Positions 1 to 64,000 of a stretch of DNA of 64,000 nucleotides are shown piece by piece (the first letter of the stretch is position 1; each line of letters starts with the position of its first letter). The notes under the pieces are model-generated. The model did no database searches. It was not told the DNA's origin and saw only the letters and a program-made list of their open reading frames with translations. The translations under genes were made by a program, and so were the position numbers. Source of the DNA: an uncultured Pelagibacteraceae bacterium (GTDB taxonomy: Bacteria; Pseudomonadota; Alphaproteobacteria; Pelagibacterales; Pelagibacteraceae); contig CABYPZ010000001.1 in NCBI GenBank assembly GCA_902521005.1, positions 62,001 to 126,000 on the forward strand, written 5' to 3'.

Positions 1-125
1 ATTTTGTGTTGTTTCCATTATATGAGATAGAAAAAAATTGGAAACATCCTCTAAATAATACAAATATAATTGATTTAATGTGTAAATTGAGCCCTAAATC
101 TTTAACTACTATTAAACAAATTTAA
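1..125 (+). CDS. folK: FolK C-terminal fragment (HPPK, partial)
   Basis: Only the last 40 codons are in the window, in the frame starting at base 3 and ending in TAA at 123-125. The residues FVLFPLYEIEKNWKHP match the conserved C-terminal segment of 2-amino-4-hydroxy-6-hydroxymethyldihydropteridine pyrophosphokinase, where an Arg-x-FVL-x-PL-x-EI block is followed by HP. The enzyme transfers pyrophosphate to the pterin in folate synthesis. The gene continues off the left edge. Its place just upstream of relA/spoT fits the family, but the short length limits certainty. Confidence 0.6.
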   Translation, partial: FVLFPLYEIEKNWKHPLNNTNIIDLMCKLSPKSLTTIKQI

Positions 126-144
126 TTTAGTGATATAATAAATT

Positions 145-1891
145 ATGCTCAAATCTGATGATTTAATATCTAAGATCAAAACATATAATAAGTTTCTAAA
201 TCCAGAAACTTTAAATAAGGCTTACGATTTTGCTCTTAAAGCTCATAAAACACAAAAAAAGAGATGAAGGTGTTCCGTATATATTTCATCCAGTAGCTGT
301 CGCTGATATATTAACTGATCTTAAATTAGATAGTGCTACAATTGCTACTGGCCTTTTACATGATACAATTGAAGATACCCACGCAACTTATGAAACTATA
401 AAAAACGAATTTGGCCAAGAGGTTGCGGATTTAGTTGACGGTGTAACTAAAATATCTGAATTTGAAAATAAAGCTGTTGAAAATTCTAAAGCAGAAAATT
501 TCAGAAAATTAATTATCGCAACATCAAAAGATATCAGAGTTCTACTTGTTAAAATTGCAGATAGACTTCACAACATGAGAACTATTCATTTTCTTAAAGA
601 TAAAAATAAACAAATTAGAAAAGCAAAAGAGACTATGGAAATATATGCACCTTTAGCAGATAGAATGGGTATGAATAGAATAAGAGACGAACTTGAGGAT
701 TTGTCTTTTAAAGTTTTAAACAATGATGCAAGAGAGTTAATTAACAATAGGTTAGATGAAATTAAAGATAATAGATCAATTACATTTAAAACAATTTCTT
801 ATGAATTCAGTGATATTTTAAATCAAAATAATTTAACATCTCAAATAATTGGTAGAGAAAAAACTCCATTCTCAATTTGGAGGAAAATTCAAAAAAAAAG
901 AGTATCACTAGAACAAATTACAGATATAATTGGATTTCGTATAATCTTAAATAGTATTGAGGATTGTTATAAGGCCCTTGGAGTATTACATTCGATTTAC
1001 AATTGCATACCTGGTAAGTTTAAAGATTATATATCATCACCCAAAATCAACAATTATCAATCCATTCACACTGCAATTATTGGCCCTAACAAGAGGCCAA
1101 TTGAAATTCAAATTAGAACAATGCCAATGCATGAATTTGCTGAAAGAGGCGTTGCCTCTCACTGGAAGTATAAATCATCTGAAAAATTTAATTCTCTTAC
1201 CTGGAAAGAATACGATTGGTTAAAAGATTTGGTTGAAATTATAGATAAAAATCAAAATCCAGAACATTATTTTGAATATACAAAACTTCAGATGTTTAAA
1301 GAACATGTTTTTTGTTTTACACCTAAAGGTATGATTATTAAACTCCCCAAAGATGCTACTCCTATTGATTTTTCTTATGCAGTTCATACTAAAGTTGGCG
1401 ACGCGGCGATTGGATGTGAAATTAATGGTAAAAACAGTCCTTTACAAAGTACTCTTATAAATGGAGATGTAGTCAAGATAATTACCTCAAAAAAAGCATC
1501 CCCATCATTGCATTGGCTTACATCAACAAAAACTGGAAAAGCCAGGGCTGCAATAAGGAGATACTGGCAGTACAAAGAGAATGTTAAAAGTTTAAAAACA
1601 AAAAAATATAATACGACATTATGGATATCTTTAACTGATCAACCAGGCAAACTTGGAGATGTTACAACCATGATTGGTTTAAATAATGTTAATATTTCAA
1701 GTGTAGAAATGGTCGAAAAAACTGAAAAATCAATTAATTTTAGATTTAATCTTATAATACATGACTTGAAAAACTTTACAAAACTTATTAGTGAGCTAAA
1801 ACAAAAAGAATATAATTTCAAAATTATTAGACATAAAAATAAAAAATATGCTTTCTTTAAAAGACTCTTTGGTGGTTTTAAAAAAAACTAA
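145..1891 (+). CDS. spoT: RelA/SpoT (p)ppGpp synthase/hydrolase, frameshifted near the N-terminus
   Basis: Bifunctional stringent-response alarmone enzyme. ATG at 145 opens a frame reading MLKSDDLISKIKTYNKFL and on to AHKTQK. It hits TGA at 265-267, just after a run of seven A at 254-260. Removing one A joins it in phase to the rest, which runs intact to TAA at 1889-1891, giving about 580 residues. Visible parts are the HD hydrolase motif LLHDTIEDT (about residue 70), the synthetase signature GREKTPFSIWRKI and IEIQIRT (about 235-330), a TGS domain starting CFTPKG (about 390) and a C-terminal ACT domain (about 500-570). As written the gene is broken. A homopolymer sequencing error, a real mutation or slippage are all possible. 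A downstream TTG at 230 is an alternative start but would cut off the conserved N-terminus. Confidence 0.85.
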
Positions 1892-2435
1892 CGCTCTTTT
1901 AGAGGGTCATTTTATTTTATCATCCGGTCTTCATTCACCAATGTATATTCAGTGTGCTAAATTATTAAGTCATCCAAGTTTAGCATCAAAAATATGCATT
2001 TCATTAAGTAAAAAAATTAAAAAAGGAATAAAGAATTTTGATTTAATCTTATCCCCTGCAATGGGAGGTATAATTGTAGGATATGAAATAGGTAGATTGC
2101 TAAATAAAGAAACAATATTCTGTGAAAGGGTATCTGGTAAATTTAATTTAAGGAGAGGTTTTAATATTAAAAAAAATTCAAAAGTTTTAATTGTTGAGGA
2201 CGTAATTACTACAGGCAAATCTAGTTTAGAGTGTGTAAAACTAATTAAAAAATATAATGCTAAACTTGCAGGATTTGCCTGCATAATTGATAGGTCAAAT
2301 AAAAAAAATTTAAAAATTAAAAAAAAAATAATTTCTCAAGTAAAGATTAAAATTCCTACATTTAAAAAGAAAAATTTACCCACTAGTCTCAAGAATTTAC
2401 CAATATCGGTGCCTGGTAGTAGAAAATTAATATGA
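1848..2435 (+). CDS. pyrE: Orotate phosphoribosyltransferase
   Basis: Converts orotate and PRPP to OMP in pyrimidine synthesis. The protein has 195 residues, normal for the longer PyrE type. LEGHFILSSGLHSP near residue 20 is the orotate-binding start of the family, and VLIVEDVITTGKS (about residue 114) is the PRPP-binding loop. The chosen ATG at 1848 overlaps the end of relA/spoT by 44 bases. A later start would trim the conserved N-terminal helix, so the overlap is accepted. The stop overlaps the pdxJ ATG (ATGA), so the two are probably translationally coupled. Confidence 0.93.
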   Translation: MLSLKDSLVVLKKTNALLEGHFILSSGLHSPMYIQCAKLLSHPSLASKICISLSKKIKKGIKNFDLILSPAMGGIIVGYEIGRLLNKETIFCERVSGKFNLRRGFNIKKNSKVLIVEDVITTGKSSLECVKLIKKYNAKLAGFACIIDRSNKKNLKIKKKIISQVKIKIPTFKKKNLPTSLKNLPISVPGSRKLI

Positions 2436-3151
2436 GGAGACTAGGTATCAATATAGATCATATAGCTACATTGAGGAATGCTAGAAACGAAGGACACCCA
2501 AATATTATACAATCTGCAAAAACAATTATGAGTTATGGCGCTCATTCTATAACTGTTCATTTAAGAGAAGATAGAAGACATATAAAAGATAAGGATTTGT
2601 CATTATTGGTTAAATCAAAAATACCAATTAATTTAGAAATGGCATCAAATAGAAAAATGCTAGATATAGCATTAAAAAGAAAACCTAAATTTGTCTGTTT
2701 AGTCCCAGAGAAAAGAAAAGAAATAACCACAGAGGGTGGGTTAAATATTAAAAAAAATAAAAAAATAATTAAAATAATTATTAAAAAACTAAATCAAAAC
2801 AATATTCGTACTAGTTTGTTTATTAATCCAAATATGGAAGATATTAAACTATCAAAACTTTTAGGATCAAATTGTGTAGAGTTACACACCGGAAAAATAT
2901 CAAATTTAATTAAAAAAAATAAGAACTTTAAATATGAATTTGCAAAAATCAAAAATTGTACAAATTATGCTAAATCTTTAAATTTAGAAGTTCATGCGGG
3001 CCATGGAATCGATTATAAAACTGCCAATTACTTATCCAGAATAAAAGATATTGTAGAATTTAATATTGGTCATTTTATAATCGGTGAGTCGATTAATGAT
3101 GGATTGTTTAAAGTAATAAATAAATTTAAAAAAATTATTAACAAAAAATAA
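2432..3151 (+). CDS. pdxJ: Pyridoxine 5'-phosphate synthase
   Basis: Condenses 1-deoxyxylulose 5-phosphate with 3-amino-2-oxopropyl phosphate to give pyridoxine 5'-phosphate, the last ring-forming step of the DXP-dependent vitamin B6 route. At 239 residues it is of normal length. LGINIDHIATLRNAR at the N-terminus, HLREDRRHI (about residue 44), and LEVHAGHGIDY plus FNIGHFIIGES further on are conserved PdxJ blocks around the TIM-barrel active site. It overlaps pyrE by four bases and acpS by one (TAATG), placing it in the same operon. pdxJ next to acpS is a common proteobacterial arrangement. Confidence 0.95.
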   Translation: MRRLGINIDHIATLRNARNEGHPNIIQSAKTIMSYGAHSITVHLREDRRHIKDKDLSLLVKSKIPINLEMASNRKMLDIALKRKPKFVCLVPEKRKEITTEGGLNIKKNKKIIKIIIKKLNQNNIRTSLFINPNMEDIKLSKLLGSNCVELHTGKISNLIKKNKNFKYEFAKIKNCTNYAKSLNLEVHAGHGIDYKTANYLSRIKDIVEFNIGHFIIGESINDGLFKVINKFKKIINKK

Positions 3152-3537
3152 TGACTATAATTGGTATCGGAACAGATGTTGTTGAAAACGTTAGAATAAA
3201 TAAAGCTATAAGGAATAACAAATTTGTTAAAAGAGTATTTTCGAAAAAAGAAATTAGTTTATCCAAGAAATATAAGAATAAATCAAACTACTATTCAAAG
3301 AGATTCGCTGCAAAAGAGGCCTTAGTTAAAGCTATAGGCACAGGCATTAGATATAATATAAATTTTAAAGATATATCCATAGTAAATGATCGATTGGGTA
3401 AACCAAAATTTAATATTATAAATAAATTAAAAATATTTTTAAAAAAAAAATTTAAATCAAATAATTTGGAAATTTTTCTATCATTATCAGATGAAAAAAA
3501 ATATTCTATTGCTTTTGTAGTTATTCAAAAAAAATAA
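3151..3537 (+). CDS. acpS: Holo-[acyl-carrier-protein] synthase
   Basis: Transfers 4'-phosphopantetheine from CoA to apo-ACP for fatty acid synthesis. The 128 residues are typical. IGIGTDVVEN carries the Mg-binding Asp, and RFAAKEALVKAIGTG holds the conserved Lys-Glu pair that coordinates Mg and CoA. It overlaps pdxJ and lepB by one base each (TAATG). The protein is very lysine-rich, like most genes here, which reflects low GC rather than a special feature. Confidence 0.94.
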   Translation: MTIIGIGTDVVENVRINKAIRNNKFVKRVFSKKEISLSKKYKNKSNYYSKRFAAKEALVKAIGTGIRYNINFKDISIVNDRLGKPKFNIINKLKIFLKKKFKSNNLEIFLSLSDEKKYSIAFVVIQKK

Positions 3538-4271
3538 TGCTTAGTAAAAAAATTATTATAGAAAATATTAAAACCTTAATTTATGCTCTTGTTATTGCAA
3601 TAATTATAAGATCCTTATTTCTCCAGCCGTTTTATATACCATCTTCCTCAATGGAACCGAATCTTTTAGTTGGAGATAGATTATTTGTCACAAAATATAC
3701 ATATGGTTATAGCAAACATTCATTTCCGTTTAGTCCAAATTTATCTCAAAAAAGATATCTTTTTTCTGAGCCAAAAAGAGGTGATATAATTGTTTTCAAA
3801 ACTCCAGCAGACAATAGGACTGACTACATTAAAAGACTAATTGGATTACCTGGTGACGAAATTCAATTTATTAATGGCGATTTATATTTAAATAATAACC
3901 AAATATTCAAAAGTATCATTTCATCAGATCAAAAAGCTTATTGTGGAAATGAACAAATTACTGTTAATTCCTTTGAGGAAAAACTTCCAAATGGAAAAAA
4001 GTATACTGCAGTTTATAGAAAAAAATATAGTTTTCAAAATTCAGATAAATTTATAATACCTGAAGATCATTACTTTTTTTTAGGTGATAATAGAGATTGT
4101 TCAAAAGATAGCAGGTATTTAAGTGATGTCGGCTATGTTAATAAAATTAATTTAGTCGGTAAGGCCAGGTTTATATTTTTTTCATCTGATATTAAAGTTG
4201 GTAGTATATTTAAGTTTTGGAATTGGAGTAATATAATAAGATTCGATCGATTTTTTAAAAAAATTAATTAA
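3537..4271 (+). CDS. lepB: Signal peptidase I
   Basis: Inner-membrane serine protease that removes signal peptides from exported preproteins. One hydrophobic segment at about residues 11-30 anchors it. SSSMEPNL contains the catalytic Ser38 and DYIKRLIGLPGD the general base Lys99. FFLGDNRDCSKDSR is the conserved box E. The 244 residues suit a single-anchor LepB of alphaproteobacteria. It lies within the pdxJ-acpS-lepB-rnc-recO run with one-base overlaps on both sides. Confidence 0.95.
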   Translation: MLSKKIIIENIKTLIYALVIAIIIRSLFLQPFYIPSSSMEPNLLVGDRLFVTKYTYGYSKHSFPFSPNLSQKRYLFSEPKRGDIIVFKTPADNRTDYIKRLIGLPGDEIQFINGDLYLNNNQIFKSIISSDQKAYCGNEQITVNSFEEKLPNGKKYTAVYRKKYSFQNSDKFIIPEDHYFFLGDNRDCSKDSRYLSDVGYVNKINLVGKARFIFFSSDIKVGSIFKFWNWSNIIRFDRFFKKIN

Positions 4272-4945
4272 TGGATACTAAAATTCAAAAATTACAGAAA
4301 ATTATTAATATAAAATTTAAAGATTTAAATTTACTTAAAAAATCTATTACTCACAAAAGCTTTGACCCTGAAAATAATTTTGAAAAACTTGAATTTCTAG
4401 GAGATAGAATTTTAGGCTTAGTGATATCAATTAAATTAATAAGCTTATATCCAGATGAAAAAGAAGGCATATTAGATAAAAAACTAGCATCTCTTGTTAA
4501 TCGAAATAAATGTTTAGAAGTTGGGACAGCCTTAGGACTTAATCAATTTATCATTGTTGGAAAGCAATTTGATAAAAGAATTAAAAAAAATGTAATTGTA
4601 AATAAAATTGTATCAGATTGTACAGAAGCACTTATAGGAGCAATATATTACGATAAAGGATTTCAATTTACCGAAAAATTTATTTTAAAAAACTGGAAAA
4701 AATATCTGGATCTTTCAGAACAAACTTTTATTGATTCAAAAACCAAATTGCAAGAATACTCATTGAAATATTTTAAGAAATTACCAAATTATAAGTTTAT
4801 TTCTTCAAGTGGACCAAGACATAATCCAAAATTTAAAATAGCAGTAAAACTTGAAAATACTATATTTTATGATGGTGTTGGTGACTCAAAAAAAAAGGCT
4901 GAGCAAAATGCTGCAAAAAATTTATTATCAAGTTTGGATCTATAA
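4271..4945 (+). CDS. rnc: Ribonuclease III
   Basis: Endonuclease for double-stranded RNA, needed for rRNA maturation and mRNA turnover. The N-terminal RNase III domain shows the signature KLEFLGDRILG (about residue 39) with its metal-binding acidic residues. The second acidic cluster is near CTEALIGAIYYD. A C-terminal dsRNA-binding domain occupies about residues 155-222, starting at KTKLQEYS and ending KKKAEQNAAKNLL. The 224-residue length is normal. lepB-rnc-recO is a classical order. Confidence 0.95.
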   Translation: MDTKIQKLQKIINIKFKDLNLLKKSITHKSFDPENNFEKLEFLGDRILGLVISIKLISLYPDEKEGILDKKLASLVNRNKCLEVGTALGLNQFIIVGKQFDKRIKKNVIVNKIVSDCTEALIGAIYYDKGFQFTEKFILKNWKKYLDLSEQTFIDSKTKLQEYSLKYFKKLPNYKFISSSGPRHNPKFKIAVKLENTIFYDGVGDSKKKAEQNAAKNLLSSLDL

Positions 4946-5628
4946 TGCAGTGGGATGATGATGGATATTTACTTAATAGAAACAGATATGGTGAGAACTC
5001 AGCGATAATTGAATTTTATACTTCGGTACATGGCAAAGTTTCAGGTGTTTTATATGGCGCCACATCAAAAAAAATTAAAAACTATCTTTTAGTAGGAAAT
5101 AAATTTCATATTTCATTTAAATCTAAAAATGAAAATCAACTAGGTTATTTCAAAATAGAAATTAATGAAATTACAACTCCACATTATTTAGATAATCCAA
5201 AAAAATTATCTTGTATTATCAGTACTATGAATTTAGTAAAATTACTAACTGTTGACAATCAAACAAATAATGAGATTTTTAAACTTATTAATATTTTTTT
5301 TGAGAATTTAAATAACGATAATTGGATTAATGAACTTATTTTTTGGGAACTAAATTTATTTAAATTAATTGGATACGATCTTGAACTTAAAAGCATTGTA
5401 AGTAAAGAAACTATAAATGGTGAGAATTTTTATTTTGTTTCGAGCAATGACCAAAAAAAATATGTCCCTTCTTTTTTAATAGAAAATAACAAAAATGAAA
5501 AAAATTTACCCCAAATTTTAAATGGTTTAAAACTGGTTACAGACTTTTTAGACAAATCTATTTTGAAACCAAATAATATTACACATCCCAAATCTAGAAT
5601 TGATTTTTTAAATATAATTAAAAATTGA
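4945..5628 (+). CDS. recO: DNA repair protein RecO
   Basis: Recombination mediator that helps RecR load RecA onto SSB-coated DNA. The 227-residue protein starts with an OB-fold stretch (DDGYLLNRNRYGENSAIIEFYT, the usual RecO opening) followed by GKVSGVLYGATSKK. The alpha-helical part has the expected FWELNLFKLIGYDLEL. The zinc-binding cysteines of many RecO proteins are not visible, as in several other alphaproteobacteria. It overlaps rnc by one base and ends two bases from the convergent hemB stop. Confidence 0.88.
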   Translation: MQWDDDGYLLNRNRYGENSAIIEFYTSVHGKVSGVLYGATSKKIKNYLLVGNKFHISFKSKNENQLGYFKIEINEITTPHYLDNPKKLSCIISTMNLVKLLTVDNQTNNEIFKLINIFFENLNNDNWINELIFWELNLFKLIGYDLELKSIVSKETINGENFYFVSSNDQKKYVPSFLIENNKNEKNLPQILNGLKLVTDFLDKSILKPNNITHPKSRIDFLNIIKN

Positions 5629-5629
5629 T

Positions 5630-6622
5630 TTATTTAAGTTTTTTCGCTATTTGATTTGCAAAATAAGTTACAACAGCATTTGCACCAGCTCTTTTAAATG
5701 CAGTAAGAACTTCGATAATTGAGTCTTCGTTTATTAATTTGTTTTTAATAGCATTTGAAATAATACTATATTCCCCAGATACTTGATATGCGAGCACTGG
5801 TAATTTAAAATTATCTTTTATATCTTTTATTATATCTAGATAAGGCATTCCTGGCTTAATCATTACCATGTCCGCACCTTCTTTTATATCTAATGCCACT
5901 TCTCTAATTGCCTCTAATCTGTTGTTATAATCCATTTGATATGTTTTTTTATCACCCTTGAGGATTTTTTTTGAACCAACAGCATCTCTAAATGGCCCAT
6001 AAAAATTTGAAGCATACTTTACAGCATAAGATAATATTTGAGTGTCTTTGAAATTATTTGTATCTAATGCTTTTCTAATTTTTCCAATTCTACCGTCCAT
6101 CATATCTGAAGGTGCTATTACATCACATCCCATTTCAGCTTGTAGCAAAGATTGCTCAATTAAAATATCTACAGTTTCATCATTTAAAATTTTATTATTA
6201 TTTATTAAGCCATCATGACCATGAGAGGTATAGGGATCTAATGCTACATCACACATTATTCCAATCGAATTTTTATATTTTTTTTTTACTAACTGAATAG
6301 CTTTGCAAACCAAATTATCTTGGTTCAACGACTCTGTTCCTAGTTTATTTTTAAGTTTAGGATTTGTAAAAGGGAATAATGCTATCATTGGTATTTTATT
6401 TGAAAGTGATTTATCGACTATTTGTGTCAATCTATCTACGCTATACCTATAAACATCAGGCATACTTTTTACAGGAATTTTTTTATTTTTACCTTCAACT
6501 AAAAATATTGGTTGTATAAGGTCATTTGCAGATAAGTTGTTTTCCTTAACTAGTCTCCTTGACCATTTGTGTTGTCTACTTCTTCTTAATCTTAAATTCG
6601 GGTATTTTCCAGTGATAATCAT
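5630..6622 (-). CDS. hemB: Porphobilinogen synthase (delta-aminolevulinic acid dehydratase)
   Basis: Condenses two 5-aminolevulinates to porphobilinogen in heme synthesis. The ATG at 6622 is chosen over a TTG three codons upstream. RLRRSRQHKWSRRLV is the usual alphaproteobacterial N-terminus. MVMIKPGMPYLDII holds the Schiff-base lysine, and AYQVSGEYSII is conserved. The metal loop reads CDVALDPYTSHGHDG. It has aspartates and alanine where zinc-dependent enzymes carry cysteines, so this is the Mg-type, zinc-independent form. It is transcribed toward recO, and its start faces the oxygenase gene across a 74-base spacer that should hold both promoters. Confidence 0.95.
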   Translation of the reverse strand: MIITGKYPNLRLRRSRQHKWSRRLVKENNLSANDLIQPIFLVEGKNKKIPVKSMPDVYRYSVDRLTQIVDKSLSNKIPMIALFPFTNPKLKNKLGTESLNQDNLVCKAIQLVKKKYKNSIGIMCDVALDPYTSHGHDGLINNNKILNDETVDILIEQSLLQAEMGCDVIAPSDMMDGRIGKIRKALDTNNFKDTQILSYAVKYASNFYGPFRDAVGSKKILKGDKKTYQMDYNNRLEAIREVALDIKEGADMVMIKPGMPYLDIIKDIKDNFKLPVLAYQVSGEYSIISNAIKNKLINEDSIIEVLTAFKRAGANAVVTYFANQIAKKLK

Positions 6623-6696
6623 TCTCAACAAATTTTATATATGCGACAATAGATATATGTATTATAAATATAAATAAAGTAATTATTTAAAAATAA

Positions 6697-7320
6697 ATGA
6701 CTCAAGTTATTCAGTTAAATAAAAATCATAAATTAAATATTCATAGTGATTTTCAAAAGCAAGATGTAAATTTTGATATAAAAAAACTACAAGATGCTTG
6801 CAATCAAGTTTTAAAAATAAAAGGATTTGATACTAGTCTAGGGATCCCACACTTTGCTGCTATATCTTTAAATCAAATACCTGGTGATCCAGATTCAATT
6901 AAAGGAAGTAAGGTTAGGGGTGTTTATTGGACGAAACCAGATTCTTCGGGTAAAGAAGTTTTAAGAGATGTGAGTATAAAAGAACATAAGTATACAGAGT
7001 TTGTTAAAGATTTTGAACACACTTATTTTAAAGAAGTTTATGACCTCTTATCAAAGAAGTATAAACTTGGAAGAGTAAGACTTTTGTTAAAAGAACCAAG
7101 ATCAACTTTAAGCTGGCATCGTGACCCTGAACCAAGATTACATATACCTATATATACAAACCCTGGGTGTTTAATGGTAATAGATGAAAAAGCCAAACAT
7201 ATGCCTGCAGACGGTTCTGTATGGATTACAAATAATACTAAATATCATAATGCTTTTAATGGTGGAGAAGAAAATAGAGTCCATCTTGTAGCTTGCGTAT
7301 TAGATTATAAATTTAACTAG
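6697..7320 (+). CDS. Putative 2-oxoglutarate/Fe(II) oxygenase (aspartyl/asparaginyl hydroxylase-like)
   Basis: Unnamed 207-residue cytosolic protein. LSWHRDPEPRLHIPI (about residue 137) supplies a His-x-Asp pair in a jelly-roll context. The later NRVHLVACV with upstream KYHNAFNGG gives a plausible distal iron-binding His and an Arg for the co-substrate carboxylate. This pattern fits Fe(II)/2-oxoglutarate oxygenases of the aspartyl/asparaginyl beta-hydroxylase group; the substrate cannot be read from sequence. It starts the rightward run rpiB-glyA-nrdR-rib. It ends just before the TTG start of rpiB, so the two are probably cotranscribed. Confidence 0.6.
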   Translation: MTQVIQLNKNHKLNIHSDFQKQDVNFDIKKLQDACNQVLKIKGFDTSLGIPHFAAISLNQIPGDPDSIKGSKVRGVYWTKPDSSGKEVLRDVSIKEHKYTEFVKDFEHTYFKEVYDLLSKKYKLGRVRLLLKEPRSTLSWHRDPEPRLHIPIYTNPGCLMVIDEKAKHMPADGSVWITNNTKYHNAFNGGEENRVHLVACVLDYKFN

Positions 7321-7321
7321 A

Positions 7322-7747
7322 TTGAAAAAAATATATATTGCATCAGATCACGCTGGATACAAACTAAAAGAATTCATAAAAAAAAAATTAATAAAAAAAA
7401 TTAATCTAGTTGATTTAGGTACTGACAATAGTTCTATTTCTGTAAATTATCCTTTTTTTGCCCATAAGCTATGCAGAAAAGTTGAAAAAAATGATAAAAA
7501 TTATGGAATTTTGATATGTGGATCTGGCTTAGGAATGTCGATGGCAGCAAATAGACACAAAAAAATTAGAGCAGCATTGTGTTACACAACAAAAAACACT
7601 AAATTATCTAGATTGCATAATAACTCAAATGTCATTACATTAGGTTCAAGGTTGACAAAAAAAAACTCTGCATTAAAGCTAATAGATGTTTTTTTTAAAA
7701 CAAAATTTGAAGGTGGAAGACACAACAAAAGAGTTAAAAAAATATAA
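7322..7747 (+). CDS. rpiB: Ribose 5-phosphate isomerase B
   Basis: Interconverts ribose 5-phosphate and ribulose 5-phosphate in the pentose phosphate pathway. The start is TTG at 7322, giving KKIYIASDHAGYKLKE, the conserved RpiB/LacAB opening. GILICGSGLGMSMAANR (about residue 61) holds the anion-binding loop, and AALCYTTKNTKLSRLHNNSN follows. The 141 residues are normal. RpiB next to glyA is a frequent alphaproteobacterial pairing. Confidence 0.92.
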   Translation: MKKIYIASDHAGYKLKEFIKKKLIKKINLVDLGTDNSSISVNYPFFAHKLCRKVEKNDKNYGILICGSGLGMSMAANRHKKIRAALCYTTKNTKLSRLHNNSNVITLGSRLTKKNSALKLIDVFFKTKFEGGRHNKRVKKI

Positions 7748-7762
7748 GTAAAAATTTTAATT

Positions 7763-9076
7763 ATGTCTAGTGAAAGCAAATATTTAAATTCAAGTTATCA
7801 TGACTTTTTTGAAAAAAGTCTATCAGATGCTGACCCTGATGTTTTTAAAGCAATTAATGATGAATTAATAAGACAACAAAATCATATTGAGCTAATTGCA
7901 TCTGAAAACATAGTCTCCCAAGCTGTATTAGAAGCCCAAGGTTCTGTTTTAACAAATAAATATGCCGAGGGATATCCAGGTAAAAGATATTATAATGGAT
8001 GCGAACACGTTGATGTTGCTGAAGAATTAGCAATTCAAAGATTGAAAAAACTATTTAATTGTAAATTTGCAAATGCCCAACCACACTCAGGTGCTCAAGC
8101 TAATGGTGCAGTCTTTTTGGCATTGTTAAAACCTGGAGATACTTTTTTGGGTATGAGTTTAAATTCAGGCGGACATATAACACATGGCTTGAAAATTTCT
8201 ATGTCTGGAAAATGGTTTAACGCAATAGGTTATGATGTAGATAAAAAAAGTGAATTGATAGACTACGATAATGTAGAAAAATTAGCTCTAGAAAACAAAC
8301 CAAAATTAATTATTGCTGGCGGTAGTGCTTATTCAAGAGTAATTGATTTTAAAAGGTTTAGAGAAATTGCAGATAAAGTTGGAGCATATTTAATGGTAGA
8401 TATGGCACATTTTTCAGGATTAGTTGCTGGAAAAGGATATCCAAATCCATGTGATTATGCTCATGTTGTTACCTCAACAACTCATAAAGTTTTTAGAAGC
8501 GCAAGAGGTGGAATTATTTTAACAAACCATGAAGATTTGGCTAAAAAATTTAATACAGCAGTATTTCCAGGGTACCAAGGTGGTCCATTAATGCATATTA
8601 TTGCGGCTAAGGCTGTTGGATTTTTAGAAGCACTTAAGCCTGAGTTTCAAGATTATATAAAAACGGTTTTAGCTAATGCAAAAATTCTATCTGAGACATT
8701 AAAAAATAATGGTTTTAAGATTTATTCAGGTGGTACTGACACTCATTTAATGCTTGTTGATTTAAGACCTTTCAACGTTAAAGGTAATTTAGCTTCTGAA
8801 AGCTTATCAAGAGCAAATATAACTTGTAATAAAAATGGAATTCCTTTTGATACAGAAAGCCCTATGGTTACCTCTGGTATCAGACTTGGTTCGCAGGCAG
8901 CAACTACAAGAGGATTTGGGTTAAAAGAATTTGAAAAAGTTGGTAATTTAATAACAAAAACTATTACAGGCTTATCTAAAAATCCAGACGACAATAGCAA
9001 AGTTGAAGAAGAAGTTAGAAACGAAGTAGTTTCCCTTTGCTCATCATTTCCTATCTATAAAAACCTTCGTAAATGA
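7763..9076 (+). CDS. glyA: Serine hydroxymethyltransferase
   Basis: PLP enzyme that interconverts serine and glycine with tetrahydrofolate and supplies one-carbon units. It has 437 residues. Family blocks include [48 protein letters not shown] and [12 protein letters not shown], where the Lys binds PLP. The usual bacterial sequence at that site is TTHKTLRGPRGG, so the loop here is slightly divergent. It overlaps nrdR by four bases (ATGA). One-carbon and glycine metabolism are central in SAR11, which often needs exogenous glycine or serine. Confidence 0.96.
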
Positions 9077-9531
9077 TTTGCCCTATTTGCAAAAAAGGTG
9101 AAACATCAGTTGTTGACTCAAGACCTACAGAGGACGGTACTGCAATTCGAAGAAGAAGACTTTGTATTTGTGGTCAAAGATTTACTACATTTGAAAGAGT
9201 TCAGTTTAGAGAATTAGTGGTGGTAAAAAAAAATGGAAGAAAATCAACATTTGATAGAGAAAAACTATCAAAGTCTATTTATATTTCACTCAAAAAACGT
9301 CCTATAGATACTGATACAGTTGAAAAATTTATTACTAATATCTCAAGATCTTTAGAGGAATTAGGTCAAAATGAAATAAATTCATCAACTATTGGAACAA
9401 TGGTTATGGATGGTTTAAAGGAATTAGATCCTGTTGCATATGTCAGATTTGCATCTGTATATAGAAATTTTAGAGAAGAAAAAGATTTTGTACAATTTGT
9501 GGACAAAATTGATGTTTTTAAAAAAAGATAA
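9073..9531 (+). CDS. nrdR: Transcriptional repressor NrdR
   Basis: ATP-cone repressor of ribonucleotide reductase genes that responds to dATP/ATP. The 152-residue protein has an N-terminal zinc ribbon (MICPICKK and [16 protein letters not shown]) and an ATP-cone domain beginning [16 protein letters not shown] (about residue 51). The second zinc knuckle reads Cys-Ile-Cys, one residue shorter than the usual Cys-x-x-Cys. The DNA is unambiguous there and both flanks stay in frame. It overlaps glyA by 4 bases and precedes ribD, a conserved glyA-nrdR-ribD order. Confidence 0.93.
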
Positions 9532-10615
9532 TCAAAAAAATAAGGACAAAACTTATATGAAACTTGCTTTGAATTTAGCAAGTGAGAGAATAGGTTTAAC
9601 TGGTACGAATCCATCGGTAGGATGTGTCATTGTAAAAGATAATGAGGTTATTTCAATTGGTCAAACTTCTTTTAATGGACGTCCTCATGCCGAACATAAT
9701 GCAATCCTAAACGCTGATAAAAAAAAAATCAAAGGCTCTACTATGTATGTTTCGTTAGAGCCTTGCACACATTTTGGTAAAACCAGTCCATGTACTGATA
9801 TTATTATCAAATCAAAGATTAAAAAATTATATTATGCTATTGATGATATTGACTTAAGAACATCTAAAAAAGCAAAAAAAAAACTTAATAATGGCAATGT
9901 AGTAGTAGTAAGAAATTTTTTAAAATATGAAGCAAAAAAAATTTATTATTCTTATTTTTTTAATAAAATAAATAAATATCCTTATGTAACTGGAAAAATT
10001 GCTTCTTCAAAAGATAATTTTTCAACATACATAGGTAAACAAATAACAAATTCACATAGTCAAAAAGTATCACACTTATTAAGATACAAAAATCAAGGTA
10101 TTTTAATTACATCAAAAACATGTAATTCAGATAATCCAAGGCTAAATTGTAGATTAGGTGGACTTGAAAAATTCTCTCCAGTTAAATTTATTCTAGATAA
10201 AGATTTAAAAATAAATTTAAAATCAAATATTGTTAAAAATTCTAAAAATGAGAAAACTTATATTTTTTATAATAGAGAACAAAATTCTAAAAAAATGTTT
10301 TTAAGAAAATCGGGTATAATTCTTATTAAAATAGATCTTGGACCAGACAATAATATGCTTATTTCAAATATCTTAAGATATATAAAAAATATAGGTATAC
10401 ACTATTTACTTGTAGAAGGTGGATATACTTTAACAAGAGATTTTTTAGATAAAAGTATATACAACGAATTTTATTTGTTTAAATCAAATTCAAAGTTATT
10501 AAAAAAGGGAAAAAATAATATCAGATCTATCATCTCAAATTTGAATTTTTATTTTAAAAATAAAAAAAAAATAAATACTTTTTTAGAAGATGATATATTA
10601 ATTAATTATAGATAA
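9512..10615 (+). CDS. ribD: Bifunctional riboflavin deaminase/reductase RibD
   Basis: Deaminates the pyrimidine released by GTP cyclohydrolase II and reduces its ribose side chain. The ATG at 9512 overlaps nrdR by 20 bases. It is preferred because the [12 protein letters not shown] that follows aligns with the N-terminal helix of known RibD proteins. A second ATG at 9557 has an AAGGA upstream and is possible. The deaminase domain shows the zinc site HAEHNAI and [13 protein letters not shown]. The reductase domain (about residues 150-365) is weakly conserved, with FILDKDLKI and [13 protein letters not shown]. First gene of the riboflavin operon. Confidence 0.92.
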
Positions 10616-10618
10616 ATT

Positions 10619-11212
10619 ATGTTCAACGGTATTATATTTAACCAGGGTATTGTAAAAAAAATTAATAAAAGATCAAAAGGAATTGATTTATTTATTAAAT
10701 CAAAGATAAAGTTATCTTCAAAAGATCTTGGATCATCTATATCCTGTGATGGTGTTTGCTTAACACTCATATCTACCAAAAAAAAAAATTTAGAGTTCTA
10801 CCTTTCAAATGAAACAATAAATAGATCAAAATTTAGGAGAATTAAGGTTGGTGATGAAATAAATTTGGAACAATCCCTCAAATATGGAAAAAGAATTTCA
10901 GGCCATATTTGCCAAGGACATGTAGATACGGTTGCTAAAATAGACAAAATCCTAAATAAAGATAAAGCACAAATAATCTCATTTAAAATCAATAAACTTT
11001 ATAAGAAAAATTTAATAGAGAAAGCATCAATCTTAATCAATGGTGTTTCTTTAACAATTTCGAGAGTAACTAATAATGGTTTTGAAATATGGGTAATTCC
11101 ACACACTTTAAAATTAACAAATCTGAAAAATTTAAAAAGAAATGATTTAGTTAATGTGGAAATAGATATTTTATCGAAATATATTAAAAAATTTATAAAT
11201 GAAAAAAATTAA
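10619..11212 (+). CDS. ribE: Riboflavin synthase, alpha chain
   Basis: Dismutates two 6,7-dimethyl-8-ribityllumazines to riboflavin and the pyrimidinedione. The 197 residues form two similar lumazine-binding halves. MFNGIIFNQGIV and SISCDGVCLTLIS lie in the first, and GHICQGHVDTVA followed by SILINGVSLTISRV in the second. The family's GxVxGD-type features are largely kept. It sits three bases after ribD and overlaps ribBA by 14 bases. Confidence 0.93.
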   Translation: MFNGIIFNQGIVKKINKRSKGIDLFIKSKIKLSSKDLGSSISCDGVCLTLISTKKKNLEFYLSNETINRSKFRRIKVGDEINLEQSLKYGKRISGHICQGHVDTVAKIDKILNKDKAQIISFKINKLYKKNLIEKASILINGVSLTISRVTNNGFEIWVIPHTLKLTNLKNLKRNDLVNVEIDILSKYIKKFINEKN

Positions 11213-12302
11213 ATTTAGCCCCATAGAAAATATAATTAAAGTTGCTAAGCGTGGTGGTATGTATATTTTAGTTGATGATGAAAATAGAGAGAATGAAGGT
11301 GATTTAGTTTTTTGCTCATCTGATGTTAGTTCAAATAAAATTAATTTCATGGCTAAATTTGGAAGAGGATTAATATGTTTAGCTTTAGATTCTATACAGG
11401 CTAAAAAATTAGGTTTAACTTATATGGCGCCAGTAAATCAATCAAGAAATCAAACTGCTTTTACAATTTCCATTGAAGCTAAAAAAGGAGTTACAACAGG
11501 TATATCTGCCAGGGATAGAGCCAAAACAATAAAAGTTGCAACAAAAAAAAATGTACTTAAAAAAGAAATTGTATCACCAGGACATGTTTTTCCTATTATA
11601 TCAAAAGATGGAGGAGTCTTGGTTAGAGCTGGTCATACAGAAGCTTCAGTTGATATATCTAAACTGGCAAAAAAAAATACCTCAGCTGTAATTTGTGAAA
11701 TTATGGATGATGATGGAACTATGGCACGTGGAGAGAAATTATATAATTTTGCAAAAAAACACAAGCTAGCGATTGGCAAAATTGATGATTTAATCGCGTA
11801 CAGATTAAAAAAAGAAAAACTAATTAAACTTAAAAAAAAATCTAATATTGAAGTTAAAGGAAAAAAATTTCTTATTAAAATATATGAAAATTTATTAGAT
11901 GGATCTGAACATTTTGCACTTATTAAAGGAAAAATAAAAAAAGGTATAGTTCCTCGTGTAAGAGTTATTTCTTCAAATGTAGTACAAAATTATCTACTAA
12001 ATCAGAATTTACCAAATTCTTTTAATAAAACTCTAAATTATTTCAAAAAATACAATAATTGTGTTCTTATTTTCATTAGAGATACTAATTTAAAATCAGT
12101 TACCCAAACTTTACGTGACTATAAAAGTAATAGTTTTTACAAAAAGGGTAAGGATAAGTTAATTAAAAATTATGGTATTGGAGCTCAGATAATTAAATCT
12201 TTACTTATAAAAAATATGATATTAGTAACTAGATCAAGAAAAAAGGTTGTAGGATTAGATGGATATGGGATTAAAATTGCTAAACAGGAGATATTAAAGT
12301 GA
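11199..12302 (+). CDS. ribB: DHBP synthase fused to a degenerate GTP cyclohydrolase II domain (RibBA-like)
   Basis: The N-terminal ~205 residues are a complete 3,4-dihydroxy-2-butanone 4-phosphate synthase, with DDENRENEGDL at the metal/substrate site, GVTTGISARDRAKTI, and GHVFPI followed by GHTEASVDI. The C-terminal ~150 residues align with GTP cyclohydrolase II in layout. They lack the zinc motif Cys-x2-Gly-Asp with its downstream Cys-x-Cys, and have no cysteines in the expected place. It therefore probably makes only the four-carbon unit. Such RibB-plus-degenerate-RibA fusions are known in alphaproteobacteria. A functional GTP cyclohydrolase II would have to be encoded elsewhere. The start overlaps ribE and the end overlaps ribH (GTGA). 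Confidence 0.9.
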   Translation: MKKIKFSPIENIIKVAKRGGMYILVDDENRENEGDLVFCSSDVSSNKINFMAKFGRGLICLALDSIQAKKLGLTYMAPVNQSRNQTAFTISIEAKKGVTTGISARDRAKTIKVATKKNVLKKEIVSPGHVFPIISKDGGVLVRAGHTEASVDISKLAKKNTSAVICEIMDDDGTMARGEKLYNFAKKHKLAIGKIDDLIAYRLKKEKLIKLKKKSNIEVKGKKFLIKIYENLLDGSEHFALIKGKIKKGIVPRVRVISSNVVQNYLLNQNLPNSFNKTLNYFKKYNNCVLIFIRDTNLKSVTQTLRDYKSNSFYKKGKDKLIKNYGIGAQIIKSLLIKNMILVTRSRKKVVGLDGYGIKIAKQEILK

Positions 12303-12679
12303 AAAAAATATTAATTGTAATTGCAGACTATTATGAGGATATTTCTTCATCATTGTTGAAAAGTGCAAAATATAAATTAAATAATTTTTCGATAAAAGTG
12401 ATAAAAGTTCCAGGTGTATTTGAAATACCTGTAACAATTTCAAAAAATATAAAAAAGTTTGATGCATTCATTGCATTAGGTTGTGTAATAAAAGGTGAAA
12501 CACCTCATTTTGATTTTATTTCAAGCGCATCCACTGATGCAATAATGAATCTAAGCGTTGAAAGCAAAAAACCTATTGGTAATGGAATAATAACATGCCT
12601 AAACATGAAACAAGCAAAAGCTAGAGGAAAAAAAGGCAAAGAGGCAGCACAAGCAGTAATTTCAGTTTTGTCTCAATAA
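12299..12679 (+). CDS. ribH: 6,7-dimethyl-8-ribityllumazine synthase
   Basis: Condenses the RibD product with the DHBP synthase product to lumazine. The start is GTG at 12299, in a GTGA overlap with ribBA. At 126 residues it is a little short but complete. KVIKVPGVFEIPVTI, FIALGCVIKGETPHFDFI and PIGNGIITC correspond to the substrate-binding strands and loop of the family. Fourth gene of the riboflavin operon, directly followed by nusB, a widespread ribH-nusB pairing. Confidence 0.94.
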   Translation: MKKILIVIADYYEDISSSLLKSAKYKLNNFSIKVIKVPGVFEIPVTISKNIKKFDAFIALGCVIKGETPHFDFISSASTDAIMNLSVESKKPIGNGIITCLNMKQAKARGKKGKEAAQAVISVLSQ

Positions 12680-12680
12680 T

Positions 12681-13085
12681 ATGACATTACAATATAGTCC
12701 AAAAAATAATCCAAGAGTTATAGTTATTCAAAAGCTATATGGAAAATATTTTAATGAAGATGAAAATTTAACTTTTCCTAAGCACAGATTTAAAAAATTT
12801 ATTAAAGATGTAGTAAACGGAACTATCGAAAGAGATGATATTATAAATGATGAGATATCAAGCCATCTCAATGAAGATTTAGATTTAAAGAAATTAGATA
12901 AAGTTTTTCAAGTGATAGTCAAAAGTGCTATATTTGAGTTTTTATATAAACCAAAAATATCTTCAAAAATAATTATAAATGAATATTTAAAAGCATCAAA
13001 TTTTTTTATAGATGATGGAAAAACTAAATATTTAAATGCGTTATTAGATAAAATATCAAAGAAAATAAGAATTTCTAATGGATGA
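12681..13085 (+). CDS. nusB: Transcription antitermination factor NusB
   Basis: All-helical RNA-binding protein that, with S10 (NusE), supports antitermination in rRNA operons. The 134 residues include the C-terminal core VIVKSAIFEFLYKPKISSKIIINEYLKASN, whose pattern (a short acidic/aromatic helix, then INEYLEIAK-like) is the strongest family feature. The N-terminal half is divergent. Its position between ribH and thiL supports the call strongly. It overlaps thiL by eight bases. Confidence 0.86.
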   Translation: MTLQYSPKNNPRVIVIQKLYGKYFNEDENLTFPKHRFKKFIKDVVNGTIERDDIINDEISSHLNEDLDLKKLDKVFQVIVKSAIFEFLYKPKISSKIIINEYLKASNFFIDDGKTKYLNALLDKISKKIRISNG

Positions 13086-14037
13086 ATTTGAATTAATTAA
13101 AAACTACTTTCAAAAAATCTCAAACAACAATCCCTATGCAAAAAAATTAAACGATGATGTTTTTTTTGATAAAAAAAGAAAATTAGTAATATCTGTCGAT
13201 ACTTACAATGAGGGTATTCATTTCCCAAATTTCAAATATCCAAACTTGGTAATAAAAAAAATTATAAGATCCTCAATTTCTGATTTAATAGCTAAAGGTG
13301 TTAAGCCTGAATATTACTTTATTTCTGGAAGTGGAAATAAAAATAAATTCACAAAAAGAAATTTAAAAATGATTTCTGATTCTTTAAAACAGGAACAAAA
13401 TAAATATGGTTTAAAACTATCAGGCGGAGACACTACAAACTCTAGTAAAATTTCTTTTTCTATAACCACTGTTGGTTTTTCAAAAAAAATTGTTGAAAGA
13501 AATAATGCAAAAATAAATGATGATATATATGTTACAGGAAATATAGGTGATGCCTCTATTGGGCTTAAAGTTATTAAAAACAATATTAAAATTGATGCAA
13601 AATTAAAAAAATACTTTGTAAAACAATTTTACTGTCCAAATTTACCTTATAAGATTTATAAAGAAATAGATAAATTTGCAAATACATCTATGGATATATC
13701 AGACGGGTTAATCATAGATATGAAAAAACTTATTAATAAACAAAAATTGTCATTTGATATTAATATAAATAAAATTCCTATTTCTAAAAACTTTGTATTT
13801 TATCTAAAAAAATATAAAAAACTAAGAATCCAATATTTATTTAATGGAGATGACTACCAAATACTATTTACAGCACCTGAAAGAAAAAGATTATTAATTA
13901 AATCGATTGGAAAAAAAATGAATCAAAAATTCACAATAATTGGTAAAATAAACAATCGTAATAAAAAAAACTTGATTAAATTGGACAATAAACCTATAAA
14001 TCTGAGCAAATTTAAAGGTTATTCGCATAAGTTTTAA
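13078..14037 (+). CDS. thiL: Thiamine-monophosphate kinase
   Basis: Phosphorylates thiamine monophosphate to thiamine diphosphate. The 319 residues show DEFELIKNYF at the start, DDVFFD and VSVDTYNEGIHF (metal and nucleotide binding), LSGGDTTNS (about residue 118) and NTSMDISDGLIID (about residue 203), all ThiL landmarks. Some positions are relaxed: the usual second Asp-Gly context is ISVDTYNEGIHF rather than TTDTLVEGVHF. nusB-thiL is a common pairing. SAR11 relies on imported thiamine precursor, so this salvage-end enzyme is expected. Confidence 0.92.
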   Translation: MDEFELIKNYFQKISNNNPYAKKLNDDVFFDKKRKLVISVDTYNEGIHFPNFKYPNLVIKKIIRSSISDLIAKGVKPEYYFISGSGNKNKFTKRNLKMISDSLKQEQNKYGLKLSGGDTTNSSKISFSITTVGFSKKIVERNNAKINDDIYVTGNIGDASIGLKVIKNNIKIDAKLKKYFVKQFYCPNLPYKIYKEIDKFANTSMDISDGLIIDMKKLINKQKLSFDININKIPISKNFVFYLKKYKKLRIQYLFNGDDYQILFTAPERKRLLIKSIGKKMNQKFTIIGKINNRNKKNLIKLDNKPINLSKFKGYSHKF

Positions 14038-14118
14038 AAAGTTAAATATTGCCTTTTATCCTTTTTTTTGTAATGTGCGATTTTTAAGATTACTAATTAA
14101 CTAACAATTAAAGGAATT

Positions 14119-16224
14119 ATGGAAGCTACAGCATCAAATATACTCCAACTTATTATTTTAGCAGGTTTATTATCAATCGTTTATGGTTATTTCACAGGTA
14201 AAAATATTTTAAGTGCCAGTGCAGGCAATAATAAGATGCAAGAAATTGCTTCTGCAATCCAGGTAGGTGCTAAGGCATATCTAAATAGACAATATAAAAC
14301 TATTGCAATAGTTGGTGTAGTTGTCTTAGTAATAATTAGTTTTTCATTTAGTATTTTAGTTGGACTAGGCTATTTAATTGGAGCAGCATTATCTGGAATT
14401 GCTGGTTATGTTGGTATGCTTGTATCAGTTCAAGCTAATGTAAGAACTGCAGAAGCATCAAGAAAAGGATTATCACAGGGACTTTCAATAGCATTTAAAT
14501 CTGGTGCAGTTACAGGCATGTTGGTTGCTGGATTAGCCCTTTTATCAATAGCAGTATATTATTATTTATTATTATCTTTTGGTGTTGATGAAAGAGAAAT
14601 TGTAAATGCTTTAGTAGCATTGGGTTTTGGTGCATCATTAATTTCAATTTTTGCAAGACTTGGTGGTGGAATTTTTACCAAAGGTGCTGATGTTGGTGCT
14701 GATTTAGTTGGCAAAGTAGAAGCAGGTATACCAGAAGATGACCCAAGAAACCCAGCTGTTATTGCAGATAACGTAGGTGATAACGTAGGAGATTGTGCTG
14801 GTATGGCAGCTGACTTATTTGAAACTTATGCAGTAACAATAGTTGCTACAATGGTTTTATCTTCAATATTTTTCCATGGTGATCTTAACATGATGGTTTA
14901 CCCTTTATCTATTGGTGGCGGATGTATATTAACATCAATTGTTGGAACTTTTTTTGTTAAATTAGGTAAATCTAAAAATATCATGGCTGCTTTATATAAA
15001 GGTTTTATTGTTACAGCTATAACATCATTAATAATTCTATATCCAATCACAGATTATGTATTGGGATTAGAAAATTCATATTCAGTTTCTGGTAAATCAT
15101 TTACAGGAATGAGTCTTTATATGTGTGGTATAATAGGTTTAATTATAACTGGCTTATTAATATGGGTAACTGAATATTATACTGGAACTAACTATAGACC
15201 TGTAAAAAGCGTTGCTTCATCATCAACAACAGGTCACGGTACCAACGTAATTCAAGGATTAGCTGTATCAATGGAAGCCACTGCTATTCCTGCATTAATT
15301 ATTGTTGGAGGGATATTATTAACAAATTATGTTGCTGGACTTTTTGGTATAGCAATAGCAGTAACTACAATGCTAGCATTAGCAGGAATGGTAGTTGCTT
15401 TAGATGCTTATGGTCCTGTAACTGACAATGCTGGTGGTATTGCTGAAATGTCTAATCTACCAAAAAATGTAAGAAAAACTACTGATGCATTAGACGCTGT
15501 AGGAAATACTACAAAAGCCGTAACCAAAGGATATGCTATTGGATCTGCTGGATTAGGAGCGCTCGTTTTATTTGCTGCATACACTGAAGATATAAAACAT
15601 TTTTCAATGATTGCTGGATCAAAATTAGAAGGAGTTGTTGTAACTTTTGATTTATCAAATCCATTTGTAGTTGTTGGTTTGTTAGTCGGCGGTATGTTGC
15701 CATATCTTTTTGGTTCAATGGGTATGCAAGCTGTAGGTAGAGCAGGTGGAGCTGTGGTAGTTGAAGTAAGAAGACAATTTAAAAAAATTCCCGGTATAAT
15801 GAAAAGAAAAGCTAAACCGGATTATGGTAAATTAGTAGATTTATTAACTAAGGCTGCTATTAAAGAAATGATAGTGCCGTCATTACTACCAGTTCTTTCA
15901 CCAATTGTTTTGTATTTTATTATTTTACCTATAGGTGGCCAAGTTGCAGCATTATCTTCGGTTGGAGCGATGCTATTGGGTGTTATCATCACAGGTTTAT
16001 TTGTTGCTATATCAATGACAGCAGGTGGCGGCGCTTGGGATAATGCAAAAAAATATATTGAAGATGGAAATTATGGAGGAAAAGGATCTGAAGCTCACAA
16101 AGCTGCCGTTACTGGTGATACTGTTGGTGATCCTTACAAAGATACAGCGGGACCAGCTGTAAACCCAATGATTAAAATAACAAATATTGTTGCTCTACTA
16201 TTGTTAGCAGTTATTGCAGGATAA
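14119..16224 (+). CDS. hppA: Membrane-bound proton-translocating pyrophosphatase
   Basis: Integral membrane pump that couples pyrophosphate hydrolysis to proton export. It has 701 residues and about 16 membrane helices. The catalytic loop [18 protein letters not shown] and the acidic block [19 protein letters not shown] lie near residues 185-220, and a second acidic loop is at [16 protein letters not shown]. The segment [10 protein letters not shown] carries Lys466 where K+-dependent enzymes have Ala, so it is probably the K+-insensitive, H+-pumping class. A spacer of 81 bases with AAAGGAATT before the ATG suggests its own promoter. It converges on bamE. Confidence 0.96.
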
Positions 16225-16226
16225 AT

Positions 16227-16691
16227 TTATTTATCTTTCTTTTTGAAAGGTGCGTTAATTTTATCTCTAAAACTAGTTAAAAATTCATACATAAAAGAAT
16301 TGTTATTATAAATTGGCTTGGTTTCTTTTTTAGCAAATTTAATTTCTTTTAAATCATTTTTATTAAGGAATTCTTTTTTAGAAACTATACCTTTGTTATC
16401 AAAGTATATAGTTAAAACATTATTTTCTTCTATGTATTGTTTGCCTAATTTAATTATTGATTTATTCTGTTTTTTTTGTTCAATATAAAACCACACATTG
16501 TTATCAAAGTTACTTTTTGTTGATGGTTGACCCAAAACTTTTATAACGTCATTTTTGTTTGATTTATTTACCAAAATAAAACTATCGTTATTTTTTAGTG
16601 ACAAATTTCCATGTATACGTGTTACTTTTTGTGTACTACAATTTACTAAAAAAATGAATAGTATCAGTAATATAATATTTCTATGACTCAT
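16227..16691 (-). CDS. bamE: BamE/SmpA-type outer-membrane lipoprotein
   Basis: Small lipoprotein of the outer-membrane beta-barrel assembly complex. A signal peptide ends in the lipobox LVNC (Cys18). The mature part has the SmpA/OmlA fold signature: SNKNDVIKVLGQPSTKSNFDNN followed by a WFYIEQ strand and an LTIYFDNKGIV strand. The 154 residues are normal. Its start codon overlaps the start of the divergent chaperone gene by nine bases, which leaves no room for a conventional promoter between them. Confidence 0.85.
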   Translation of the reverse strand: MSHRNIILLILFIFLVNCSTQKVTRIHGNLSLKNNDSFILVNKSNKNDVIKVLGQPSTKSNFDNNVWFYIEQKKQNKSIIKLGKQYIEENNVLTIYFDNKGIVSKKEFLNKNDLKEIKFAKKETKPIYNNNSFMYEFLTSFRDKINAPFKKKDK

Positions 16692-17156
16692 AAATATACT
16701 AATATTTACAATAATTTAATTAAATTAACTAGGAATAAAAACTTGTTTAAAAATATAGAAAACAATGATTTGTTCTCTGATAGATTATTTTTATTTCTAC
16801 TACATTTTGGTTTTTTTTTAAAATATTTTAAAAAATATGCCTCAAAAAAAGAAATCCAAGAAATTTATGATTATATTTTTAAAGAAATCGAAACATCTAT
16901 TAGAGAGATTGGCTATGGCGACATGTCTGTAAATAAAAGAATGAAAGAATATTTAAACCTATTTCATCGTATAATTTCAAAAATTGAATTATGGGAAAAT
17001 CTTGATGAACAAGAAAAAATTCATTTTTTAAACAATTATCTTAATTTAGGTTCTGAATTAGATTATTTAATTGAATATTTTGATAAATATATATTATTCA
17101 TATCAAATAATGCTTTAAATTTTTCCACAAAAGATGTAAGAAGTTTAAACTTTTAA
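16683..17156 (+). CDS. Ubiquinol-cytochrome c chaperone (CBP3-like) family protein
   Basis: Helical 157-residue protein. [25 protein letters not shown] (about residues 77-101) matches the core of the ubiquinol-cytochrome c chaperone family, whose bacterial form reads like R-E-x-G-V-G-D-x-x-V-x-K-x-M-K. In mitochondria the relative Cbp3 aids cytochrome b assembly; in bacteria the role is inferred. The neighbourhood bamE / this gene / rpmF / plsX is conserved in alphaproteobacteria. A DUF177 gene often found between it and rpmF is absent here. Confidence 0.75.
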
Positions 17157-17160
17157 CATT

Positions 17161-17340
17161 ATGGCTGTACCAAAACGTAAAACAACTAAATCGAGATCTG
17201 GAAAAAGACGTTCACATATACGTGTTGCCTCTAAAAATATTATTGAAGATAAAAAATCAGGCGAATATAGACTTTCACATCATATGGATTTAAAAACTGG
17301 TTTTTATAAAGGCAGACAGGTCTTAGATCCTAAAGAATAA
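17161..17340 (+). CDS. rpmF: Ribosomal protein L32
   Basis: A 59-residue gene. The product begins [18 protein letters not shown], the invariant L32 start, and ends [15 protein letters not shown]. The C-terminal zinc cysteines of some L32 proteins are absent, as is usual for the Cys-free form. It lies four bases after the chaperone gene and eight bases before plsX. The rpmF-plsX pair is nearly universal in bacteria and often cotranscribed. Confidence 0.95.
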
Positions 17341-17347
17341 TTTTTAA

Positions 17348-18355
17348 ATGACGAAACCAATTATTATTGCAGTTGATGCAATGGGTGGAGATAATGCTCC
17401 ACAAAAAGTATTAGATGGTATCGAATTACATTTTAATAAAACTGAAAATATTTTTTATAATATTTTCGGTGACAAAGAGTCGATTAATAGCATTTTGAAA
17501 CACAAAAAAATTAATACAAATAATTTTGAGATTATTCACACAGATAAAAAAATTATGGGTGAAGATAGTGCTTTAACAGCAGCAAAAAGAGGTAAGGATA
17601 CTAGTATGTGGCTTGCAATAGAAAGTGTCAAAAATAAAACTTCCGATATTGTTTTGTCTGCTGGTAATACAGGGGCTTTATTTGTAATAGCTAAATTAAA
17701 TCTAGAGATGATAAATAATATAGACAAACCAGCTTTGTCTGGTTTGTGGCCGAATAAAAAAGGAATTAATGTAGTTTTAGACCTAGGTGCAAATATAGAA
17801 TGTAATGAAAAAAATCTAAAAGACTTTTCTATAATGGGTGCTGCACTTCATAAATCACTTTTTCCTAACGAAATTACAAAATTAGCATTACTTAATATTG
17901 GATCTGAAGAACTAAAAGGAAATGCAATAATTAAAAATACTTTTCAAGATTTACAAAAAAATATAAATAAACTATTTGAATTTCAGGGATATATAGAAGG
18001 TAATCACATCATGGATGGTAATGTAAATGTAATAGTAACAGATGGTTTTACAGGTAATGTAGCTTTAAAAACAGCTGAAGGTACAGCAAATTTTATTACA
18101 TCGGAAATTAAAAAAGCTTTAACAGGCAATTTTTTAGGTAAATTTTCATCATTTTTAAATATTAAAAATATTAATAAATTTAAAAACAAACTTGACCCAA
18201 GGTCTTATAATGGAGCAATACTATTAGGCTTAAATTCACCGGTAGTAAAAAGTCATGGTGGAACTGATTATGTGGGATTTGCTAACGCCTTATCAGTCTG
18301 TGAAAAAATAGTTAAAAATAAATTGATTGATAAAATTAAGGATAATATAAATTAA
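17348..18355 (+). CDS. plsX: Phosphate acyltransferase PlsX
   Basis: Makes acyl-phosphate from acyl-ACP to start phospholipid synthesis via PlsY. The 335 residues begin IIIAVDAMGGDNAPQKVLDG, the family hallmark. IVLSAGNTGALFVIA (about residue 97), NVVLDLGANIECN and VNVIVTDGFTGNVALKTAEG (about residue 228) are further conserved blocks. In many alphaproteobacteria fabH follows; here ihfA starts after four bases instead. Confidence 0.95.
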   Translation: MTKPIIIAVDAMGGDNAPQKVLDGIELHFNKTENIFYNIFGDKESINSILKHKKINTNNFEIIHTDKKIMGEDSALTAAKRGKDTSMWLAIESVKNKTSDIVLSAGNTGALFVIAKLNLEMINNIDKPALSGLWPNKKGINVVLDLGANIECNEKNLKDFSIMGAALHKSLFPNEITKLALLNIGSEELKGNAIIKNTFQDLQKNINKLFEFQGYIEGNHIMDGNVNVIVTDGFTGNVALKTAEGTANFITSEIKKALTGNFLGKFSSFLNIKNINKFKNKLDPRSYNGAILLGLNSPVVKSHGGTDYVGFANALSVCEKIVKNKLIDKIKDNIN

Positions 18356-18358
18356 TTG

Positions 18359-18655
18359 ATGCGACTCAATCTAACTAAAAAAGATATAATAAATTCTCTC
18401 TACCTACAAATTGGATACCCTAAAAATGTTACTGAAAATATTCTAGAAGATTTATTTGATATAATATTCGATGAATTAAAAAAAAATAGAAAAGTTAAGA
18501 TTACAAATTTTGGAACATTCACAGTTAGAAAAAAAAATAGTAGAATCGGTCGAAATCCAAAAACAAAAGAGATCAAAACTATTTCTGAGAGAAATGTTAT
18601 TTTATTCAAGCCTTCAAATGAATTAAAAAAAAAAATAAATATCACTAATGACTGA
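18359..18655 (+). CDS. ihfA: Integration host factor alpha subunit
   Basis: DNA-bending HU/IHF-family protein. The ATG at 18359 is chosen; a TTG just before it is less likely. The 98 residues include LTKKDIINSLYLQIG, the dimer helices, KITNFGTFTVRKKNSRIGRNPKT and ERNVILFKPSNELKKKI, the DNA-wrapping arm and tail. The GRNPKT arm matches IHF rather than plain HU. Its position before a MerR-type gene is the standard alphaproteobacterial ihfA context. Confidence 0.92.
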   Translation: MRLNLTKKDIINSLYLQIGYPKNVTENILEDLFDIIFDELKKNRKVKITNFGTFTVRKKNSRIGRNPKTKEIKTISERNVILFKPSNELKKKINITND

Positions 18656-19028
18656 TAAAAATGATAAAGCATATAAATCAATAGGTGAGGTTGCAAAAAT
18701 TTTAAATTTAGTAAACCAAAAGAATGGAAAATTAAATACACATACAATAAGATTTTGGGAAAAGGAATTTAAGGTTATTAGACCGAAATTTTTTTCTGGT
18801 AATAGAAGATATTATGATAATAAATCTATTTATATACTTAAAAAAATAAAAGATTTGCTAAAAGAAGATGGTATGACTATTAACGGTGTTAAAAAATATA
18901 TTGCAAATTCAAATTCATTTAAACTTGACGAAAGTAATTTAAACACTATAAAAGCTTCAAAAAATAATATTAAAAATAAAGTAGAAAAAATTTCGACAAT
19001 AATAAAGCAAATAAAAGAATTAGGCTAA
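18648..19028 (+). CDS. MerR-family transcriptional regulator
   Basis: A 126-residue regulator with an N-terminal MerR winged helix: YKSIGEVAKILNL, then NTHTIRFWEKEFKVIRP with the wing residues GNRRYYDNKSIYILKKIKDLL. A following helix (DGMTINGVKKYIAN) is the linker. The short C-terminus (about residues 85-126) is lysine-rich with coiled-coil character and has no evident metal or drug pocket. The target is unknown. The gene overlaps ihfA by eight bases, an arrangement widely conserved in alphaproteobacteria. Confidence 0.88.
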   Translation: MTDKNDKAYKSIGEVAKILNLVNQKNGKLNTHTIRFWEKEFKVIRPKFFSGNRRYYDNKSIYILKKIKDLLKEDGMTINGVKKYIANSNSFKLDESNLNTIKASKNNIKNKVEKISTIIKQIKELG

Positions 19029-19029
19029 T

Positions 19030-19221
19030 ATGGCAAAAAAAACACATGTAAAAGTTAGATTGGTACCAGAGACAAAACCTGATAGTCCATTCTTTTATTA
19101 TGTCAAAAAACCTGCTGGTGGTGAAAAAGCAAAAATAAAATTAAAGGCAAAAAAGTATAACCCGGCAACTAGAAAACACGAACTCTTTGTAGAGAAAAAA
19201 CTACCACCCCATAGTAAGTAA
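19030..19221 (+). CDS. rpmG: Ribosomal protein L33
   Basis: A 63-residue basic protein. The C-terminal half AKKYNPATRKHELFVEKKL matches the L33 consensus KKYDPVxRKHVxFKExK. The N-terminal half contains FFYYVKKPAG in place of the usual YVTxKN. There are no cysteines, so this is the zinc-free form. Its stop codon abuts the stop of the convergent chorismate mutase gene. Confidence 0.88.
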   Translation: MAKKTHVKVRLVPETKPDSPFFYYVKKPAGGEKAKIKLKAKKYNPATRKHELFVEKKLPPHSK

Positions 19222-19512
19222 TTATTTTTTTTTGAAGTTTCTTCTTTCATAGTCAATATACGACCAAATCATATTTTTCCAAATCTTTTGTGTTATTTTG
19301 GGATCTATATTGTTTTTAATTGATTTAATTTTTATATTTTTTAGAATTATTTTTATTCTTTTCTTATCAACAATTTGATTTTTAAATTCTTTTAGTTTCA
19401 AAACCTTTTTCACTAAATCTGTTCTTTTTTTTATGATTTTTATTAAAGAGTTATCAAGGTTATCTAACTCTTTCCTTAATTTATCTAGCTTTTTCTTTTT
19501 AATTGGCGACAT
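19222..19512 (-). CDS. AroQ-type chorismate mutase
   Basis: A 96-residue all-helical domain. LRKELDNLDNSLIKIIKKRTDLV (about residues 12-34) corresponds to helix 1 of the AroQ class, where LR-x-x-I/L-D-x-L-D and a distal Arg bind chorismate. KKRIKIILKNI and a C-terminal helix with IDYERRNF follow. It converts chorismate to prephenate for Phe/Tyr synthesis. It stands alone, convergent with rpmG and divergent from the heme A synthase gene. Confidence 0.75.
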   Translation of the reverse strand: MSPIKKKKLDKLRKELDNLDNSLIKIIKKRTDLVKKVLKLKEFKNQIVDKKRIKIILKNIKIKSIKNNIDPKITQKIWKNMIWSYIDYERRNFKKK

Positions 19513-19555
19513 TTATTCAATTGGATTTATAAATAATTATTATATTTATTCGAAT

Positions 19556-20578
19556 ATGTACATAGAAAATATTCAACTTAAAAAATACGTATCTCTTTGG
19601 CTTGGAACCATGTTTTGGTTAATAGCTATTATGATTATTGTTGGTGGTCTTACTAGACTCACTGATTCTGGTTTATCTATTACAACTTGGGAACTTTTTT
19701 CTGGTTTTTTACCACCATTAAATCCAATAGATTGGGAAAATTATTTTAATCTTTATAAAGAGATACCTGAATATAAAATTCAAAACTATTCTATGACGAT
19801 TAATGAATTTAAAATTATTTTTTGGTGGGAATGGATACATCGTTTCTTAGGTAGATTAGTTGGAATAGCATTTTTAATTCCTCTAATCATTTTTACAGTA
19901 AAGTTAAATTTTAATAAATTGAAATCTCTTTATTTTGTTTTTCTCTTAATATGTTTTCAAGGTTTTTTGGGATGGTATATGGTATCTAGCGGTTTAGTTG
20001 ATAGAATTGATGTTAGTCATTACAGATTATCAGTTCATTTGATAATGGCATTTATAATCTTATCATTAATTTACTGGAATTATTTAAAGTTAAAAAAAAT
20101 TAGCAAGATAAAAGAAATTAATACATTTTTAGTTTCATTTTTTGTATTTCTTATTTTTTTACAAATAATTATTGGTGCATTTGTCTCTGGCATGGATGCT
20201 GGTCAAATATATAATTCTTGGCCATTAATGGGTAATAATTATTTTCCAAACGACAACGTGGTATCAAATTTATTTAAACTAAATGCTTTTAATGATCCTT
20301 CACTTGTTCAATTCATGCATAGAAATCTAGCTTATCTAATATTAATAGTTTATTTAATAATCTTTTATAAAGTTTATTCGAACAAATTAAACAATTTGAT
20401 AAATTCAATTAATGCTATTGGAATATTTTTAATTCTACAAATTTTATTGGGAATTTTAACTATATTAAATGGTGCACAGATTTATATTGCATCTATGCAC
20501 CAAATAACTTCAATATTTCTAGTTTCTTCTTGTATCTATTTATTATTTATAAATAGAAAAACTAGCTTACAGCTTTAA
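19556..20578 (+). CDS. ctaA: Heme A synthase (COX15/CtaA)
   Basis: Oxidises heme O to heme A for cytochrome oxidase. The ATG at 19556 is chosen since upstream codons overlap the divergent mutase gene and are not hydrophobic-core sequence. The 340 residues hold about eight membrane helices. IIVGGLTRLTDSGLSITTWELFSGFLPP, WWEWIHRFLGRLVG and FMHRNLAYLI carry the conserved histidines and the COX15 loop. The type is that of alphaproteobacteria and mitochondria. The last 17 bases overlap the convergent metY gene. Confidence 0.94.
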   Translation: MYIENIQLKKYVSLWLGTMFWLIAIMIIVGGLTRLTDSGLSITTWELFSGFLPPLNPIDWENYFNLYKEIPEYKIQNYSMTINEFKIIFWWEWIHRFLGRLVGIAFLIPLIIFTVKLNFNKLKSLYFVFLLICFQGFLGWYMVSSGLVDRIDVSHYRLSVHLIMAFIILSLIYWNYLKLKKISKIKEINTFLVSFFVFLIFLQIIIGAFVSGMDAGQIYNSWPLMGNNYFPNDNVVSNLFKLNAFNDPSLVQFMHRNLAYLILIVYLIIFYKVYSNKLNNLINSINAIGIFLILQILLGILTILNGAQIYIASMHQITSIFLVSSCIYLLFINRKTSLQL

Positions 20579-21881
20579 GACTAGGTTTACCAGATGCACC
20601 AAGCGCTTGCTCTAAGTCAGCTATAATATCATCGGGGTGTTCTATACCTATTGAAAGTCTTACGTAACCAGGCGTAACACCTGCTGCTAACAATTCTTCT
20701 TCATTAAGCTGGCTGTGTGTAGTTGTTGCAGGATGAATTGCTAAACTTCTTGCGTCTCCAATGTTTGCAACATGGTAAAACATTTTTAAAGCTTCTATAA
20801 ACTTTTTACCTGCTTCTACTCCACCTTTAACTTCGATACCTACCAGAGCTCCATTACCACCTTTAAAGTATTTTTTTGCTCTATCAGCAACTGCACCTTT
20901 ATGTAGAGTTGGGTAAATTACTCTTTCAACACTTTTATGTTTAGTTAAAAAATCAACTACCTTTTCAGCATTAGAACAATGTTGTTTCATTCTCAAAGGA
21001 GCTGTTTCTAGACCTTGAATTATTCCCCACGCATTATCTGGAGCAAGTGGAGCACCCAGGTCTCTAAGCAAACAAACTCTAGCTCTAACTGCAAATGCTA
21101 CGTTAGCACCAGTTAATTGTGGAACTACTTGACCCCAAACTGCACCTCCATAACTAGCATCTGGCTCATTAAATAATGGTTGTCTCTTAGGATCAGCTGT
21201 CCAATCAAAATTTCCTCCGTCAACTAAACAACCACCTATTACTGTACCATGACCACCAATAAATTTTGTAAGTGAGTGGATAACTACTGCTGCACCATGA
21301 TCTAATGGCTTACATATCACCGGAGCTGCTGTATTGTCCATGATAAGTGGAACATTATGTTTTCTTCCAATATCTGAAACTTCTTTTATAGGAAAAACTC
21401 TTAGATATGGATTAGGCAGTGTTTCTGCATAAATACATCTAGTTTTTTCATCAATTAATTTTTCAAAATTTTTTGGATCTGATGGATCTGCATATCTGCA
21501 TTCAATACCTAATTTTTTTAAAGTATGAGTAAACAAATTTACAGTTCCTCCATATAAATCAGTAGAACTAATAAAGTTATCTCCTGATTGGCAAACATTC
21601 ATAATTGCAAATGTTGATGCAGCTTGTCCTGAACCTACAGTTACACAAGCTAATCCATTTTCTAAAGCTGCAACTCTTTTTTCAAGTACATCATTAGTTG
21701 GATTCATAATTCTTGTATAAATATTTCCAAATTCTTTTAAGCCGAATAAGTTGGCAGCATGATCAGTATTATTAAATTGATATGATGTTGTTCTGTAAAT
21801 TGGAACTGCTACTGCTGTAGTTGATGGATCACTTCTGTAGTCTCCACCATGTAACGCGATTGTTTCTGGATTTTTAGACAT
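20562..21881 (-). CDS. metY: O-acetylhomoserine sulfhydrylase (Cys/Met metabolism PLP enzyme)
   Basis: PLP enzyme that adds reduced sulfur to O-acetylhomoserine for methionine synthesis. The 439-residue length favours MetY over cystathionine gamma-synthase (about 390). TTSYQFNNTDHAANLF, GNIYTRIMNPTNDVLEKR, SSTDLYGGTVNLF and VIHSLTKFIGGHG, with the PLP lysine, are typical. A GGGAG Shine-Dalgarno lies a few bases before the ATG, behind a leader with two stable-looking hairpins. SAR11 lacks assimilatory sulfate reduction, so it probably uses sulfide or methanethiol from reduced sulfur compounds; that is an inference from the clade. Confidence 0.9.
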   Translation of the reverse strand: MSKNPETIALHGGDYRSDPSTTAVAVPIYRTTSYQFNNTDHAANLFGLKEFGNIYTRIMNPTNDVLEKRVAALENGLACVTVGSGQAASTFAIMNVCQSGDNFISSTDLYGGTVNLFTHTLKKLGIECRYADPSDPKNFEKLIDEKTRCIYAETLPNPYLRVFPIKEVSDIGRKHNVPLIMDNTAAPVICKPLDHGAAVVIHSLTKFIGGHGTVIGGCLVDGGNFDWTADPKRQPLFNEPDASYGGAVWGQVVPQLTGANVAFAVRARVCLLRDLGAPLAPDNAWGIIQGLETAPLRMKQHCSNAEKVVDFLTKHKSVERVIYPTLHKGAVADRAKKYFKGGNGALVGIEVKGGVEAGKKFIEALKMFYHVANIGDARSLAIHPATTTHSQLNEEELLAAGVTPGYVRLSIGIEHPDDIIADLEQALGASGKPSLKAVS

Positions 21882-21891
21882 TAAATCTCCC

Positions 21892-21995
21892 TATTTAAAG
21901 TACTTTGCTTTTGCAGGCGTACAATATATTTAAATACCTTGATGGACTAAATTTCATCAACTTAATTCTATTTTCTTAAAACTATTTAATCAAGG
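21892..21995 (-). promoter_or_regulatory. Candidate structured metY leader (riboswitch-like)
   Basis: In the metY direction, hairpin A pairs CCTTGAT (21989-21995) with ATCAAGG (21937-21943). Hairpin B follows with no gap: TATTTAAA (21929-21936) pairs with TTTAAATA (21892-21899), with inner GTAC/GTAC and TGC-AAAA-GCA. Hairpin B ends at the GGGAG ribosome-binding site, which suggests translational control. metY leaders in SAR11 are known to carry SAM riboswitches. However, I could not match the conserved cores of SAM-II or SAM-V, so the class is open. Confidence 0.4.
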
Positions 21996-22049
21996 CTTAA
22001 AACTTAAGATAAAAAGGGGTTTTTGTAGATTGAGGCTCAAACCTATTAA

Positions 22050-22078
22050 TTGACAATGATTATATTTATAAGTATTAA
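22050..22078 (+). promoter_or_regulatory. Predicted rplM-rpsI promoter
   Basis: TTGACA at 22050-22055 is a perfect -35 box, followed by a 17-base spacer and TATTAA at 22073-22078 as a -10 box. Transcription would start about 22085, only a few bases before the rplM ATG at 22089, so the mRNA would be nearly leaderless. It lies opposite the metY leader in the shared 168-base spacer. Confidence 0.35.
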
Positions 22079-22088
22079 TCCCGCATTT

Positions 22089-22547
22089 ATGACAAAATAC
22101 ATTAAAAAAAGTGAACTAGAAAATAATTGGTATGAGATAGATGCTAACGGCGTGGTTGTAGGACGTTTAGCCACTATAATATCCAAAATAATTCGAGGCA
22201 AGAACAAAACAACCTATACTCCGCATATGGATAATGGTGACTTTGTTGTGGTAAAAAATATTGAGCAAATAAAATTTACAGGTCAAAAATTTCAAAATAA
22301 AAAATATTTTAGACATACTGGTTATCCTGGTGGAATAAAAGAAACTACTCCAGAGAAATTACATCAAAATAAACCAGGTGAAGCTCTTAAATTAGCAGTT
22401 AAAAGAATGTTACCTAGTGGACCATTAGGAAAAAAGCAACTTACAAAATTAAAAATCTACAAAGGTTCAGACCATCCTCATTCAGCTCAAAATCCTAAAG
22501 TCATTGATGTGTCAAAATTAAATAGCAAAAATATAGCAAGGATATAG
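22089..22547 (+). CDS. rplM: Ribosomal protein L13
   Basis: Large-subunit protein of 152 residues. ATG at 22089 gives MTKYIKKSELENNWYEIDANG, which fits L13. Upstream in-frame ATG codons at 22050 and 22056 lie over the predicted promoter and add a non-family tail. VGRLATIISKIIRGKNK, TYTPHMDNGDFVVVKN, KKYFRHTGYPGG and AVKRMLPSGPLGKKQL are the conserved blocks. It is followed directly by rpsI, the universal L13-S9 operon. Confidence 0.97.
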   Translation: MTKYIKKSELENNWYEIDANGVVVGRLATIISKIIRGKNKTTYTPHMDNGDFVVVKNIEQIKFTGQKFQNKKYFRHTGYPGGIKETTPEKLHQNKPGEALKLAVKRMLPSGPLGKKQLTKLKIYKGSDHPHSAQNPKVIDVSKLNSKNIARI

Positions 22548-22958
22548 ATGGAAAAAGTTAAATTAGATTTCAAAGATAGCAAGTATGCAACTGGTCGAAG
22601 AAAAACTTCTATTGCTAAGGTTTGGCTAAAAAAAGGCTCGGGTAAAATTTATGTTAATGGAAAAAATTATGAGGATTATTTTAAGAGACCTAGTCATAAA
22701 ATGCAGATTATGAGACCTTTTGAAATAATTGAACAACCCACTGATTATGATGTTAGATCCCAGGTAGTAGGTGGTGGACATACTGGCCAAGCAGGAGCGC
22801 TAGTTCATGGTATATCAAGAGCACTTTTATTATTCGATAACAATTTAAAATCTATTCTTAGAAAAGAAAAATTAACCACGAGAGATTCGCGTTCTGTTGA
22901 AAGAAAAAAACCTGGACGCGCTAAAGCTAGAAAAAGCTTTCAGTTTTCTAAAAGATAA
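22548..22958 (+). CDS. rpsI: Ribosomal protein S9
   Basis: Small-subunit protein of 136 residues. YATGRRKTSIAKVWLKKGSG, VNGKNYEDYF and the C-terminus RDSRSVERKKPGRAKARKSFQFSKR are diagnostic. The final Lys-Arg reaches the P-site tRNA in ribosome structures. It starts right after the rplM stop. A T-rich stretch follows the stop codon without a clear hairpin. Confidence 0.97.
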   Translation: MEKVKLDFKDSKYATGRRKTSIAKVWLKKGSGKIYVNGKNYEDYFKRPSHKMQIMRPFEIIEQPTDYDVRSQVVGGGHTGQAGALVHGISRALLLFDNNLKSILRKEKLTTRDSRSVERKKPGRAKARKSFQFSKR

Positions 22959-22994
22959 TATCTTTTTTCAATTCAACTGTTATATTAAAATTTT

Positions 22995-24017
22995 ATGCGC
23001 AAGTTAAATGTACTCATTGCTGGATCAACTGGATATATTGGTATTCAACTAGTAAAACTATTAGTTAATCACAAAAATATTAAAATTAAATTTCTTTGCG
23101 GCAGTTCTTCTGTTGGAAAAAATATTGAATATTTTGATAAATCATTAAAAAATAAGAAATTGCCTAAAATAGTAAAGTTTAATAAAAAATTTCTAAAACA
23201 TGTGGATATAATATTTACAGCTTTACCTAATGGACAAGCCCAAAGTTTATCCAACTTACTTCATAAAAATAATATTTTAATTGATTTATCAGCAGACTTT
23301 AGATTGTCAAAGGCAAAAGAGTATTTTAAGTGGTATGGTACCAAACATAACTCAGTTGAGAATATTAATAAAAGTATATACGCATTACCTGAAATAAGTA
23401 AAAAAATTATCAAAAAATATAAAATTATCTCATGTCCAGGATGTTATCCAACATCAATCTTATTACCCTTGATACCAATTCTAAAAAGAAGATTAATTAA
23501 TAATAAAAATATAATTATCGACTCTAAATCAGGATATTCAGGTGCTGGCAGAGGTGTTCACAAAAAGTATAAGAATAAAAATTTATACGAATCGTTAAGT
23601 GCATATGGCGTAGGTTTTCACAGACATAATTCAGAAATAGAACAAGAGTTAAACAAACATTCTAAGGACAATGTAACTTTTAATTTTACACCTCATTTAA
23701 GCCCAATGTTTAAGGGAATCCTTAGCACTATTTACGTAAACATAAACTCCAAAAATTCTGTTTCCAAAATTCATAATTACTTATCATCATATTATAAAAA
23801 TGATAAATTTATAAAGATTTTAAAAGTTAATTCTATAATAAGTACTAATGACGTTATAAATACTAATAATTGTTATATTTCAGTATGTAAAACTCAATAC
23901 AGAAATAAAATAATTATTTTATCTGCTATTGATAACCTGATAAAAGGTGGGGCAGGGCAAGGTGTTCAAAATATGAATATATTATATAATTTTAAGTACA
24001 ACGAGGGATTTAAATGA
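22995..24017 (+). CDS. argC: N-acetyl-gamma-glutamyl-phosphate reductase
   Basis: NADPH-dependent third step of arginine synthesis. The 340 residues begin LNVLIAGSTGYIGIQLVKLL, a Rossmann fold. ISCPGCYPTSILLPLIP (about residue 146) has the catalytic Cys, and SGYSGAGRG and GFHRHNSEIEQEL (about residue 215) carry the active-site His. This is the type 1 ArgC. Its stop overlaps the start of the next gene (ATGA). Confidence 0.95.
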   Translation: MRKLNVLIAGSTGYIGIQLVKLLVNHKNIKIKFLCGSSSVGKNIEYFDKSLKNKKLPKIVKFNKKFLKHVDIIFTALPNGQAQSLSNLLHKNNILIDLSADFRLSKAKEYFKWYGTKHNSVENINKSIYALPEISKKIIKKYKIISCPGCYPTSILLPLIPILKRRLINNKNIIIDSKSGYSGAGRGVHKKYKNKNLYESLSAYGVGFHRHNSEIEQELNKHSKDNVTFNFTPHLSPMFKGILSTIYVNINSKNSVSKIHNYLSSYYKNDKFIKILKVNSIISTNDVINTNNCYISVCKTQYRNKIIILSAIDNLIKGGAGQGVQNMNILYNFKYNEGFK

Positions 24018-24220
24018 AAAAATATTTAATTATACTAATGTTTTTTACACTTTTTTCATGTTCATTTGATAATCAAACTGGTTTATGGAATCAAAAGATT
24101 AATGAAATTCAACTTTCAAATGTAGATTTAAATGACTTAGATGATGATAAATCATTTGAGGAATATAAAAAAATTATTATCATTTACGGAAAACATAGTG
24201 ATTTTCCTAACATTAATTAG
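24014..24220 (+). CDS. Small predicted lipoprotein (unknown)
   Basis: Not recognised as a named family. The 68-residue product has a short signal peptide ending in LFSC (lipobox, Cys16). The mature part of about 52 residues is acidic in the middle (LNDLDDDKSFEEYKK) and ends GKHSDFPNIN. It lies between argC (four-base overlap) and hom (three-base gap), so it is translated within an amino-acid operon. It could be the N-terminal remnant of a longer lipoprotein, but no broken frame follows it. Confidence 0.6.
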   Translation: MKKYLIILMFFTLFSCSFDNQTGLWNQKINEIQLSNVDLNDLDDDKSFEEYKKIIIIYGKHSDFPNIN

Positions 24221-24223
24221 TTT

Positions 24224-25513
24224 ATGAATAAGGAATTTAATTTAGCATTAGTTGGATTAGGTCAGATAGGCAACTATTTGCTAAATGAACTTAATAAAAA
24301 TAAAAATGATATCTTATTAAAAACTGGTAAAAAAATTAACATTGTAGCGATCTCTGCAAAAAATATTAAAAAAAAAAGAAAATTCAAAATTAATAAAAAA
24401 ATTTTTTACAAAAATCCTTTAGAAATTTTTAAAAAAAAGAAATTGGATTTGTTAATTGAATGTATTGGTATGTCTGATGGCGTTTCTAAAAAAGTTGTAG
24501 AAACTGCATTAAAAAATAAAATTCACGTAGTTACGCCAAATAAAGCTTTAATTGCCAAACATGGAGATTATTTAGCTAAACTTGCAGAAAAGAATAAAGT
24601 TAACCTGGAATTTGAAGCTTCGGTAGGTGGTGGAATACCCATTATAAGAACTATTAAAGAGGGCTTGGCAACTAATAAAATTAATAAAGTTTTTGGTATT
24701 TTAAATGGCACTTGTAATTACATTTTATCTGAGATGGAACATACTAAAGAAAATTTTAAAACAGTTCTTAAAAAAGCTCAAAGCCTTGGATATGCAGAAC
24801 CTGGTAATCCAAAACTCGATTTAAACGGCTATGATGCCTTAGCGAAAGTAAGAATTTTATCATCTTTATCATTTAACAAAAAGATCTCACAAAAAAAATG
24901 TTTAATGGAGGGAATTGAAAACATCGAAATAAAAGATATTGAAATTGCAGATCAGCTTAATTTAAAAATAAAATTACTTGGAATAACTGAATTAATAAAT
25001 AATCAAGTATTTGAACGTGTTCATCCATGTTTGATCAAGAAAGATAATTATATAGCTAATGTTAATGGTGTAATGAACGCTATTATATTAAATGGAAAAC
25101 CAGTTGGTGAAAGCGTCTTGCAAGGTGAAGGTGCTGGTCCTGGCCCAACTTCATCTGCATTAATGTCCGATATTTTATCAATTTTAAGAGGTAATATTAA
25201 ATTTCCTTTTGGTATACCAGATAGCAAAAGAAAGAGTGTAAATATTTATAATATTAAAAATTACTCAAATTCACTATATTTAAGATTTGAGGTAAAAGAT
25301 AAACCTGGTGTTTTGTCTAGTTTAACAAGCCAATTGGCAAAAAAAAATATTTCTGTTGAAAGATTAATACAAATTCCAGATAATAAAATGAAAACAGCTT
25401 CTATAGTTATAGTAACTCATAAATCTAGAGAAATTGATGCTCAAAACTGTTTGAGATCATTTTTAAAAAATAAAAATATTCTTAAAATTCCTACTCTAAT
25501 AAGACTTTTTTAG
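24224..25513 (+). CDS. hom: Homoserine dehydrogenase
   Basis: Reduces aspartate semialdehyde to homoserine, the branch leading to Thr and Met. The 429 residues start LALVGLGQIGNYLLNEL (NAD(P)-binding). HVVTPNKALIAKHGDYLAKLAEKN, GGGIPIIRTIKEGLATN, GILNGTCNYILSEME and GYAEPGNPKLDLNGYDALAK are the catalytic-domain blocks, with the key Lys and acidic residues. The C-terminal ACT domain (about residues 345-425) begins LRFEVKDKPGVLSSLTS and suggests feedback control by threonine. Homoserine feeds the metY product line in the same window. Confidence 0.95.
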   Translation: MNKEFNLALVGLGQIGNYLLNELNKNKNDILLKTGKKINIVAISAKNIKKKRKFKINKKIFYKNPLEIFKKKKLDLLIECIGMSDGVSKKVVETALKNKIHVVTPNKALIAKHGDYLAKLAEKNKVNLEFEASVGGGIPIIRTIKEGLATNKINKVFGILNGTCNYILSEMEHTKENFKTVLKKAQSLGYAEPGNPKLDLNGYDALAKVRILSSLSFNKKISQKKCLMEGIENIEIKDIEIADQLNLKIKLLGITELINNQVFERVHPCLIKKDNYIANVNGVMNAIILNGKPVGESVLQGEGAGPGPTSSALMSDILSILRGNIKFPFGIPDSKRKSVNIYNIKNYSNSLYLRFEVKDKPGVLSSLTSQLAKKNISVERLIQIPDNKMKTASIVIVTHKSREIDAQNCLRSFLKNKNILKIPTLIRLF

Positions 25514-25515
25514 TA

Positions 25516-26412
25516 ATGGAAATTTATATAAAACTGTTTGAGGTTATTTTTCCAGTTTTTTTTGTAATAGGTATTGGATATTATCTAGGCAAAAAAAATC
25601 CAAATATTGATACTAATTTTATAACTACTTTTGCAGGCAATATTGGTACACCAGCAATGATTTTTTATACAGTTACAACCACCGGAATAACATTAACTGT
25701 TTTTATTCACTATTTTACCTATGCATTAATAATGATAGGTGGTTTCGCCATAATAGGGCTCATTTTACTTTTTTTTTTAAATAAAGACTTAAGCATGGAG
25801 TTACCTCCATTAATTCTACCTAATACTGGTAACATGGGTGTTCCTATTTGTCTTTTTGCTTATGGTACTCAAGGATTGGGTGTAGCTTCAGCAATAGCAT
25901 CAGTAATAATCCTCTTTCATTTTACATTGGGTGTATTTCTTGCAAAAAAAGAATTTTCTTTTGATGTAGTTTTAAAAAGTCCACCAGTTTATGCTATTAT
26001 TTTGTCCGTATTATTTTTATATTTTAAAATTGACACTCCACTATTTCTTGAAAATACTACCTTTCTCTTAACTTATGCAACAATTTTTTTAGTTTTGATG
26101 TCTCTTGGTATTGCATTAACGAGGTTTAAATTTTCTTTAAAAAACTCAATTATTTTATCTTTATGTAGAGTTATTATTGGTCCTATTATTGCATTTATTA
26201 TTATATATTATTTTGAACTTACAGGTTTTGCAGCTGGTGTTTTGTTAATACAAAGTGCCATGCCTAGTGCAATTTTAAATTATTTAGTTGGTAGTATGTA
26301 TTCCCCAAAAAAAATTGTTGATAGTATTGCAAGTACAATTGTTGTATCTACGTTAATGTCCTTTATTACTATTCCTATAATAGTTTATATAGCTTTAAGT
26401 TATTTTAATTAA
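25516..26412 (+). CDS. AEC-family transporter
   Basis: Auxin-efflux-carrier type secondary transporter of 298 residues with about ten hydrophobic helices in two halves. The family pattern ILPNTGNMGVPICLFAYG (about residue 98) lies in the crossover helix, and LLIQSAMPSAILNYLVGSMY (about residue 245) in the second. Substrates in bacteria are typically malate, malonate or other organic acids; none can be assigned. It begins two bases after hom and overlaps the next transporter by one base (TAATG). Confidence 0.85.
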   Translation: MEIYIKLFEVIFPVFFVIGIGYYLGKKNPNIDTNFITTFAGNIGTPAMIFYTVTTTGITLTVFIHYFTYALIMIGGFAIIGLILLFFLNKDLSMELPPLILPNTGNMGVPICLFAYGTQGLGVASAIASVIILFHFTLGVFLAKKEFSFDVVLKSPPVYAIILSVLFLYFKIDTPLFLENTTFLLTYATIFLVLMSLGIALTRFKFSLKNSIILSLCRVIIGPIIAFIIIYYFELTGFAAGVLLIQSAMPSAILNYLVGSMYSPKKIVDSIASTIVVSTLMSFITIPIIVYIALSYFN

Positions 26413-27263
26413 TGAAAGCTATCGCTTTCAATTTATTAGCTTGGGTAATGCTTCCTATAATGGACGGATTTGCTAAATATCTAAGTACAGATATGCCTGT
26501 TTTACAAATAACTTGGGCAAGATATTTTTTTACTGTCGCTTTTACACTCCCAGTTATGTTTTTCTTTTTTAAAAAATATTTGGTTTGGACAGATAAACCC
26601 AAATTACAATTTTTGAGAGGTTTAATATTGCTATGTGCAAATATTTGTTTTTTTTATGCAATTTCAGTAATTTCATTAGCCAAAGCCTTAACTTTAGCTT
26701 TTGTTGCTCCTTTAATTGTTACAGCTTTTTCTCCAGTTTTTTTAGGTGAGAAGGTAGGATTTAGAAGATGGTCCGCAGTAATTTTAGGTTTCATAGGTTC
26801 TTTAGTAGTTATAAGACCAGGATTTGTAGAAATTAATTTAGCAAGTATAGCCGCTCTTGGAACAGGTGTAATGTATGGGTTTTATTTGATCATTACTCGT
26901 AAACTAAGTACCTCAGACAATCCTTTATTAACGTTACTGTTAACTGGTGTAGTGGGGGCCATAATTATATCCACTGTAATGCCATTTGTATGGGTTAAAC
27001 CAACCTTAAATCAGTGGTCTATGATGGCTGCCATAGGTATATTTGCTTGTATAGGGCATTTATTCTTAATATTGTCTCTCAAATACGCTGACGCTTCTAA
27101 ATTAGCTCCATTTAGTTATTTTGAGATCATTACAAACATCATTATAGGCTATTATTTCTTTAGTGATTTCCCTGATAATTGGACTTTCTTAGGATTATTT
27201 ATTATTGTATTAAGTGGTATCTACATCTCCAGAAGACAGAACTTAGTTAAAAAAGTAAAATAA
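26412..27263 (+). CDS. DMT-superfamily (EamA) transporter
   Basis: A 283-residue membrane protein with ten predicted helices in two EamA repeats (about residues 4-134 and 145-275). Motifs include WARYFFTVAFTLP, ISLAKALTLAFVAPLIVTAFSPVFLGEKV, which is the typical end of repeat 1, and LKYADASKLAPFSYFEIITNIIIGYYFF in repeat 2. These exporters move amino acids, nucleobases or other metabolites; the substrate is unknown. One-base overlap with the AEC gene indicates an operon. Confidence 0.87.
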   Translation: MKAIAFNLLAWVMLPIMDGFAKYLSTDMPVLQITWARYFFTVAFTLPVMFFFFKKYLVWTDKPKLQFLRGLILLCANICFFYAISVISLAKALTLAFVAPLIVTAFSPVFLGEKVGFRRWSAVILGFIGSLVVIRPGFVEINLASIAALGTGVMYGFYLIITRKLSTSDNPLLTLLLTGVVGAIIISTVMPFVWVKPTLNQWSMMAAIGIFACIGHLFLILSLKYADASKLAPFSYFEIITNIIIGYYFFSDFPDNWTFLGLFIIVLSGIYISRRQNLVKKVK

Positions 27264-27658
27264 TAGGTATTATCTATTTACTAATATCTAAAGTATTACA
27301 TTCAATAACTAATTTAAACAATTGTTTTTGTTGAATTTTTATAATATAAAAAATTATAATATTAATACTTATCTAGAATATAAACATGCATAATTAATTT
27401 AATAGGTTCTTAGTTTTTGCTAAATAATGAAAAATGTTAAAAAAACCAACAAAATTAAGCTTTTTTAACCATACTAAATATTAAATTGGTTGAAATATAG
27501 GGTGGTCTAAAAGTGTTGATATAGTTGAATAGTAGAGCGATGCACTAATTGAATATACCATTTAAACGGCCATAGAGGGGTCTATTTTAAGTGTAGCCTC
27601 ATATACGGTACAACTGAAGGGTGAACTTTGCTAATTTACAAGAAATCAATTAAAAAGA
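27264..27658. other. Intergenic region between convergent DMT transporter and ogt
   Basis: About 395 bases with no credible coding frame. The first 220 bases are very AT-rich. From about 27500 to 27640 the sequence is less AT-rich (GGGTGGTCTAAAAG, ACGGCCATAGAGGGGTC, GAAGGGTGAACTTTG). I found no tRNA fold, clear hairpin or known motif there. It could be an untranslated RNA or decayed sequence at the edge of the accessory region. Confidence 0.4.
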
Positions 27659-27982
27659 TCAAAAAACGTTGATTTTAGTGATTTTTTTAATGTAAAAAAG
27701 CCCTAAAATAGGGCTAAATCGTACCTTTTCAGATCTAAGTAATTTGAGCTTTTGCCTAATTCCACCTCTCCCAGAGTAGCCTCCAAGACCTCCATCAGAT
27801 CTAATCACTCTATGACAGGGTATTTTTGGAGCATATGGGTTTTTAGCACAAGCATTAGCTACAGCGCGTGCTGATTTTGGGCTTTTTATACCTATTGCTA
27901 CCTGTTTATAGGTTTTTACTTTACCCTTTGGTATAGTTTTTAGGTATTTCCAGACTTTTAATTGAAATACAGTACCTTTCAT
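27659..27982 (-). CDS. ogt: Methylated-DNA-protein cysteine methyltransferase (C-terminal domain type)
   Basis: Suicidal repair protein that takes the alkyl group from O6-alkylguanine. The ATG at 27982 gives MKGTVFQLKVWKYLKTIPKGK, the usual start of the DNA-binding domain, and overlaps the stop of the mini-gene upstream (TAATG). YKQVAIGIKSPKSARAVANACAKNP and the active site IPCHRVIRSDGGLGGYSGR are complete. There is no N-terminal RNase H-like half, so it is the short form. The last ~20 residues run through a strong terminator hairpin (27692-27715) and are unlike the family, so the C-terminal tail may be a recent extension. Confidence 0.9.
   Translation of the reverse strand: MKGTVFQLKVWKYLKTIPKGKVKTYKQVAIGIKSPKSARAVANACAKNPYAPKIPCHRVIRSDGGLGGYSGRGGIRQKLKLLRSEKVRFSPILGLFYIKKITKINVF
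27692..27715 (-). terminator. Rho-independent terminator inside the 3' end of ogt
   Basis: Read leftward: AGCCCTA (27715-27709), a TTT loop, TAGGGCT (27705-27699), then TTTTTT. Seven perfect pairs plus a U-run make this the clearest intrinsic terminator I noted. It lies upstream of the ogt stop codon, so transcripts ending here would lack a stop. Confidence 0.75.
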
Positions 27983-28155
27983 TAATAAAAATTTAAAATA
28001 ATATAACAAATTAGAAAAAAAACCGCCAAAATTGAGAGATAAACAGTTTCTAAACTTTTACCGACTTTTCTATAGTGTAAAAAAGTAAGAATTGCGAATG
28101 CGATTGATGTGATTAAAAAATATACTGGTTCGATTATTCCATCTATTGAAGGCAT
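27982..28155 (-). CDS. 57-residue membrane protein (unknown)
   Basis: ATG at 28155 (MPSIDGIIEPVYFLITSIAF) to TAA at 27982-27984. There are two hydrophobic segments (about residues 10-27 and 38-55) separated by a basic loop HYRKVGKSLE, the shape of a small helical hairpin in the inner membrane. Its stop codon overlaps the ogt ATG (TAATG), the same coupling used in proven operons of this window, which argues that it is real. No family recognised. Confidence 0.6.
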   Translation of the reverse strand: MPSIDGIIEPVYFLITSIAFAILTFLHYRKVGKSLETVYLSILAVFFLICYIILNFY

Positions 28156-28189
28156 AAATTATAGGTAAATTGTAAGGTTTTCATAAAAA

Positions 28190-28440
28190 AACCCTGTATC
28201 CTTGTACCTTTTCAGGCACAAAGAACAGTAGTTTTGGCACGTCGTTGTATGCGCTACCGCCATGCCTTCCACCTAACGATTTTAGCGCTACTCCGCTAGG
28301 TTTTCTGCCCCCTGGGCTTGAATCTCTCGATTTTTCCCCAGTCGGTCAGTTAAGAGTTGCCTCTTAATTCATTTTCTAATCTATCAGACTGGTTTTATTA
28401 GTGTATCACTTTATTGTTGAAAATCACTAGTTCTTAACAG
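28190..28440 (-). ncRNA. Candidate structured noncoding RNA, GC-rich, class unknown
   Basis: A sharply GC-rich patch in AT-rich surroundings. In the leftward RNA a closing stem pairs AAGAAC-AGUG (28435-28425) with UACU-GUUCUU (28221-28231). Inside are CCAGUC/GACUGG (28392-28387 with 28343-28338), which encloses a perfect UUAAGAG-GCAA-CUCUUAA hairpin (28367-28350), then CCUAGCG/CGUUAGG (28300-28294 with 28278-28272) and GGCAUG/CGUGCC (28266-28261 with 28241-28236). Three stems contain G-U pairs that would be A-C mismatches on the other strand, which fixes the sense strand. A weak hairpin and seven U follow. I could not match RNase P, tmRNA, SRP, 6S or a known riboswitch core. An open frame at 28181-28345 on the same strand has no start codon. 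Confidence 0.5.
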
Positions 28441-28464
28441 GGTTGAATAGTGGGGATAAATTAA

Positions 28465-28629
28465 TTAATTCATTAAAAGAAATAGCAAGACAAAGATGCT
28501 AATAAAAAATATACCAAATATCATCATTAAAATTCTATTTTTCGTTATATCGCTAATTTTTCCCCAATAATTCATTAAAATAAAAAGAACAATTGGTATA
28601 GCTAATCCAATAATGACATATTTAGGCAT
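28465..28629 (-). CDS. 54-residue membrane protein (unknown)
   Basis: ATG at 28629 (MPKYVIIGLAIPIVLFILMN) to TAA. The product has two hydrophobic helices (about residues 4-19 and 35-53) with a polar stretch YWGKISDITKNR between. It starts two bases after the stop of the lipoprotein gene on the same strand, so they form a mini-operon. No family recognised. Confidence 0.55.
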   Translation of the reverse strand: MPKYVIIGLAIPIVLFILMNYWGKISDITKNRILMMIFGIFFISIFVLLFLLMN

Positions 28630-28631
28630 AT

Positions 28632-28778
28632 TTAGTCTATTTTAATAATTAATTTTTGTTTATTTATTTTTAGTTTACTTTTTTTTTCCTTGCTATTTAT
28701 CTCATTATTCAAATTATTCTGTTCCATATTGCAACCTAATAATAATATCGTGAATAATATCAAGGATATAACTTTCAT
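28632..28778 (-). CDS. 48-residue lipoprotein (unknown)
   Basis: ATG at 28778 starts MKVISLILFTILLLGCNMEQ, a clear lipoprotein signal with lipobox LLGC (Cys16). The 32-residue mature part is polar, first Asn-rich and then Lys-rich (NSKEKKSKLKINK). It is followed after two bases by the 54-residue membrane gene. Such tiny lipoproteins are often dispersed in SAR11 genomes; the function is unknown. The signal sequence makes it better than a chance frame. Confidence 0.5.
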   Translation of the reverse strand: MKVISLILFTILLLGCNMEQNNLNNEINSKEKKSKLKINKQKLIIKID

Positions 28779-28818
28779 TATATTCTTATATTTTTTTTCT
28801 TGACTAATTAAATGTGAT

Positions 28819-28863
28819 ATATTATTACTAATGATAATTAATTGTTATCAATAGTAATAATAT
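28819..28863. repeat. Long palindrome over the recombinase start codon (operator or recombination site)
   Basis: Arms of 19 bases (28819-28837 and 28845-28863) pair with one mismatch around the 7-base centre TTAATTG. The central 16 bases of the left arm read TTATTACTAATGATAA and of the right arm TTATCAATAGTAATAA. The right arm reaches into the ATG at 28862, and a TTGACT/TATTAC promoter (-35 about 28799) overlaps the left arm. Geometry fits either a repressor operator or a tyrosine-recombinase core site, where two arms flank a 6-8 base crossover. Confidence 0.6.
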
Positions 28864-29815
28864 GAATGAATTAACTACTGATCTAAAATCGCTTCATGAG
28901 GCAACTTTAAATAACCTCAAAAGCTCTAAAGCAAATAATACTTTAAGAGCTTATAAATCAGACTTTAAAGATTTCGGTGCATTTTGCGCAAAGCATGGTT
29001 TAAATTCGTTACCAACAGAGCCAAAAATAGTTTCTTTATACCTGACCTATCTCTCTAAAAATTCAAAAATTAACACTTTAAGAAGAAGATTAGTATCAAT
29101 AAGCATGGTTCATAAGTTGAAAGGACATTATTTAGATACTAAACATCCAATTATTGTTGAAAATTTATTAGGTATAAAAAGGTTAAAAGGAACATTTCAA
29201 AAAGGAAAAAAACCTATATTAATCAGTCATTTAAAATCAATAATTAATGTAATAAATGAACAAAAAACTGAGGAAATTAAGAAGGATCGAGACAAGTCAA
29301 TAATCTTAGTTGGCTTTGGTGGTGGTTTTAGAAGATCTGAACTCATATCAATTGATTATGAGGATCTAGAATTTGTAACAGAAGGTCTTAAAATTACAAT
29401 TAAAAGATCAAAAACTGATCAATTTGGAGAAGGGATGATCAAAGGTCTTCCCTACTTTAGTAATGAAGATTTTTGTCCAGTAGTTAATTTAAAGAAATGG
29501 TTAGAAATTTCTAAAATTAAAACTGGACCAATATTTAGAAGATTTTCTAAAGGATCAACATTAACAGATAAAAGATTAACTGACCAATCTGTAGTTTTGT
29601 TAATGAAAAAATATTTAAATTTAGCTGGTATAGAAAATAAAAATTTTTCTGGTCATAGTTTGAGATCAGGTTTTGCAACTGTAGCTGCAGAGTCAGGTGC
29701 AGATGAAAGAAGTATAATGGCTATGACAGGTCATAAATCAACACAAATGGTAAGGAGATATATTAGAGAAGCTAATATATTTAAAAATAACGCATTAAAT
29801 AAAATTAAACTTTGA
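28862..29815 (+). CDS. Tyrosine recombinase/integrase
   Basis: A 317-residue site-specific recombinase. The N-terminal SAM-like domain (about 10-105) includes NTLRAYKSDFKDFGAFC. The catalytic domain shows all expected residues: Arg157 (FRRSEL), Lys184 (KRSKTD), HSLR at 265-268, His291 (GHKS) and Tyr300 (RRYIREA). It is phylogenetically open: the length suits Xer-like or small integrative-element enzymes, not the cell's core XerC or XerD judging by the divergent N-terminus. A palindrome overlaps its start. It opens the glycan-gene island and overlaps the FkbM gene by four bases. Confidence 0.92.
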   Translation: MNELTTDLKSLHEATLNNLKSSKANNTLRAYKSDFKDFGAFCAKHGLNSLPTEPKIVSLYLTYLSKNSKINTLRRRLVSISMVHKLKGHYLDTKHPIIVENLLGIKRLKGTFQKGKKPILISHLKSIINVINEQKTEEIKKDRDKSIILVGFGGGFRRSELISIDYEDLEFVTEGLKITIKRSKTDQFGEGMIKGLPYFSNEDFCPVVNLKKWLEISKIKTGPIFRRFSKGSTLTDKRLTDQSVVLLMKKYLNLAGIENKNFSGHSLRSGFATVAAESGADERSIMAMTGHKSTQMVRRYIREANIFKNNALNKIKL

Positions 29816-30510
29816 TAAACTTTAAAAAAATATATTACGAAAAATATACAAAAAAATCATATTCAATAAGTAATGTTGATTTAATATTAGATAGAATTTT
29901 TTCAAAGATTAAAAATGGTATATACATTGACATTGGTTGTAATCATCCAATTAAATATAATAATACTTATTTACTACATAAAAAGGGTTGGAAAGGAATA
30001 AATATTGATTTGGATATAGAATCGATTAAAGAATTTAATAAATTTCGACCTCAGGATGCAAATATATGTGCTGTTGTTTCTGCAAAGGATGGAAAAAAAA
30101 AGAATATTTACATATATCATTCGAGATCAGCAATAAATACAGTTAGTAAAAAACTTGTAGATAAAAGGTCAACAAAACCCAAACAAATAATTGAGAGAGT
30201 CACAAGATCGTTAAATAATATAATCGAAAATACAAATTTTAAAAATAAAAAGTTAAATTTATTATCTATAGATATTGAAAATTATGAGTATCAAGTTTTA
30301 AGTAGCTTTAACTTTAATAAGTATAAACCTGATGTAGTTGTAGCCGAAATACATAATATAAAACAAAAAGATTTAGAAATTTATACCCAATCATTAGACT
30401 TTATATTAAAATCTAAGATATATAAATTAATGCTTAAAAATAATTATAAGTTAGTAAATTGGATACAGTCTGATTTTGTATTTGTAAGGAAGAATTTAAG
30501 AATTAAGTAA
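29812..30510 (+). CDS. FkbM-family methyltransferase
   Basis: A 232-residue SAM-dependent methyltransferase. YIDIGCNHPIKYNNTYLLHKKGWKGINID (about residues 37-65) is the FkbM motif I with the acidic ribose-binding Asp. NLLSIDIENYEYQVLSSFN (about 143) is the conserved second block, and PDVVVAEIHN the third. Family members O-methylate sugars or glycopeptides, which suits the neighbouring glycosyltransferases. The start is TTG at 29812 inside a TTGA overlap with the recombinase; no better ATG exists. It converges on the GT9 gene with a 15-base overlap. Confidence 0.82.
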   Translation: MINFKKIYYEKYTKKSYSISNVDLILDRIFSKIKNGIYIDIGCNHPIKYNNTYLLHKKGWKGINIDLDIESIKEFNKFRPQDANICAVVSAKDGKKKNIYIYHSRSAINTVSKKLVDKRSTKPKQIIERVTRSLNNIIENTNFKNKKLNLLSIDIENYEYQVLSSFNFNKYKPDVVVAEIHNIKQKDLEIYTQSLDFILKSKIYKLMLKNNYKLVNWIQSDFVFVRKNLRIK

Positions 30511-31389
30511 ATTAATTATATTTTTTGAGAGAATATTGAATTTAGATCTATTTAGACTTTGATAATTACGAAAATGTGCTGTCCATAAACCGTAATTATA
30601 ACTTTTATCAATTATATCAATCTGCCTAATACTTTTAGCAGCTGCGACATGAGAAACTGATCCATGGCATGCTATTAACAATGAAGATTGTATTATAATA
30701 TTTTCAAGATTTAGAAAGTTTAAATTATCTATTAACTTAATATTGGGGTTAAAATTTTTAGCAAATATATCACTCAGTAACTCAGGGGTGTCAGAGCCAG
30801 AAGTTACAATTAATTTTTTATTAGTCTTTAATGTTAGTTCATTTAAAAATTCAATTAACTCATCTTTATTTGGCTCTATATTAATATAAGTTTTAATATA
30901 ATTATTAAATATCCATTTTTCATCGAAATGAAAAACTAGATAATTATCTTTGAATATGTCGGGATTATATATATTTCTGTATTCTAATGTATTGAGGTCA
31001 CTTTCTATAAAATCAAAATTTAAACTAAATAATATTCCTTTAATTTCGTCTATATAAGAAGTTTTTGTTATTTTATTTACATAATATTTGAATTTTGACC
31101 TTAAGAAATATGAAATTAATTTTGATCTATTTTTTGAGTCATGAATGATAATGGCTCTATAAAAATTTTTATTTATTTTTATAAATGTTTTTAATTTATT
31201 TATAAGACCTTTCTTTAATAAAATAACCTCATCAACTATTTTAAAAGATTTAATATATTCATAATTTTTATTTGAAGAGACTATCGTTATTGAGCAGCTT
31301 GGATCAATTCTCTTAATTGATTTAATTAAGATGAGAGATAAGTGAAAGTCCCCTATTCTATCTGTACGAAATATTAAATATTTGTTCAT
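30496..31389 (-). CDS. Glycosyltransferase family 9 (heptosyltransferase-like)
   Basis: A 297-residue GT-B fold protein. NKYLIFRTDRIGDFHLSLILIKSIK at the start matches the GT9 opening IL-x-R-x-x-x-IGD. The nucleotide-sugar side shows YLVFHFDEKW, IVTSGSDTPE and the conserved ACHGSVSHVAAAKSI (about residue 234), equivalent to the heptosyltransferase G-x-x-H-x-A motif. It probably adds a sugar to lipopolysaccharide core or another surface glycan. It overlaps the next glycosyltransferase by four bases. Confidence 0.8.
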   Translation of the reverse strand: MNKYLIFRTDRIGDFHLSLILIKSIKRIDPSCSITIVSSNKNYEYIKSFKIVDEVILLKKGLINKLKTFIKINKNFYRAIIIHDSKNRSKLISYFLRSKFKYYVNKITKTSYIDEIKGILFSLNFDFIESDLNTLEYRNIYNPDIFKDNYLVFHFDEKWIFNNYIKTYINIEPNKDELIEFLNELTLKTNKKLIVTSGSDTPELLSDIFAKNFNPNIKLIDNLNFLNLENIIIQSSLLIACHGSVSHVAAAKSIRQIDIIDKSYNYGLWTAHFRNYQSLNRSKFNILSKNIINLLNS

Positions 31390-33518
31390 TTTTCATGCCA
31401 CAAATATTTTTTTTTATTTACATTATTAAAAGTTTTGTCAATAATAAATTGAGCTACTAAATTTGAATTAAAATGTTTCAAGTATTTATGTTTTCCGTTT
31501 CTACCAATTTTTTTTCTTAATTTATCATCTTTACTAATTTTAAGAATTTTTTCAGACAAATCTGATAAATTTTTATAAAAAACCATTTCATTATTATTAA
31601 AAAAATTCTGGTATCCTGTTTTCTCATCAATTAGAGTTACAAGTCCATTGCCAGTAATTTGTGTTATTCTATCACTACTATAGTATTTTATTGGCGATCC
31701 TCTGCTTAAATTTAAACCCATTTTTGAATTTGAGATAGTCTTAAAATACTGGTCTGCCCAAATAGGTTGAACATTATTAATCCCAAACATGTCAAATTTC
31801 ACATTCTTAGTTATATTAATTAATTTTATTAAAAATTTTTCTCTATCATCTGAAGTTCTCAATTTTAAGCTACCTCTGTGAACACCATGACTCAAAGCAA
31901 AAAATACATCATTTGAGCATTCATGATTAAAATTATTTAACGTTTCAAATGAGAAATCTGCTGGATTTGGAATAAAATAATTTTTAGTTTTCTTCGATAG
32001 AAAATTTAATACATCGGGGCTAGTTGTCAGAAAATTCGCGTCAATGAATTCAGACTTATCTAATATTCGTTTTTTATTTTTTTTAAAATCTGGACCATTT
32101 TTATTAAGAGGATCTAAAAACCACTGAGCAACTCTCAAGTTTGGATATTCATCCTTCAAATTTCCAAGTATTGTGGGTGATATTAGGTCTGCATGACCCA
32201 AAACTAACATATCAGGTTTATAATTATAACAGGTCTTAATCAATTTATCGTTTAATGATCTTGATCCTTTTATATCCGTGTATGATTTATAGTGTTTTTG
32301 AATATCTCTGTCACTAAATTCTAGCACACTATGTCCTAATCTTATAAATCCGTTATTAATTCTTCTACCAGTATTAAAAAATAACCTTCCATTATGTCTT
32401 TCATTAAAATTTGTAATATGCAGTATTCTTAGGGATCTTTTTTTATTATTAATATTAAATTTATTTGGTAAAGATAATTTAAGATCTCTAATTTTATCAA
32501 TGAGGTTAGTTATATATTTATGTGTTAAATAGAAATTTTTATATGACAGTTTTTGTAAATTTTGTCTAATATTCTTTTTTTTAATTAATAATTCAATCTG
32601 TCTATAAATTTCATTTGATGAAAGTTTTTTAAGTATTATCCCATTAGTTATCGTTTCAGGAAGTCCTCCTCTATTACTTATTATTACAGCACATCCATTT
32701 GCTGCTGCCTCAAGGCTTGATCTACCAAATGGTTCCTCCCATCTAGAACAAACTACTGCTATACTTGTCTTTTTATAAATATTAATAACATCAGAATGTT
32801 TTTTAAATCCTAGTTTTTCTAGATTATCATGATTAAAATCAATTTTATCTCTTGGTTCATCCCCAATAACAATTGCTTTCCAGTCTTTGTATTTATTTAA
32901 TATTTTAATTATCGCTGAACCAAATAAATCATATCCTTTAGACCTATTTAATTTTCCAACAAAAGTAATTATTTTTTTTTTGTTTTTAATTTTAAAATTA
33001 TTTTTCGTTGCAGATTGATTTACCACTACTAACTTCTCGCTATTTACAAAGTCATTTTTCATACCTTTTAAAAACCTTCTTTTAGACCAGTTACTATTAA
33101 AAATAATCTTAAAACAATTTTTCATTAAAAAAATTCTTTCTGAAATTGTTTTTGAACCACTCATTGAAAGAGGGTCATTATGAAAATATAATATGTAAGT
33201 TCTGTTAAACAAAGAATTTACTAAATAGGTTAAATAAATAGGTCTATTGTGAAGTTCAATTAAATCTGATTGTAAGTTTTCCTCTTTTTTAATAAACTCA
33301 TTAACGTATTCTTTGTTTTGGCTTTGAAAAAAATTTGTTTTGGGTAAAATATTTATGTAATTTAGAGCGAATGTTTCTTTGTAATTTGTATTACCATAAA
33401 CATAAGTCTTATTTTTATACTTACTTATTTTTGTAGTATCATTAACGAATAATGAGACTGCTCCAGCATAACTAGGAGAAAAATTTTCTTTAAATGGTAA
33501 TAAGACAGAGATTTTCAA
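31386..33518 (-). CDS. Two-domain glycosyltransferase (GT4-like plus CgeB/GT1-like)
   Basis: A 710-residue fusion. Residues about 1-345 are a GT4-type enzyme: ITFVGKLNRSKGYDLF, VIGDEPRDK, and WEEPFGRSSLEAAANGCAVI with the Glu-x7-Glu nucleotide-sugar motif, then SNRGGLPETI. Residues about 370-700 form a second unit (RSLRILHITNFNERHNG to IGRNGKHKYLKHFNS), with YYSSDRITQITGNG resembling CgeB-type transferases. It could add two sugars in sequence to one acceptor. It is the largest gene of the island, between the GT9 and GIY-YIG genes, and overlaps both by four bases. Confidence 0.78.
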   Translation of the reverse strand: MKISVLLPFKENFSPSYAGAVSLFVNDTTKISKYKNKTYVYGNTNYKETFALNYINILPKTNFFQSQNKEYVNEFIKKEENLQSDLIELHNRPIYLTYLVNSLFNRTYILYFHNDPLSMSGSKTISERIFLMKNCFKIIFNSNWSKRRFLKGMKNDFVNSEKLVVVNQSATKNNFKIKNKKKIITFVGKLNRSKGYDLFGSAIIKILNKYKDWKAIVIGDEPRDKIDFNHDNLEKLGFKKHSDVINIYKKTSIAVVCSRWEEPFGRSSLEAAANGCAVIISNRGGLPETITNGIILKKLSSNEIYRQIELLIKKKNIRQNLQKLSYKNFYLTHKYITNLIDKIRDLKLSLPNKFNINNKKRSLRILHITNFNERHNGRLFFNTGRRINNGFIRLGHSVLEFSDRDIQKHYKSYTDIKGSRSLNDKLIKTCYNYKPDMLVLGHADLISPTILGNLKDEYPNLRVAQWFLDPLNKNGPDFKKNKKRILDKSEFIDANFLTTSPDVLNFLSKKTKNYFIPNPADFSFETLNNFNHECSNDVFFALSHGVHRGSLKLRTSDDREKFLIKLINITKNVKFDMFGINNVQPIWADQYFKTISNSKMGLNLSRGSPIKYYSSDRITQITGNGLVTLIDEKTGYQNFFNNNEMVFYKNLSDLSEKILKISKDDKLRKKIGRNGKHKYLKHFNSNLVAQFIIDKTFNNVNKKKYLWHEK

Positions 33519-33766
33519 TTATAAATCCTTTTTATTTTATTTCTCAAATAATAATTTTTTTTTAGTGTATATTCATATTTCATAGCTAGAACCTTAGTTT
33601 TATATTTTTCATAATAAATTAATTTCCATTTTTTCCCTTTTGTAAACTTTGCTCCTCTATTTGAATTATGTAATTTAATTCTTTTATCCAGATCATTAGT
33701 ATAACCTACATAAGAAATTGTTTTTTTTTTGTCTTTAGATGTAATTAAATAAACGAAATAGCTCAT
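33515..33766 (-). CDS. GIY-YIG domain nuclease (URI/YhbQ-like)
   Basis: A single GIY-YIG domain of 83 residues: YFVYLITSKDKKKTISYVGYTNDLDKRIKLHN carries the two Tyr strands and the catalytic Arg. GAKFTKGKKWKLIYYEKY is the usual continuation. A conserved Glu follows in MKYEYTLKK. The ATG at 33766 is used; the one at 33769 lies in the tRNA-Glu CCA end. Such stand-alone domains are common in bacteria with unclear function, possibly repair. It sits between the tRNA and the glycan genes. Confidence 0.85.
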   Translation of the reverse strand: MSYFVYLITSKDKKKTISYVGYTNDLDKRIKLHNSNRGAKFTKGKKWKLIYYEKYKTKVLAMKYEYTLKKNYYLRNKIKRIYN

Positions 33767-33768
33767 CA

Positions 33769-33843
33769 TGGCGGTCCCTAGGGGAATCGAACCCCTCTTT
33801 CATGGATGAAAACCATGTGTCCTAACCGATAGACGAAGGGACC
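33769..33843 (-). tRNA. tRNA-Glu (anticodon TTC)
   Basis: Acceptor GGTCCCT pairs with AGGGACC, followed by discriminator G and an encoded CCA (33771-33769). The anticodon stem CATGG/CCATG frames the loop TTTTCAT, anticodon TTC. The T-arm reads GGGGTTCGATTCCCC. The 3' end abuts the GIY-YIG start codon, and the accessory genes lie directly on its 3' side, as when elements integrate at tRNA 3' ends. Confidence 0.95.
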
Positions 33844-33874
33844 AAAGCATGTCCTTTTATTGCATAAAAAATAA

Positions 33875-34822
33875 TTAATCAAGTTTAGGATATCTGCTTT
33901 TAATAACATTTTTATAAGAATTTGTGTGTGTTACGAATGTTTCTGTGTAAAATTCGTTGTTAATAATACTTACACCTTTTACTAAATCACCGTCAGTTAT
34001 TCCTGTTGCGCAAAAAACAGTCTCCCCTTTAATTATTTCATTTAATTCATACTTCTTATCTAAATCTTTGATACCCATATCTTTTGCTCTTTTTATATCA
34101 TTTTCAGTCTCAAATAAAAATCTACCCTGAAATTTACAGCCAAATGCGTCAAGTGCCGCTGCAGCTAATACGCCTTCGGGTCCACCGCCTATACCTAGAT
34201 AAATATCAACGTCATACTTATCATCTGTAACCAGTATTGCTCCAGCAACATCGCCATCTTTTATAAGTTTTAATTTAACTTTAAGATTTAATAATTCATT
34301 AATAATATTTTGATGTCTTGGTCTATCTAATATGCATACTCTAACATTAGAAACATCTTTATTCCTAGCATCTGCTATATTTAATATATTTTTTTTTATA
34401 GAATTATCTAAATCAACCGCATCATCTGGTATACTCTTATTAATTGCAATTTTATTCATATAAGTTTCAGGTGCATTAAATAAATGGTTTCTATCTGAAA
34501 ATGCAATAACTGATATTCCGCCAGGTAAATTGTTTGCAACAAAGTTAGTTCCCTCTACTGGGTCAACCGCAATATCAATTGATTTACCTTTTCCAGAACC
34601 TAACTTTTCACCAATATATAACATTGGTGCTTCATCTAATTCTCCTTCACCAATTACAATTTTTCCATCGATATCAAGTTTATTAATTTCTGATCTCATT
34701 ATGTCTACCGCTGCTTTATCAGCTAATATCTTATTATTTTTACCTACAAATTTATGAGCTGCTATAGCAGCTTTAGAAGTAATATTTACAAAACTGTTTA
34801 CCAAAACTTTACTAATAGACAT
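33875..34822 (-). CDS. glpX: Fructose-1,6-bisphosphatase class II
   Basis: Gluconeogenic phosphatase of 315 residues. IVIGEGELDEAPMLYIGE (about residue 56), DIAVDPVEGTNFVAN (Asp-Pro-x-Glu-Gly metal site, about 83), and YLGIGGGPEGVLAAAALDAFGC (about 208) are the GlpX landmarks. FCATGITDGDLVKGV is near the C-terminus. It overlaps the transporter gene upstream by one base (TAATG style), so both share a transcript. Confidence 0.94.
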   Translation of the reverse strand: MSISKVLVNSFVNITSKAAIAAHKFVGKNNKILADKAAVDIMRSEINKLDIDGKIVIGEGELDEAPMLYIGEKLGSGKGKSIDIAVDPVEGTNFVANNLPGGISVIAFSDRNHLFNAPETYMNKIAINKSIPDDAVDLDNSIKKNILNIADARNKDVSNVRVCILDRPRHQNIINELLNLKVKLKLIKDGDVAGAILVTDDKYDVDIYLGIGGGPEGVLAAAALDAFGCKFQGRFLFETENDIKRAKDMGIKDLDKKYELNEIIKGETVFCATGITDGDLVKGVSIINNEFYTETFVTHTNSYKNVIKSRYPKLD

Positions 34823-35820
34823 TAAATTGACTTCGTTTCTAAATCATTTTCTGCAGATTTAAGTTTTTCTTCAAATTCTCTTAATCTTTTCCATACAGAA
34901 ATTAGCTCAACTATTGTTGACCAACTTTTTACAAGATATTGTAGTGACCCCTCTACTCTTCCAAAAGCTCTTGTTATTTGTTGAACAAAACCTAACGTAA
35001 TTGCTCCAGTAACTATTGTGGGAGCTAATGCTAAATAAGGTACTATTACCATTCCTTGGAAATAACTCCATTTTACTGTATTAAAATATAAATAATGAAA
35101 ATATGACTTGTAGTGAATACCTCTTACCCTATTGTATAATTGACCAATTGTAGGTGGCGCAGCTCTAATAGGATCATCTTCACCATGTACTAATTCTTTT
35201 CTATATCCAGCTTCTTCTTTTTGAATATCATATTCTATTCCTGGTAACTTAATCCCCACTGCAGCTAATATTAATGTTCCACCTAATGCAGATATTATAG
35301 CAACCCAAACAAGCGCATGATCTACTTGACCAATCCAAGGTAAAACATCTATTTGTTTTGATAATCCCCATAAAATTGGTGTAAATGCAATTAATGTCAT
35401 TATACTATCTAACAATCCAGTTCCAAGTCCTTCCATAATTCTTGCAAACTTTAATGTATCTTCCTGAACCCTTTGTGACGCTCCCTCGGTCAATCTAGCA
35501 TTGAGCCATTGCTCGTGATAATAATTTGCCATTGATGTTCTCCATCTAAAAACCCAATGACTAGTAAAAAAACCTGTAAAGACAGCAATTACAATCCAAA
35601 GGCCTGCAATTTTTGCAAATGTAAAAAGATATCCAATAAACTCAGCTTCTGAAACTGAATTTGGTGTAGTTAATGCTTTTTGAAGAGTATCGTAAAAATC
35701 TCCAAACCATTCATTAATTTTAACATCCAACTGAACCTGATACCAAGTTGAAACTAAAATAAACAAAGAACCTAAAATGCTCCATGGATACCATTGTCTT
35801 TGGCTAAAGAATTTAAACAT
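34822..35820 (-). CDS. SbmA/BacA-like transporter, short N-terminus
   Basis: Membrane protein of 332 residues. VFRWRTSMANYYHEQW, EGASQRVQEDTLKFARIME, GIKLPGIEYDIQKEEAGYRKELVHGEDD and VEGSLQYLVKSWSTIVELISVWKRLREFEE match E. coli SbmA closely. SbmA/BacA import peptides and other small compounds by the proton gradient. This protein begins at the point equivalent to about residue 80 of E. coli SbmA, so the first helices are absent, and no upstream coding continuation is visible. It lies between glpX and the NDUFS4-like gene. Confidence 0.85.
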   Translation of the reverse strand: MFKFFSQRQWYPWSILGSLFILVSTWYQVQLDVKINEWFGDFYDTLQKALTTPNSVSEAEFIGYLFTFAKIAGLWIVIAVFTGFFTSHWVFRWRTSMANYYHEQWLNARLTEGASQRVQEDTLKFARIMEGLGTGLLDSIMTLIAFTPILWGLSKQIDVLPWIGQVDHALVWVAIISALGGTLILAAVGIKLPGIEYDIQKEEAGYRKELVHGEDDPIRAAPPTIGQLYNRVRGIHYKSYFHYLYFNTVKWSYFQGMVIVPYLALAPTIVTGAITLGFVQQITRAFGRVEGSLQYLVKSWSTIVELISVWKRLREFEEKLKSAENDLETKSI

Positions 35821-35824
35821 TTAT

Positions 35825-36106
35825 TTATTTTGTAAAGTTATCTGCATATGATTTTTTAATAATTTTTCGATTTTGTGGTTCTACAAGTTCAAAATTAATA
35901 TTATTTTTTTTTGCATATTCAATAGCTAATTCTTTTGATGAAAACTCTAATTTTAACTCTGAATAAGTATCTTTACTACTTTCCCACCCCATTAATGGAT
36001 TTATTCCAGGCTTTTCAGAAAAATATTCCAATATCCATTTATCAAATTTTTTTAAACCAGACTGCATAGCAGTTTTTGAGGGTTTGTAAATTTTAGCTTT
36101 TTTCAT
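35825..36106 (-). CDS. NDUFS4-like complex I accessory subunit
   Basis: A 93-residue protein of the ETC complex I subunit family related to the mitochondrial 18-kDa (NDUFS4) subunit. KAIYKPSKTAMQSG-type opening (KAKIYKPSKTAMQSGLKKFDKW), then INPLMGWESSKDTYSELKLEFSSKELAIEYAKKN and a basic tail are characteristic. Start at ATG 36106, where the family begins; six upstream codons are not conserved. It would sit at the peripheral arm of NADH dehydrogenase. Found in alphaproteobacteria and mitochondria, it supports the taxonomic call. Confidence 0.85.
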   Translation of the reverse strand: MKKAKIYKPSKTAMQSGLKKFDKWILEYFSEKPGINPLMGWESSKDTYSELKLEFSSKELAIEYAKKNNINFELVEPQNRKIIKKSYADNFTK

Positions 36107-36162
36107 TTTGTTAATATATATCACTAAGTATTATTATTATAAATTAATGATTTTGTTAAAAG

Positions 36163-36239
<77 letters not shown>

Positions 36240-36331
36240 AATTTGATACTAATACAGTAGATAATCAAAATATCAAAGTATAAACCTATCAAAATCATGA
36301 GAATTTAACAAGAATCTGCTATAAATGCCAA

Positions 36332-36796
36332 ATGTTTATTGAATGTCCAAATTGTAACAAAAAATTTGAAGTGGATCATAATTTAATTCCTGAAGAAGGA
36401 AGACTTGTGCAGTGTGGATCATGTGGACACACCTGGTTATTCAAAAAAGTAATTCAGCCCATAATAGATGCTAAACCAACGGTTAAAAAAGAAAAAATTA
36501 CTGAGAAAAATATTCCTTTAAAAAAATCAATAAAAGAAAATGTCGAAAGTAAAAATTTATTATCTAATAAAAAAAAGTACGAAATTGTTAAAAAAGACGA
36601 AAAAAATGAATATCAAGATATAAATTATTTTAAATTATTTATTGTAATAATTATATCATTTGTCGCATTTATAATTTTATTAGATACGTTTAAGATTTAT
36701 ATTTCAAATATATTTCCACAAATAAATGACATATTAAATAATTTATATGAGTCTATAGTAGATATATATTTATTTTTAAAGGATTTATTAAAATAA
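36332..36796 (+). CDS. Zinc-ribbon (MJ0042-type) membrane protein
   Basis: A 154-residue protein. The N-terminal zinc ribbon reads FIECPNCNKKF and VQCGSCGHTWLF (two Cys-x2-Cys knuckles, residues about 4-33), with the FEVDHNLIPEEGRLV spacer typical of the zinc-ribbon/MJ0042 domain. A lysine-rich linker precedes one membrane helix (about 109-128) and a C-terminal amphipathic tail. Alphaproteobacteria carry this next to housekeeping genes, with unknown function. It stands four bases before nhaA. Confidence 0.8.
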   Translation: MFIECPNCNKKFEVDHNLIPEEGRLVQCGSCGHTWLFKKVIQPIIDAKPTVKKEKITEKNIPLKKSIKENVESKNLLSNKKKYEIVKKDEKNEYQDINYFKLFIVIIISFVAFIILLDTFKIYISNIFPQINDILNNLYESIVDIYLFLKDLLK

Positions 36797-36799
36797 ATT

Positions 36800-37972
36800 A
36801 TGATTAATTATATTTCCTCACCATTTAAATGGTTTTTTAAACTTGAAGCTGCTAGTGGATTGGTTCTATTATTTTCAGCAATAATTGCTCTAGTAATAAG
36901 TAATTCTTATTTATCTGATTTATATTTTTCTACCTTAGATAAATATTTATTTATTGGAGTTAATAATATTGGGTTGAAACTTTCGGTTTTGCATTGGATT
37001 AATGATGCATTAATGGCTATATTCTTTTTTTTCGTTACACTAGAGATTAAAAGAGAATTCTTACAAGGAGAATTGTCGAATATTAAACAAGCTTTATTGC
37101 CAATTATTGCTGCTGTTGGTGGTATGGTTGTACCTGCATTAATTTATGTTTTTATAAATTTAGGTGATGCAGCAACTTTAAATGGTTGGGCCATTCCCTC
37201 GGCAACTGACATAGCTTTTTCGTTGGGTGTCCTTTCATTATTAGGAAAAAGAGTACCTTTATCTTTAAAAGTTTTTTTAACCGCTTTAGCAATTATTGAT
37301 GATCTAGGTGCTATTGTGATTATTGCATTATTTTATTCTGGTGATTTAAGTGCCAAATATTTAACTTTAATGTTATTGGCATTTATAATTCTTTTAATAA
37401 TTAACAAGTTTAATATTAAAAAATTTTTTCCTTATTTGTTAGTAGGATTATTTCTATGGGATTTTACACATAATTCAGGCATTCACGCAACAATTGCCGG
37501 TGTTTTACTAGCAATGACAATTCCACATAGAAAAAAAGAAAAAGATTTTTCGTTATTGATTAAAATTGAACATGCAATAAGTCCATATGTTGCATTTGGA
37601 ATAATGCCTTTGTTTGCGTTTGCTAATGCAGGTGTATCATTAGAAGGATTATCATTCTCATCCTTATTAGATAAAGTTCCATTAGGTATTGTATTAGGTT
37701 TATTTGTAGGTAAGCAGCTAGGAGTTTTTGTTTTCTCTTATATTTCTATAAAAATGAAAGTGGCTCAGATGCCTAATAATTCTAATTGGTTTAATTTATA
37801 TGGTGTTGGAATTTTAACAGGAATAGGTTTTACAATGAGTTTATTTGTAGGAAATTTAGCATTTGCTGAAAATATGCAATACATGGATGGAGTTAAAATT
37901 GGAGTTTTAACTGGGTCATTATTATCCACTTTAACTGGCTACTTTTTAATATTACTTACACCTAATAAATAA
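36800..37972 (+). CDS. nhaA: Na+/H+ antiporter NhaA
   Basis: Exchanges sodium for protons at the inner membrane. The 390 residues form about 12 helices. FFFFVTLEIKREFLQGEL (helix II and its loop), PSATDIAFSLGVLSLLG, and ALAIIDDLGAIVIIALFY with the paired ion-binding aspartates (about residues 166-167) are diagnostic. LTGIGFTMSLFVGNLAF is conserved near the end. It is in a short rightward operon with the zinc-ribbon gene and glutathione peroxidase, apt for a marine cell. Confidence 0.95.
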   Translation: MINYISSPFKWFFKLEAASGLVLLFSAIIALVISNSYLSDLYFSTLDKYLFIGVNNIGLKLSVLHWINDALMAIFFFFVTLEIKREFLQGELSNIKQALLPIIAAVGGMVVPALIYVFINLGDAATLNGWAIPSATDIAFSLGVLSLLGKRVPLSLKVFLTALAIIDDLGAIVIIALFYSGDLSAKYLTLMLLAFIILLIINKFNIKKFFPYLLVGLFLWDFTHNSGIHATIAGVLLAMTIPHRKKEKDFSLLIKIEHAISPYVAFGIMPLFAFANAGVSLEGLSFSSLLDKVPLGIVLGLFVGKQLGVFVFSYISIKMKVAQMPNNSNWFNLYGVGILTGIGFTMSLFVGNLAFAENMQYMDGVKIGVLTGSLLSTLTGYFLILLTPNK

Positions 37973-37983
37973 ATTAAAACCTT

Positions 37984-38532
37984 ATGAAACAATTACTATA
38001 TATTGGAATAACTATAATTATGATTTTTTTTAAGACACCAGCAAACTCAAATTATGAAAAAGTTTTTTACGATTTCTCGATTGAAAGTATTAATGGAGAA
38101 ATAATAAACTTAAGTGAATACAAAAATAAAGTTGTTCTACTCGTAAATACTGCAAGTTATTGTGGATTTACAAAACAATATGGAGATTTACAAGAATTAT
38201 GGGACAAATATAAATCAAAAGGATTAATTGTTTTTGGAGTTCCTTCAAATTCATTTAATCAAGAAAAAAACAGTAACAATGATGTTAAAGAATTTTGCGA
38301 AGTTAATTTTAATATAAATTTTCCATTATCTTCAATCTTTGAAGTTAAAGGAAAAAATGCACATGAAATATTTAAATGGGCTAAAGATAACCACGGTAAT
38401 TCTGCAGTACCTAAATGGAATTTTCATAAAATCTTAATTAATAAATCAGGAAAAGTAGAAGATACATTTGCTTCATTTACTAAACCAAAATCAAATAAGA
38501 TTATTAACAAAATTGAAGGTCTTTTAAATTAA
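37984..38532 (+). CDS. Glutathione peroxidase family protein, probably exported
   Basis: Thiol peroxidase of 182 residues. VVLLVNTASYCGFTKQYGDLQEL has the peroxidatic Cys60 (Cys instead of selenocysteine); VFGVPSNSFNQEK and KWNFHKILINKSGK supply the Gln/Asn and Trp of the tetrad. A hydrophobic N-terminal segment (residues 1-20, ending PANSN) suggests a signal peptide, so it may act in the periplasm. The electron donor is likely thioredoxin-like. Its end overlaps the convergent metallo-hydrolase by nine bases. Confidence 0.88.
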   Translation: MKQLLYIGITIIMIFFKTPANSNYEKVFYDFSIESINGEIINLSEYKNKVVLLVNTASYCGFTKQYGDLQELWDKYKSKGLIVFGVPSNSFNQEKNSNNDVKEFCEVNFNINFPLSSIFEVKGKNAHEIFKWAKDNHGNSAVPKWNFHKILINKSGKVEDTFASFTKPKSNKIINKIEGLLN

Positions 38533-39297
38533 GAAGTTCATTCCATCGTAGGCAGGGATTACATTATTAGGAAGGAATTTTTGAACTTTTTTATAGTCTA
38601 TATCATTCGCAAGATTGGTTAATATTGTTTTTCTAGGCTTAATTTCTTTAACTAGATTTAATACTGCTTGCAAATTAAAATGTGATGGGTGATAGCTATA
38701 CCTTAGACAATCTATTATCAGGTAATTTAAATTTTTAAGTTTGTTATAGTCTTTTTTATAAATCTTATTAACATCACTTGCATACGCACATTTATCATTA
38801 ATTTTATATAAAATACTTTTAATTTTACCATGTTGTACTGGAATAGATTCAATTTTTAATATTTCTTTTTTAATTTTATATTTATGAACTTTGTTCAATT
38901 TATTAATTTTTAATATAGGTGGGTAATCAACCGTTTTCTTGAAACAATATTTAAAATTTTCTTTTAAATATTTAGAAGTTTTTCTATCTGCGTAGACATC
39001 TATTTTATTACGATTTTTTAGATAAAAAACTCTTAGTTCATTTATCCCATGTGTTTGATCGGCATGCATATGTGTATAAAAAACTATGTTTATATTTTTT
39101 ACCTTAGTATTTATTAGTTGTTGTTTAATATCAGGAGATGAATCTATAAGAACATTGAATTTATCTAATGATATCAATGCTGAGCATCTGGACCTAAAAT
39201 TTTTTTTAATCTTTGGATTGCAATTTCCAAAATATCCATCAATTCTTGGTATTCCTAATGAACTTCCACAACCAAGTATTGTAAATCTAGTTTTCAT
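38524..39297 (-). CDS. MBL-fold metallo-hydrolase
   Basis: A 257-residue beta-lactamase-fold hydrolase. FTILGCGSSLGIPRIDG opens the fold. VFYTHMHADQTHGINEL (about residue 75) is a variant His-x-His-x-Asp site, and VLIDSSPDIKQQL, VQHGKIKSILY and DCLRYSYHPSHFNL carry further metal ligands. It resembles the PhnP/cyclic phosphodiesterase branch; the gene trails tatD in many alphaproteobacteria. The substrate is unknown. Two-base gap after tatD. Confidence 0.85.
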   Translation of the reverse strand: MKTRFTILGCGSSLGIPRIDGYFGNCNPKIKKNFRSRCSALISLDKFNVLIDSSPDIKQQLINTKVKNINIVFYTHMHADQTHGINELRVFYLKNRNKIDVYADRKTSKYLKENFKYCFKKTVDYPPILKINKLNKVHKYKIKKEILKIESIPVQHGKIKSILYKINDKCAYASDVNKIYKKDYNKLKNLNYLIIDCLRYSYHPSHFNLQAVLNLVKEIKPRKTILTNLANDIDYKKVQKFLPNNVIPAYDGMNFLI

Positions 39298-39299
39298 AA

Positions 39300-40058
39300 T
39301 TAAAAAAACAATCTATTAAAATTATCACTAGTTATATTTTGCATATCAGAAAATTCTAAACCTTTAATTTCTGAAAGTTTTTGAAGTGTATATTTTATAA
39401 ATGAAGGTTCGTTTTTATTACCACGCATAGGTACTGGAGCAAGAAAAGGACTATCTGTTTCGATCAGCAATCTATTACTTTCTATTGATTTAAACGTATC
39501 TTGTAAATCTAAACTATTTTTAAAAGTAATTATCCCACTTGCTGAGAAATAGGCATCTAAATCAAATAATTTTTTAGCAAACTGTTTTGAACCAGTAAAG
39601 CAATGCATTAAAATTTTTGGTTTACTACTTTTAAAATTATTTAATACTTCAAATGTTTCATCTTCAGCATTTCTAGAGTGTACTATTATCGGAAATTCAA
39701 GTTTTATAGCTGCTTCGATATGTTTTTCAAAACTTAAAATTTGATCATTTTTATCACTATTTTCATAATAGAAATCTAACCCTGTTTCCCCTACTCCAAT
39801 AATTTTTTTGTTCATTTTAGCGTTATTCACTAAAAAAGAACTATCAATTTTGTTGTCTTTAACCTCATGAGGATGAATCCCAATAGTTCCGTAAATAATA
39901 TCGTCTATATCTATGATTTTAAGAATATTTTTAAAACTTTCCAGTGATGTAGAAATTGTCAAAATCTTTTTTAATCCAACTTTTTTTGATCTATCAAGAA
40001 CTTGATTAAGATTTTTAAACAATGGTTCGTGATCTAAATGGCAGTGTGAGTCAATCAT
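39300..40058 (-). CDS. TatD-family deoxyribonuclease
   Basis: TIM-barrel hydrolase of 252 residues. MIDSHCHLDHE (first metal histidines), VGETGLDFYYE (about residue 92), IVHSRNAEDET, MHCFTGSKQFAKKL and LLIETDSPFLAPVPMRGN are the complete ligand set. Proposed roles are DNA fragment processing and repair. It overlaps metG by four bases. The order holB-metG-tatD-MBL hydrolase is conserved in alphaproteobacteria. Confidence 0.92.
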   Translation of the reverse strand: MIDSHCHLDHEPLFKNLNQVLDRSKKVGLKKILTISTSLESFKNILKIIDIDDIIYGTIGIHPHEVKDNKIDSSFLVNNAKMNKKIIGVGETGLDFYYENSDKNDQILSFEKHIEAAIKLEFPIIVHSRNAEDETFEVLNNFKSSKPKILMHCFTGSKQFAKKLFDLDAYFSASGIITFKNSLDLQDTFKSIESNRLLIETDSPFLAPVPMRGNKNEPSFIKYTLQKLSEIKGLEFSDMQNITSDNFNRLFF

Positions 40059-41581
40059 TTTTCAATTTTTTTAAATAATATATTTAATTTATAAATTTTT
40101 TGGTTTTCTTTAAGAAATTCGTTATTTTTTAATGATAAAAATTCAATTTTATCTTCCTTAATATTTAATGAATTTAAAACATTAATTGTTGTTTGAGGCA
40201 TAACTGGATACAAAAGAATAGTAATTTTTCTAATTAACTCTAAAGCAGTATATACAATGGTTGAAAGTCTTATTTTATCGTCTTTTTTTTTCCAAGGTTC
40301 TTGATCATTAAAATATTTATTTGAAGCAAAAAGTTTGTCTATAATAAAACTCATATATTGATTTATATCTTGATTATCAATGAATGATCTTATTTTTTCC
40401 AAGTTGCTCATTGAATTTAGAATTTTAAGATCCTCATTATTAAATTTGTGTGATGGAATAACAGAAGAACAATTTTTTTCAGCAAATGACAATACTCTCT
40501 GACATAAATTTCCATAGTTATTTGCTAAGTCACTATTTATACAATTTTCTAATTTTTCCTCTGAAATATTACCATCATTACCAAAAGAAACTTCTTTTAA
40601 TAAATAGTATCTAAGGGGATCTAAACCATAAATATTTATAATTTCCAATGGATCTAAAATATTTCCTTTTGACTTGGACATTTTTTCGTCCCCAGACAAT
40701 ATCCACCCATGACCATAAACTCTATGAGGTGGTTCTATATCTGCAGCTAAAAGGAAAGCAGGCCAATATACAGCATGAAATCTCAATATATCTTTTCCGA
40801 TTAAATGAAGTGAAGCTGGCCAAAACTTATTGAAAAGATCATTTTTTGTATCAGGATATTTAAGAGCACTTAAATAATTTGTTAATGCATCTAACCATAC
40901 GTATATAACATGATCTTTATTAGACGGTACTTGAATGCCCCATTTAAATGATTTTCTACTAACAGATAGATCTTTTAAACCACCCTTAACAAAACTAATA
41001 ACCTCATTTCTTCTAGATTCAGGAAGTATAAAATTTTTATTTTTTTCATAAAAATTAAGTAGAGGTTTTTGCCATTCAGATAACTTAAAAAAATAAGACT
41101 CCTCCTCTACCCACTCAACTTTTGATCCTGATGATTTAGATTTTTTAATATTATCAATTTCTTCAATTTCGTCTTCAGTATAAAATGCTTCATCTGACAC
41201 TGAGTACCATCCAGAATATTTAGATAAATAAATATAATTTTTTTTTTCAAGTATATTCCAAAGATGTTCTACGGCATCAAAGTGCCTCTTTTCCGTTGTT
41301 CTAATAAAATCATTATTTGATAAATTTAATTTAAAAGTTAAATCTTTGAAAATAGAACTAATTTCATCGCAAAATTTTAGAGTATCTTTATTGTTGTCTT
41401 TAGAAGCTCTCTCAATTTTTTGTCCATGTTCATCTGTTCCTGTTAAAAAAAAAACATCATAATTATCTATTCTTTTGAAACGCGCAAAAAAGTCAGCAAC
41501 TATACTTGAATAAGCATGGCCCATGTGAGGTTTAGCAGATGGGTAATATATAGGAGTTGTAATATAAAATTTATTTTTCAT
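40055..41581 (-). CDS. metG: Methionyl-tRNA synthetase
   Basis: Class I synthetase of 508 residues. The ATG at 41581 gives MKNKFYITTPIYYPSAKPHMGHAYS, with the HMGH form of the HIGH motif. GDEKMSKSKGNILDP is the KMSKS loop. The Cys knuckles of the connective peptide are missing (SGWYSVSDEAFYTEDEIEE), which marks a zinc-free type. There is no C-terminal tRNA-binding extension. It overlaps holB by 11 bases. Confidence 0.95.
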   Translation of the reverse strand: MKNKFYITTPIYYPSAKPHMGHAYSSIVADFFARFKRIDNYDVFFLTGTDEHGQKIERASKDNNKDTLKFCDEISSIFKDLTFKLNLSNNDFIRTTEKRHFDAVEHLWNILEKKNYIYLSKYSGWYSVSDEAFYTEDEIEEIDNIKKSKSSGSKVEWVEEESYFFKLSEWQKPLLNFYEKNKNFILPESRRNEVISFVKGGLKDLSVSRKSFKWGIQVPSNKDHVIYVWLDALTNYLSALKYPDTKNDLFNKFWPASLHLIGKDILRFHAVYWPAFLLAADIEPPHRVYGHGWILSGDEKMSKSKGNILDPLEIINIYGLDPLRYYLLKEVSFGNDGNISEEKLENCINSDLANNYGNLCQRVLSFAEKNCSSVIPSHKFNNEDLKILNSMSNLEKIRSFIDNQDINQYMSFIIDKLFASNKYFNDQEPWKKKDDKIRLSTIVYTALELIRKITILLYPVMPQTTINVLNSLNIKEDKIEFLSLKNNEFLKENQKIYKLNILFKKIEK

Positions 41582-42509
41582 TAATATATATCTTTTCAAA
41601 ACGTATTAGAACAGATTCTAAATCTAAATTATATTTATATATATCATTTAATTCCTTTGTAAAAACTTTGTAATTATTAAATGCAGAAATATTATTTTTA
41701 TACATAAAAAATTTCTTTGAAAAATATAACTCAAAAAAAAGATTCATATTATTTTTTATAAAAGGATCTTTCTTATATATCTTATTCTTAATTATATAAT
41801 CTAAAAGTTGTTCAATAGTAAATTGATATTCTATATTATTATTAACAAATAAATAATATAAATTAACAAAATCCCCAGGAGAAAAATAAAAATTTTTAAA
41901 ATCTACATTTAGGTTTTCATAAAAATTATTTTCTAAAATATTATTTAAAATAAATTCTTTTTGTGTGTGATTTAAATTTATATTAAAGTTTATGCATCTG
42001 GAATTGATAGTTTTAAGAAGAAATTTTGCAGAGTCTTTGATTAAAATAAAAATAACTTTTTCATTTGGTTCTTCCAAAATTTTAAGTAATGCATTTGATG
42101 CGTTTTTATTTAAATATTCAATTTTGTCAATTAAGATAATTTTTTCACAATTGTTAAATGATGACTTGTTACAAAATGATATAATATCTCTAATTTCGTT
42201 TACGTTTATCGATTTTTTATCTTCATCTATATTAGAAAAATAAAAGTTAGGATGAGAATTATTTTTGACAAGATTAAATGATTTATTTGATTCATTAATT
42301 CGAAAATTATTTTTATCATAGGTATAATCTTCATTTTTTGAAAAAATATAGTTAATAAGGTGAAATGCTAGGACTGATTTCCCAATACCACTTTCGCCAG
42401 AAAGTATAATTTTATTTGGAAGTTTTTTATTATCATATAAATAAATTAAATCGTTTATATATTTATCCATAGAAAAAAGGTTTATTTGCTCGATTGATTT
42501 AGAAAGCAT
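41571..42509 (-). CDS. holB: DNA polymerase III subunit delta'
   Basis: Clamp-loader subunit. The 312 residues have an AAA+ P-loop, ILSGESGIGKSVLAFHL (about residue 34). SINVNEIRDIISFCNKSSFNNCEKIILID is the conserved helix and Walker B region, and ASNALLKILEEPNE the sensor region with its SRC equivalent at NSRCINFNI. Zinc-module cysteines are not present, as in other alphaproteobacteria. The order tmk-holB-metG supports the call. Confidence 0.88.
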   Translation of the reverse strand: MLSKSIEQINLFSMDKYINDLIYLYDNKKLPNKIILSGESGIGKSVLAFHLINYIFSKNEDYTYDKNNFRINESNKSFNLVKNNSHPNFYFSNIDEDKKSINVNEIRDIISFCNKSSFNNCEKIILIDKIEYLNKNASNALLKILEEPNEKVIFILIKDSAKFLLKTINSRCINFNINLNHTQKEFILNNILENNFYENLNVDFKNFYFSPGDFVNLYYLFVNNNIEYQFTIEQLLDYIIKNKIYKKDPFIKNNMNLFFELYFSKKFFMYKNNISAFNNYKVFTKELNDIYKYNLDLESVLIRFEKIYINEK

Positions 42510-42511
42510 AA

Positions 42512-43123
42512 TTATAAAAACTTATTAATTTTATTTATAACTTTTATTTTATTATCGGATATACTTTTATTGCTATCAACTATTAAATATTTTTTTTTGT
42601 TTTTAGCTATTTTTAAAAATCCATTTTGTACTCTTCTATAAAAATTATAGTTAAATAAATCATATCTATTCTTCGTTTTTCTTAAATTTAACCTTTTAAT
42701 TAGATTTTTCTTATTAACAGTATGTAAAAAGGTTAAATCAGGAGTAAGTGATCCCAAAATAAAATTATTTAATGTATCTATTAATTTTCTGTTAATTTTC
42801 ATCCCATGATGTTGATATGCGATTGTAGAGTCTACAAATCTATCAATTAGTATAATCTTTTTTTTATAATTTTTTTTAATTATATTATGATAATTCTCAT
42901 TTCTTGATGCTATATATAAAAAAAGATCTGTTAAAGACTTAAAATTTGATTTTTTGTTTAGAATTAAATCTCTAATTTTTTCTGAATTCTTTGATCCACC
43001 AGGTTCTCTAAATTTGATAAATTTAATTCTTTTCTTTTTGAGGTATTTTTCTACATTTTTAATATGAAGTGATTTTCCAGAACCCTCTATTCCTTCAAAA
43101 ACTATTAAGGGTTTTTTAGACAT
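42512..43123 (-). CDS. tmk: Thymidylate kinase
   Basis: Phosphorylates dTMP. The ATG at 43123 is chosen over the GTG before it. The 203 residues start PLIVFEGIEGSGKSLHIKNVE (P-loop), then FIKFREPGGSKNSEKIRDLIL, LIDRFVDSTIAYQHHGM (DR motif with substrate Arg) and a lid region RLNLRKTKNRYD. It sits between dacC (eight-base overlap) and holB (two-base gap). Confidence 0.94.
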   Translation of the reverse strand: MSKKPLIVFEGIEGSGKSLHIKNVEKYLKKKRIKFIKFREPGGSKNSEKIRDLILNKKSNFKSLTDLFLYIASRNENYHNIIKKNYKKKIILIDRFVDSTIAYQHHGMKINRKLIDTLNNFILGSLTPDLTFLHTVNKKNLIKRLNLRKTKNRYDLFNYNFYRRVQNGFLKIAKNKKKYLIVDSNKSISDNKIKVINKINKFL

Positions 43124-44270
43124 CACCCCATATCAAATAATTAATTGATCTAACTATTCTTGAAATAATATTAATTCTTTTTACATTTTCGGCTGCAAGT
43201 AATTTATGTTCAGAGACAACTTCATCTTTATATGAAATAATAAGTTTTCCTAAAACATCATTTTCAGATATAGGAGCTTCGATTGGACCATTATATACTG
43301 ATTTTACTTTTAAATATTTTTTTCTAGCTTTAGGTATAGTTTTGTAAATATTTTCATTTAATTTAACTTTAACTTTATTTTTGCTTCCCAACCAAACATC
43401 AAGTTCTAAAAAAGGATTATTTTTTTTGCCAATTTCTATAGTATCAAAATTTGTTAAACCATAAGTTAGAAGTTTGGTTGACTCTTTTGACCTGCTATTT
43501 TTGGTTTGAAAACCGCTGCCTACAGCGATTAGTCTTCTTTCGTTTCTAATTAGTGAAGAGGCTAATGAATATTTTTCCACTGCTAAGTATCCAGTTTTAA
43601 TACCATCGGCTCCGATATTTTTATATAATAATGGATTTCTATTTCCTTGGGTGATCGGATCACCACCTGTACGGTTCCAAGTAAAATCTAATTCTTTAAA
43701 ATATTTGTATTCTTCTGGATAATTTTTTATTAAATAACGTGACATAATCAATATGTCTCTTGCGGTAGAATAATTATCAGGATCATTTAATCCAGATGAG
43801 TTTGTAAAATTTGTGTTATTCATGCCCATTTCTTGAGCTTTTGAAGTCATTAAAATTGCAAATTCTGACTCAGTACCTGCTATACCTTCCGCTAATGCTA
43901 CACAAGCGTCATTGCCAGAAGCAACAATAATACCTCTTAACAAATCTTCAACGGAAACACTGTCACCAACCATTATAAACATTGATGAATACCCTGCCTG
44001 TGATAATCGCCATGCATTTTCTGATATAATAAATTCGTCATCTAAACTTAAATCACCATTTTTTATTAGCTCAAATGCAATAATCGATGTCATTATCTTT
44101 GTCATAGAAGCAGGATATATAGATAAATCTGCATCTTTTTCATAAAGAATTTCACCTGATAAATAATCTTGGAGAATTGCAGTTTTAGCCTTAACATCAA
44201 AATCTACTGATAGAGCATTTTGAAATACGATTGTAGAAAATATTAATATAAGCTTAAGTATTTTTTTCAT
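43116..44270 (-). CDS. dacC: D-alanyl-D-alanine carboxypeptidase (PBP5/6 type)
   Basis: Trims peptidoglycan stem peptides. The 384 residues start with a signal peptide (about 1-21). PASMTKIM has the nucleophile Ser55 with Lys58, ASGNDACVALAEG is the SGN motif (about residue 117) and GADGIKTGYL the KTG motif (about residue 218). A C-terminal beta-domain and an amphipathic membrane-anchor helix (ending RSINYLIWGDV) are present. It is flanked by the SPOR lipoprotein and mltB, making a cell-wall cassette. Confidence 0.92.
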   Translation of the reverse strand: MKKILKLILIFSTIVFQNALSVDFDVKAKTAILQDYLSGEILYEKDADLSIYPASMTKIMTSIIAFELIKNGDLSLDDEFIISENAWRLSQAGYSSMFIMVGDSVSVEDLLRGIIVASGNDACVALAEGIAGTESEFAILMTSKAQEMGMNNTNFTNSSGLNDPDNYSTARDILIMSRYLIKNYPEEYKYFKELDFTWNRTGGDPITQGNRNPLLYKNIGADGIKTGYLAVEKYSLASSLIRNERRLIAVGSGFQTKNSRSKESTKLLTYGLTNFDTIEIGKKNNPFLELDVWLGSKNKVKVKLNENIYKTIPKARKKYLKVKSVYNGPIEAPISENDVLGKLIISYKDEVVSEHKLLAAENVKRINIISRIVRSINYLIWGDV

Positions 44271-45021
44271 TTCTTATAACCTCTAAATTTTCAAAATTAA
44301 TAATATTCATATCATTAAAAGCTTTCTCAATTAATTCAACTTTATTGAATGGGCCTAAAAAAACACGAAAATAGTTGTTTGATATCTCAACAATTGAAAC
44401 TTTTTTAATAGTAGTTTCATTAATAATTTTTTTTTTCATTATTTGAGCTGATTTTAAATAATAAAAGTCTGCAACTTTAACTATATAATCATATTTAACT
44501 TTTTTATCAATTTTTTCTTTAACTTGGTTAATACTTAAATCGTTTATACTAATACCTTCTACGGGTGCTTTATCAGCAACCTTTTTTTCTTCATCAAACA
44601 TTTTAGCTTTTTTTGCAACAAATGTAGTACTTTCTGTAACTTCTAAAATTTCTACATATGGTTCATTTAAACTTATTTCTAATTCATCAAAAATTCTTTT
44701 AGATAACACAGCATTATAAAATAATGGATATACTGCATCAGCACCAACCCTAGCTAAAATTGATTTATTGTTTAAAAGGTTAGTAATTTTTACTTTAGTA
44801 TCCTTTTTAAGATTTTTTTGAAAAATAATTAATGATCTATCGTCAATTTTTTTTGTAACCTCTTTACTTTTGTATAAGCTATTCTCATACATTAATCCAA
44901 ACCCCTTGTTGACAAAAATATTGTTTGCATCCTGTTTTTTAAAAATTTCTCTAGTTCCAATGTCAGGTGTAGAACAAGAATTTAAAAAAAATAACAATAA
45001 TATGAAAATTTTATAATGCAT
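44254..45021 (-). CDS. SPOR-domain lipoprotein, RlpA-like
   Basis: A 255-residue exported lipoprotein (LNSC lipobox, Cys16). The middle part (about 35-135) has the layout of an RlpA double-psi barrel: KKDTKVKITNLLNNKSILARV, then SKRIFDELEISLNEPYVEIL. However, the catalytic NDRGPF-type segment is replaced by VGADAVYPLFYNAV, so lytic activity is doubtful. A C-terminal SPOR-like repeat (about 178-250, YDYIVKVADFYYLKSAQ, FRVFLGPFN) would bind denuded glycan at the division site. It lies between mltB and dacC with small overlaps. Confidence 0.7.
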   Translation of the reverse strand: MHYKIFILLLFFLNSCSTPDIGTREIFKKQDANNIFVNKGFGLMYENSLYKSKEVTKKIDDRSLIIFQKNLKKDTKVKITNLLNNKSILARVGADAVYPLFYNAVLSKRIFDELEISLNEPYVEILEVTESTTFVAKKAKMFDEEKKVADKAPVEGISINDLSINQVKEKIDKKVKYDYIVKVADFYYLKSAQIMKKKIINETTIKKVSIVEISNNYFRVFLGPFNKVELIEKAFNDMNIINFENLEVIRNEKNT

Positions 45022-46009
45022 TTTTAAATTTATTTTTTAATGTACAAACTGCTAAACCAAATCTTAAAGATCTGTTCCACTTTAAAATTAATTCATAATT
45101 TTTAAAAACTATAAATGCCGGGTACAAAGGATTTGGATTTTCTACAATTTCTTTATCAGGAGTTATTATTGCAACAATAAGATTATCATTAAATGTAATA
45201 TTATCAGAATTTTTTATATACTTTTTCATATCTTTAAGTTTTTTTTTATTTTTAATATTTTTTGCTGAATAGTTTAACAATGATGTAGGAATATTATCAA
45301 TTAACTCAACTTGTAAATAACAAGGTTCATCAGGATTCCATCCAAGTTTATTTATATAGTTAGCTGCTGAAGCAAATGAATCTTCATAAGATTTTAAATT
45401 AATTTCATCATCAGTATTATAATCGATTGCATAATTCATTATAGTTGAAGGCATAAATTGAAAATTTCCAAACGCTCCTGCCCATGATCCATACAATGTT
45501 TTGTGATCAACGATACCCTTGTCTATCAATTGTAAAATTTTAATTAATTCATTGGTAAAAAATTCACTTCTTCTTTTATCGAAACTTAAAGTCGATAAAG
45601 AAGAAATTATATCCATTTTTCCAAGATATTTACCAAAATTTGTTTCAATACCCATTAAGGATAATAATAATTCTTTATCTACATCATATTCTCTAGATAC
45701 TTTATCAATTAAATCATTATTATTTTTATATATTTTTTTTCCAATAATAACCTTTTCATTTGATGATCTTTTGTTAACGTAGGTTTTCGTATTTTCATAA
45801 AATTCAGGTTGATATCTATCATATTTAATAACATCAGGTAAATATTTGGCATTTTGCATAACCAAACTAAAAGTTTTTTCAGATATTCCATTATTTAAAG
45901 CTACTTTCTTGAAGTTAACAACCCAGTCATCAAAATTCTCTGCATATGAATATAAACTATAATTTAAAACAATTAATATGTACAAAAAACAATATCTAAT
46001 TCTTTTCAT
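45011..46009 (-). CDS. mltB: Membrane-bound lytic murein transglycosylase B-like
   Basis: Cleaves peptidoglycan glycan strands. Signal peptide at about 1-23, no lipobox, so a soluble periplasmic form. DKELLLSLMGIETNFGKYLGKMDIISSLSTLSFDKRR carries the catalytic Glu. GSWAGAFGNFQFMPSTIMNYAID (about residue 170) and EDSFASAANYINKLGW are the MltB family blocks. The 332 residues are in range. It overlaps the downstream SPOR lipoprotein by 11 bases, and the rarD-like gene by 14. Confidence 0.92.
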   Translation of the reverse strand: MKRIRYCFLYILIVLNYSLYSYAENFDDWVVNFKKVALNNGISEKTFSLVMQNAKYLPDVIKYDRYQPEFYENTKTYVNKRSSNEKVIIGKKIYKNNNDLIDKVSREYDVDKELLLSLMGIETNFGKYLGKMDIISSLSTLSFDKRRSEFFTNELIKILQLIDKGIVDHKTLYGSWAGAFGNFQFMPSTIMNYAIDYNTDDEINLKSYEDSFASAANYINKLGWNPDEPCYLQVELIDNIPTSLLNYSAKNIKNKKKLKDMKKYIKNSDNITFNDNLIVAIITPDKEIVENPNPLYPAFIVFKNYELILKWNRSLRFGLAVCTLKNKFKNAL

Positions 46010-46868
46010 AGAGATCTCTTAAATAGATTAATACAGCAATCCATATCAAAACAAAACCTATCAGCTTATTTATTAAAAAAGGCTCATCATACAAAAATAA
46101 CCCTAATAAAAATTGACCTGTTGGAGCTATAAAAAAAATCATGCTAGCAGCACCAAGTGTCGATAATTCAGATCCTTTAACAAAAAGGAATAAAGGAATC
46201 ACCGTCATAGGTCCTGCCATAATTAAAATTAAAGATAAATCGATATTAGAAAATGAAAAAATTATTTCGTTTGATATGTTAAGACTATAAAAAATAAAAA
46301 TTATTATTGGAATTAAGAATACACTCTCTACAAATAAACCCACATCTGTTTCTACAGAAATAATTTTTCTTAATACCGCATATCCAGAAAATGATAACGC
46401 AACTATCAGACCTATCCATGGGACATTATCTAAAAAAAACATCATATAAATAATTGAAATAAAAATTAAAAATATAGAAATTTTTTTTTTAAAATTTAAA
46501 TTCTCTTTAAGAAATATACTGCCAAAAAAAACGCTCAAAATAGGAAAAATGTAATATCCAAAACTAGCTTCAACTAATTTATTAATTGAAATAGCATAAA
46601 TCCATACTGACCAATTTATGAAAATTAATAATCCTGATAAAATAAGTAAAAGTACTTTTTTTTTATATTTAAATGTATTTAAAACTAAATAAAATCTTCC
46701 GCTAATAACAATTGTAAACAATAATGATATAACGGTCCATAATACTCTGTGTGAAACAACTTCCAAAGGATTAACATAGGATATGAACTTAAAATATAAA
46801 ACTCCCAAAACTCCCCACCAAAAAGATCCGAATGATGCGTATACAATACCTTTATTAAATGATGTCAT
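45996..46868 (-). CDS. RarD-like EamA permease
   Basis: A membrane protein of 290 residues with ten helices. GIVYASFGSFWWGVLGVLYFKFISYVNPLEVVSHRVLW matches the RarD opening. NWSVWIYAISINKLVEASFGYYIFPILSVFFGSIFLKE is the typical repeat-1 end, and GSELSTLGAASMIFFIAPTGQFLLG is in repeat 2. The ATG at 46868 is chosen; codons before it add no helix. The substrate is unknown. Confidence 0.87.
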   Translation of the reverse strand: MTSFNKGIVYASFGSFWWGVLGVLYFKFISYVNPLEVVSHRVLWTVISLLFTIVISGRFYLVLNTFKYKKKVLLLILSGLLIFINWSVWIYAISINKLVEASFGYYIFPILSVFFGSIFLKENLNFKKKISIFLIFISIIYMMFFLDNVPWIGLIVALSFSGYAVLRKIISVETDVGLFVESVFLIPIIIFIFYSLNISNEIIFSFSNIDLSLILIMAGPMTVIPLFLFVKGSELSTLGAASMIFFIAPTGQFLLGLFLYDEPFLINKLIGFVLIWIAVLIYLRDLYEKN

Positions 46869-46913
46869 AAATATAAACAATTGATTTATATAGATAGATT
46901 TTCTGCTTGCATA

Positions 46914-46945
46914 TTAATTAATTATTTTTGAAATAAATTAATTAA
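46914..46945. repeat. AT-only inverted repeat
   Basis: TTAATTAATTATTT (46914-46927) mirrors AAATAAATTAATTAA (46931-46945) around a short loop, with one unpaired base. It lies between the stop of the secreted-protein gene (46982) and the start of the rarD-like gene (46868). It may work as a weak terminator; it lacks GC pairs and a U-run. Confidence 0.25.
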
Positions 46946-46981
46946 ATTATAGCAATAAAACCTTTTATATTTTCTTTATGC

Positions 46982-47749
46982 TTAATTTATTTCTGCTTCT
47001 AATTGAGCAATAATGCTTTCATCATTTGATAGCTCTATGACAGCGAATTCAGCATCGTTAAATCTGTTTGGACTTATTAGTCTCCATTCTTCTGGATTGT
47101 AAGATCTATCACCCTCTTGTACCGCATATGTTGGTATTAACTTATATCCTGCTTTTGATGTTACAGAATTACCAATGCTTTTTTGATCACCCATCATTAT
47201 CCCAAAAATATAGTCAAAGGCATCCATTTGAAATCCCATTCCCCCAGGAACACAAGTATTTCTTTTCATAGAATCGCAAAAAAAAGCATCTTCCCAATAA
47301 TAAATTTTTAGTACTTCTTTTAACCATTTTCCATTTTCTTTATAATAAACATCTGTATCTATTCCTGCTTGTTCAAAATTCGATCCATTCGCTAATTTAT
47401 TTATATTAATTTTTAAAATTATATCAGTTGAATTTGGTCCATTGCTTACACGGTTTAAAACTAAAATTTTTTTATCAAAATCTCTTTTAAAAGCTTCAAT
47501 TGTTAAAAATTTAGACTTTGGTAAGTTTATAAAATCAGAGTTACTATTATTTTTAACATTAGTTTTTTCTGTACTATCACTTTGTGTTTCTAAACTTTTA
47601 CCCTCAGAACTATTCTCACTTTTGATTTCTAGCTCATTTTTAAGTTTGTCTTCCGCTTTTTTTAAGGCTTTCTTTAAATCTCCTAAACTTGCTGCTGAGA
47701 CAGAATTTGATATTAAGAATAAAGATAGTATAAAAAATATGTATTTCAT
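46982..47749 (-). CDS. Exported protein of unknown function
   Basis: Not recognised. ATG at 47749 gives MKYIFFILSLFLISNSVSAA, a clean Sec signal peptide (cleavage after VSA). Residues about 20-80 are a charged low-complexity linker with heptad-like LKKALKKAEDKLKNEL. The C-terminal ~170 residues look globular, with VLNRVSNGPNSTDIILKINI, an acidic Trp/Tyr-rich segment (LKIYYWEDAFFCDS), two possible disulfide cysteines (CDSMKRNTCVPGG) and an EEWRLISPNRFNDAEFAVIEL tail. It could be a periplasmic binding or envelope protein. It stands alone. Confidence 0.7.
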   Translation of the reverse strand: MKYIFFILSLFLISNSVSAASLGDLKKALKKAEDKLKNELEIKSENSSEGKSLETQSDSTEKTNVKNNSNSDFINLPKSKFLTIEAFKRDFDKKILVLNRVSNGPNSTDIILKININKLANGSNFEQAGIDTDVYYKENGKWLKEVLKIYYWEDAFFCDSMKRNTCVPGGMGFQMDAFDYIFGIMMGDQKSIGNSVTSKAGYKLIPTYAVQEGDRSYNPEEWRLISPNRFNDAEFAVIELSNDESIIAQLEAEIN

Positions 47750-47896
47750 TTTAAAATAACTAATCACTAATCTAAATAATGATCAATCAAAATAAATAAC
47801 AAAGATACAAATTAGCACTATATACTAAAAAAAAACTATAATGTGTCTCTTAAGTATAAGTAAAATAAAAGTGCCCTATATTATCATATAAAAGTC

Positions 47897-48334
47897 TTAT
47901 GAATTTTTAAATTCTAATAAAACCATCGTTCTCCAACCATTTTTTTCTTTTAGAACCTTTTTTGAAATTATTTTATATCCAGCTACACTAGCATCTTTTA
48001 AGATATTATCAGCAATCATCTCATATTTTTTTACTACACCTTTATTATTTTCTTTATGAGTAATTTTTTCAGATTTAACTATTGAGTGTTGCGTTATATC
48101 AGCTATTTTCAATTTAGCGTCCATAATGGCTTTTTGTTCAGATATTGTCAGATCATTTGACCATCCTTGACCACACATTTTTATTAAATTATCTGTAGAT
48201 TTATTTTTCTCACACCAAACATTTGTAAATTTCATTAAATCATTTGGTGAGCTAATTGTTTTCTTATTATTAACATAAGAACTAGTACAATTTGTTAAAA
48301 TTAAACTAATCATAGTTAGTATTAATATTTTCAT
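47897..48334 (-). CDS. LPP20-like lipoprotein (unknown)
   Basis: A 145-residue lipoprotein with lipobox LTNC (Cys16). ISEQKAIMDAKLKIADITQHSIV (about residues 66-88) resembles the LPP20/FlgP fold, where an Ala-rich helix follows a hydrophobic strand; VAGYKIISKKVLKEKNGWRTMVLLEF fits its C-terminal strands. Two cysteines (WCEKN and MCGQGW) may form a disulfide. AAGGAGA lies upstream of the ATG at 48334, a strong ribosome-binding site. It ends the three-gene leftward group starting at 48804. Confidence 0.65.
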   Translation of the reverse strand: MKILILTMISLILTNCTSSYVNNKKTISSPNDLMKFTNVWCEKNKSTDNLIKMCGQGWSNDLTISEQKAIMDAKLKIADITQHSIVKSEKITHKENNKGVVKKYEMIADNILKDASVAGYKIISKKVLKEKNGWRTMVLLEFKNS

Positions 48335-48346
48335 ATTTTCTCCTTT

Positions 48347-48568
48347 TTATATATTTTCTGCCACTACCATCACTAATGTTACAAAAGCTTGTTGAAATTT
48401 TTCTTCTGTAATAAATCTGATAATGAAGTTTTCTTTTTCATTACATGTGTAATGTTCTTTTTTATTAACAATCTCATTATTAACCACATCAGCTTCAGCG
48501 TAATATTTGCATTCACTTTTGGCGCTAGTCATTAATAAAAAAAATATTATTACAAGTCTTTTGACCAT
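48347..48568 (-). CDS. Small exported protein (unknown)
   Basis: A 73-residue product with signal peptide MVKRLVIIFFLLMTSAKSEC. The mature part begins CKYYAEADVVNN, contains the second cysteine YTCNEKENF and ends in a hydrophobic segment (FQQAFVTLVMVVAEN). The two cysteines could form one disulfide. No family recognised. It overlaps the gene upstream by 19 bases and lies 12 bases before the lipoprotein gene. Confidence 0.55.
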   Translation of the reverse strand: MVKRLVIIFFLLMTSAKSECKYYAEADVVNNEIVNKKEHYTCNEKENFIIRFITEEKFQQAFVTLVMVVAENI

Positions 48569-48804
48569 ATTTTTTCTTTTCTTTTTTGACTGATTTCAAA
48601 TTGAACTTGATTAAGAATTGCATCTATTAAATTAAAAAATGCAGTATTTACTTCATATTCAAAAAGCTCTTTTTTGCATTGTTCAGACTTACAATTGGTT
48701 AATAAATTTGTTATTATTGATTGATAATATTCATTTGACTTACTAAAAGCGTGAGTGGTAAAACCCAAAAAAAATACAAGAACTAGTATTTTAATTATTT
48801 TCAA
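48550..48804 (-). CDS. Small exported protein (unknown), TTG start
   Basis: An 84-residue product with signal peptide MKIIKILVLVFFLGFTTHAFS. The mature part is helical (YYQSIITNLLTNCKSEQCKKELFEYEV) and carries a Cys-x4-Cys pair. The start is TTG at 48804, backed by a full AAAGGAGG Shine-Dalgarno five bases upstream. It begins the leftward group 48804 to 47897, divergent from the HTH gene at 48954. Function unknown. Confidence 0.6.
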   Translation of the reverse strand: MKIIKILVLVFFLGFTTHAFSKSNEYYQSIITNLLTNCKSEQCKKELFEYEVNTAFFNLIDAILNQVQFEISQKRKEKIWSKDL

Positions 48805-48895
48805 AGTATCCTCCTTTATTAAATTTTACTTATTACTAAAAAATTTAATGTTTTATACTCAATTTCATATAATCATGAATTTTTATATGTTTTAT

Positions 48896-48923
48896 AGTGA
48901 AAAATTTAACTTTATTTTTCACT
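48896..48923. promoter_or_regulatory. Candidate operator dyad upstream of HTH gene
   Basis: AGTGAAAAA (48896-48904) and TTTTTCACT (48915-48923) are perfect inverted arms around a 10-base centre. One helical turn between arm centres suits binding by a dimeric helix-turn-helix protein. It lies in the 149-base spacer between the leftward exported-protein group and the rightward HTH gene. Confidence 0.4.
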
Positions 48924-48953
48924 TAATAAAAACTAGATTAATTTAAGATTAAA

Positions 48954-49409
48954 ATGACAAAAATTCGTGAACCCTTATCTATTGAAAAAATTTTAAAAGA
49001 CTCAATAAGTAAACTTAGTGAAAAGGAAATTGAGAGTTACACTGGAAAATCAATTTCTCATTTTAGAAAATGTAGTGATCCAGATGATAAGGATCATAAT
49101 CTTCATTTATCAGATGCGATTAAAATTGATGTCCTGTCAATAAAATCTCAAAATAGAAGTCCTTTTTTAGACAATATGAGTTTAATAATAGAGAATGAGT
49201 TTATTACAAACCAAAATATTGAAGATGTCTCAAGAATTTTAAATCTTATAGGTGGACGAATTGGAAATTTAATGGATACTGTAGAAAAAGCTATGCACCC
49301 TGACGGTCCAATGGGAATAGAAGTCTCAAAACAAGAAAGGGATAATGTATTTAATGCTATTTCTGAAGTTGAGGAAAAAATAGCTAAATTAAAAATTTCA
49401 TTAAAATAA
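48954..49409 (+). CDS. HTH/CII-like DNA-binding protein (tentative)
   Basis: A 151-residue cytosolic protein. LSEKEIESYTGKSISHFRKCSDPDDKDHNLHLSDAIKIDVLS (about residues 22-63) resembles the phage CII/CP76-type regulatory fold, in which a short HTH is followed by an N-P-x-x-x-x-H-x-L-x-L motif. The C-terminal part is an alpha-helical tail with coiled-coil character (about residues 120-150). Function may be transcriptional control of the adjacent exported-protein group. The similarity is weak. Confidence 0.5.
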   Translation: MTKIREPLSIEKILKDSISKLSEKEIESYTGKSISHFRKCSDPDDKDHNLHLSDAIKIDVLSIKSQNRSPFLDNMSLIIENEFITNQNIEDVSRILNLIGGRIGNLMDTVEKAMHPDGPMGIEVSKQERDNVFNAISEVEEKIAKLKISLK

Positions 49410-49411
49410 AA

Positions 49412-49723
49412 TTATTTCTTCTTTTTTTTCTTTAATCTCAATTTATCTTTTTTTTTAAGTTTGCCCCACCATTTATCTATTAGATGAAACTTTAGGGTAG
49501 CTATTATTACTGGAAACCAATATTCATCATCATCAATTTGGCCCCACCACTTATCTAATGGTTCCTGAAATATTTGATAAAAAAGATTAATAAAATAACC
49601 TATTGAAAATGCTAAAAATATCCAGCTTAGGATTGCATAAATCATTCTTTCGTCTGATAAATATGCAAGTCCTACCAGTCCAAAAGCAAGTGCCCAGAAA
49701 AGTGCAGATAATTTTTTTTTCAT
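49412..49723 (-). CDS. Small membrane protein, tandem duplicate A (103 aa)
   Basis: Two predicted helices, AFGLVGLAYLSDERMIYAILSWIFLAFSIGYFINLFY, then EPLDKWW. Its first 60 residues match the neighbour at 49766-49999 in 56 positions. It then carries about 25 extra residues containing a second DKWWGKL, before the shared Lys-rich tail RLKKKKKK. The function is unknown; the poly-Lys end is cytosolic if the N-terminus is inside. Upstream of it lies a duplicated relic of the 50001-50552 gene tail. Confidence 0.6.
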   Translation of the reverse strand: MKKKLSALFWALAFGLVGLAYLSDERMIYAILSWIFLAFSIGYFINLFYQIFQEPLDKWWGQIDDDEYWFPVIIATLKFHLIDKWWGKLKKKDKLRLKKKKKK

Positions 49724-49765
49724 ATTACCTTTTATTGAACCTTACAAATATTCCAGCTAATAATA

Positions 49766-49999
49766 TTATTTCTTCTTTTTTTTCTTTGATCTTAATTCCT
49801 CATTTTTAAGTGCTTTGTCCCACCATTTATCTAATGGTTCCTGAAATATTTGATAAAATAAATAAATAAAATAACCTATTGAACATGCTAAAAATATCCA
49901 GCTTAGGATTGCATAAATCATTCTTTCGTCTGATAAATATGCAAGTCCTACTAATCCAAAAAAGATTGCCCAGAAAAGTGCAGATAATTTTTTTTTCAT
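49766..49999 (-). CDS. Small membrane protein, tandem duplicate B (77 aa)
   Basis: Starts MKKKLSALFWAIFFGLVGLA and has the same two helices as its paralogue at 49412, then EPLDKWWDKALKNEELRSKKKKKK. It starts one base after the stop of the 50001-50552 membrane gene, so it belongs to that operon. It is the likely ancestral copy because it is in the intact context. Function unknown. Confidence 0.62.
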   Translation of the reverse strand: MKKKLSALFWAIFFGLVGLAYLSDERMIYAILSWIFLACSIGYFIYLFYQIFQEPLDKWWDKALKNEELRSKKKKKK

Positions 50000-50000
50000 A

Positions 50001-50552
50001 TTATCTTTTACCGAGCCTTCCGAATATTGCAGCTAATAATATTATTACGAAAAAAATAATTATAATTTGACCTAGTGACATTGCTAGAGCATCACCAATA
50101 CCTCTTTTAAGAGGAGAATATTTTGTTTGGGCATTATAACCAATAGATAGCCAAAAACTTAAAAATGATAAAATAAAGAAAATTGTGGAGTACAAAGTAT
50201 TATAACTTTCTAGAAAGGATTGTCCTATAAATAAGAAAATTATAGATAAAAGCATGCACCATAAACCTTTTGTAAATAAAGATTTAACTCTTGAAAAAAA
50301 ACCAACGTTTTCCGGTTCGCTATTTATCCAAGCAACAATAGCTCCTAATAATGGCAATGCTAGAAATGATAGTATTAATATATTATCAACTTCATTAGAA
50401 AAATAATTTCTTGGTCTATAACTTTGTAAAACTATGAAAGAAATTGATATCAAAAACCACAGAGATACAATTTTTCCTAACAAGCTTGAAGAAGCATATT
50501 TCGATGAACTTTTTTTTACAGAAGTTTTTTTTAAAGATCTTTTTTTTACCAT
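50001..50552 (-). CDS. Multi-helix membrane protein (unknown)
   Basis: A 183-residue protein with a Lys/Ser-rich cytosolic N-terminus (MVKKRSLKKTSVKKSSSK) and about five hydrophobic helices. No family motif recognised. A basic-rich loop EPENVGFFSRVKSLFTKGL lies between helices 2 and 3. It follows the 50561-51139 gene by eight bases and precedes the duplicated mini-genes; all read leftward. The gene tail is copied at 49724-49773. Confidence 0.65.
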   Translation of the reverse strand: MVKKRSLKKTSVKKSSSKYASSSLLGKIVSLWFLISISFIVLQSYRPRNYFSNEVDNILILSFLALPLLGAIVAWINSEPENVGFFSRVKSLFTKGLWCMLLSIIFLFIGQSFLESYNTLYSTIFFILSFLSFWLSIGYNAQTKYSPLKRGIGDALAMSLGQIIIIFFVIILLAAIFGRLGKR

Positions 50553-50560
50553 AAATTTAA

Positions 50561-51139
50561 TTATTTAACTTTTTTTTCTATTATCTTAAATTCTTTTTCT
50601 AAAAAAAGAATCCTATCTTTAGTACTTTTAATATGTTTGGTTGCTTCTTTTTGCTCTGAACTATCCATGCTTGAAAATTTTGTTTTAATATTTGCTAAAA
50701 ATTTTTCTAATTCAGTAACTCTTTTTTGATATGCTTTTTTATAATTACTAAAGTCTACTATTCCTAATTCTTGATGAAATTTTGCAAAATCTGAAGTTTT
50801 CATAACACCAGTAAAAATATTTTTATCTTTAAATTGCAAATTTACAGTAGTTTCTTTAGATTCAGAGGTAGTTTCCATTCCACGAAGAGGATTTACAACT
50901 GAACGACCACTTAAAGCTGATAAAGCACCTAAGCCTTTCAATAAAGTTTTTCCTGCAGATTGTTTTTGCACTACCCTATTTTCAAAAGAATAAGATCCTT
51001 GTTTTAAATCTTTTGGTAACACATATTTATCTTTTCCAATTATAATCTCTAGTGTATTCTCTACTCTTTTTACTTTTGCTCTACCCTCAAAATCTCCACC
51101 TAATTCTGTAAATGAACCTGAATAATCAAAAATTCCCAT
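50561..51139 (-). CDS. Cytosolic protein of unknown function
   Basis: A 192-residue protein without signal or membrane helix. N-terminal half (about 1-120) is beta-rich (FEGRAKVKRVENTLEIIIGKDKYVLP, then TTVNLQFKDKNIFTGVMKTSD), with a glycine/leucine-rich stretch KTLLKGLGALSALSGRSVVNPLRG. The C-terminal ~60 residues form a coiled coil (KRVTELEKFLANIKTKFS to LEKEFKIIEKKVK). A full AAAGGAGG Shine-Dalgarno lies before the ATG at 51139. It heads the leftward group ending at 49412. No family recognised. Confidence 0.65.
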   Translation of the reverse strand: MGIFDYSGSFTELGGDFEGRAKVKRVENTLEIIIGKDKYVLPKDLKQGSYSFENRVVQKQSAGKTLLKGLGALSALSGRSVVNPLRGMETTSESKETTVNLQFKDKNIFTGVMKTSDFAKFHQELGIVDFSNYKKAYQKRVTELEKFLANIKTKFSSMDSSEQKEATKHIKSTKDRILFLEKEFKIIEKKVK

Positions 51140-51324
51140 TAAACCTCCTTTAACTATTAATTTATTTTAATATACGTCTTATTAAATTAATAAGTCTTTA
51201 TTAAAAAACTTTATAAAATAATAAGATGAAACGTATAATCCTAGCTTTATTAGTCAATACATTTATGCAGATTTGATTTTTTTTTTATTGAATTTATAGA
51301 TTATACTTATAAAACCTTGCACAT

Positions 51325-51414
51325 GGAGAGATGGCTGAGCGGTTGAAAGCACCGGTCTTGAAAACCGGCAAAGGGGCAACTCTTTCCTGGGTTCGAATCC
51401 CAGTCTCTCCGCCA
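51325..51414 (+). tRNA. tRNA-Ser (anticodon TGA)
   Basis: Acceptor GGAGAGA pairs with TCTCTCC, followed by G and an encoded CCA. The anticodon arm CCGGT-CTTGAAA-ACCGG gives TGA. A long variable arm follows (CAAAGGGGCAACTCTTT), and the T-arm is CTGGGTTCGAATCCCAG. The CCA abuts the stop codon of the convergent sdhE gene. Confidence 0.95.
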
Positions 51415-51678
51415 CTATAATTTAAATCTTTGAAACTTATCAACTATATCCTTCATTAGTGGGTCATTAGTATTTATTAAAGATTCTTTATTTTTAATTG
51501 ATATTAAAGTTTCATCGTTCATATTGACAAATTTATCTAACGTTTGAAGACTATTATCGTTGATACTATTTATAATTGATTTAACAAAAGCTATAATAAG
51601 CATGTCCATTTCTTTTGTTCCTCTGTATGAGGCTCTATAGATAATTTTATTTTTAAGATCTTCTTTATTTAGAGACAT
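51415..51678 (-). CDS. sdhE: Succinate dehydrogenase assembly factor SdhE (DUF339)
   Basis: An 87-residue helical protein. KNKIIYRASYRGTKEMDMLIIAFV (about residues 10-33) includes the RGxxE motif that supports FAD attachment to the succinate dehydrogenase flavoprotein. DKFVNMNDETLISI fits the second conserved helix. The rest is divergent and Asn-rich. It is divergent from recG by 17 bases; sdhE beside recG is known in alphaproteobacteria. The stop codon TAG touches the tRNA-Ser end. Confidence 0.8.
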   Translation of the reverse strand: MSLNKEDLKNKIIYRASYRGTKEMDMLIIAFVKSIINSINDNSLQTLDKFVNMNDETLISIKNKESLINTNDPLMKDIVDKFQRFKL

Positions 51679-51695
51679 AGATATATAAATAAATA

Positions 51696-53735
51696 ATGTT
51701 AAGTTATGAATATTTATTATCTAATATAGATACCATAAAAGGTGTGGGATACAAAACAGCTAAATTATTTAGAAAAAAGAATGTTAACACTATATTTGAT
51801 TTAATATGGAATTTACCTAGAGATTTTGTAGATAGAACAGATGAAAAAAAAATAAATGAACTTCAAATAGGAAAAGTACAAACGGTTACAATAGTTCCTA
51901 AAAAATATAACTTTCCTAGAATTAGAAATTTGCCTAACAGAGTACAATGTGAAGACGATACTGGTGTGTTAGATTGTGTTTTTTTTAATAGTTATGAAGG
52001 ATATATTAGAAAAATTTTACCATTAAATAAAAAAATAGTAATAAGTGGTAAAATTGGATATTTCAAAAAAAAATACCAGATAACAAATCCTACACACATA
52101 TCCTCTGACACCAATTCAATCAAAAAAGTTTTTTCAAATTATAGTCTTACCGAAGGTATAAATCAAAAAATGTATACTAATGTTATAAATGAAGTATTAA
52201 GTAATTTGCCAGATATAAATGAGTGGCTAAGTGATAGAATTTTGAAAAAGTTTAATTATATAAATTGGAAGCAATCAGTAATCCAATTACATGACCCAAA
52301 AAATATTAAAAAAAAAGGTGATTTTCTAAATAGACTTATTTTTGATGAAATATTTTCTACGATGCTGATTAATTCAAATATTAGAAAATCTATTAAAAAA
52401 ACAAAAAAAATCAAAAAAAAATTTAACTCAACCGCGTTTGAGCATATCAAAAAAAAAATAAATTTTAACCTTACAAAAGATCAGTTAAATGCAATAAATG
52501 AAATTAATAATGATTTAACCTCAGATCAAAAAATGTTCCGTCTTTTGCAAGGTGATGTAGGAAGTGGAAAAACTATAGTTGCTTTAATATGTTGCCTAAA
52601 TGTTATAAATAGCAATTTTCAAGCAAGTTTTATGGCTCCAACTGAAATTCTTGCTAACCAACATTATAATTCAGCGAAACAACTTTTTGGAAAAAATATT
52701 ATAGTAAAACTTTTGACAAGTAAGACAGATTATTCTGAAAGAAAAAAAATTTTAAATGATTTAAAAAATAATAAGATTGATCTTTTAGTTGGCACTCATT
52801 CATTATTTCAAGAAAAGATCATCTATCATAATTTAGGTTTAATAATTATCGATGAACAACATAAATTTGGAGTTAAGCAAAGAAAGAAATTATCAGATAA
52901 AGGAGGAAAGAATTGTGATGTTTTGGTTATGTCTGCAACTCCGATACCTAGAACGATGATAATGACTATTTTTGGAGATATGGATGTTACTATTTTAAAA
53001 AGTAAGCCAAAAAATAGAAAAGACATTAAAACTTATAGTAAAATCGAAGATAAAATTAATGATGTTATAAAGTTTGTAAATGAGCAAATTATAAAAGAAA
53101 ATCAGATATTTTGGGTTTGTCCGTTAATTGAGGAGTCTAAAAAAGTTGATCACCAGTCATCAGTTAAGAGATACGAAAATTTAAAAAAAAAATTTAATAA
53201 TAGAGTTGGTTTATTGCACGGACTTTTGGATAAAGAAAAAAAAAATAAAATTTTATTAGACTTTTTAAATAAAAAAATTGATATACTAGTTTCTACAACT
53301 GTAATTGAAGTTGGAATAGACTTTCCTAACGCAACTGTAATAATAATTGAAAATGCCAATAAATTTGGACTTTCTCAACTTCATCAGCTTAGAGGAAGAG
53401 TTGGTAGAAGTAACAAAGAGTCATCTTGTATATTAATGTTAAAAGAAAATATAAGTGAAAATGCAAGAAAAAGAATTAAAATTTTGAAAAGTACAAATGA
53501 CGGATTTAAAATTTCTGAAGAAGATATGAGGTTAAGAGGTTATGGAGATTTACTAGGTTTTAAACAAAGTGGTATAAAAAATTTTAGACTGGCAGATCCC
53601 ATTATTAATGAAGATTTATTCATCTTAGCAGAGCAAGAAATTAAAATTATAGAAAATAACAATGAAAGTTTGAAAAAATATATACCTCTCCTTAAACTTT
53701 ATGATCGAGCAGACATATTAAATGATATAGTTTAA
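51696..53735 (+). CDS. recG: ATP-dependent DNA helicase RecG
   Basis: Branch-migrating helicase for stalled forks and junctions. The 679 residues contain the N-terminal wedge/OB region (to about 250) with IKGVGYKTAKLFRKKNV. Helicase lobe 1 has LLQGDVGSGKTIVALI (motif I, about residue 284) and LIIIDEQHKFGVKQR (DEQH box). Lobe 2 has VSTTVIEVGIDFPNATVIIIENANKFGLSQLHQLRGRVGRS (motifs V-VI). The TRG region RGYGDLLGFKQSG is present. The stop overlaps the DUF502 gene by four bases in convergence. Confidence 0.95.
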   Translation: MLSYEYLLSNIDTIKGVGYKTAKLFRKKNVNTIFDLIWNLPRDFVDRTDEKKINELQIGKVQTVTIVPKKYNFPRIRNLPNRVQCEDDTGVLDCVFFNSYEGYIRKILPLNKKIVISGKIGYFKKKYQITNPTHISSDTNSIKKVFSNYSLTEGINQKMYTNVINEVLSNLPDINEWLSDRILKKFNYINWKQSVIQLHDPKNIKKKGDFLNRLIFDEIFSTMLINSNIRKSIKKTKKIKKKFNSTAFEHIKKKINFNLTKDQLNAINEINNDLTSDQKMFRLLQGDVGSGKTIVALICCLNVINSNFQASFMAPTEILANQHYNSAKQLFGKNIIVKLLTSKTDYSERKKILNDLKNNKIDLLVGTHSLFQEKIIYHNLGLIIIDEQHKFGVKQRKKLSDKGGKNCDVLVMSATPIPRTMIMTIFGDMDVTILKSKPKNRKDIKTYSKIEDKINDVIKFVNEQIIKENQIFWVCPLIEESKKVDHQSSVKRYENLKKKFNNRVGLLHGLLDKEKKNKILLDFLNKKIDILVSTTVIEVGIDFPNATVIIIENANKFGLSQLHQLRGRVGRSNKESSCILMLKENISENARKRIKILKSTNDGFKISEEDMRLRGYGDLLGFKQSGIKNFRLADPIINEDLFILAEQEIKIIENNNESLKKYIPLLKLYDRADILNDIV

Positions 53736-54349
53736 TTTTTTGGATTAGATGTTCCAGCTGACACTATAAACTTTGATGCTTCTTCAAAAGTCATGTCTAA
53801 ATAAATAACCTCTTCTTTTGGAAACATAAGTAAAAAACCACTTGTAGGATTTGGCGTTGTAGGCACAAATACATTAATTAAATTTCTATTTGTTTTTTTA
53901 CTTATTTGACTTTTGTTTTCTTTTGTTGCAAATCCAACTGCCCATGAACCTTTTCTAGGATATTCAATAAGAACAACGCTTTTTTTGTTTCCTTTGTTAC
54001 TAGTAAAAGACTCAGTCATTTGACCAATTGCAGAGTATATAGTTCTTAAGACAGGAATTTTTTTTAATAAATCATTAAGAATTGCTAGAAACTTTTTGCC
54101 AATAAATGAAACGGACAGTCCACCAACAATAGTAATGAATATTACTGATAACAAAATTTCCAGACCAGGTATTGAAAATGGAAGATAGTTGTTAGGATTT
54201 ATTTCTTTAGGAATTATATTAGATGAAATAGAAACTAAAAATATAGTTAAATATAATGTAAAACCTATGGGAACTAAAACCACAATTCCTGCAAAGAAAT
54301 AGTTTCTTAATCTATTAAATATAGAAATTTTTTTTTTAGATTTTGCCAT
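53732..54349 (-). CDS. DUF502 membrane protein
   Basis: A 205-residue protein with two membrane helices (about residues 14-36 and 59-83). The DUF502 core follows: KKIPVLRTIYSAIGQMTESF, VVLIEYPRKGSWAVGFATKEN, and NVFVPTTPNPTSGFLLMFPKEEVIYLDMTFEEASKFIVSAG. The family is widespread with unknown function, and is suspected to aid membrane insertion or envelope homeostasis. It converges on recG. Confidence 0.9.
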   Translation of the reverse strand: MAKSKKKISIFNRLRNYFFAGIVVLVPIGFTLYLTIFLVSISSNIIPKEINPNNYLPFSIPGLEILLSVIFITIVGGLSVSFIGKKFLAILNDLLKKIPVLRTIYSAIGQMTESFTSNKGNKKSVVLIEYPRKGSWAVGFATKENKSQISKKTNRNLINVFVPTTPNPTSGFLLMFPKEEVIYLDMTFEEASKFIVSAGTSNPKN

Positions 54350-54453
54350 ACGTATAATTATTACTATATAGCAAATATTTTGATTAAATCGAGTATATCA
54401 TATACATTAATACCTATATTTAATGAATTTTTATTAAAATAAACTGATTTATA

Positions 54454-55281
54454 ATGGATAGAAGATTTTTTTTACAGTATTTAGGTTGTGGATGTTTAAC
54501 AATAGGAATAAGTTCTTGTTCCTCTGTTCCTATAACTGAAAGAAAACAATTAAAAATAATTCCTGAAGCTAATCTAAATGCTCAAGCAGCTCAAATTTAT
54601 GAAAAAGTAAAGAGTAAAGAGAAGCTAAGCGATGATATTAGTAAACTTAATGAAATTAAAGATATTGGCAAAAGAATGGAAAATTCAATTGCTGAGTATT
54701 TTGATAGAACAAATATTAAAGATCCAACATTAGGATTTGATTGGGAATATATATTAATTGAAAATAAAAAAGTTAAAAATGCATGGTGCATGCCTGGAGG
54801 TAAGATTGCTGTCTATACCGGAATACTAGATGTTACAAAAAATAAAGATGGCTTAGCAGCAGTAATGGGACACGAAATTGCACATGCTGTGGCCAAACAC
54901 TCTGTTGAAAGAGCAAGTAGAGGTGTTCTATTAAGAACTGGTACAACTATTTTTGATATAGCTACAGGTGGAAGTTTGTCTAAAGTAAACCAAGCTACAG
55001 GAATGAATACTGTTGGTTTATTATCACAAATAGGAATCATGAATCCATTTAATAGAAAGCAAGAGTCGGAAGCAGATTATTTAGGTTTAATTTTTTCTTC
55101 TCTTTCTGGTTATGATATAAGAGAGACTCCCAAAATTTGGGAAAGAATGAAAGAAGCAAACAAAGGTAAAGAACCACCTCAATTTATGAGTACACACCCT
55201 TCTCCTGATAACAGAATTAAAAAAATAAATGAATGGACAAATAACATTATATTAGATTATCCACCAATTAATCTTTCATAA
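54454..55281 (+). CDS. M48-family metalloprotease, probable lipoprotein
   Basis: A 275-residue peptidase. AAVMGHEIAHAVAKHSVERASR (about residue 139) contains the zinc motif HExxH, and RKQESEADYLGLIF gives the third ligand Glu. MSTHPSPDNRIKKI is the C-terminal M48 element. The N-terminus has a hydrophobic signal; SSCSS (Cys22) is a possible lipobox, and the two leading arginines (DRRFF) are not a full twin-arginine motif. It resembles BepA/LoiP-type outer-membrane quality-control proteases. Confidence 0.88.
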   Translation: MDRRFFLQYLGCGCLTIGISSCSSVPITERKQLKIIPEANLNAQAAQIYEKVKSKEKLSDDISKLNEIKDIGKRMENSIAEYFDRTNIKDPTLGFDWEYILIENKKVKNAWCMPGGKIAVYTGILDVTKNKDGLAAVMGHEIAHAVAKHSVERASRGVLLRTGTTIFDIATGGSLSKVNQATGMNTVGLLSQIGIMNPFNRKQESEADYLGLIFSSLSGYDIRETPKIWERMKEANKGKEPPQFMSTHPSPDNRIKKINEWTNNIILDYPPINLS

Positions 55282-55289
55282 TCTAATAA

Positions 55290-55365
<76 letters not shown>

Positions 55366-55413
55366 ACAGAAACTTTCTTATATTCATTTTTTTTCAATAA
55401 TCAATCTGTTAAA

Positions 55414-56526
55414 TTATATTTTATTGAAATATCGATCATGAAATTTAAGAAAACTGCCATTTTCTATGTGATATCTAATTTGCCCCATTAACTCTTGATA
55501 GAAATTTATATTATGCAAAGTTAATAACATTGAGCCAAGCATTTCGTTTGTATTAAATAAATGATTTAAATAATTCTTTGTATATTTATTTAAATTGAAA
55601 TTTGAAGTTTTGCTATCTAATGGTGTGTTGTCATTTTTATATTTTGAATTTCTAATATTCACTCTTCCATCCCAAGTAAATGCTAAACCTGTTCTACCAG
55701 ATCTTGTGGGCATAACACAGTCAAACATATCTATACCTCTTTTAACTGCACCCAAAATATCAGAAGGAGTACCAACACCCATTAAATATCTTGGTTTGTC
55801 TTTTGGCATCATTGGAACAATATTATTGAGAACCTGAAACATTTCATTCTGTGATTCACCCACAGCTAAACCACCTACTGCATAACCATCAAAATCTATT
55901 TTTTGAAGTTCTTCTAATGAATTTTTTCTCAAATCATCAAATAAACCCCCTTGTACTATTCCAAATAAAGCTTTTTTTGGATTACTTCCAAACTCATCTT
56001 TAGATCTTAGAGCCCACTCTGTCGATAAATACATAGATCGTTTTATTTTTTCATAATCTTTGGTTTTTTTTGGACATTCGTCCATAACCATTAAAATGTC
56101 CGAATTTAATCCTTTTTGAATTTTAATACTTTCTTCAGGACTAAGAATATATTCTTTTCCGTCTATGTGAGATTTAAATATTGCTCCTAGCTTTCTGTCT
56201 ATTTTGTTTAGTTTAGACAATGACATTACTTGAAAACCACCAGAGTCTGTTAAGATTGGAAGTTTACAATTCATAAATTCATGCAAACCTCCTACAGAAG
56301 ATATTCTTTCAACCCCTGGTCTTAACATCAAATGGTAAGTGTTAGATAAAATAATTTGACTACCTGTTTTAATTAAATCTTCTATGAAAACTCCTTTAAC
56401 AGTTGCTTGAGTTCCAACTGGCATAAATACAGGAGTGTTTATAACTCCTCTAGGAGTTTTAATTAGACCAAGTCTAAATTCGTCACATGATTTTAATAAG
56501 TTAAAAGAAAACTTATCGTTTTCCAT
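55414..56526 (-). CDS. tgt: tRNA-guanine transglycosylase lacking the zinc cysteines
   Basis: Exchanges guanine-34 for preQ1 in queuosine tRNAs. The 370 residues keep ILTDSGGFQVMSL (Asp94, general base), YAVGGLAVGESQNEM and FDCVMPTRSGRTG (Asp269, nucleophile). In the usual zinc segment, E. coli [22 protein letters not shown] aligns without gaps to residues 302-323 here. The three cysteines are Thr307, Asn309 and Leu312, while the His ligand (His338) remains. So the fold probably lacks structural zinc. It is followed leftward by nothing close; upstream is ppi. Confidence 0.95.
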   Translation of the reverse strand: MENDKFSFNLLKSCDEFRLGLIKTPRGVINTPVFMPVGTQATVKGVFIEDLIKTGSQIILSNTYHLMLRPGVERISSVGGLHEFMNCKLPILTDSGGFQVMSLSKLNKIDRKLGAIFKSHIDGKEYILSPEESIKIQKGLNSDILMVMDECPKKTKDYEKIKRSMYLSTEWALRSKDEFGSNPKKALFGIVQGGLFDDLRKNSLEELQKIDFDGYAVGGLAVGESQNEMFQVLNNIVPMMPKDKPRYLMGVGTPSDILGAVKRGIDMFDCVMPTRSGRTGLAFTWDGRVNIRNSKYKNDNTPLDSKTSNFNLNKYTKNYLNHLFNTNEMLGSMLLTLHNINFYQELMGQIRYHIENGSFLKFHDRYFNKI

Positions 56527-56542
56527 TTAAATATTATTTTTT

Positions 56543-57100
56543 TTATTTAGATTTAAAACTGATAATTTTATCAGGATTTGAAACTGCACCATTTTGTCCG
56601 TCACCTCTTTTAATATTATCTACATAATCCATTCCCTCTACGACTTTTCCAAATACAGTATATTGTCTATCTAAAAAAGGAGCTGGTTTAAAACAAATAA
56701 AGAATTGACTGTTAGCACTATTCGGATCAGAAGATCTTGCCATTGATACTGTTCCTCGATCATGAGGTAAATCGTTAAATTCAGCTGGTAAATCTGGAAA
56801 GTTAGATCCACCCATACCAGCTTTATTTAAATCAAAATCTTTGTTTGATAAATTTCCAAATTTGACATCACCTGTTTGAGCCATAAATCCATCTATAACT
56901 CTATGAAAAACAACATTATCGTATGATCCATCGTCAGCTAACTTTTTAATTCTTTCAACATGTTTTGGTGCCACATCTGGAAATAGTTCAATTACCACAT
57001 CACCGTCTTTTAATTTTAATATCATTATATTCTCCTGTGCGTTTATATTGTTAGTTAAAAAATAAAAAAAAATAAATATATAAAAAAAAATTTTACTCAT
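56543..57100 (-). CDS. ppi: Peptidyl-prolyl cis-trans isomerase, cyclophilin type
   Basis: Exported cyclophilin of 185 residues with signal peptide (1-21, ending NINAQE). VVFHRVIDGFMAQTGDV has the catalytic Arg and Phe-x-x-Gln, and GTVSMARSSDPNSANSQFFICFKPAPFLDRQYTVFGKVVEGM the remainder of the active site. It would assist folding in the periplasm. It overlaps coaD by eight bases. Confidence 0.93.
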   Translation of the reverse strand: MSKIFFYIFIFFYFLTNNINAQENIMILKLKDGDVVIELFPDVAPKHVERIKKLADDGSYDNVVFHRVIDGFMAQTGDVKFGNLSNKDFDLNKAGMGGSNFPDLPAEFNDLPHDRGTVSMARSSDPNSANSQFFICFKPAPFLDRQYTVFGKVVEGMDYVDNIKRGDGQNGAVSNPDKIISFKSK

Positions 57101-57587
57101 ATTTTTTTTTTAATGATTTTATAGTACTTTTTGTTGTAAAATTTTTAATATTTCCATTTAATTCTACAACTTCTTTTATTAACCTAGATGAAATTATCTG
57201 GTTTTTAACATCTGACATTAAAAAAATTGTTTCAATATCATTATCTAATTTTCTATTCATTCCAGCTAGTTGAAATTCATATTCAAAGTCGGAAACTGCT
57301 CTTAATCCTCGCAATATAATTTTTGAATTGAATTTTTTACACAGTTTTGTTGTCAAAGAATTAAATGAAACTATTTTTATTTTGGTTCTTTTTATTTTTA
57401 GATCAAAGAATAACGCTCGATTAACTATATCAATTCGTTCATCAATAGAAAAAAGTTGATTTTTTTGTTTACTATCAGATATAGCAACTACTATATTATC
57501 AAATATTTTTAATGCTTTTTGTATTACATCAATATGTCCATATGTTATAGGATCAAATGTTCCTGGATAAATAGCAATTTTTTTCAT
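57093..57587 (-). CDS. coaD: Phosphopantetheine adenylyltransferase
   Basis: Fourth CoA step. The 164 residues start IAIYPGTFDPITYGHIDVI (T/HxGH nucleotidyl-transfer motif); RGLRAVSDFEYEFQLAGMNRKLD (about residue 92) and ISSRLIKEVVELNGNI are the conserved substrate loops. Its ATG overlaps the gyrA stop (TAATG). Confidence 0.95.
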   Translation of the reverse strand: MKKIAIYPGTFDPITYGHIDVIQKALKIFDNIVVAISDSKQKNQLFSIDERIDIVNRALFFDLKIKRTKIKIVSFNSLTTKLCKKFNSKIILRGLRAVSDFEYEFQLAGMNRKLDNDIETIFLMSDVKNQIISSRLIKEVVELNGNIKNFTTKSTIKSLKKKYE

Positions 57588-60166
57588 TACTTCAAATTAT
57601 CATCAATTTTAATTGCTGAAACAACTTTTTCTTCACCAGATAACTTGAAAATTCTTACACCTTGAGTATTTCTCCCAGCAATTCTTATTTCTTTAACTGC
57701 TGTTCTTATTACTCTTCCTTTATTTGTTGAAATAAGTACGTCATCACCTTGATTTACAGGAAATGATGATGAAATATTTCCGTTTCTTGAAGAATTAATG
57801 ATTCCAATAATTCCTTTTCCACCTCTATTTGTAACTCTATATTCATAATGAGATGTTCTTTTACCAAATCCATTTTCAGTTATTGAGAGGATGTAATTTT
57901 CTTTTGCTAATTTTTCTGATTTATCAGTTTTGCTAATTTTTCCATTTTTTTTTGTATCATCATGATCAAGTATTGAAAGCGAAACTATGCTATCGTTTTC
58001 TTGCAAATTTATTCCTCTAATTCCTTTTGAAGACCTGCCTTTAAAAACTCTAAGTTTTTTTGACTCAAATCTAATACATTTACCTAGCTTAGTGCTTAAA
58101 ATTATATCTTGATCATTACTGCATATTTTAACACCAATAATTTTGTCATCATTATCTAACTTCATTGCAATCTTACCACTCGTATTAATTGATGAAAAAT
58201 CATCTAAATTATTTTTTCTTATTTTACCTTTAGAGGTAGCAAATATTATGTGTAATCCTTTATTATTGTCGCTTACCTCTGGATAAGGCATAATTGAACT
58301 AATTGATTGATGGTTTTTTAATGGTAAAATGTTAAAAAGTGATTTCCCTCTTGATGAAGCTGATCCTTCTGGTATTTTCCAGCCTTTCAATTTATACACT
58401 AAACCTTCGGTCGAAAAGAAAAGAACTTGAGTATGTGTACTAACAGATAAGGTTTGAACAACTGAGTCCTCCTCTCTTGTAACTATACCAGTTTTTCCTT
58501 TTCCACCTCTTTTTTGTTGTTTGACATTGCTTAATGCTCCTCTCTTTATATAACCTTGCAATGTAACAGTAATAATAACGTTTTCTTTTTGAATTGTTTC
58601 TTCAATATCATAATTTAATACAGCATCAATTATCTTTGTTCTTCTTGGTATTGAGAATTTCTCCTTAATATTTTTAAGATCTTCACTTATCACTTTAAGC
58701 AATTCTTTTTTTGAATTAATGATTTTTTTAAGTTGAAGGATTAAATTTGAAAGTTTATTAATTTCATCCTCTATTTCAGAAATACCTATTGCAGTCAGCT
58801 TTTGCAATCTTAACTCCAATATAGCTGTTACTTGTTCATCTGATAAGGAGTAAAAAGATGTGCTTTTCTTATTTTCAATTAACTTCAAAAATTTTTGTGA
58901 TTTTGTTATCTTCCATTTATTTTTGAGCAAAGAATTTTTTGCATCATCAGGATTTTTCGATGATCTAATAATTTTAATTATTTTATCCAAATTTTCGACA
59001 GACACTGACAAACCAATAAGAATATGTGCTCTTGTTTCTGCTTTTTTAAGATCAAATTTTGTTTTTTTGATAACAACATCTTCTCTAAACTGTAAAAAAT
59101 TTTCTAAAAAATCTTTTAAATTACAAGTTTTTGGTTTGTTGTTAACAATTGCAAGGGTATTAAATCCAAAAGAACTTTCTATAGTGGTATATTTAAAAAG
59201 TTGTCTTTTAATAGTTTCAGGCTCTACATTAGTTCTTAAATCGATAGCAACGCGAATACCTTGGCTATTAGATTCATCTCTAATATCTCTTATACCTTCA
59301 ATTTTCTTATCTCTTACTAATTCTGCAATTCTCTCATTAAGATTGGATTTATTTACCTGATAAGGTATAGAAGAAATAACTAGTCTATCTCTTCCATTTT
59401 TCAAATTCTCAACGCTAATATCACCTCGAATTTTAAACGAGCCTCTACCTGATTTATAACCTTCTTTAATAATATTTTTGCCAATTATTATTCCTCCTGT
59501 AGGAAAGTCAGGTCCAGGAATAAATTTCATCAACTCTGGAATTTTGATATCCTTATTATTTATTAACGCTAAAGTTCCATCAATTACTTCACCAAGATTA
59601 TGAGGTGGTATACTTGTTGCCATTCCAACTGCTATACCACCCGCGCCATTTACTAACAAATTTGGATATTGGGCTGGCAGAACTGTTGGTTCTTTTTCAG
59701 TTTCATCATAATTGCTTTTAAATTCAACGGTATTTTTTTCAATTTCATCAATTAAATATTGTGAAATTTTCCCTAATCTAGTTTCGGTATACCTCATTGC
59801 TGCTGGTGGGTCTCCATCAATTGAACCAAAATTTCCTTGACCATCAATTAAAGGCTGACTCATAGAAAATTCTTGAACCATTCTTACTAAAGCATCATAT
59901 ACAGCTTGGTCACCATGTGGATGATATTTACCAATAACATCTCCTACTATTCTTGCTGATTTTCTGAATTGTTTAGACCAATCAAAACCACCTTTGTGCA
60001 TTGCGTAAATAATTCTTCTATGTACAGGTTTAAGTCCATCTCTAACATCAGGTAAAGCTCTACTTATAATTACGCTCATCGCATAAGATAAGTATGATGA
60101 ACTCATTTCATCATACATTGTAATAGATTTTATGTTTTTATCTTTAGAGATTTGGTTATCTTGCAT
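57587..60166 (-). CDS. gyrA: DNA gyrase subunit A
   Basis: Breaks and rejoins DNA for negative supercoiling. The 859 residues have the N-terminal winged-helix/tower domain with catalytic Tyr126 ([10 protein letters not shown]) and the C-terminal beta-pinwheel with the gyrase box ([12 protein letters not shown], about residue 560). In the quinolone region [11 protein letters not shown], the residue at E. coli Ser83 is Gln87; Asp91 equals E. coli Asp87. It is upstream of coaD and downstream of ssb on one leftward operon. Confidence 0.96.
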
Positions 60167-60171
60167 AACAG

Positions 60172-60621
60172 CTAAAATGGTATATCGTCGTCTAAATCAT
60201 TTGGCGTAGCTTGAGATGTGTCTTCTATAGTTTGCTTGTTATCTTGAGATGGGATCGAGCTTTGATTTCCACCACCAAGCATTGTTAATGATGAATTATA
60301 TCCCTGAATAAGAATTTCTGTAGAATACTTATCTTGACCACTTTTTTCATCTTTCCATTTTCTCGTAGATAGTTGTCCCTCAACATATATCTGTGCTCCT
60401 TTTTTCAAATATTGCTGAACCACATTAACTAATCCTTCATTAAAAACTACTATTCTATGCCATTCGGTTTTTTCCTTTTTTTCACCCGTGGATTTATCTT
60501 TCCATGATTGACTTGTAGCTAAACTTAGACGTGCAACACTTTTTCCATTAACCATTTGTTTGATTTCTGGGTCTGCGCCTAATCGTCCAATTAAAAGTAC
60601 TTTATTTAAACTTCCTGCCAT
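60172..60621 (-). CDS. ssb: Single-stranded DNA-binding protein
   Basis: A 149-residue [38 protein letters not shown] is the OB-fold start, and [38 protein letters not shown] the central strands. A short glutamine/serine-rich linker leads to the acidic tip DLDDDIPF that recruits partner proteins. It is divergent from uvrA across 91 bases, a common ssb-uvrA arrangement with shared regulation in many bacteria; I saw no clear LexA-type box. Confidence 0.95.
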
Positions 60622-60712
60622 ATTATTTTAAATAAATTGATTTGATTTAAAGTTATTATATATCACAATTTGAATTGAATATTAATTATATTAAACTAAA
60701 TCAACTAAAATT

Positions 60713-63589
60713 ATGCTAAAAAAGATAGTTATTAAGGGCGCAAAAGAACATAATCTGAAGAATATTTCTTTGGAAATTCCTAAAGATAAATTTATTGTAA
60801 TTACAGGACTATCAGGGTCAGGAAAATCCTCACTAGCATTTGATACGATATATGCTGAGGGTCAAAGAAGATATGTTGAAAGTTTATCAGCATATGCAAG
60901 ACAATTTCTTGACAAAATGAAGAAACCGAATGTTGACCTTATTGAGGGTTTAAGCCCAGCTATATCTATTGAGCAAAAAAATACATCAAAAAATCCAAGA
61001 TCGACAGTAGCTACAGTTACAGAAATATATGATTATATGAGAGTATTATATGCAAGAGCTGGAATACCCTACTCTCCATTTACTGGCAAACCTATAACAT
61101 CACAAACTATATCGCAAATTGTTGATAAAATAAAAGAACTTCCAAAAAAATCAACGATATATTTATTTTCACCAGTAGTCAGAGGAAGAAAAGGTGAATA
61201 CAAAAAAGAAATACTTTCTTATAAAAAAAGAGGATTTAGAAAAATTAAAATTGATGAAAAGTTATATGATATTGATCAAGCACCAGAATTAAATAAAAAA
61301 ATCAAACATAATATATCTGTTTTAGTAGACAGAATTATTCTAAATTCATCTTTAGGAAATAGATTAGCTGAAAGTGTTGAAACAGCTGTTAATTTATCAA
61401 ATGGTTTACTTTTTGTTGAATATGAAAACGAAACGCTTCCAAAAAAATTCAGAAAGGTAGAAAATATAATTTTTTCTACTAGCTTTGCTTGCCCTGAAAG
61501 TGGTTTTACTATTGAAGAAATTGAGCCAAGATTATTTTCATTTAACAGTCCTTATGGTGCCTGTGAAGAATGTGAGGGGATAGGTGTAAAATTAAATGTA
61601 GATCCAAATTTAGTAGTTCCAAACGAAAAAAAAACTTTAGCTGATGGTGCTATTTTACCATGGGCAAAATCTACTTCTTTATACTATGCTCAAACTCTAT
61701 CATCGATATCTAAACATTATGGTTTTTCATTAAACGATAGATGGGAAAAACTTTCTAAAAAGATTAAAAATATCATTTTATATGGTTCTGACGATGAAGA
61801 AATAAAGTTTTCATATGATGATGGTTATGAGAAATATTCTCATAAAAAAACTTTTGAAGGTGTAATTAATAATCTTGAACGAAGATATCTAGAAACAGAT
61901 AGTGATTGGAAAAGAGAAGAAATATCACAATACCAATCAGATACTAAATGTGAAAGATGCAACGGAATGAGATTAAAAGAGGAAGCCTTGTGTGTAAAAA
62001 TTGACAAGTTAAATATAAGCGAAGTGACAGAAAAATCTATAATTGACTCTAGAGAATGGTTTAAATCATTAAATACAAAACTTGATGGTAAACAGCTAAA
62101 AATAGCTGAGCATATTTTAAAAGAAATCAATGAAAGATTAGATTTTCTACTAAATGTAGGATTAGATTATCTGACATTATCTAGAGAGTCTGGAACCTTA
62201 TCTGGAGGTGAAGCACAAAGAATAAGATTAGCATCTCAAATTGGTTCTGGTTTAACTGGAGTTTTGTATGTACTTGATGAACCATCAATTGGTTTGCATC
62301 AAAAAGATAATGTAAAATTAATTAATGCTCTTAAAAGATTAAGAGATTTAGGTAACACCGTTATTGTAGTAGAACATGATACTGAAACGATGGAAAACGC
62401 TGATCACATAATTGATTTAGGTCCAGAGGCTGGTAAGAATGGAGGTGAAGTAATTGTTCAAGGAAATTATGATGAAATTATAAAGAGCAATGAGAGTATT
62501 ACTGGAAAATATTTGTCTAATAAATTTTTTATACCTATCCCCAAAAATAGAAGATTAGCAAAAAACGGAAGATTTTTAGAAATAGGTGGTGCAAGTGGAA
62601 ATAATCTTAAAAATGTTAATTTAAAAATACCTTTAGGAAGTTTAACTTGTATTACTGGTGTTTCTGGAAGCGGTAAATCTACTTTAATATTACAAACTTT
62701 ATATAATGCCTTAAATCTTTCTTTAAATAATAATAAATCAAGAAAGATACCAATGCCATTTAAAAGTTTTAAAGGAATAGAATTAATCGATAAAGTAATA
62801 GATATTGATCAGTCACCTATTGGTAGAACACCTAGATCTAATCCTGCAACATATACAGGAGCATTTGGACCTATTAGAGATTGGTTTACAGGCCTACCAG
62901 AGTCGAAAAGTAGAGGATATAAACCTGGAAGATTTTCATTCAATGTTAAAGGTGGTAGATGTGAAGCATGTGAAGGAGACGGGGTTATTACTTACGAAAT
63001 GCACTTTTTACCAGATGTATATATTGAATGTGATGAGTGTAAAGGAACAAGGTATAATAGAGAAACTCTAGAGATTAAATACAAGGAAAAAAGTATAGCT
63101 GACGTCCTAAATATGACAGTAGATGAAGGATGCGAATATTTCGAAAATATTTCTAATATAAGATCGAAATTATTGACTTTAAAGAAAGTTGGTTTGGGCT
63201 ACATCAAGATAGGTCAACAGGCTACAACATTATCTGGAGGAGAAGCTCAAAGAATTAAATTAGCAAAAGAACTATCTAAAAGGTCTACTGGAAGGACAAT
63301 GTACATTTTAGATGAACCAACTACTGGATTGCATCAACACGACATTAAAAAACTTTTAGAAATACTTCATACTTTTGTCGCAACTGGAAATAGTGTTGTG
63401 GTAATTGAACATAATTTAGATGTAATAAAAACAGCAGATTACATTATAGATATGGGACCAGAAGGTGGTGTAAAAGGTGGGGAAATTATAGCAGAAGGTA
63501 AACCTGAGGAAATTTGTAATGTTAAAAATAGTTTTACAGGCCAATTCTTAAAACCATTATTGAGTAATAGGTTCAAAAAAACAGCTTAA
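60713..63589 (+). CDS. uvrA: Excinuclease ABC subunit A
   Basis: Damage-sensing ATPase of nucleotide excision repair. The 958 residues have two ABC modules. Module I has GLSGSGKSS at 32-40, [13 protein letters not shown] and [10 protein letters not shown]. Module II has GVSGSGKST (about residue 650), [14 protein letters not shown] and [10 protein letters not shown]. Zinc modules are visible at CPES/CEECEG, CERCNG and [43 protein letters not shown] is the conserved inter-domain signature. Confidence 0.97.
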
Positions 63590-63620
63590 ATAATTTATTT
63601 TTTTAGTATATAATAGAATC

Positions 63621-64000
63621 ATGAGTAATTTCTTTTCATCATTATCAAAGGTAATTCACACATCATTATTGCTGACAATTTTGCTTTTTATTTTTTTGTC
63701 ATTTGGTGTTGGTGGTTTTGATATAGATACTTACTTTTGGAGCTGGTTATTTAGATACTTTCATGTAGCCGCAGGTATAATGTGGATAGGCTTGTTGTGG
63801 TATTTTAATTTTGTACAAGTTCCAAACATGTCAAAAATTACTGATGAACAGAAACCAGCTATCACAAAAGTAATAGCACCTTCTGCATTATTTTGGTTTA
63901 GATGGGCAGCATTAGTAACTGTGATAACTGGATTAATTGTTGCATATTTAAACGGATATATTCACGATGCAATGGTTTTAGGTATTGGAAGTGGCGGAGG
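63621..64000 (+). CDS. PuuD/urate-oxidase N-terminal-like membrane protein (partial)
   Basis: Frame opens with ATG at 63621 and runs off the right edge (126 codons visible). LFRYFHVAAGIMWIGLLWYFNFVQVPNM (about residues 43-70) matches the membrane domain of PuuD-type urate hydroxylase and related proteins, with histidine and tryptophan at the conserved places. FWFRWAALVTVITGLIVA is the next helix. Three helices are visible. Without the C-terminus I cannot tell whether the cytochrome c domain of PuuD is present. Confidence 0.65.
   Translation, partial: MSNFFSSLSKVIHTSLLLTILLFIFLSFGVGGFDIDTYFWSWLFRYFHVAAGIMWIGLLWYFNFVQVPNMSKITDEQKPAITKVIAPSALFWFRWAALVTVITGLIVAYLNGYIHDAMVLGIGSGG

What the first reader, a model, noticed from the sequence alone, without database searches (positions are those of the whole stretch)
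28190..28440. Unassigned GC-rich structured RNA in the accessory region
A ~250-base GC-rich island in AT-rich DNA folds into a closed multi-branch structure on the minus strand: a closing stem, a stem enclosing a perfect GCAA tetraloop hairpin, and two further hairpins, followed by a U-run. G-U pairs in three stems would be A-C on the other strand. It sits between mini-genes, next to a recombinase. I know of no match to RNase P, tmRNA, SRP, 6S or a known riboswitch core. It may be a regulatory leader of the 57-aa gene/ogt pair or an independent RNA.
Basis: partly seen in the sequence, partly recalled or inferred. Interest (0 to 1): 0.7.

Follow-up and report, generated by a model that had tools for sequence, protein, structure and literature searches.

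The report
Known SAR11 marine RNA, IMES-2

Summary
Window 28374-28234 (minus) matches Rfam RF02035, IMES-2, over all 141 positions (160.3 bits, cut-off 54.7, E 3.5e-42), so novelty ends there. In detail: the minus strand folds far better than shuffles (z -6.8), and 29 of 39 pairs show two-sided changes across 89 distinct copies.
What it is: a stand-alone RNA of about 185-190 nt, with its own conserved promoter region and a 3' hairpin. It is not a leader of the 57-aa/ogt genes.
Apparently not in the Rfam structure line: a kissing contact between the two 3' hairpin loops (GCGCUA/UAGCGC), changing to GUAC:GUAC, GCAC:GUGC and UCGCU:AGCGA in relatives.
Distribution: one copy per genome, only Pelagibacteraceae (SAR11), about half of sampled genomes; none found in viral contigs or phages.
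Context: in the window's genus it sits in the slot between a tyrosine recombinase and ogt; related genomes lack it at the same locus (at least 5-7 gains or losses among 23 loci). In two other genera it follows mnmA.
Likely mode of action, inferred: a trans-acting structural or protein-binding RNA; ligand unknown.

The parts
28234..28374 (-). IMES-2 RNA core (Rfam RF02035 positions 1-141)
   Evidence: cmscan 160.3 bits, E 3.5e-42, gathering 54.7
28350..28367 (-). P1 hairpin with GCAA (GNRA) tetraloop
   Evidence: 100% of cells paired, compensatory changes; loop GCAA in 86 of 86 distinct copies
28305..28349 (-). P2: two-part stem with GAAA/CAAG internal loop, capped by P2b with a GAGA tetraloop (GCAA in three copies)
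   Evidence: 7 of 11 P2 pairs with two-sided changes
28271..28301 (-). P3 hairpin; loop holds GCGCUA (28288-28283)
   Evidence: 8 of 8 pairs with two-sided changes, 95.7% of cells paired
28236..28266 (-). P4 hairpin with an always non-canonical G.A pair (A.G in 3 copies); loop holds UAGCGC (28256-28251)
28251..28288 (-). Kissing-loop pseudoknot: P3 loop GCGCUA (28288-28283) with P4 loop UAGCGC (28256-28251)
   Evidence: covariation GCGC:GCGC, GUAC:GUAC, GCAC:GUGC, UCGCU:AGCGA
28185..28233 (-). 3' hairpin (28233-28192) and U-run (28191-28185): intrinsic terminator and RNA 3' end
   Evidence: stable 3' hairpin in 113 of 114 distinct copies, with U-run in 84 of 114
28375..28459 (-). Conserved promoter region: TTATCCCCACTATTCAA (28459-28443), AGTGATAC (from 28410), extended -10-like TGATAGATT (28386-28378)
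   Evidence: A/GGTGAT or AGCGAT begins 34-37 nt before the RNA core in 114 of 114 copies across three contexts; start site inferred, not mapped
28862..29815 (+). Tyrosine recombinase, head-to-head with the RNA; constant neighbour in the window's genus only
   Evidence: PF00589 E 1.4e-20; contexts; also present in genomes without IMES-2
27659..28009 (-). ogt-like gene (methylguanine methyltransferase DNA-binding domain), far border of the recombinase-ogt slot
   Evidence: PF01035 E 2e-31
27982..28155 (-). 57-aa membrane-like ORF; lies on either side of IMES-2 in different genomes
   Evidence: no Pfam match

Best explanation
The element is the IMES-2 RNA (RF02035) of a SAR11 bacterium. Shown by sequence comparison: one copy per genome; conserved promoter-like region directly upstream; P1-P4 with GNRA loops and a P3-P4 kissing contact; a 3' terminator-like hairpin; no conserved coding frame; limited to Pelagibacteraceae; in the window's genus an accessory unit gained or lost in the recombinase-ogt slot. 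Inferred: RNA polymerase starts at the foot of P1 and stops at the U-run, giving a 185-190 nt RNA that folds into a compact body. It most likely acts in trans as a structural RNA that binds or sequesters a protein, rather than as an antisense RNA or a cis leader (this mechanism step about 0.4 likely; binding partner unknown). The confidence given is for identity and anatomy.
For: Family hit. Covariation in every helix, 0 of 500 shuffles as high. Kissing pair 96.2% of cells, 15 cells with two-sided change, 0 of 500 shuffles on either measure; mean loop complementarity 5.82 against 4.90 (sd 0.16) with loops dealt anew. Unpaired columns at least as conserved as paired ones (0.883 against 0.827), GCAA invariant. 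Promoter motif fixed at 34-37 nt upstream and 3' hairpin in 113 of 114 copies, in three different gene contexts. Recombinase-ogt slot with and without IMES-2 in close relatives: hom 94.9%, permease 92.7%, EamA 92.0% DNA identity.
Against: No expression data could be read here; promoter and ends are inferred. The 3' U-run is missing in 30 of 114 copies, so termination there may differ. GCGC loops are self-complementary, so loop-loop pairing between two molecules is not excluded. On the stricter counts (number of kissing pairs with two-sided change, further pair types) 37 and 57 of 500 shuffles reach the observed value. Patchy presence argues against an essential role. No protein or ligand partner was tested.
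Confidence: 0.88

Rival explanations
1. It is a cis-regulatory leader or riboswitch of the 57-aa/ogt genes.
For: It lies directly upstream of them on the same strand in the window and in most g1 loci.
Against: A terminator-like hairpin stands before the genes; 28 of 78 copies follow mnmA with a convergent gene downstream and no ogt; ogt keeps its place without IMES-2 in L082-L092.
Confidence: 0.04
2. It is a base-pairing (antisense-type) small RNA that regulates mRNAs, perhaps with Hfq.
For: Stand-alone promoter and terminator; patchy accessory presence as seen for many sRNAs.
Against: Conserved letters lie in stems, GNRA loops and a loop-loop contact rather than in an exposed seed; 30 of 114 copies lack the U-tail that Hfq usually binds.
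Confidence: 0.25
3. It is SAR11's version of a housekeeping RNA such as 6S.
For: The Rfam 6S model finds nothing in nine Pelagibacteraceae genomes while it finds Caulobacter and E. coli.
Against: IMES-2 lacks the long bulged rod of 6S; genomes without IMES-2 also show no 6S match; the SRP RNA is separate; presence is patchy.
Confidence: 0.04
4. It is an attachment site or by-product of the neighbouring recombinase.
For: Always 0.2-0.5 kb from the recombinase in the window's genus.
Against: In two other genera and in g2 it lies elsewhere with no recombinase beside it; the recombinase persists without IMES-2.
Confidence: 0.03

Closest known systems
Rfam RF02035, IMES-2 RNA motif
   Same: Full-length match, same helices; function not stated in the Rfam line.
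   Different: Nothing that excludes membership. Added here: P3-P4 kissing contact (not in the structure line printed by cmscan), promoter region, 3' hairpin, divergent g2 form (62-69 bits), genomic contexts.
Other structured-RNA candidates of marine metagenomes and 'Ca. Pelagibacter ubique' (PMC2704228, PMC2864571)
   Same: Found as GC-rich intergenic islands in AT-rich marine genomes.
   Different: The main text of PMC2864571 holds no IMES entry. In the part of the HTCC1062 intergenic table of PMC2704228 that was read, no IMES-2-like entry was seen.

Membership tests
RF02035 IMES-2 | Covariance-model score above the curated cut-off over the full model | tested here: met
   160.3 bits against 54.7, positions 1-141
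RF02035 IMES-2 | P1-P4 helices kept by compensatory change among relatives | tested here: met
   29 of 39 pairs with two-sided changes, 93.8% of cells paired
RF02035 IMES-2 | Expressed as an RNA | not testable with these tools
6S RNA (RF00013) | Match to the 6S model | tested here: not met
   No 6S match at the site at E up to 1 nor in nine genomes
Riboswitch or cis leader | Constant downstream gene under its control | tested here: not met
   ogt in one context, convergent 233-aa gene in the other
Protein-coding gene | Conserved open frame | tested here: not met
   0-2 of 114 copies open per frame; core lengths mostly 140, 141 and 142 nt
Kissing-loop RNA | Loop-loop complementarity kept by compensatory change | tested here: met

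The most novel reading that the evidence does not exclude
IMES-2 in SAR11 is a cargo-like RNA gene, swapped in and out of a recombinase-linked slot next to cell-surface glycan genes, whose kissing-loop body binds a host protein and gives a conditional benefit (for example in surface variation or phage exposure).
Probability: 0.2. Interest if true: 0.7.

Novelty: already known. Interest (0 to 1): 0.35.

Why it matters
To my knowledge IMES-2 has no assigned function. Tying it to SAR11, to one copy per genome, to closed single-contig genomes, and to close relatives that differ in having it gives natural plus/minus pairs for testing, and the kissing contact gives a mutational test of the fold.

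Tried and rejected
Weak R1 hits in genomes without IMES-2 (G112, G183, G195, G103, G116, G092, G161) proved to be rpoA-rplQ coding sequence. IMES-2 in viruses: none by pattern in IMG/VR contigs nor by blastn in phage records. Another known RNA in seven IMES-2-negative loci: none, only tRNAs and SAM-V riboswitches. The upstream TTATC...ATTCAC pattern as a shared regulon motif: no matches, pattern too strict, it misses even the window's own copy. The recombinase palindrome as a paired att site: only one copy per genome. The Nature 2009 paper (10.1038/nature08586), from memory the original description, is not held, so whether it drew the kissing contact is unchecked.

Full report
Identity. The minus strand at 28374-28234 matches Rfam RF02035 (IMES-2) end to end at 160.3 bits; with only 1.3 kb searched and lax filters, the other matches are at chance level and far below their families' cut-offs. 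The family is confined to SAR11 in what was searched: 139 of 297 genomes of the order, all in one family, one copy each; in a class-wide sample of 385 only the window's genome and two of its family matched. None in viral contigs (pattern) or phage records.

Fold. In 89 distinct aligned copies 93.8% of pair cells hold and 29 of 39 pairs change on both sides, above all 500 shuffles and far above slid versions. That alignment was fitted to the model, but a plain MAFFT alignment of 32 copies gives the same picture. P1 carries GCAA in all 86 copies checked, P2b GAGA or, in three copies, GCAA, and P4 an invariant non-canonical pair that is G.A in 83 and A.G in 3. The P3 and P4 loops are complementary (GCGCUA/UAGCGC) and stay so when the letters change: GUAC:GUAC, GCAC:GUGC, UCGCU:AGCGA. 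Because GCGC and GUAC are self-complementary, these alone could mean dimers; GCAC:GUGC and UCGCU:AGCGA are not, and favour loop 1 with loop 2, in one molecule or between two. One subgroup (UCGCUG with UAGCGC) keeps only four Watson-Crick pairs and a G-U. The structure line printed for RF02035 does not show this contact; I could not check the original paper.

A transcript of its own. Upstream, a block with TTAT..C...ATTCAC, CAAC.A.aaAGTGATAC and an extended -10-like TGnTA is conserved whatever the neighbouring gene; A/GGTGAT or AGCGAT begins 34-37 nt before the core in all 114 distinct copies. Downstream, a hairpin stands in 113 of 114 (median -20.7 kcal/mol in 48 nt, shuffled -6.3), with a U-run in 84 of 114. 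No frame is conserved. So it is neither a leader nor a coding gene.

Where it sits. Of 78 contig loci examined, 28 have mnmA | IMES-2 | a convergent 233-aa gene (one of them with its downstream side not matched); the rest fit recombinase, small membrane ORF, IMES-2, ogt as far as the contigs reach (a few lack one flank), save L121, a degenerate-looking copy. In the two g2 genomes it follows a nuclease-like gene (named by eye). The recombinase is widespread, also without IMES-2. Eleven IMES-2-negative loci of the window's genus keep the recombinase-ogt-EamA-permease order with an empty slot or other cargo. L044 and L082 (without) are 92-95% identical in the flanking genes EamA, permease and hom, and the unit lies between the membrane ORF stop and the ogt start. 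On a tree of permease plus EamA, presence needs 7 changes, 5 forced by well-supported branches, no better clustered than shuffled labels; recombination of the locus itself could inflate this. The window and L140 carry the membrane ORF on the other side of IMES-2. The recombinase side opens into glycosyltransferase genes; in HTCC1062 a 'probable phage integrase' lies among such genes in hypervariable region HVR2 (PMC2217521), a likely but untested counterpart.

How it works. Shown: anatomy, covariation, distribution, context. Inferred: a compact trans-acting RNA that binds a protein. The reasons are conserved unpaired letters, GNRA loops and the loop-loop contact, the lack of a constant partner gene, and no exposed conserved seed. 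The partner and the benefit are unknown; patchy presence says it is dispensable.

Verdict. A sound observation of a known family. The additions (kissing contact, promoter and 3' anatomy, accessory slot) are useful, moderately interesting, and testable.

Noticed in passing
window 27514-27626 (+): A second conserved non-coding block of about 110 bp between the convergent ogt and EamA genes, aligned in all 23 loci compared (with and without IMES-2), fixed internal spacing in most, no Rfam match, no RNA-structure signal on either strand (alifold near 0); looks like a conserved DNA or regulatory element.
   Followed up: partly
window 28824-28858: Near-perfect palindrome just before the recombinase start (ATTACTATTGATAA-CAATTAA-TTATCATTAGTAAT on the minus strand), one copy per genome in six genomes; in L038, L046, L050 both arms change together (TTTCCGATAA/TTATCGGAAA). 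Possible recombinase core site or operator.
   Followed up: partly
L036 (G017) against window: The block EamA-ogt-IMES-2-recombinase is inverted relative to the permease and glycosyltransferase genes, so this locus rearranges.
   Followed up: no
L083, L086, L088, L089, L090 recombinase-ogt slot: Other cargo in the slot of IMES-2-negative genomes: a 158-aa membrane-like protein and a 145-aa acetyltransferase-like protein, identified by eye only.
   Followed up: no
L121 263-394: A degenerate-looking IMES-2 copy (132 nt, P4 loop altered) with the recombinase downstream in the other orientation.
   Followed up: no
nine Pelagibacteraceae genomes: The Rfam 6S model finds no 6S RNA in any of them, although it finds Caulobacter; SAR11 may have lost 6S or carry a diverged form.
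   Followed up: no
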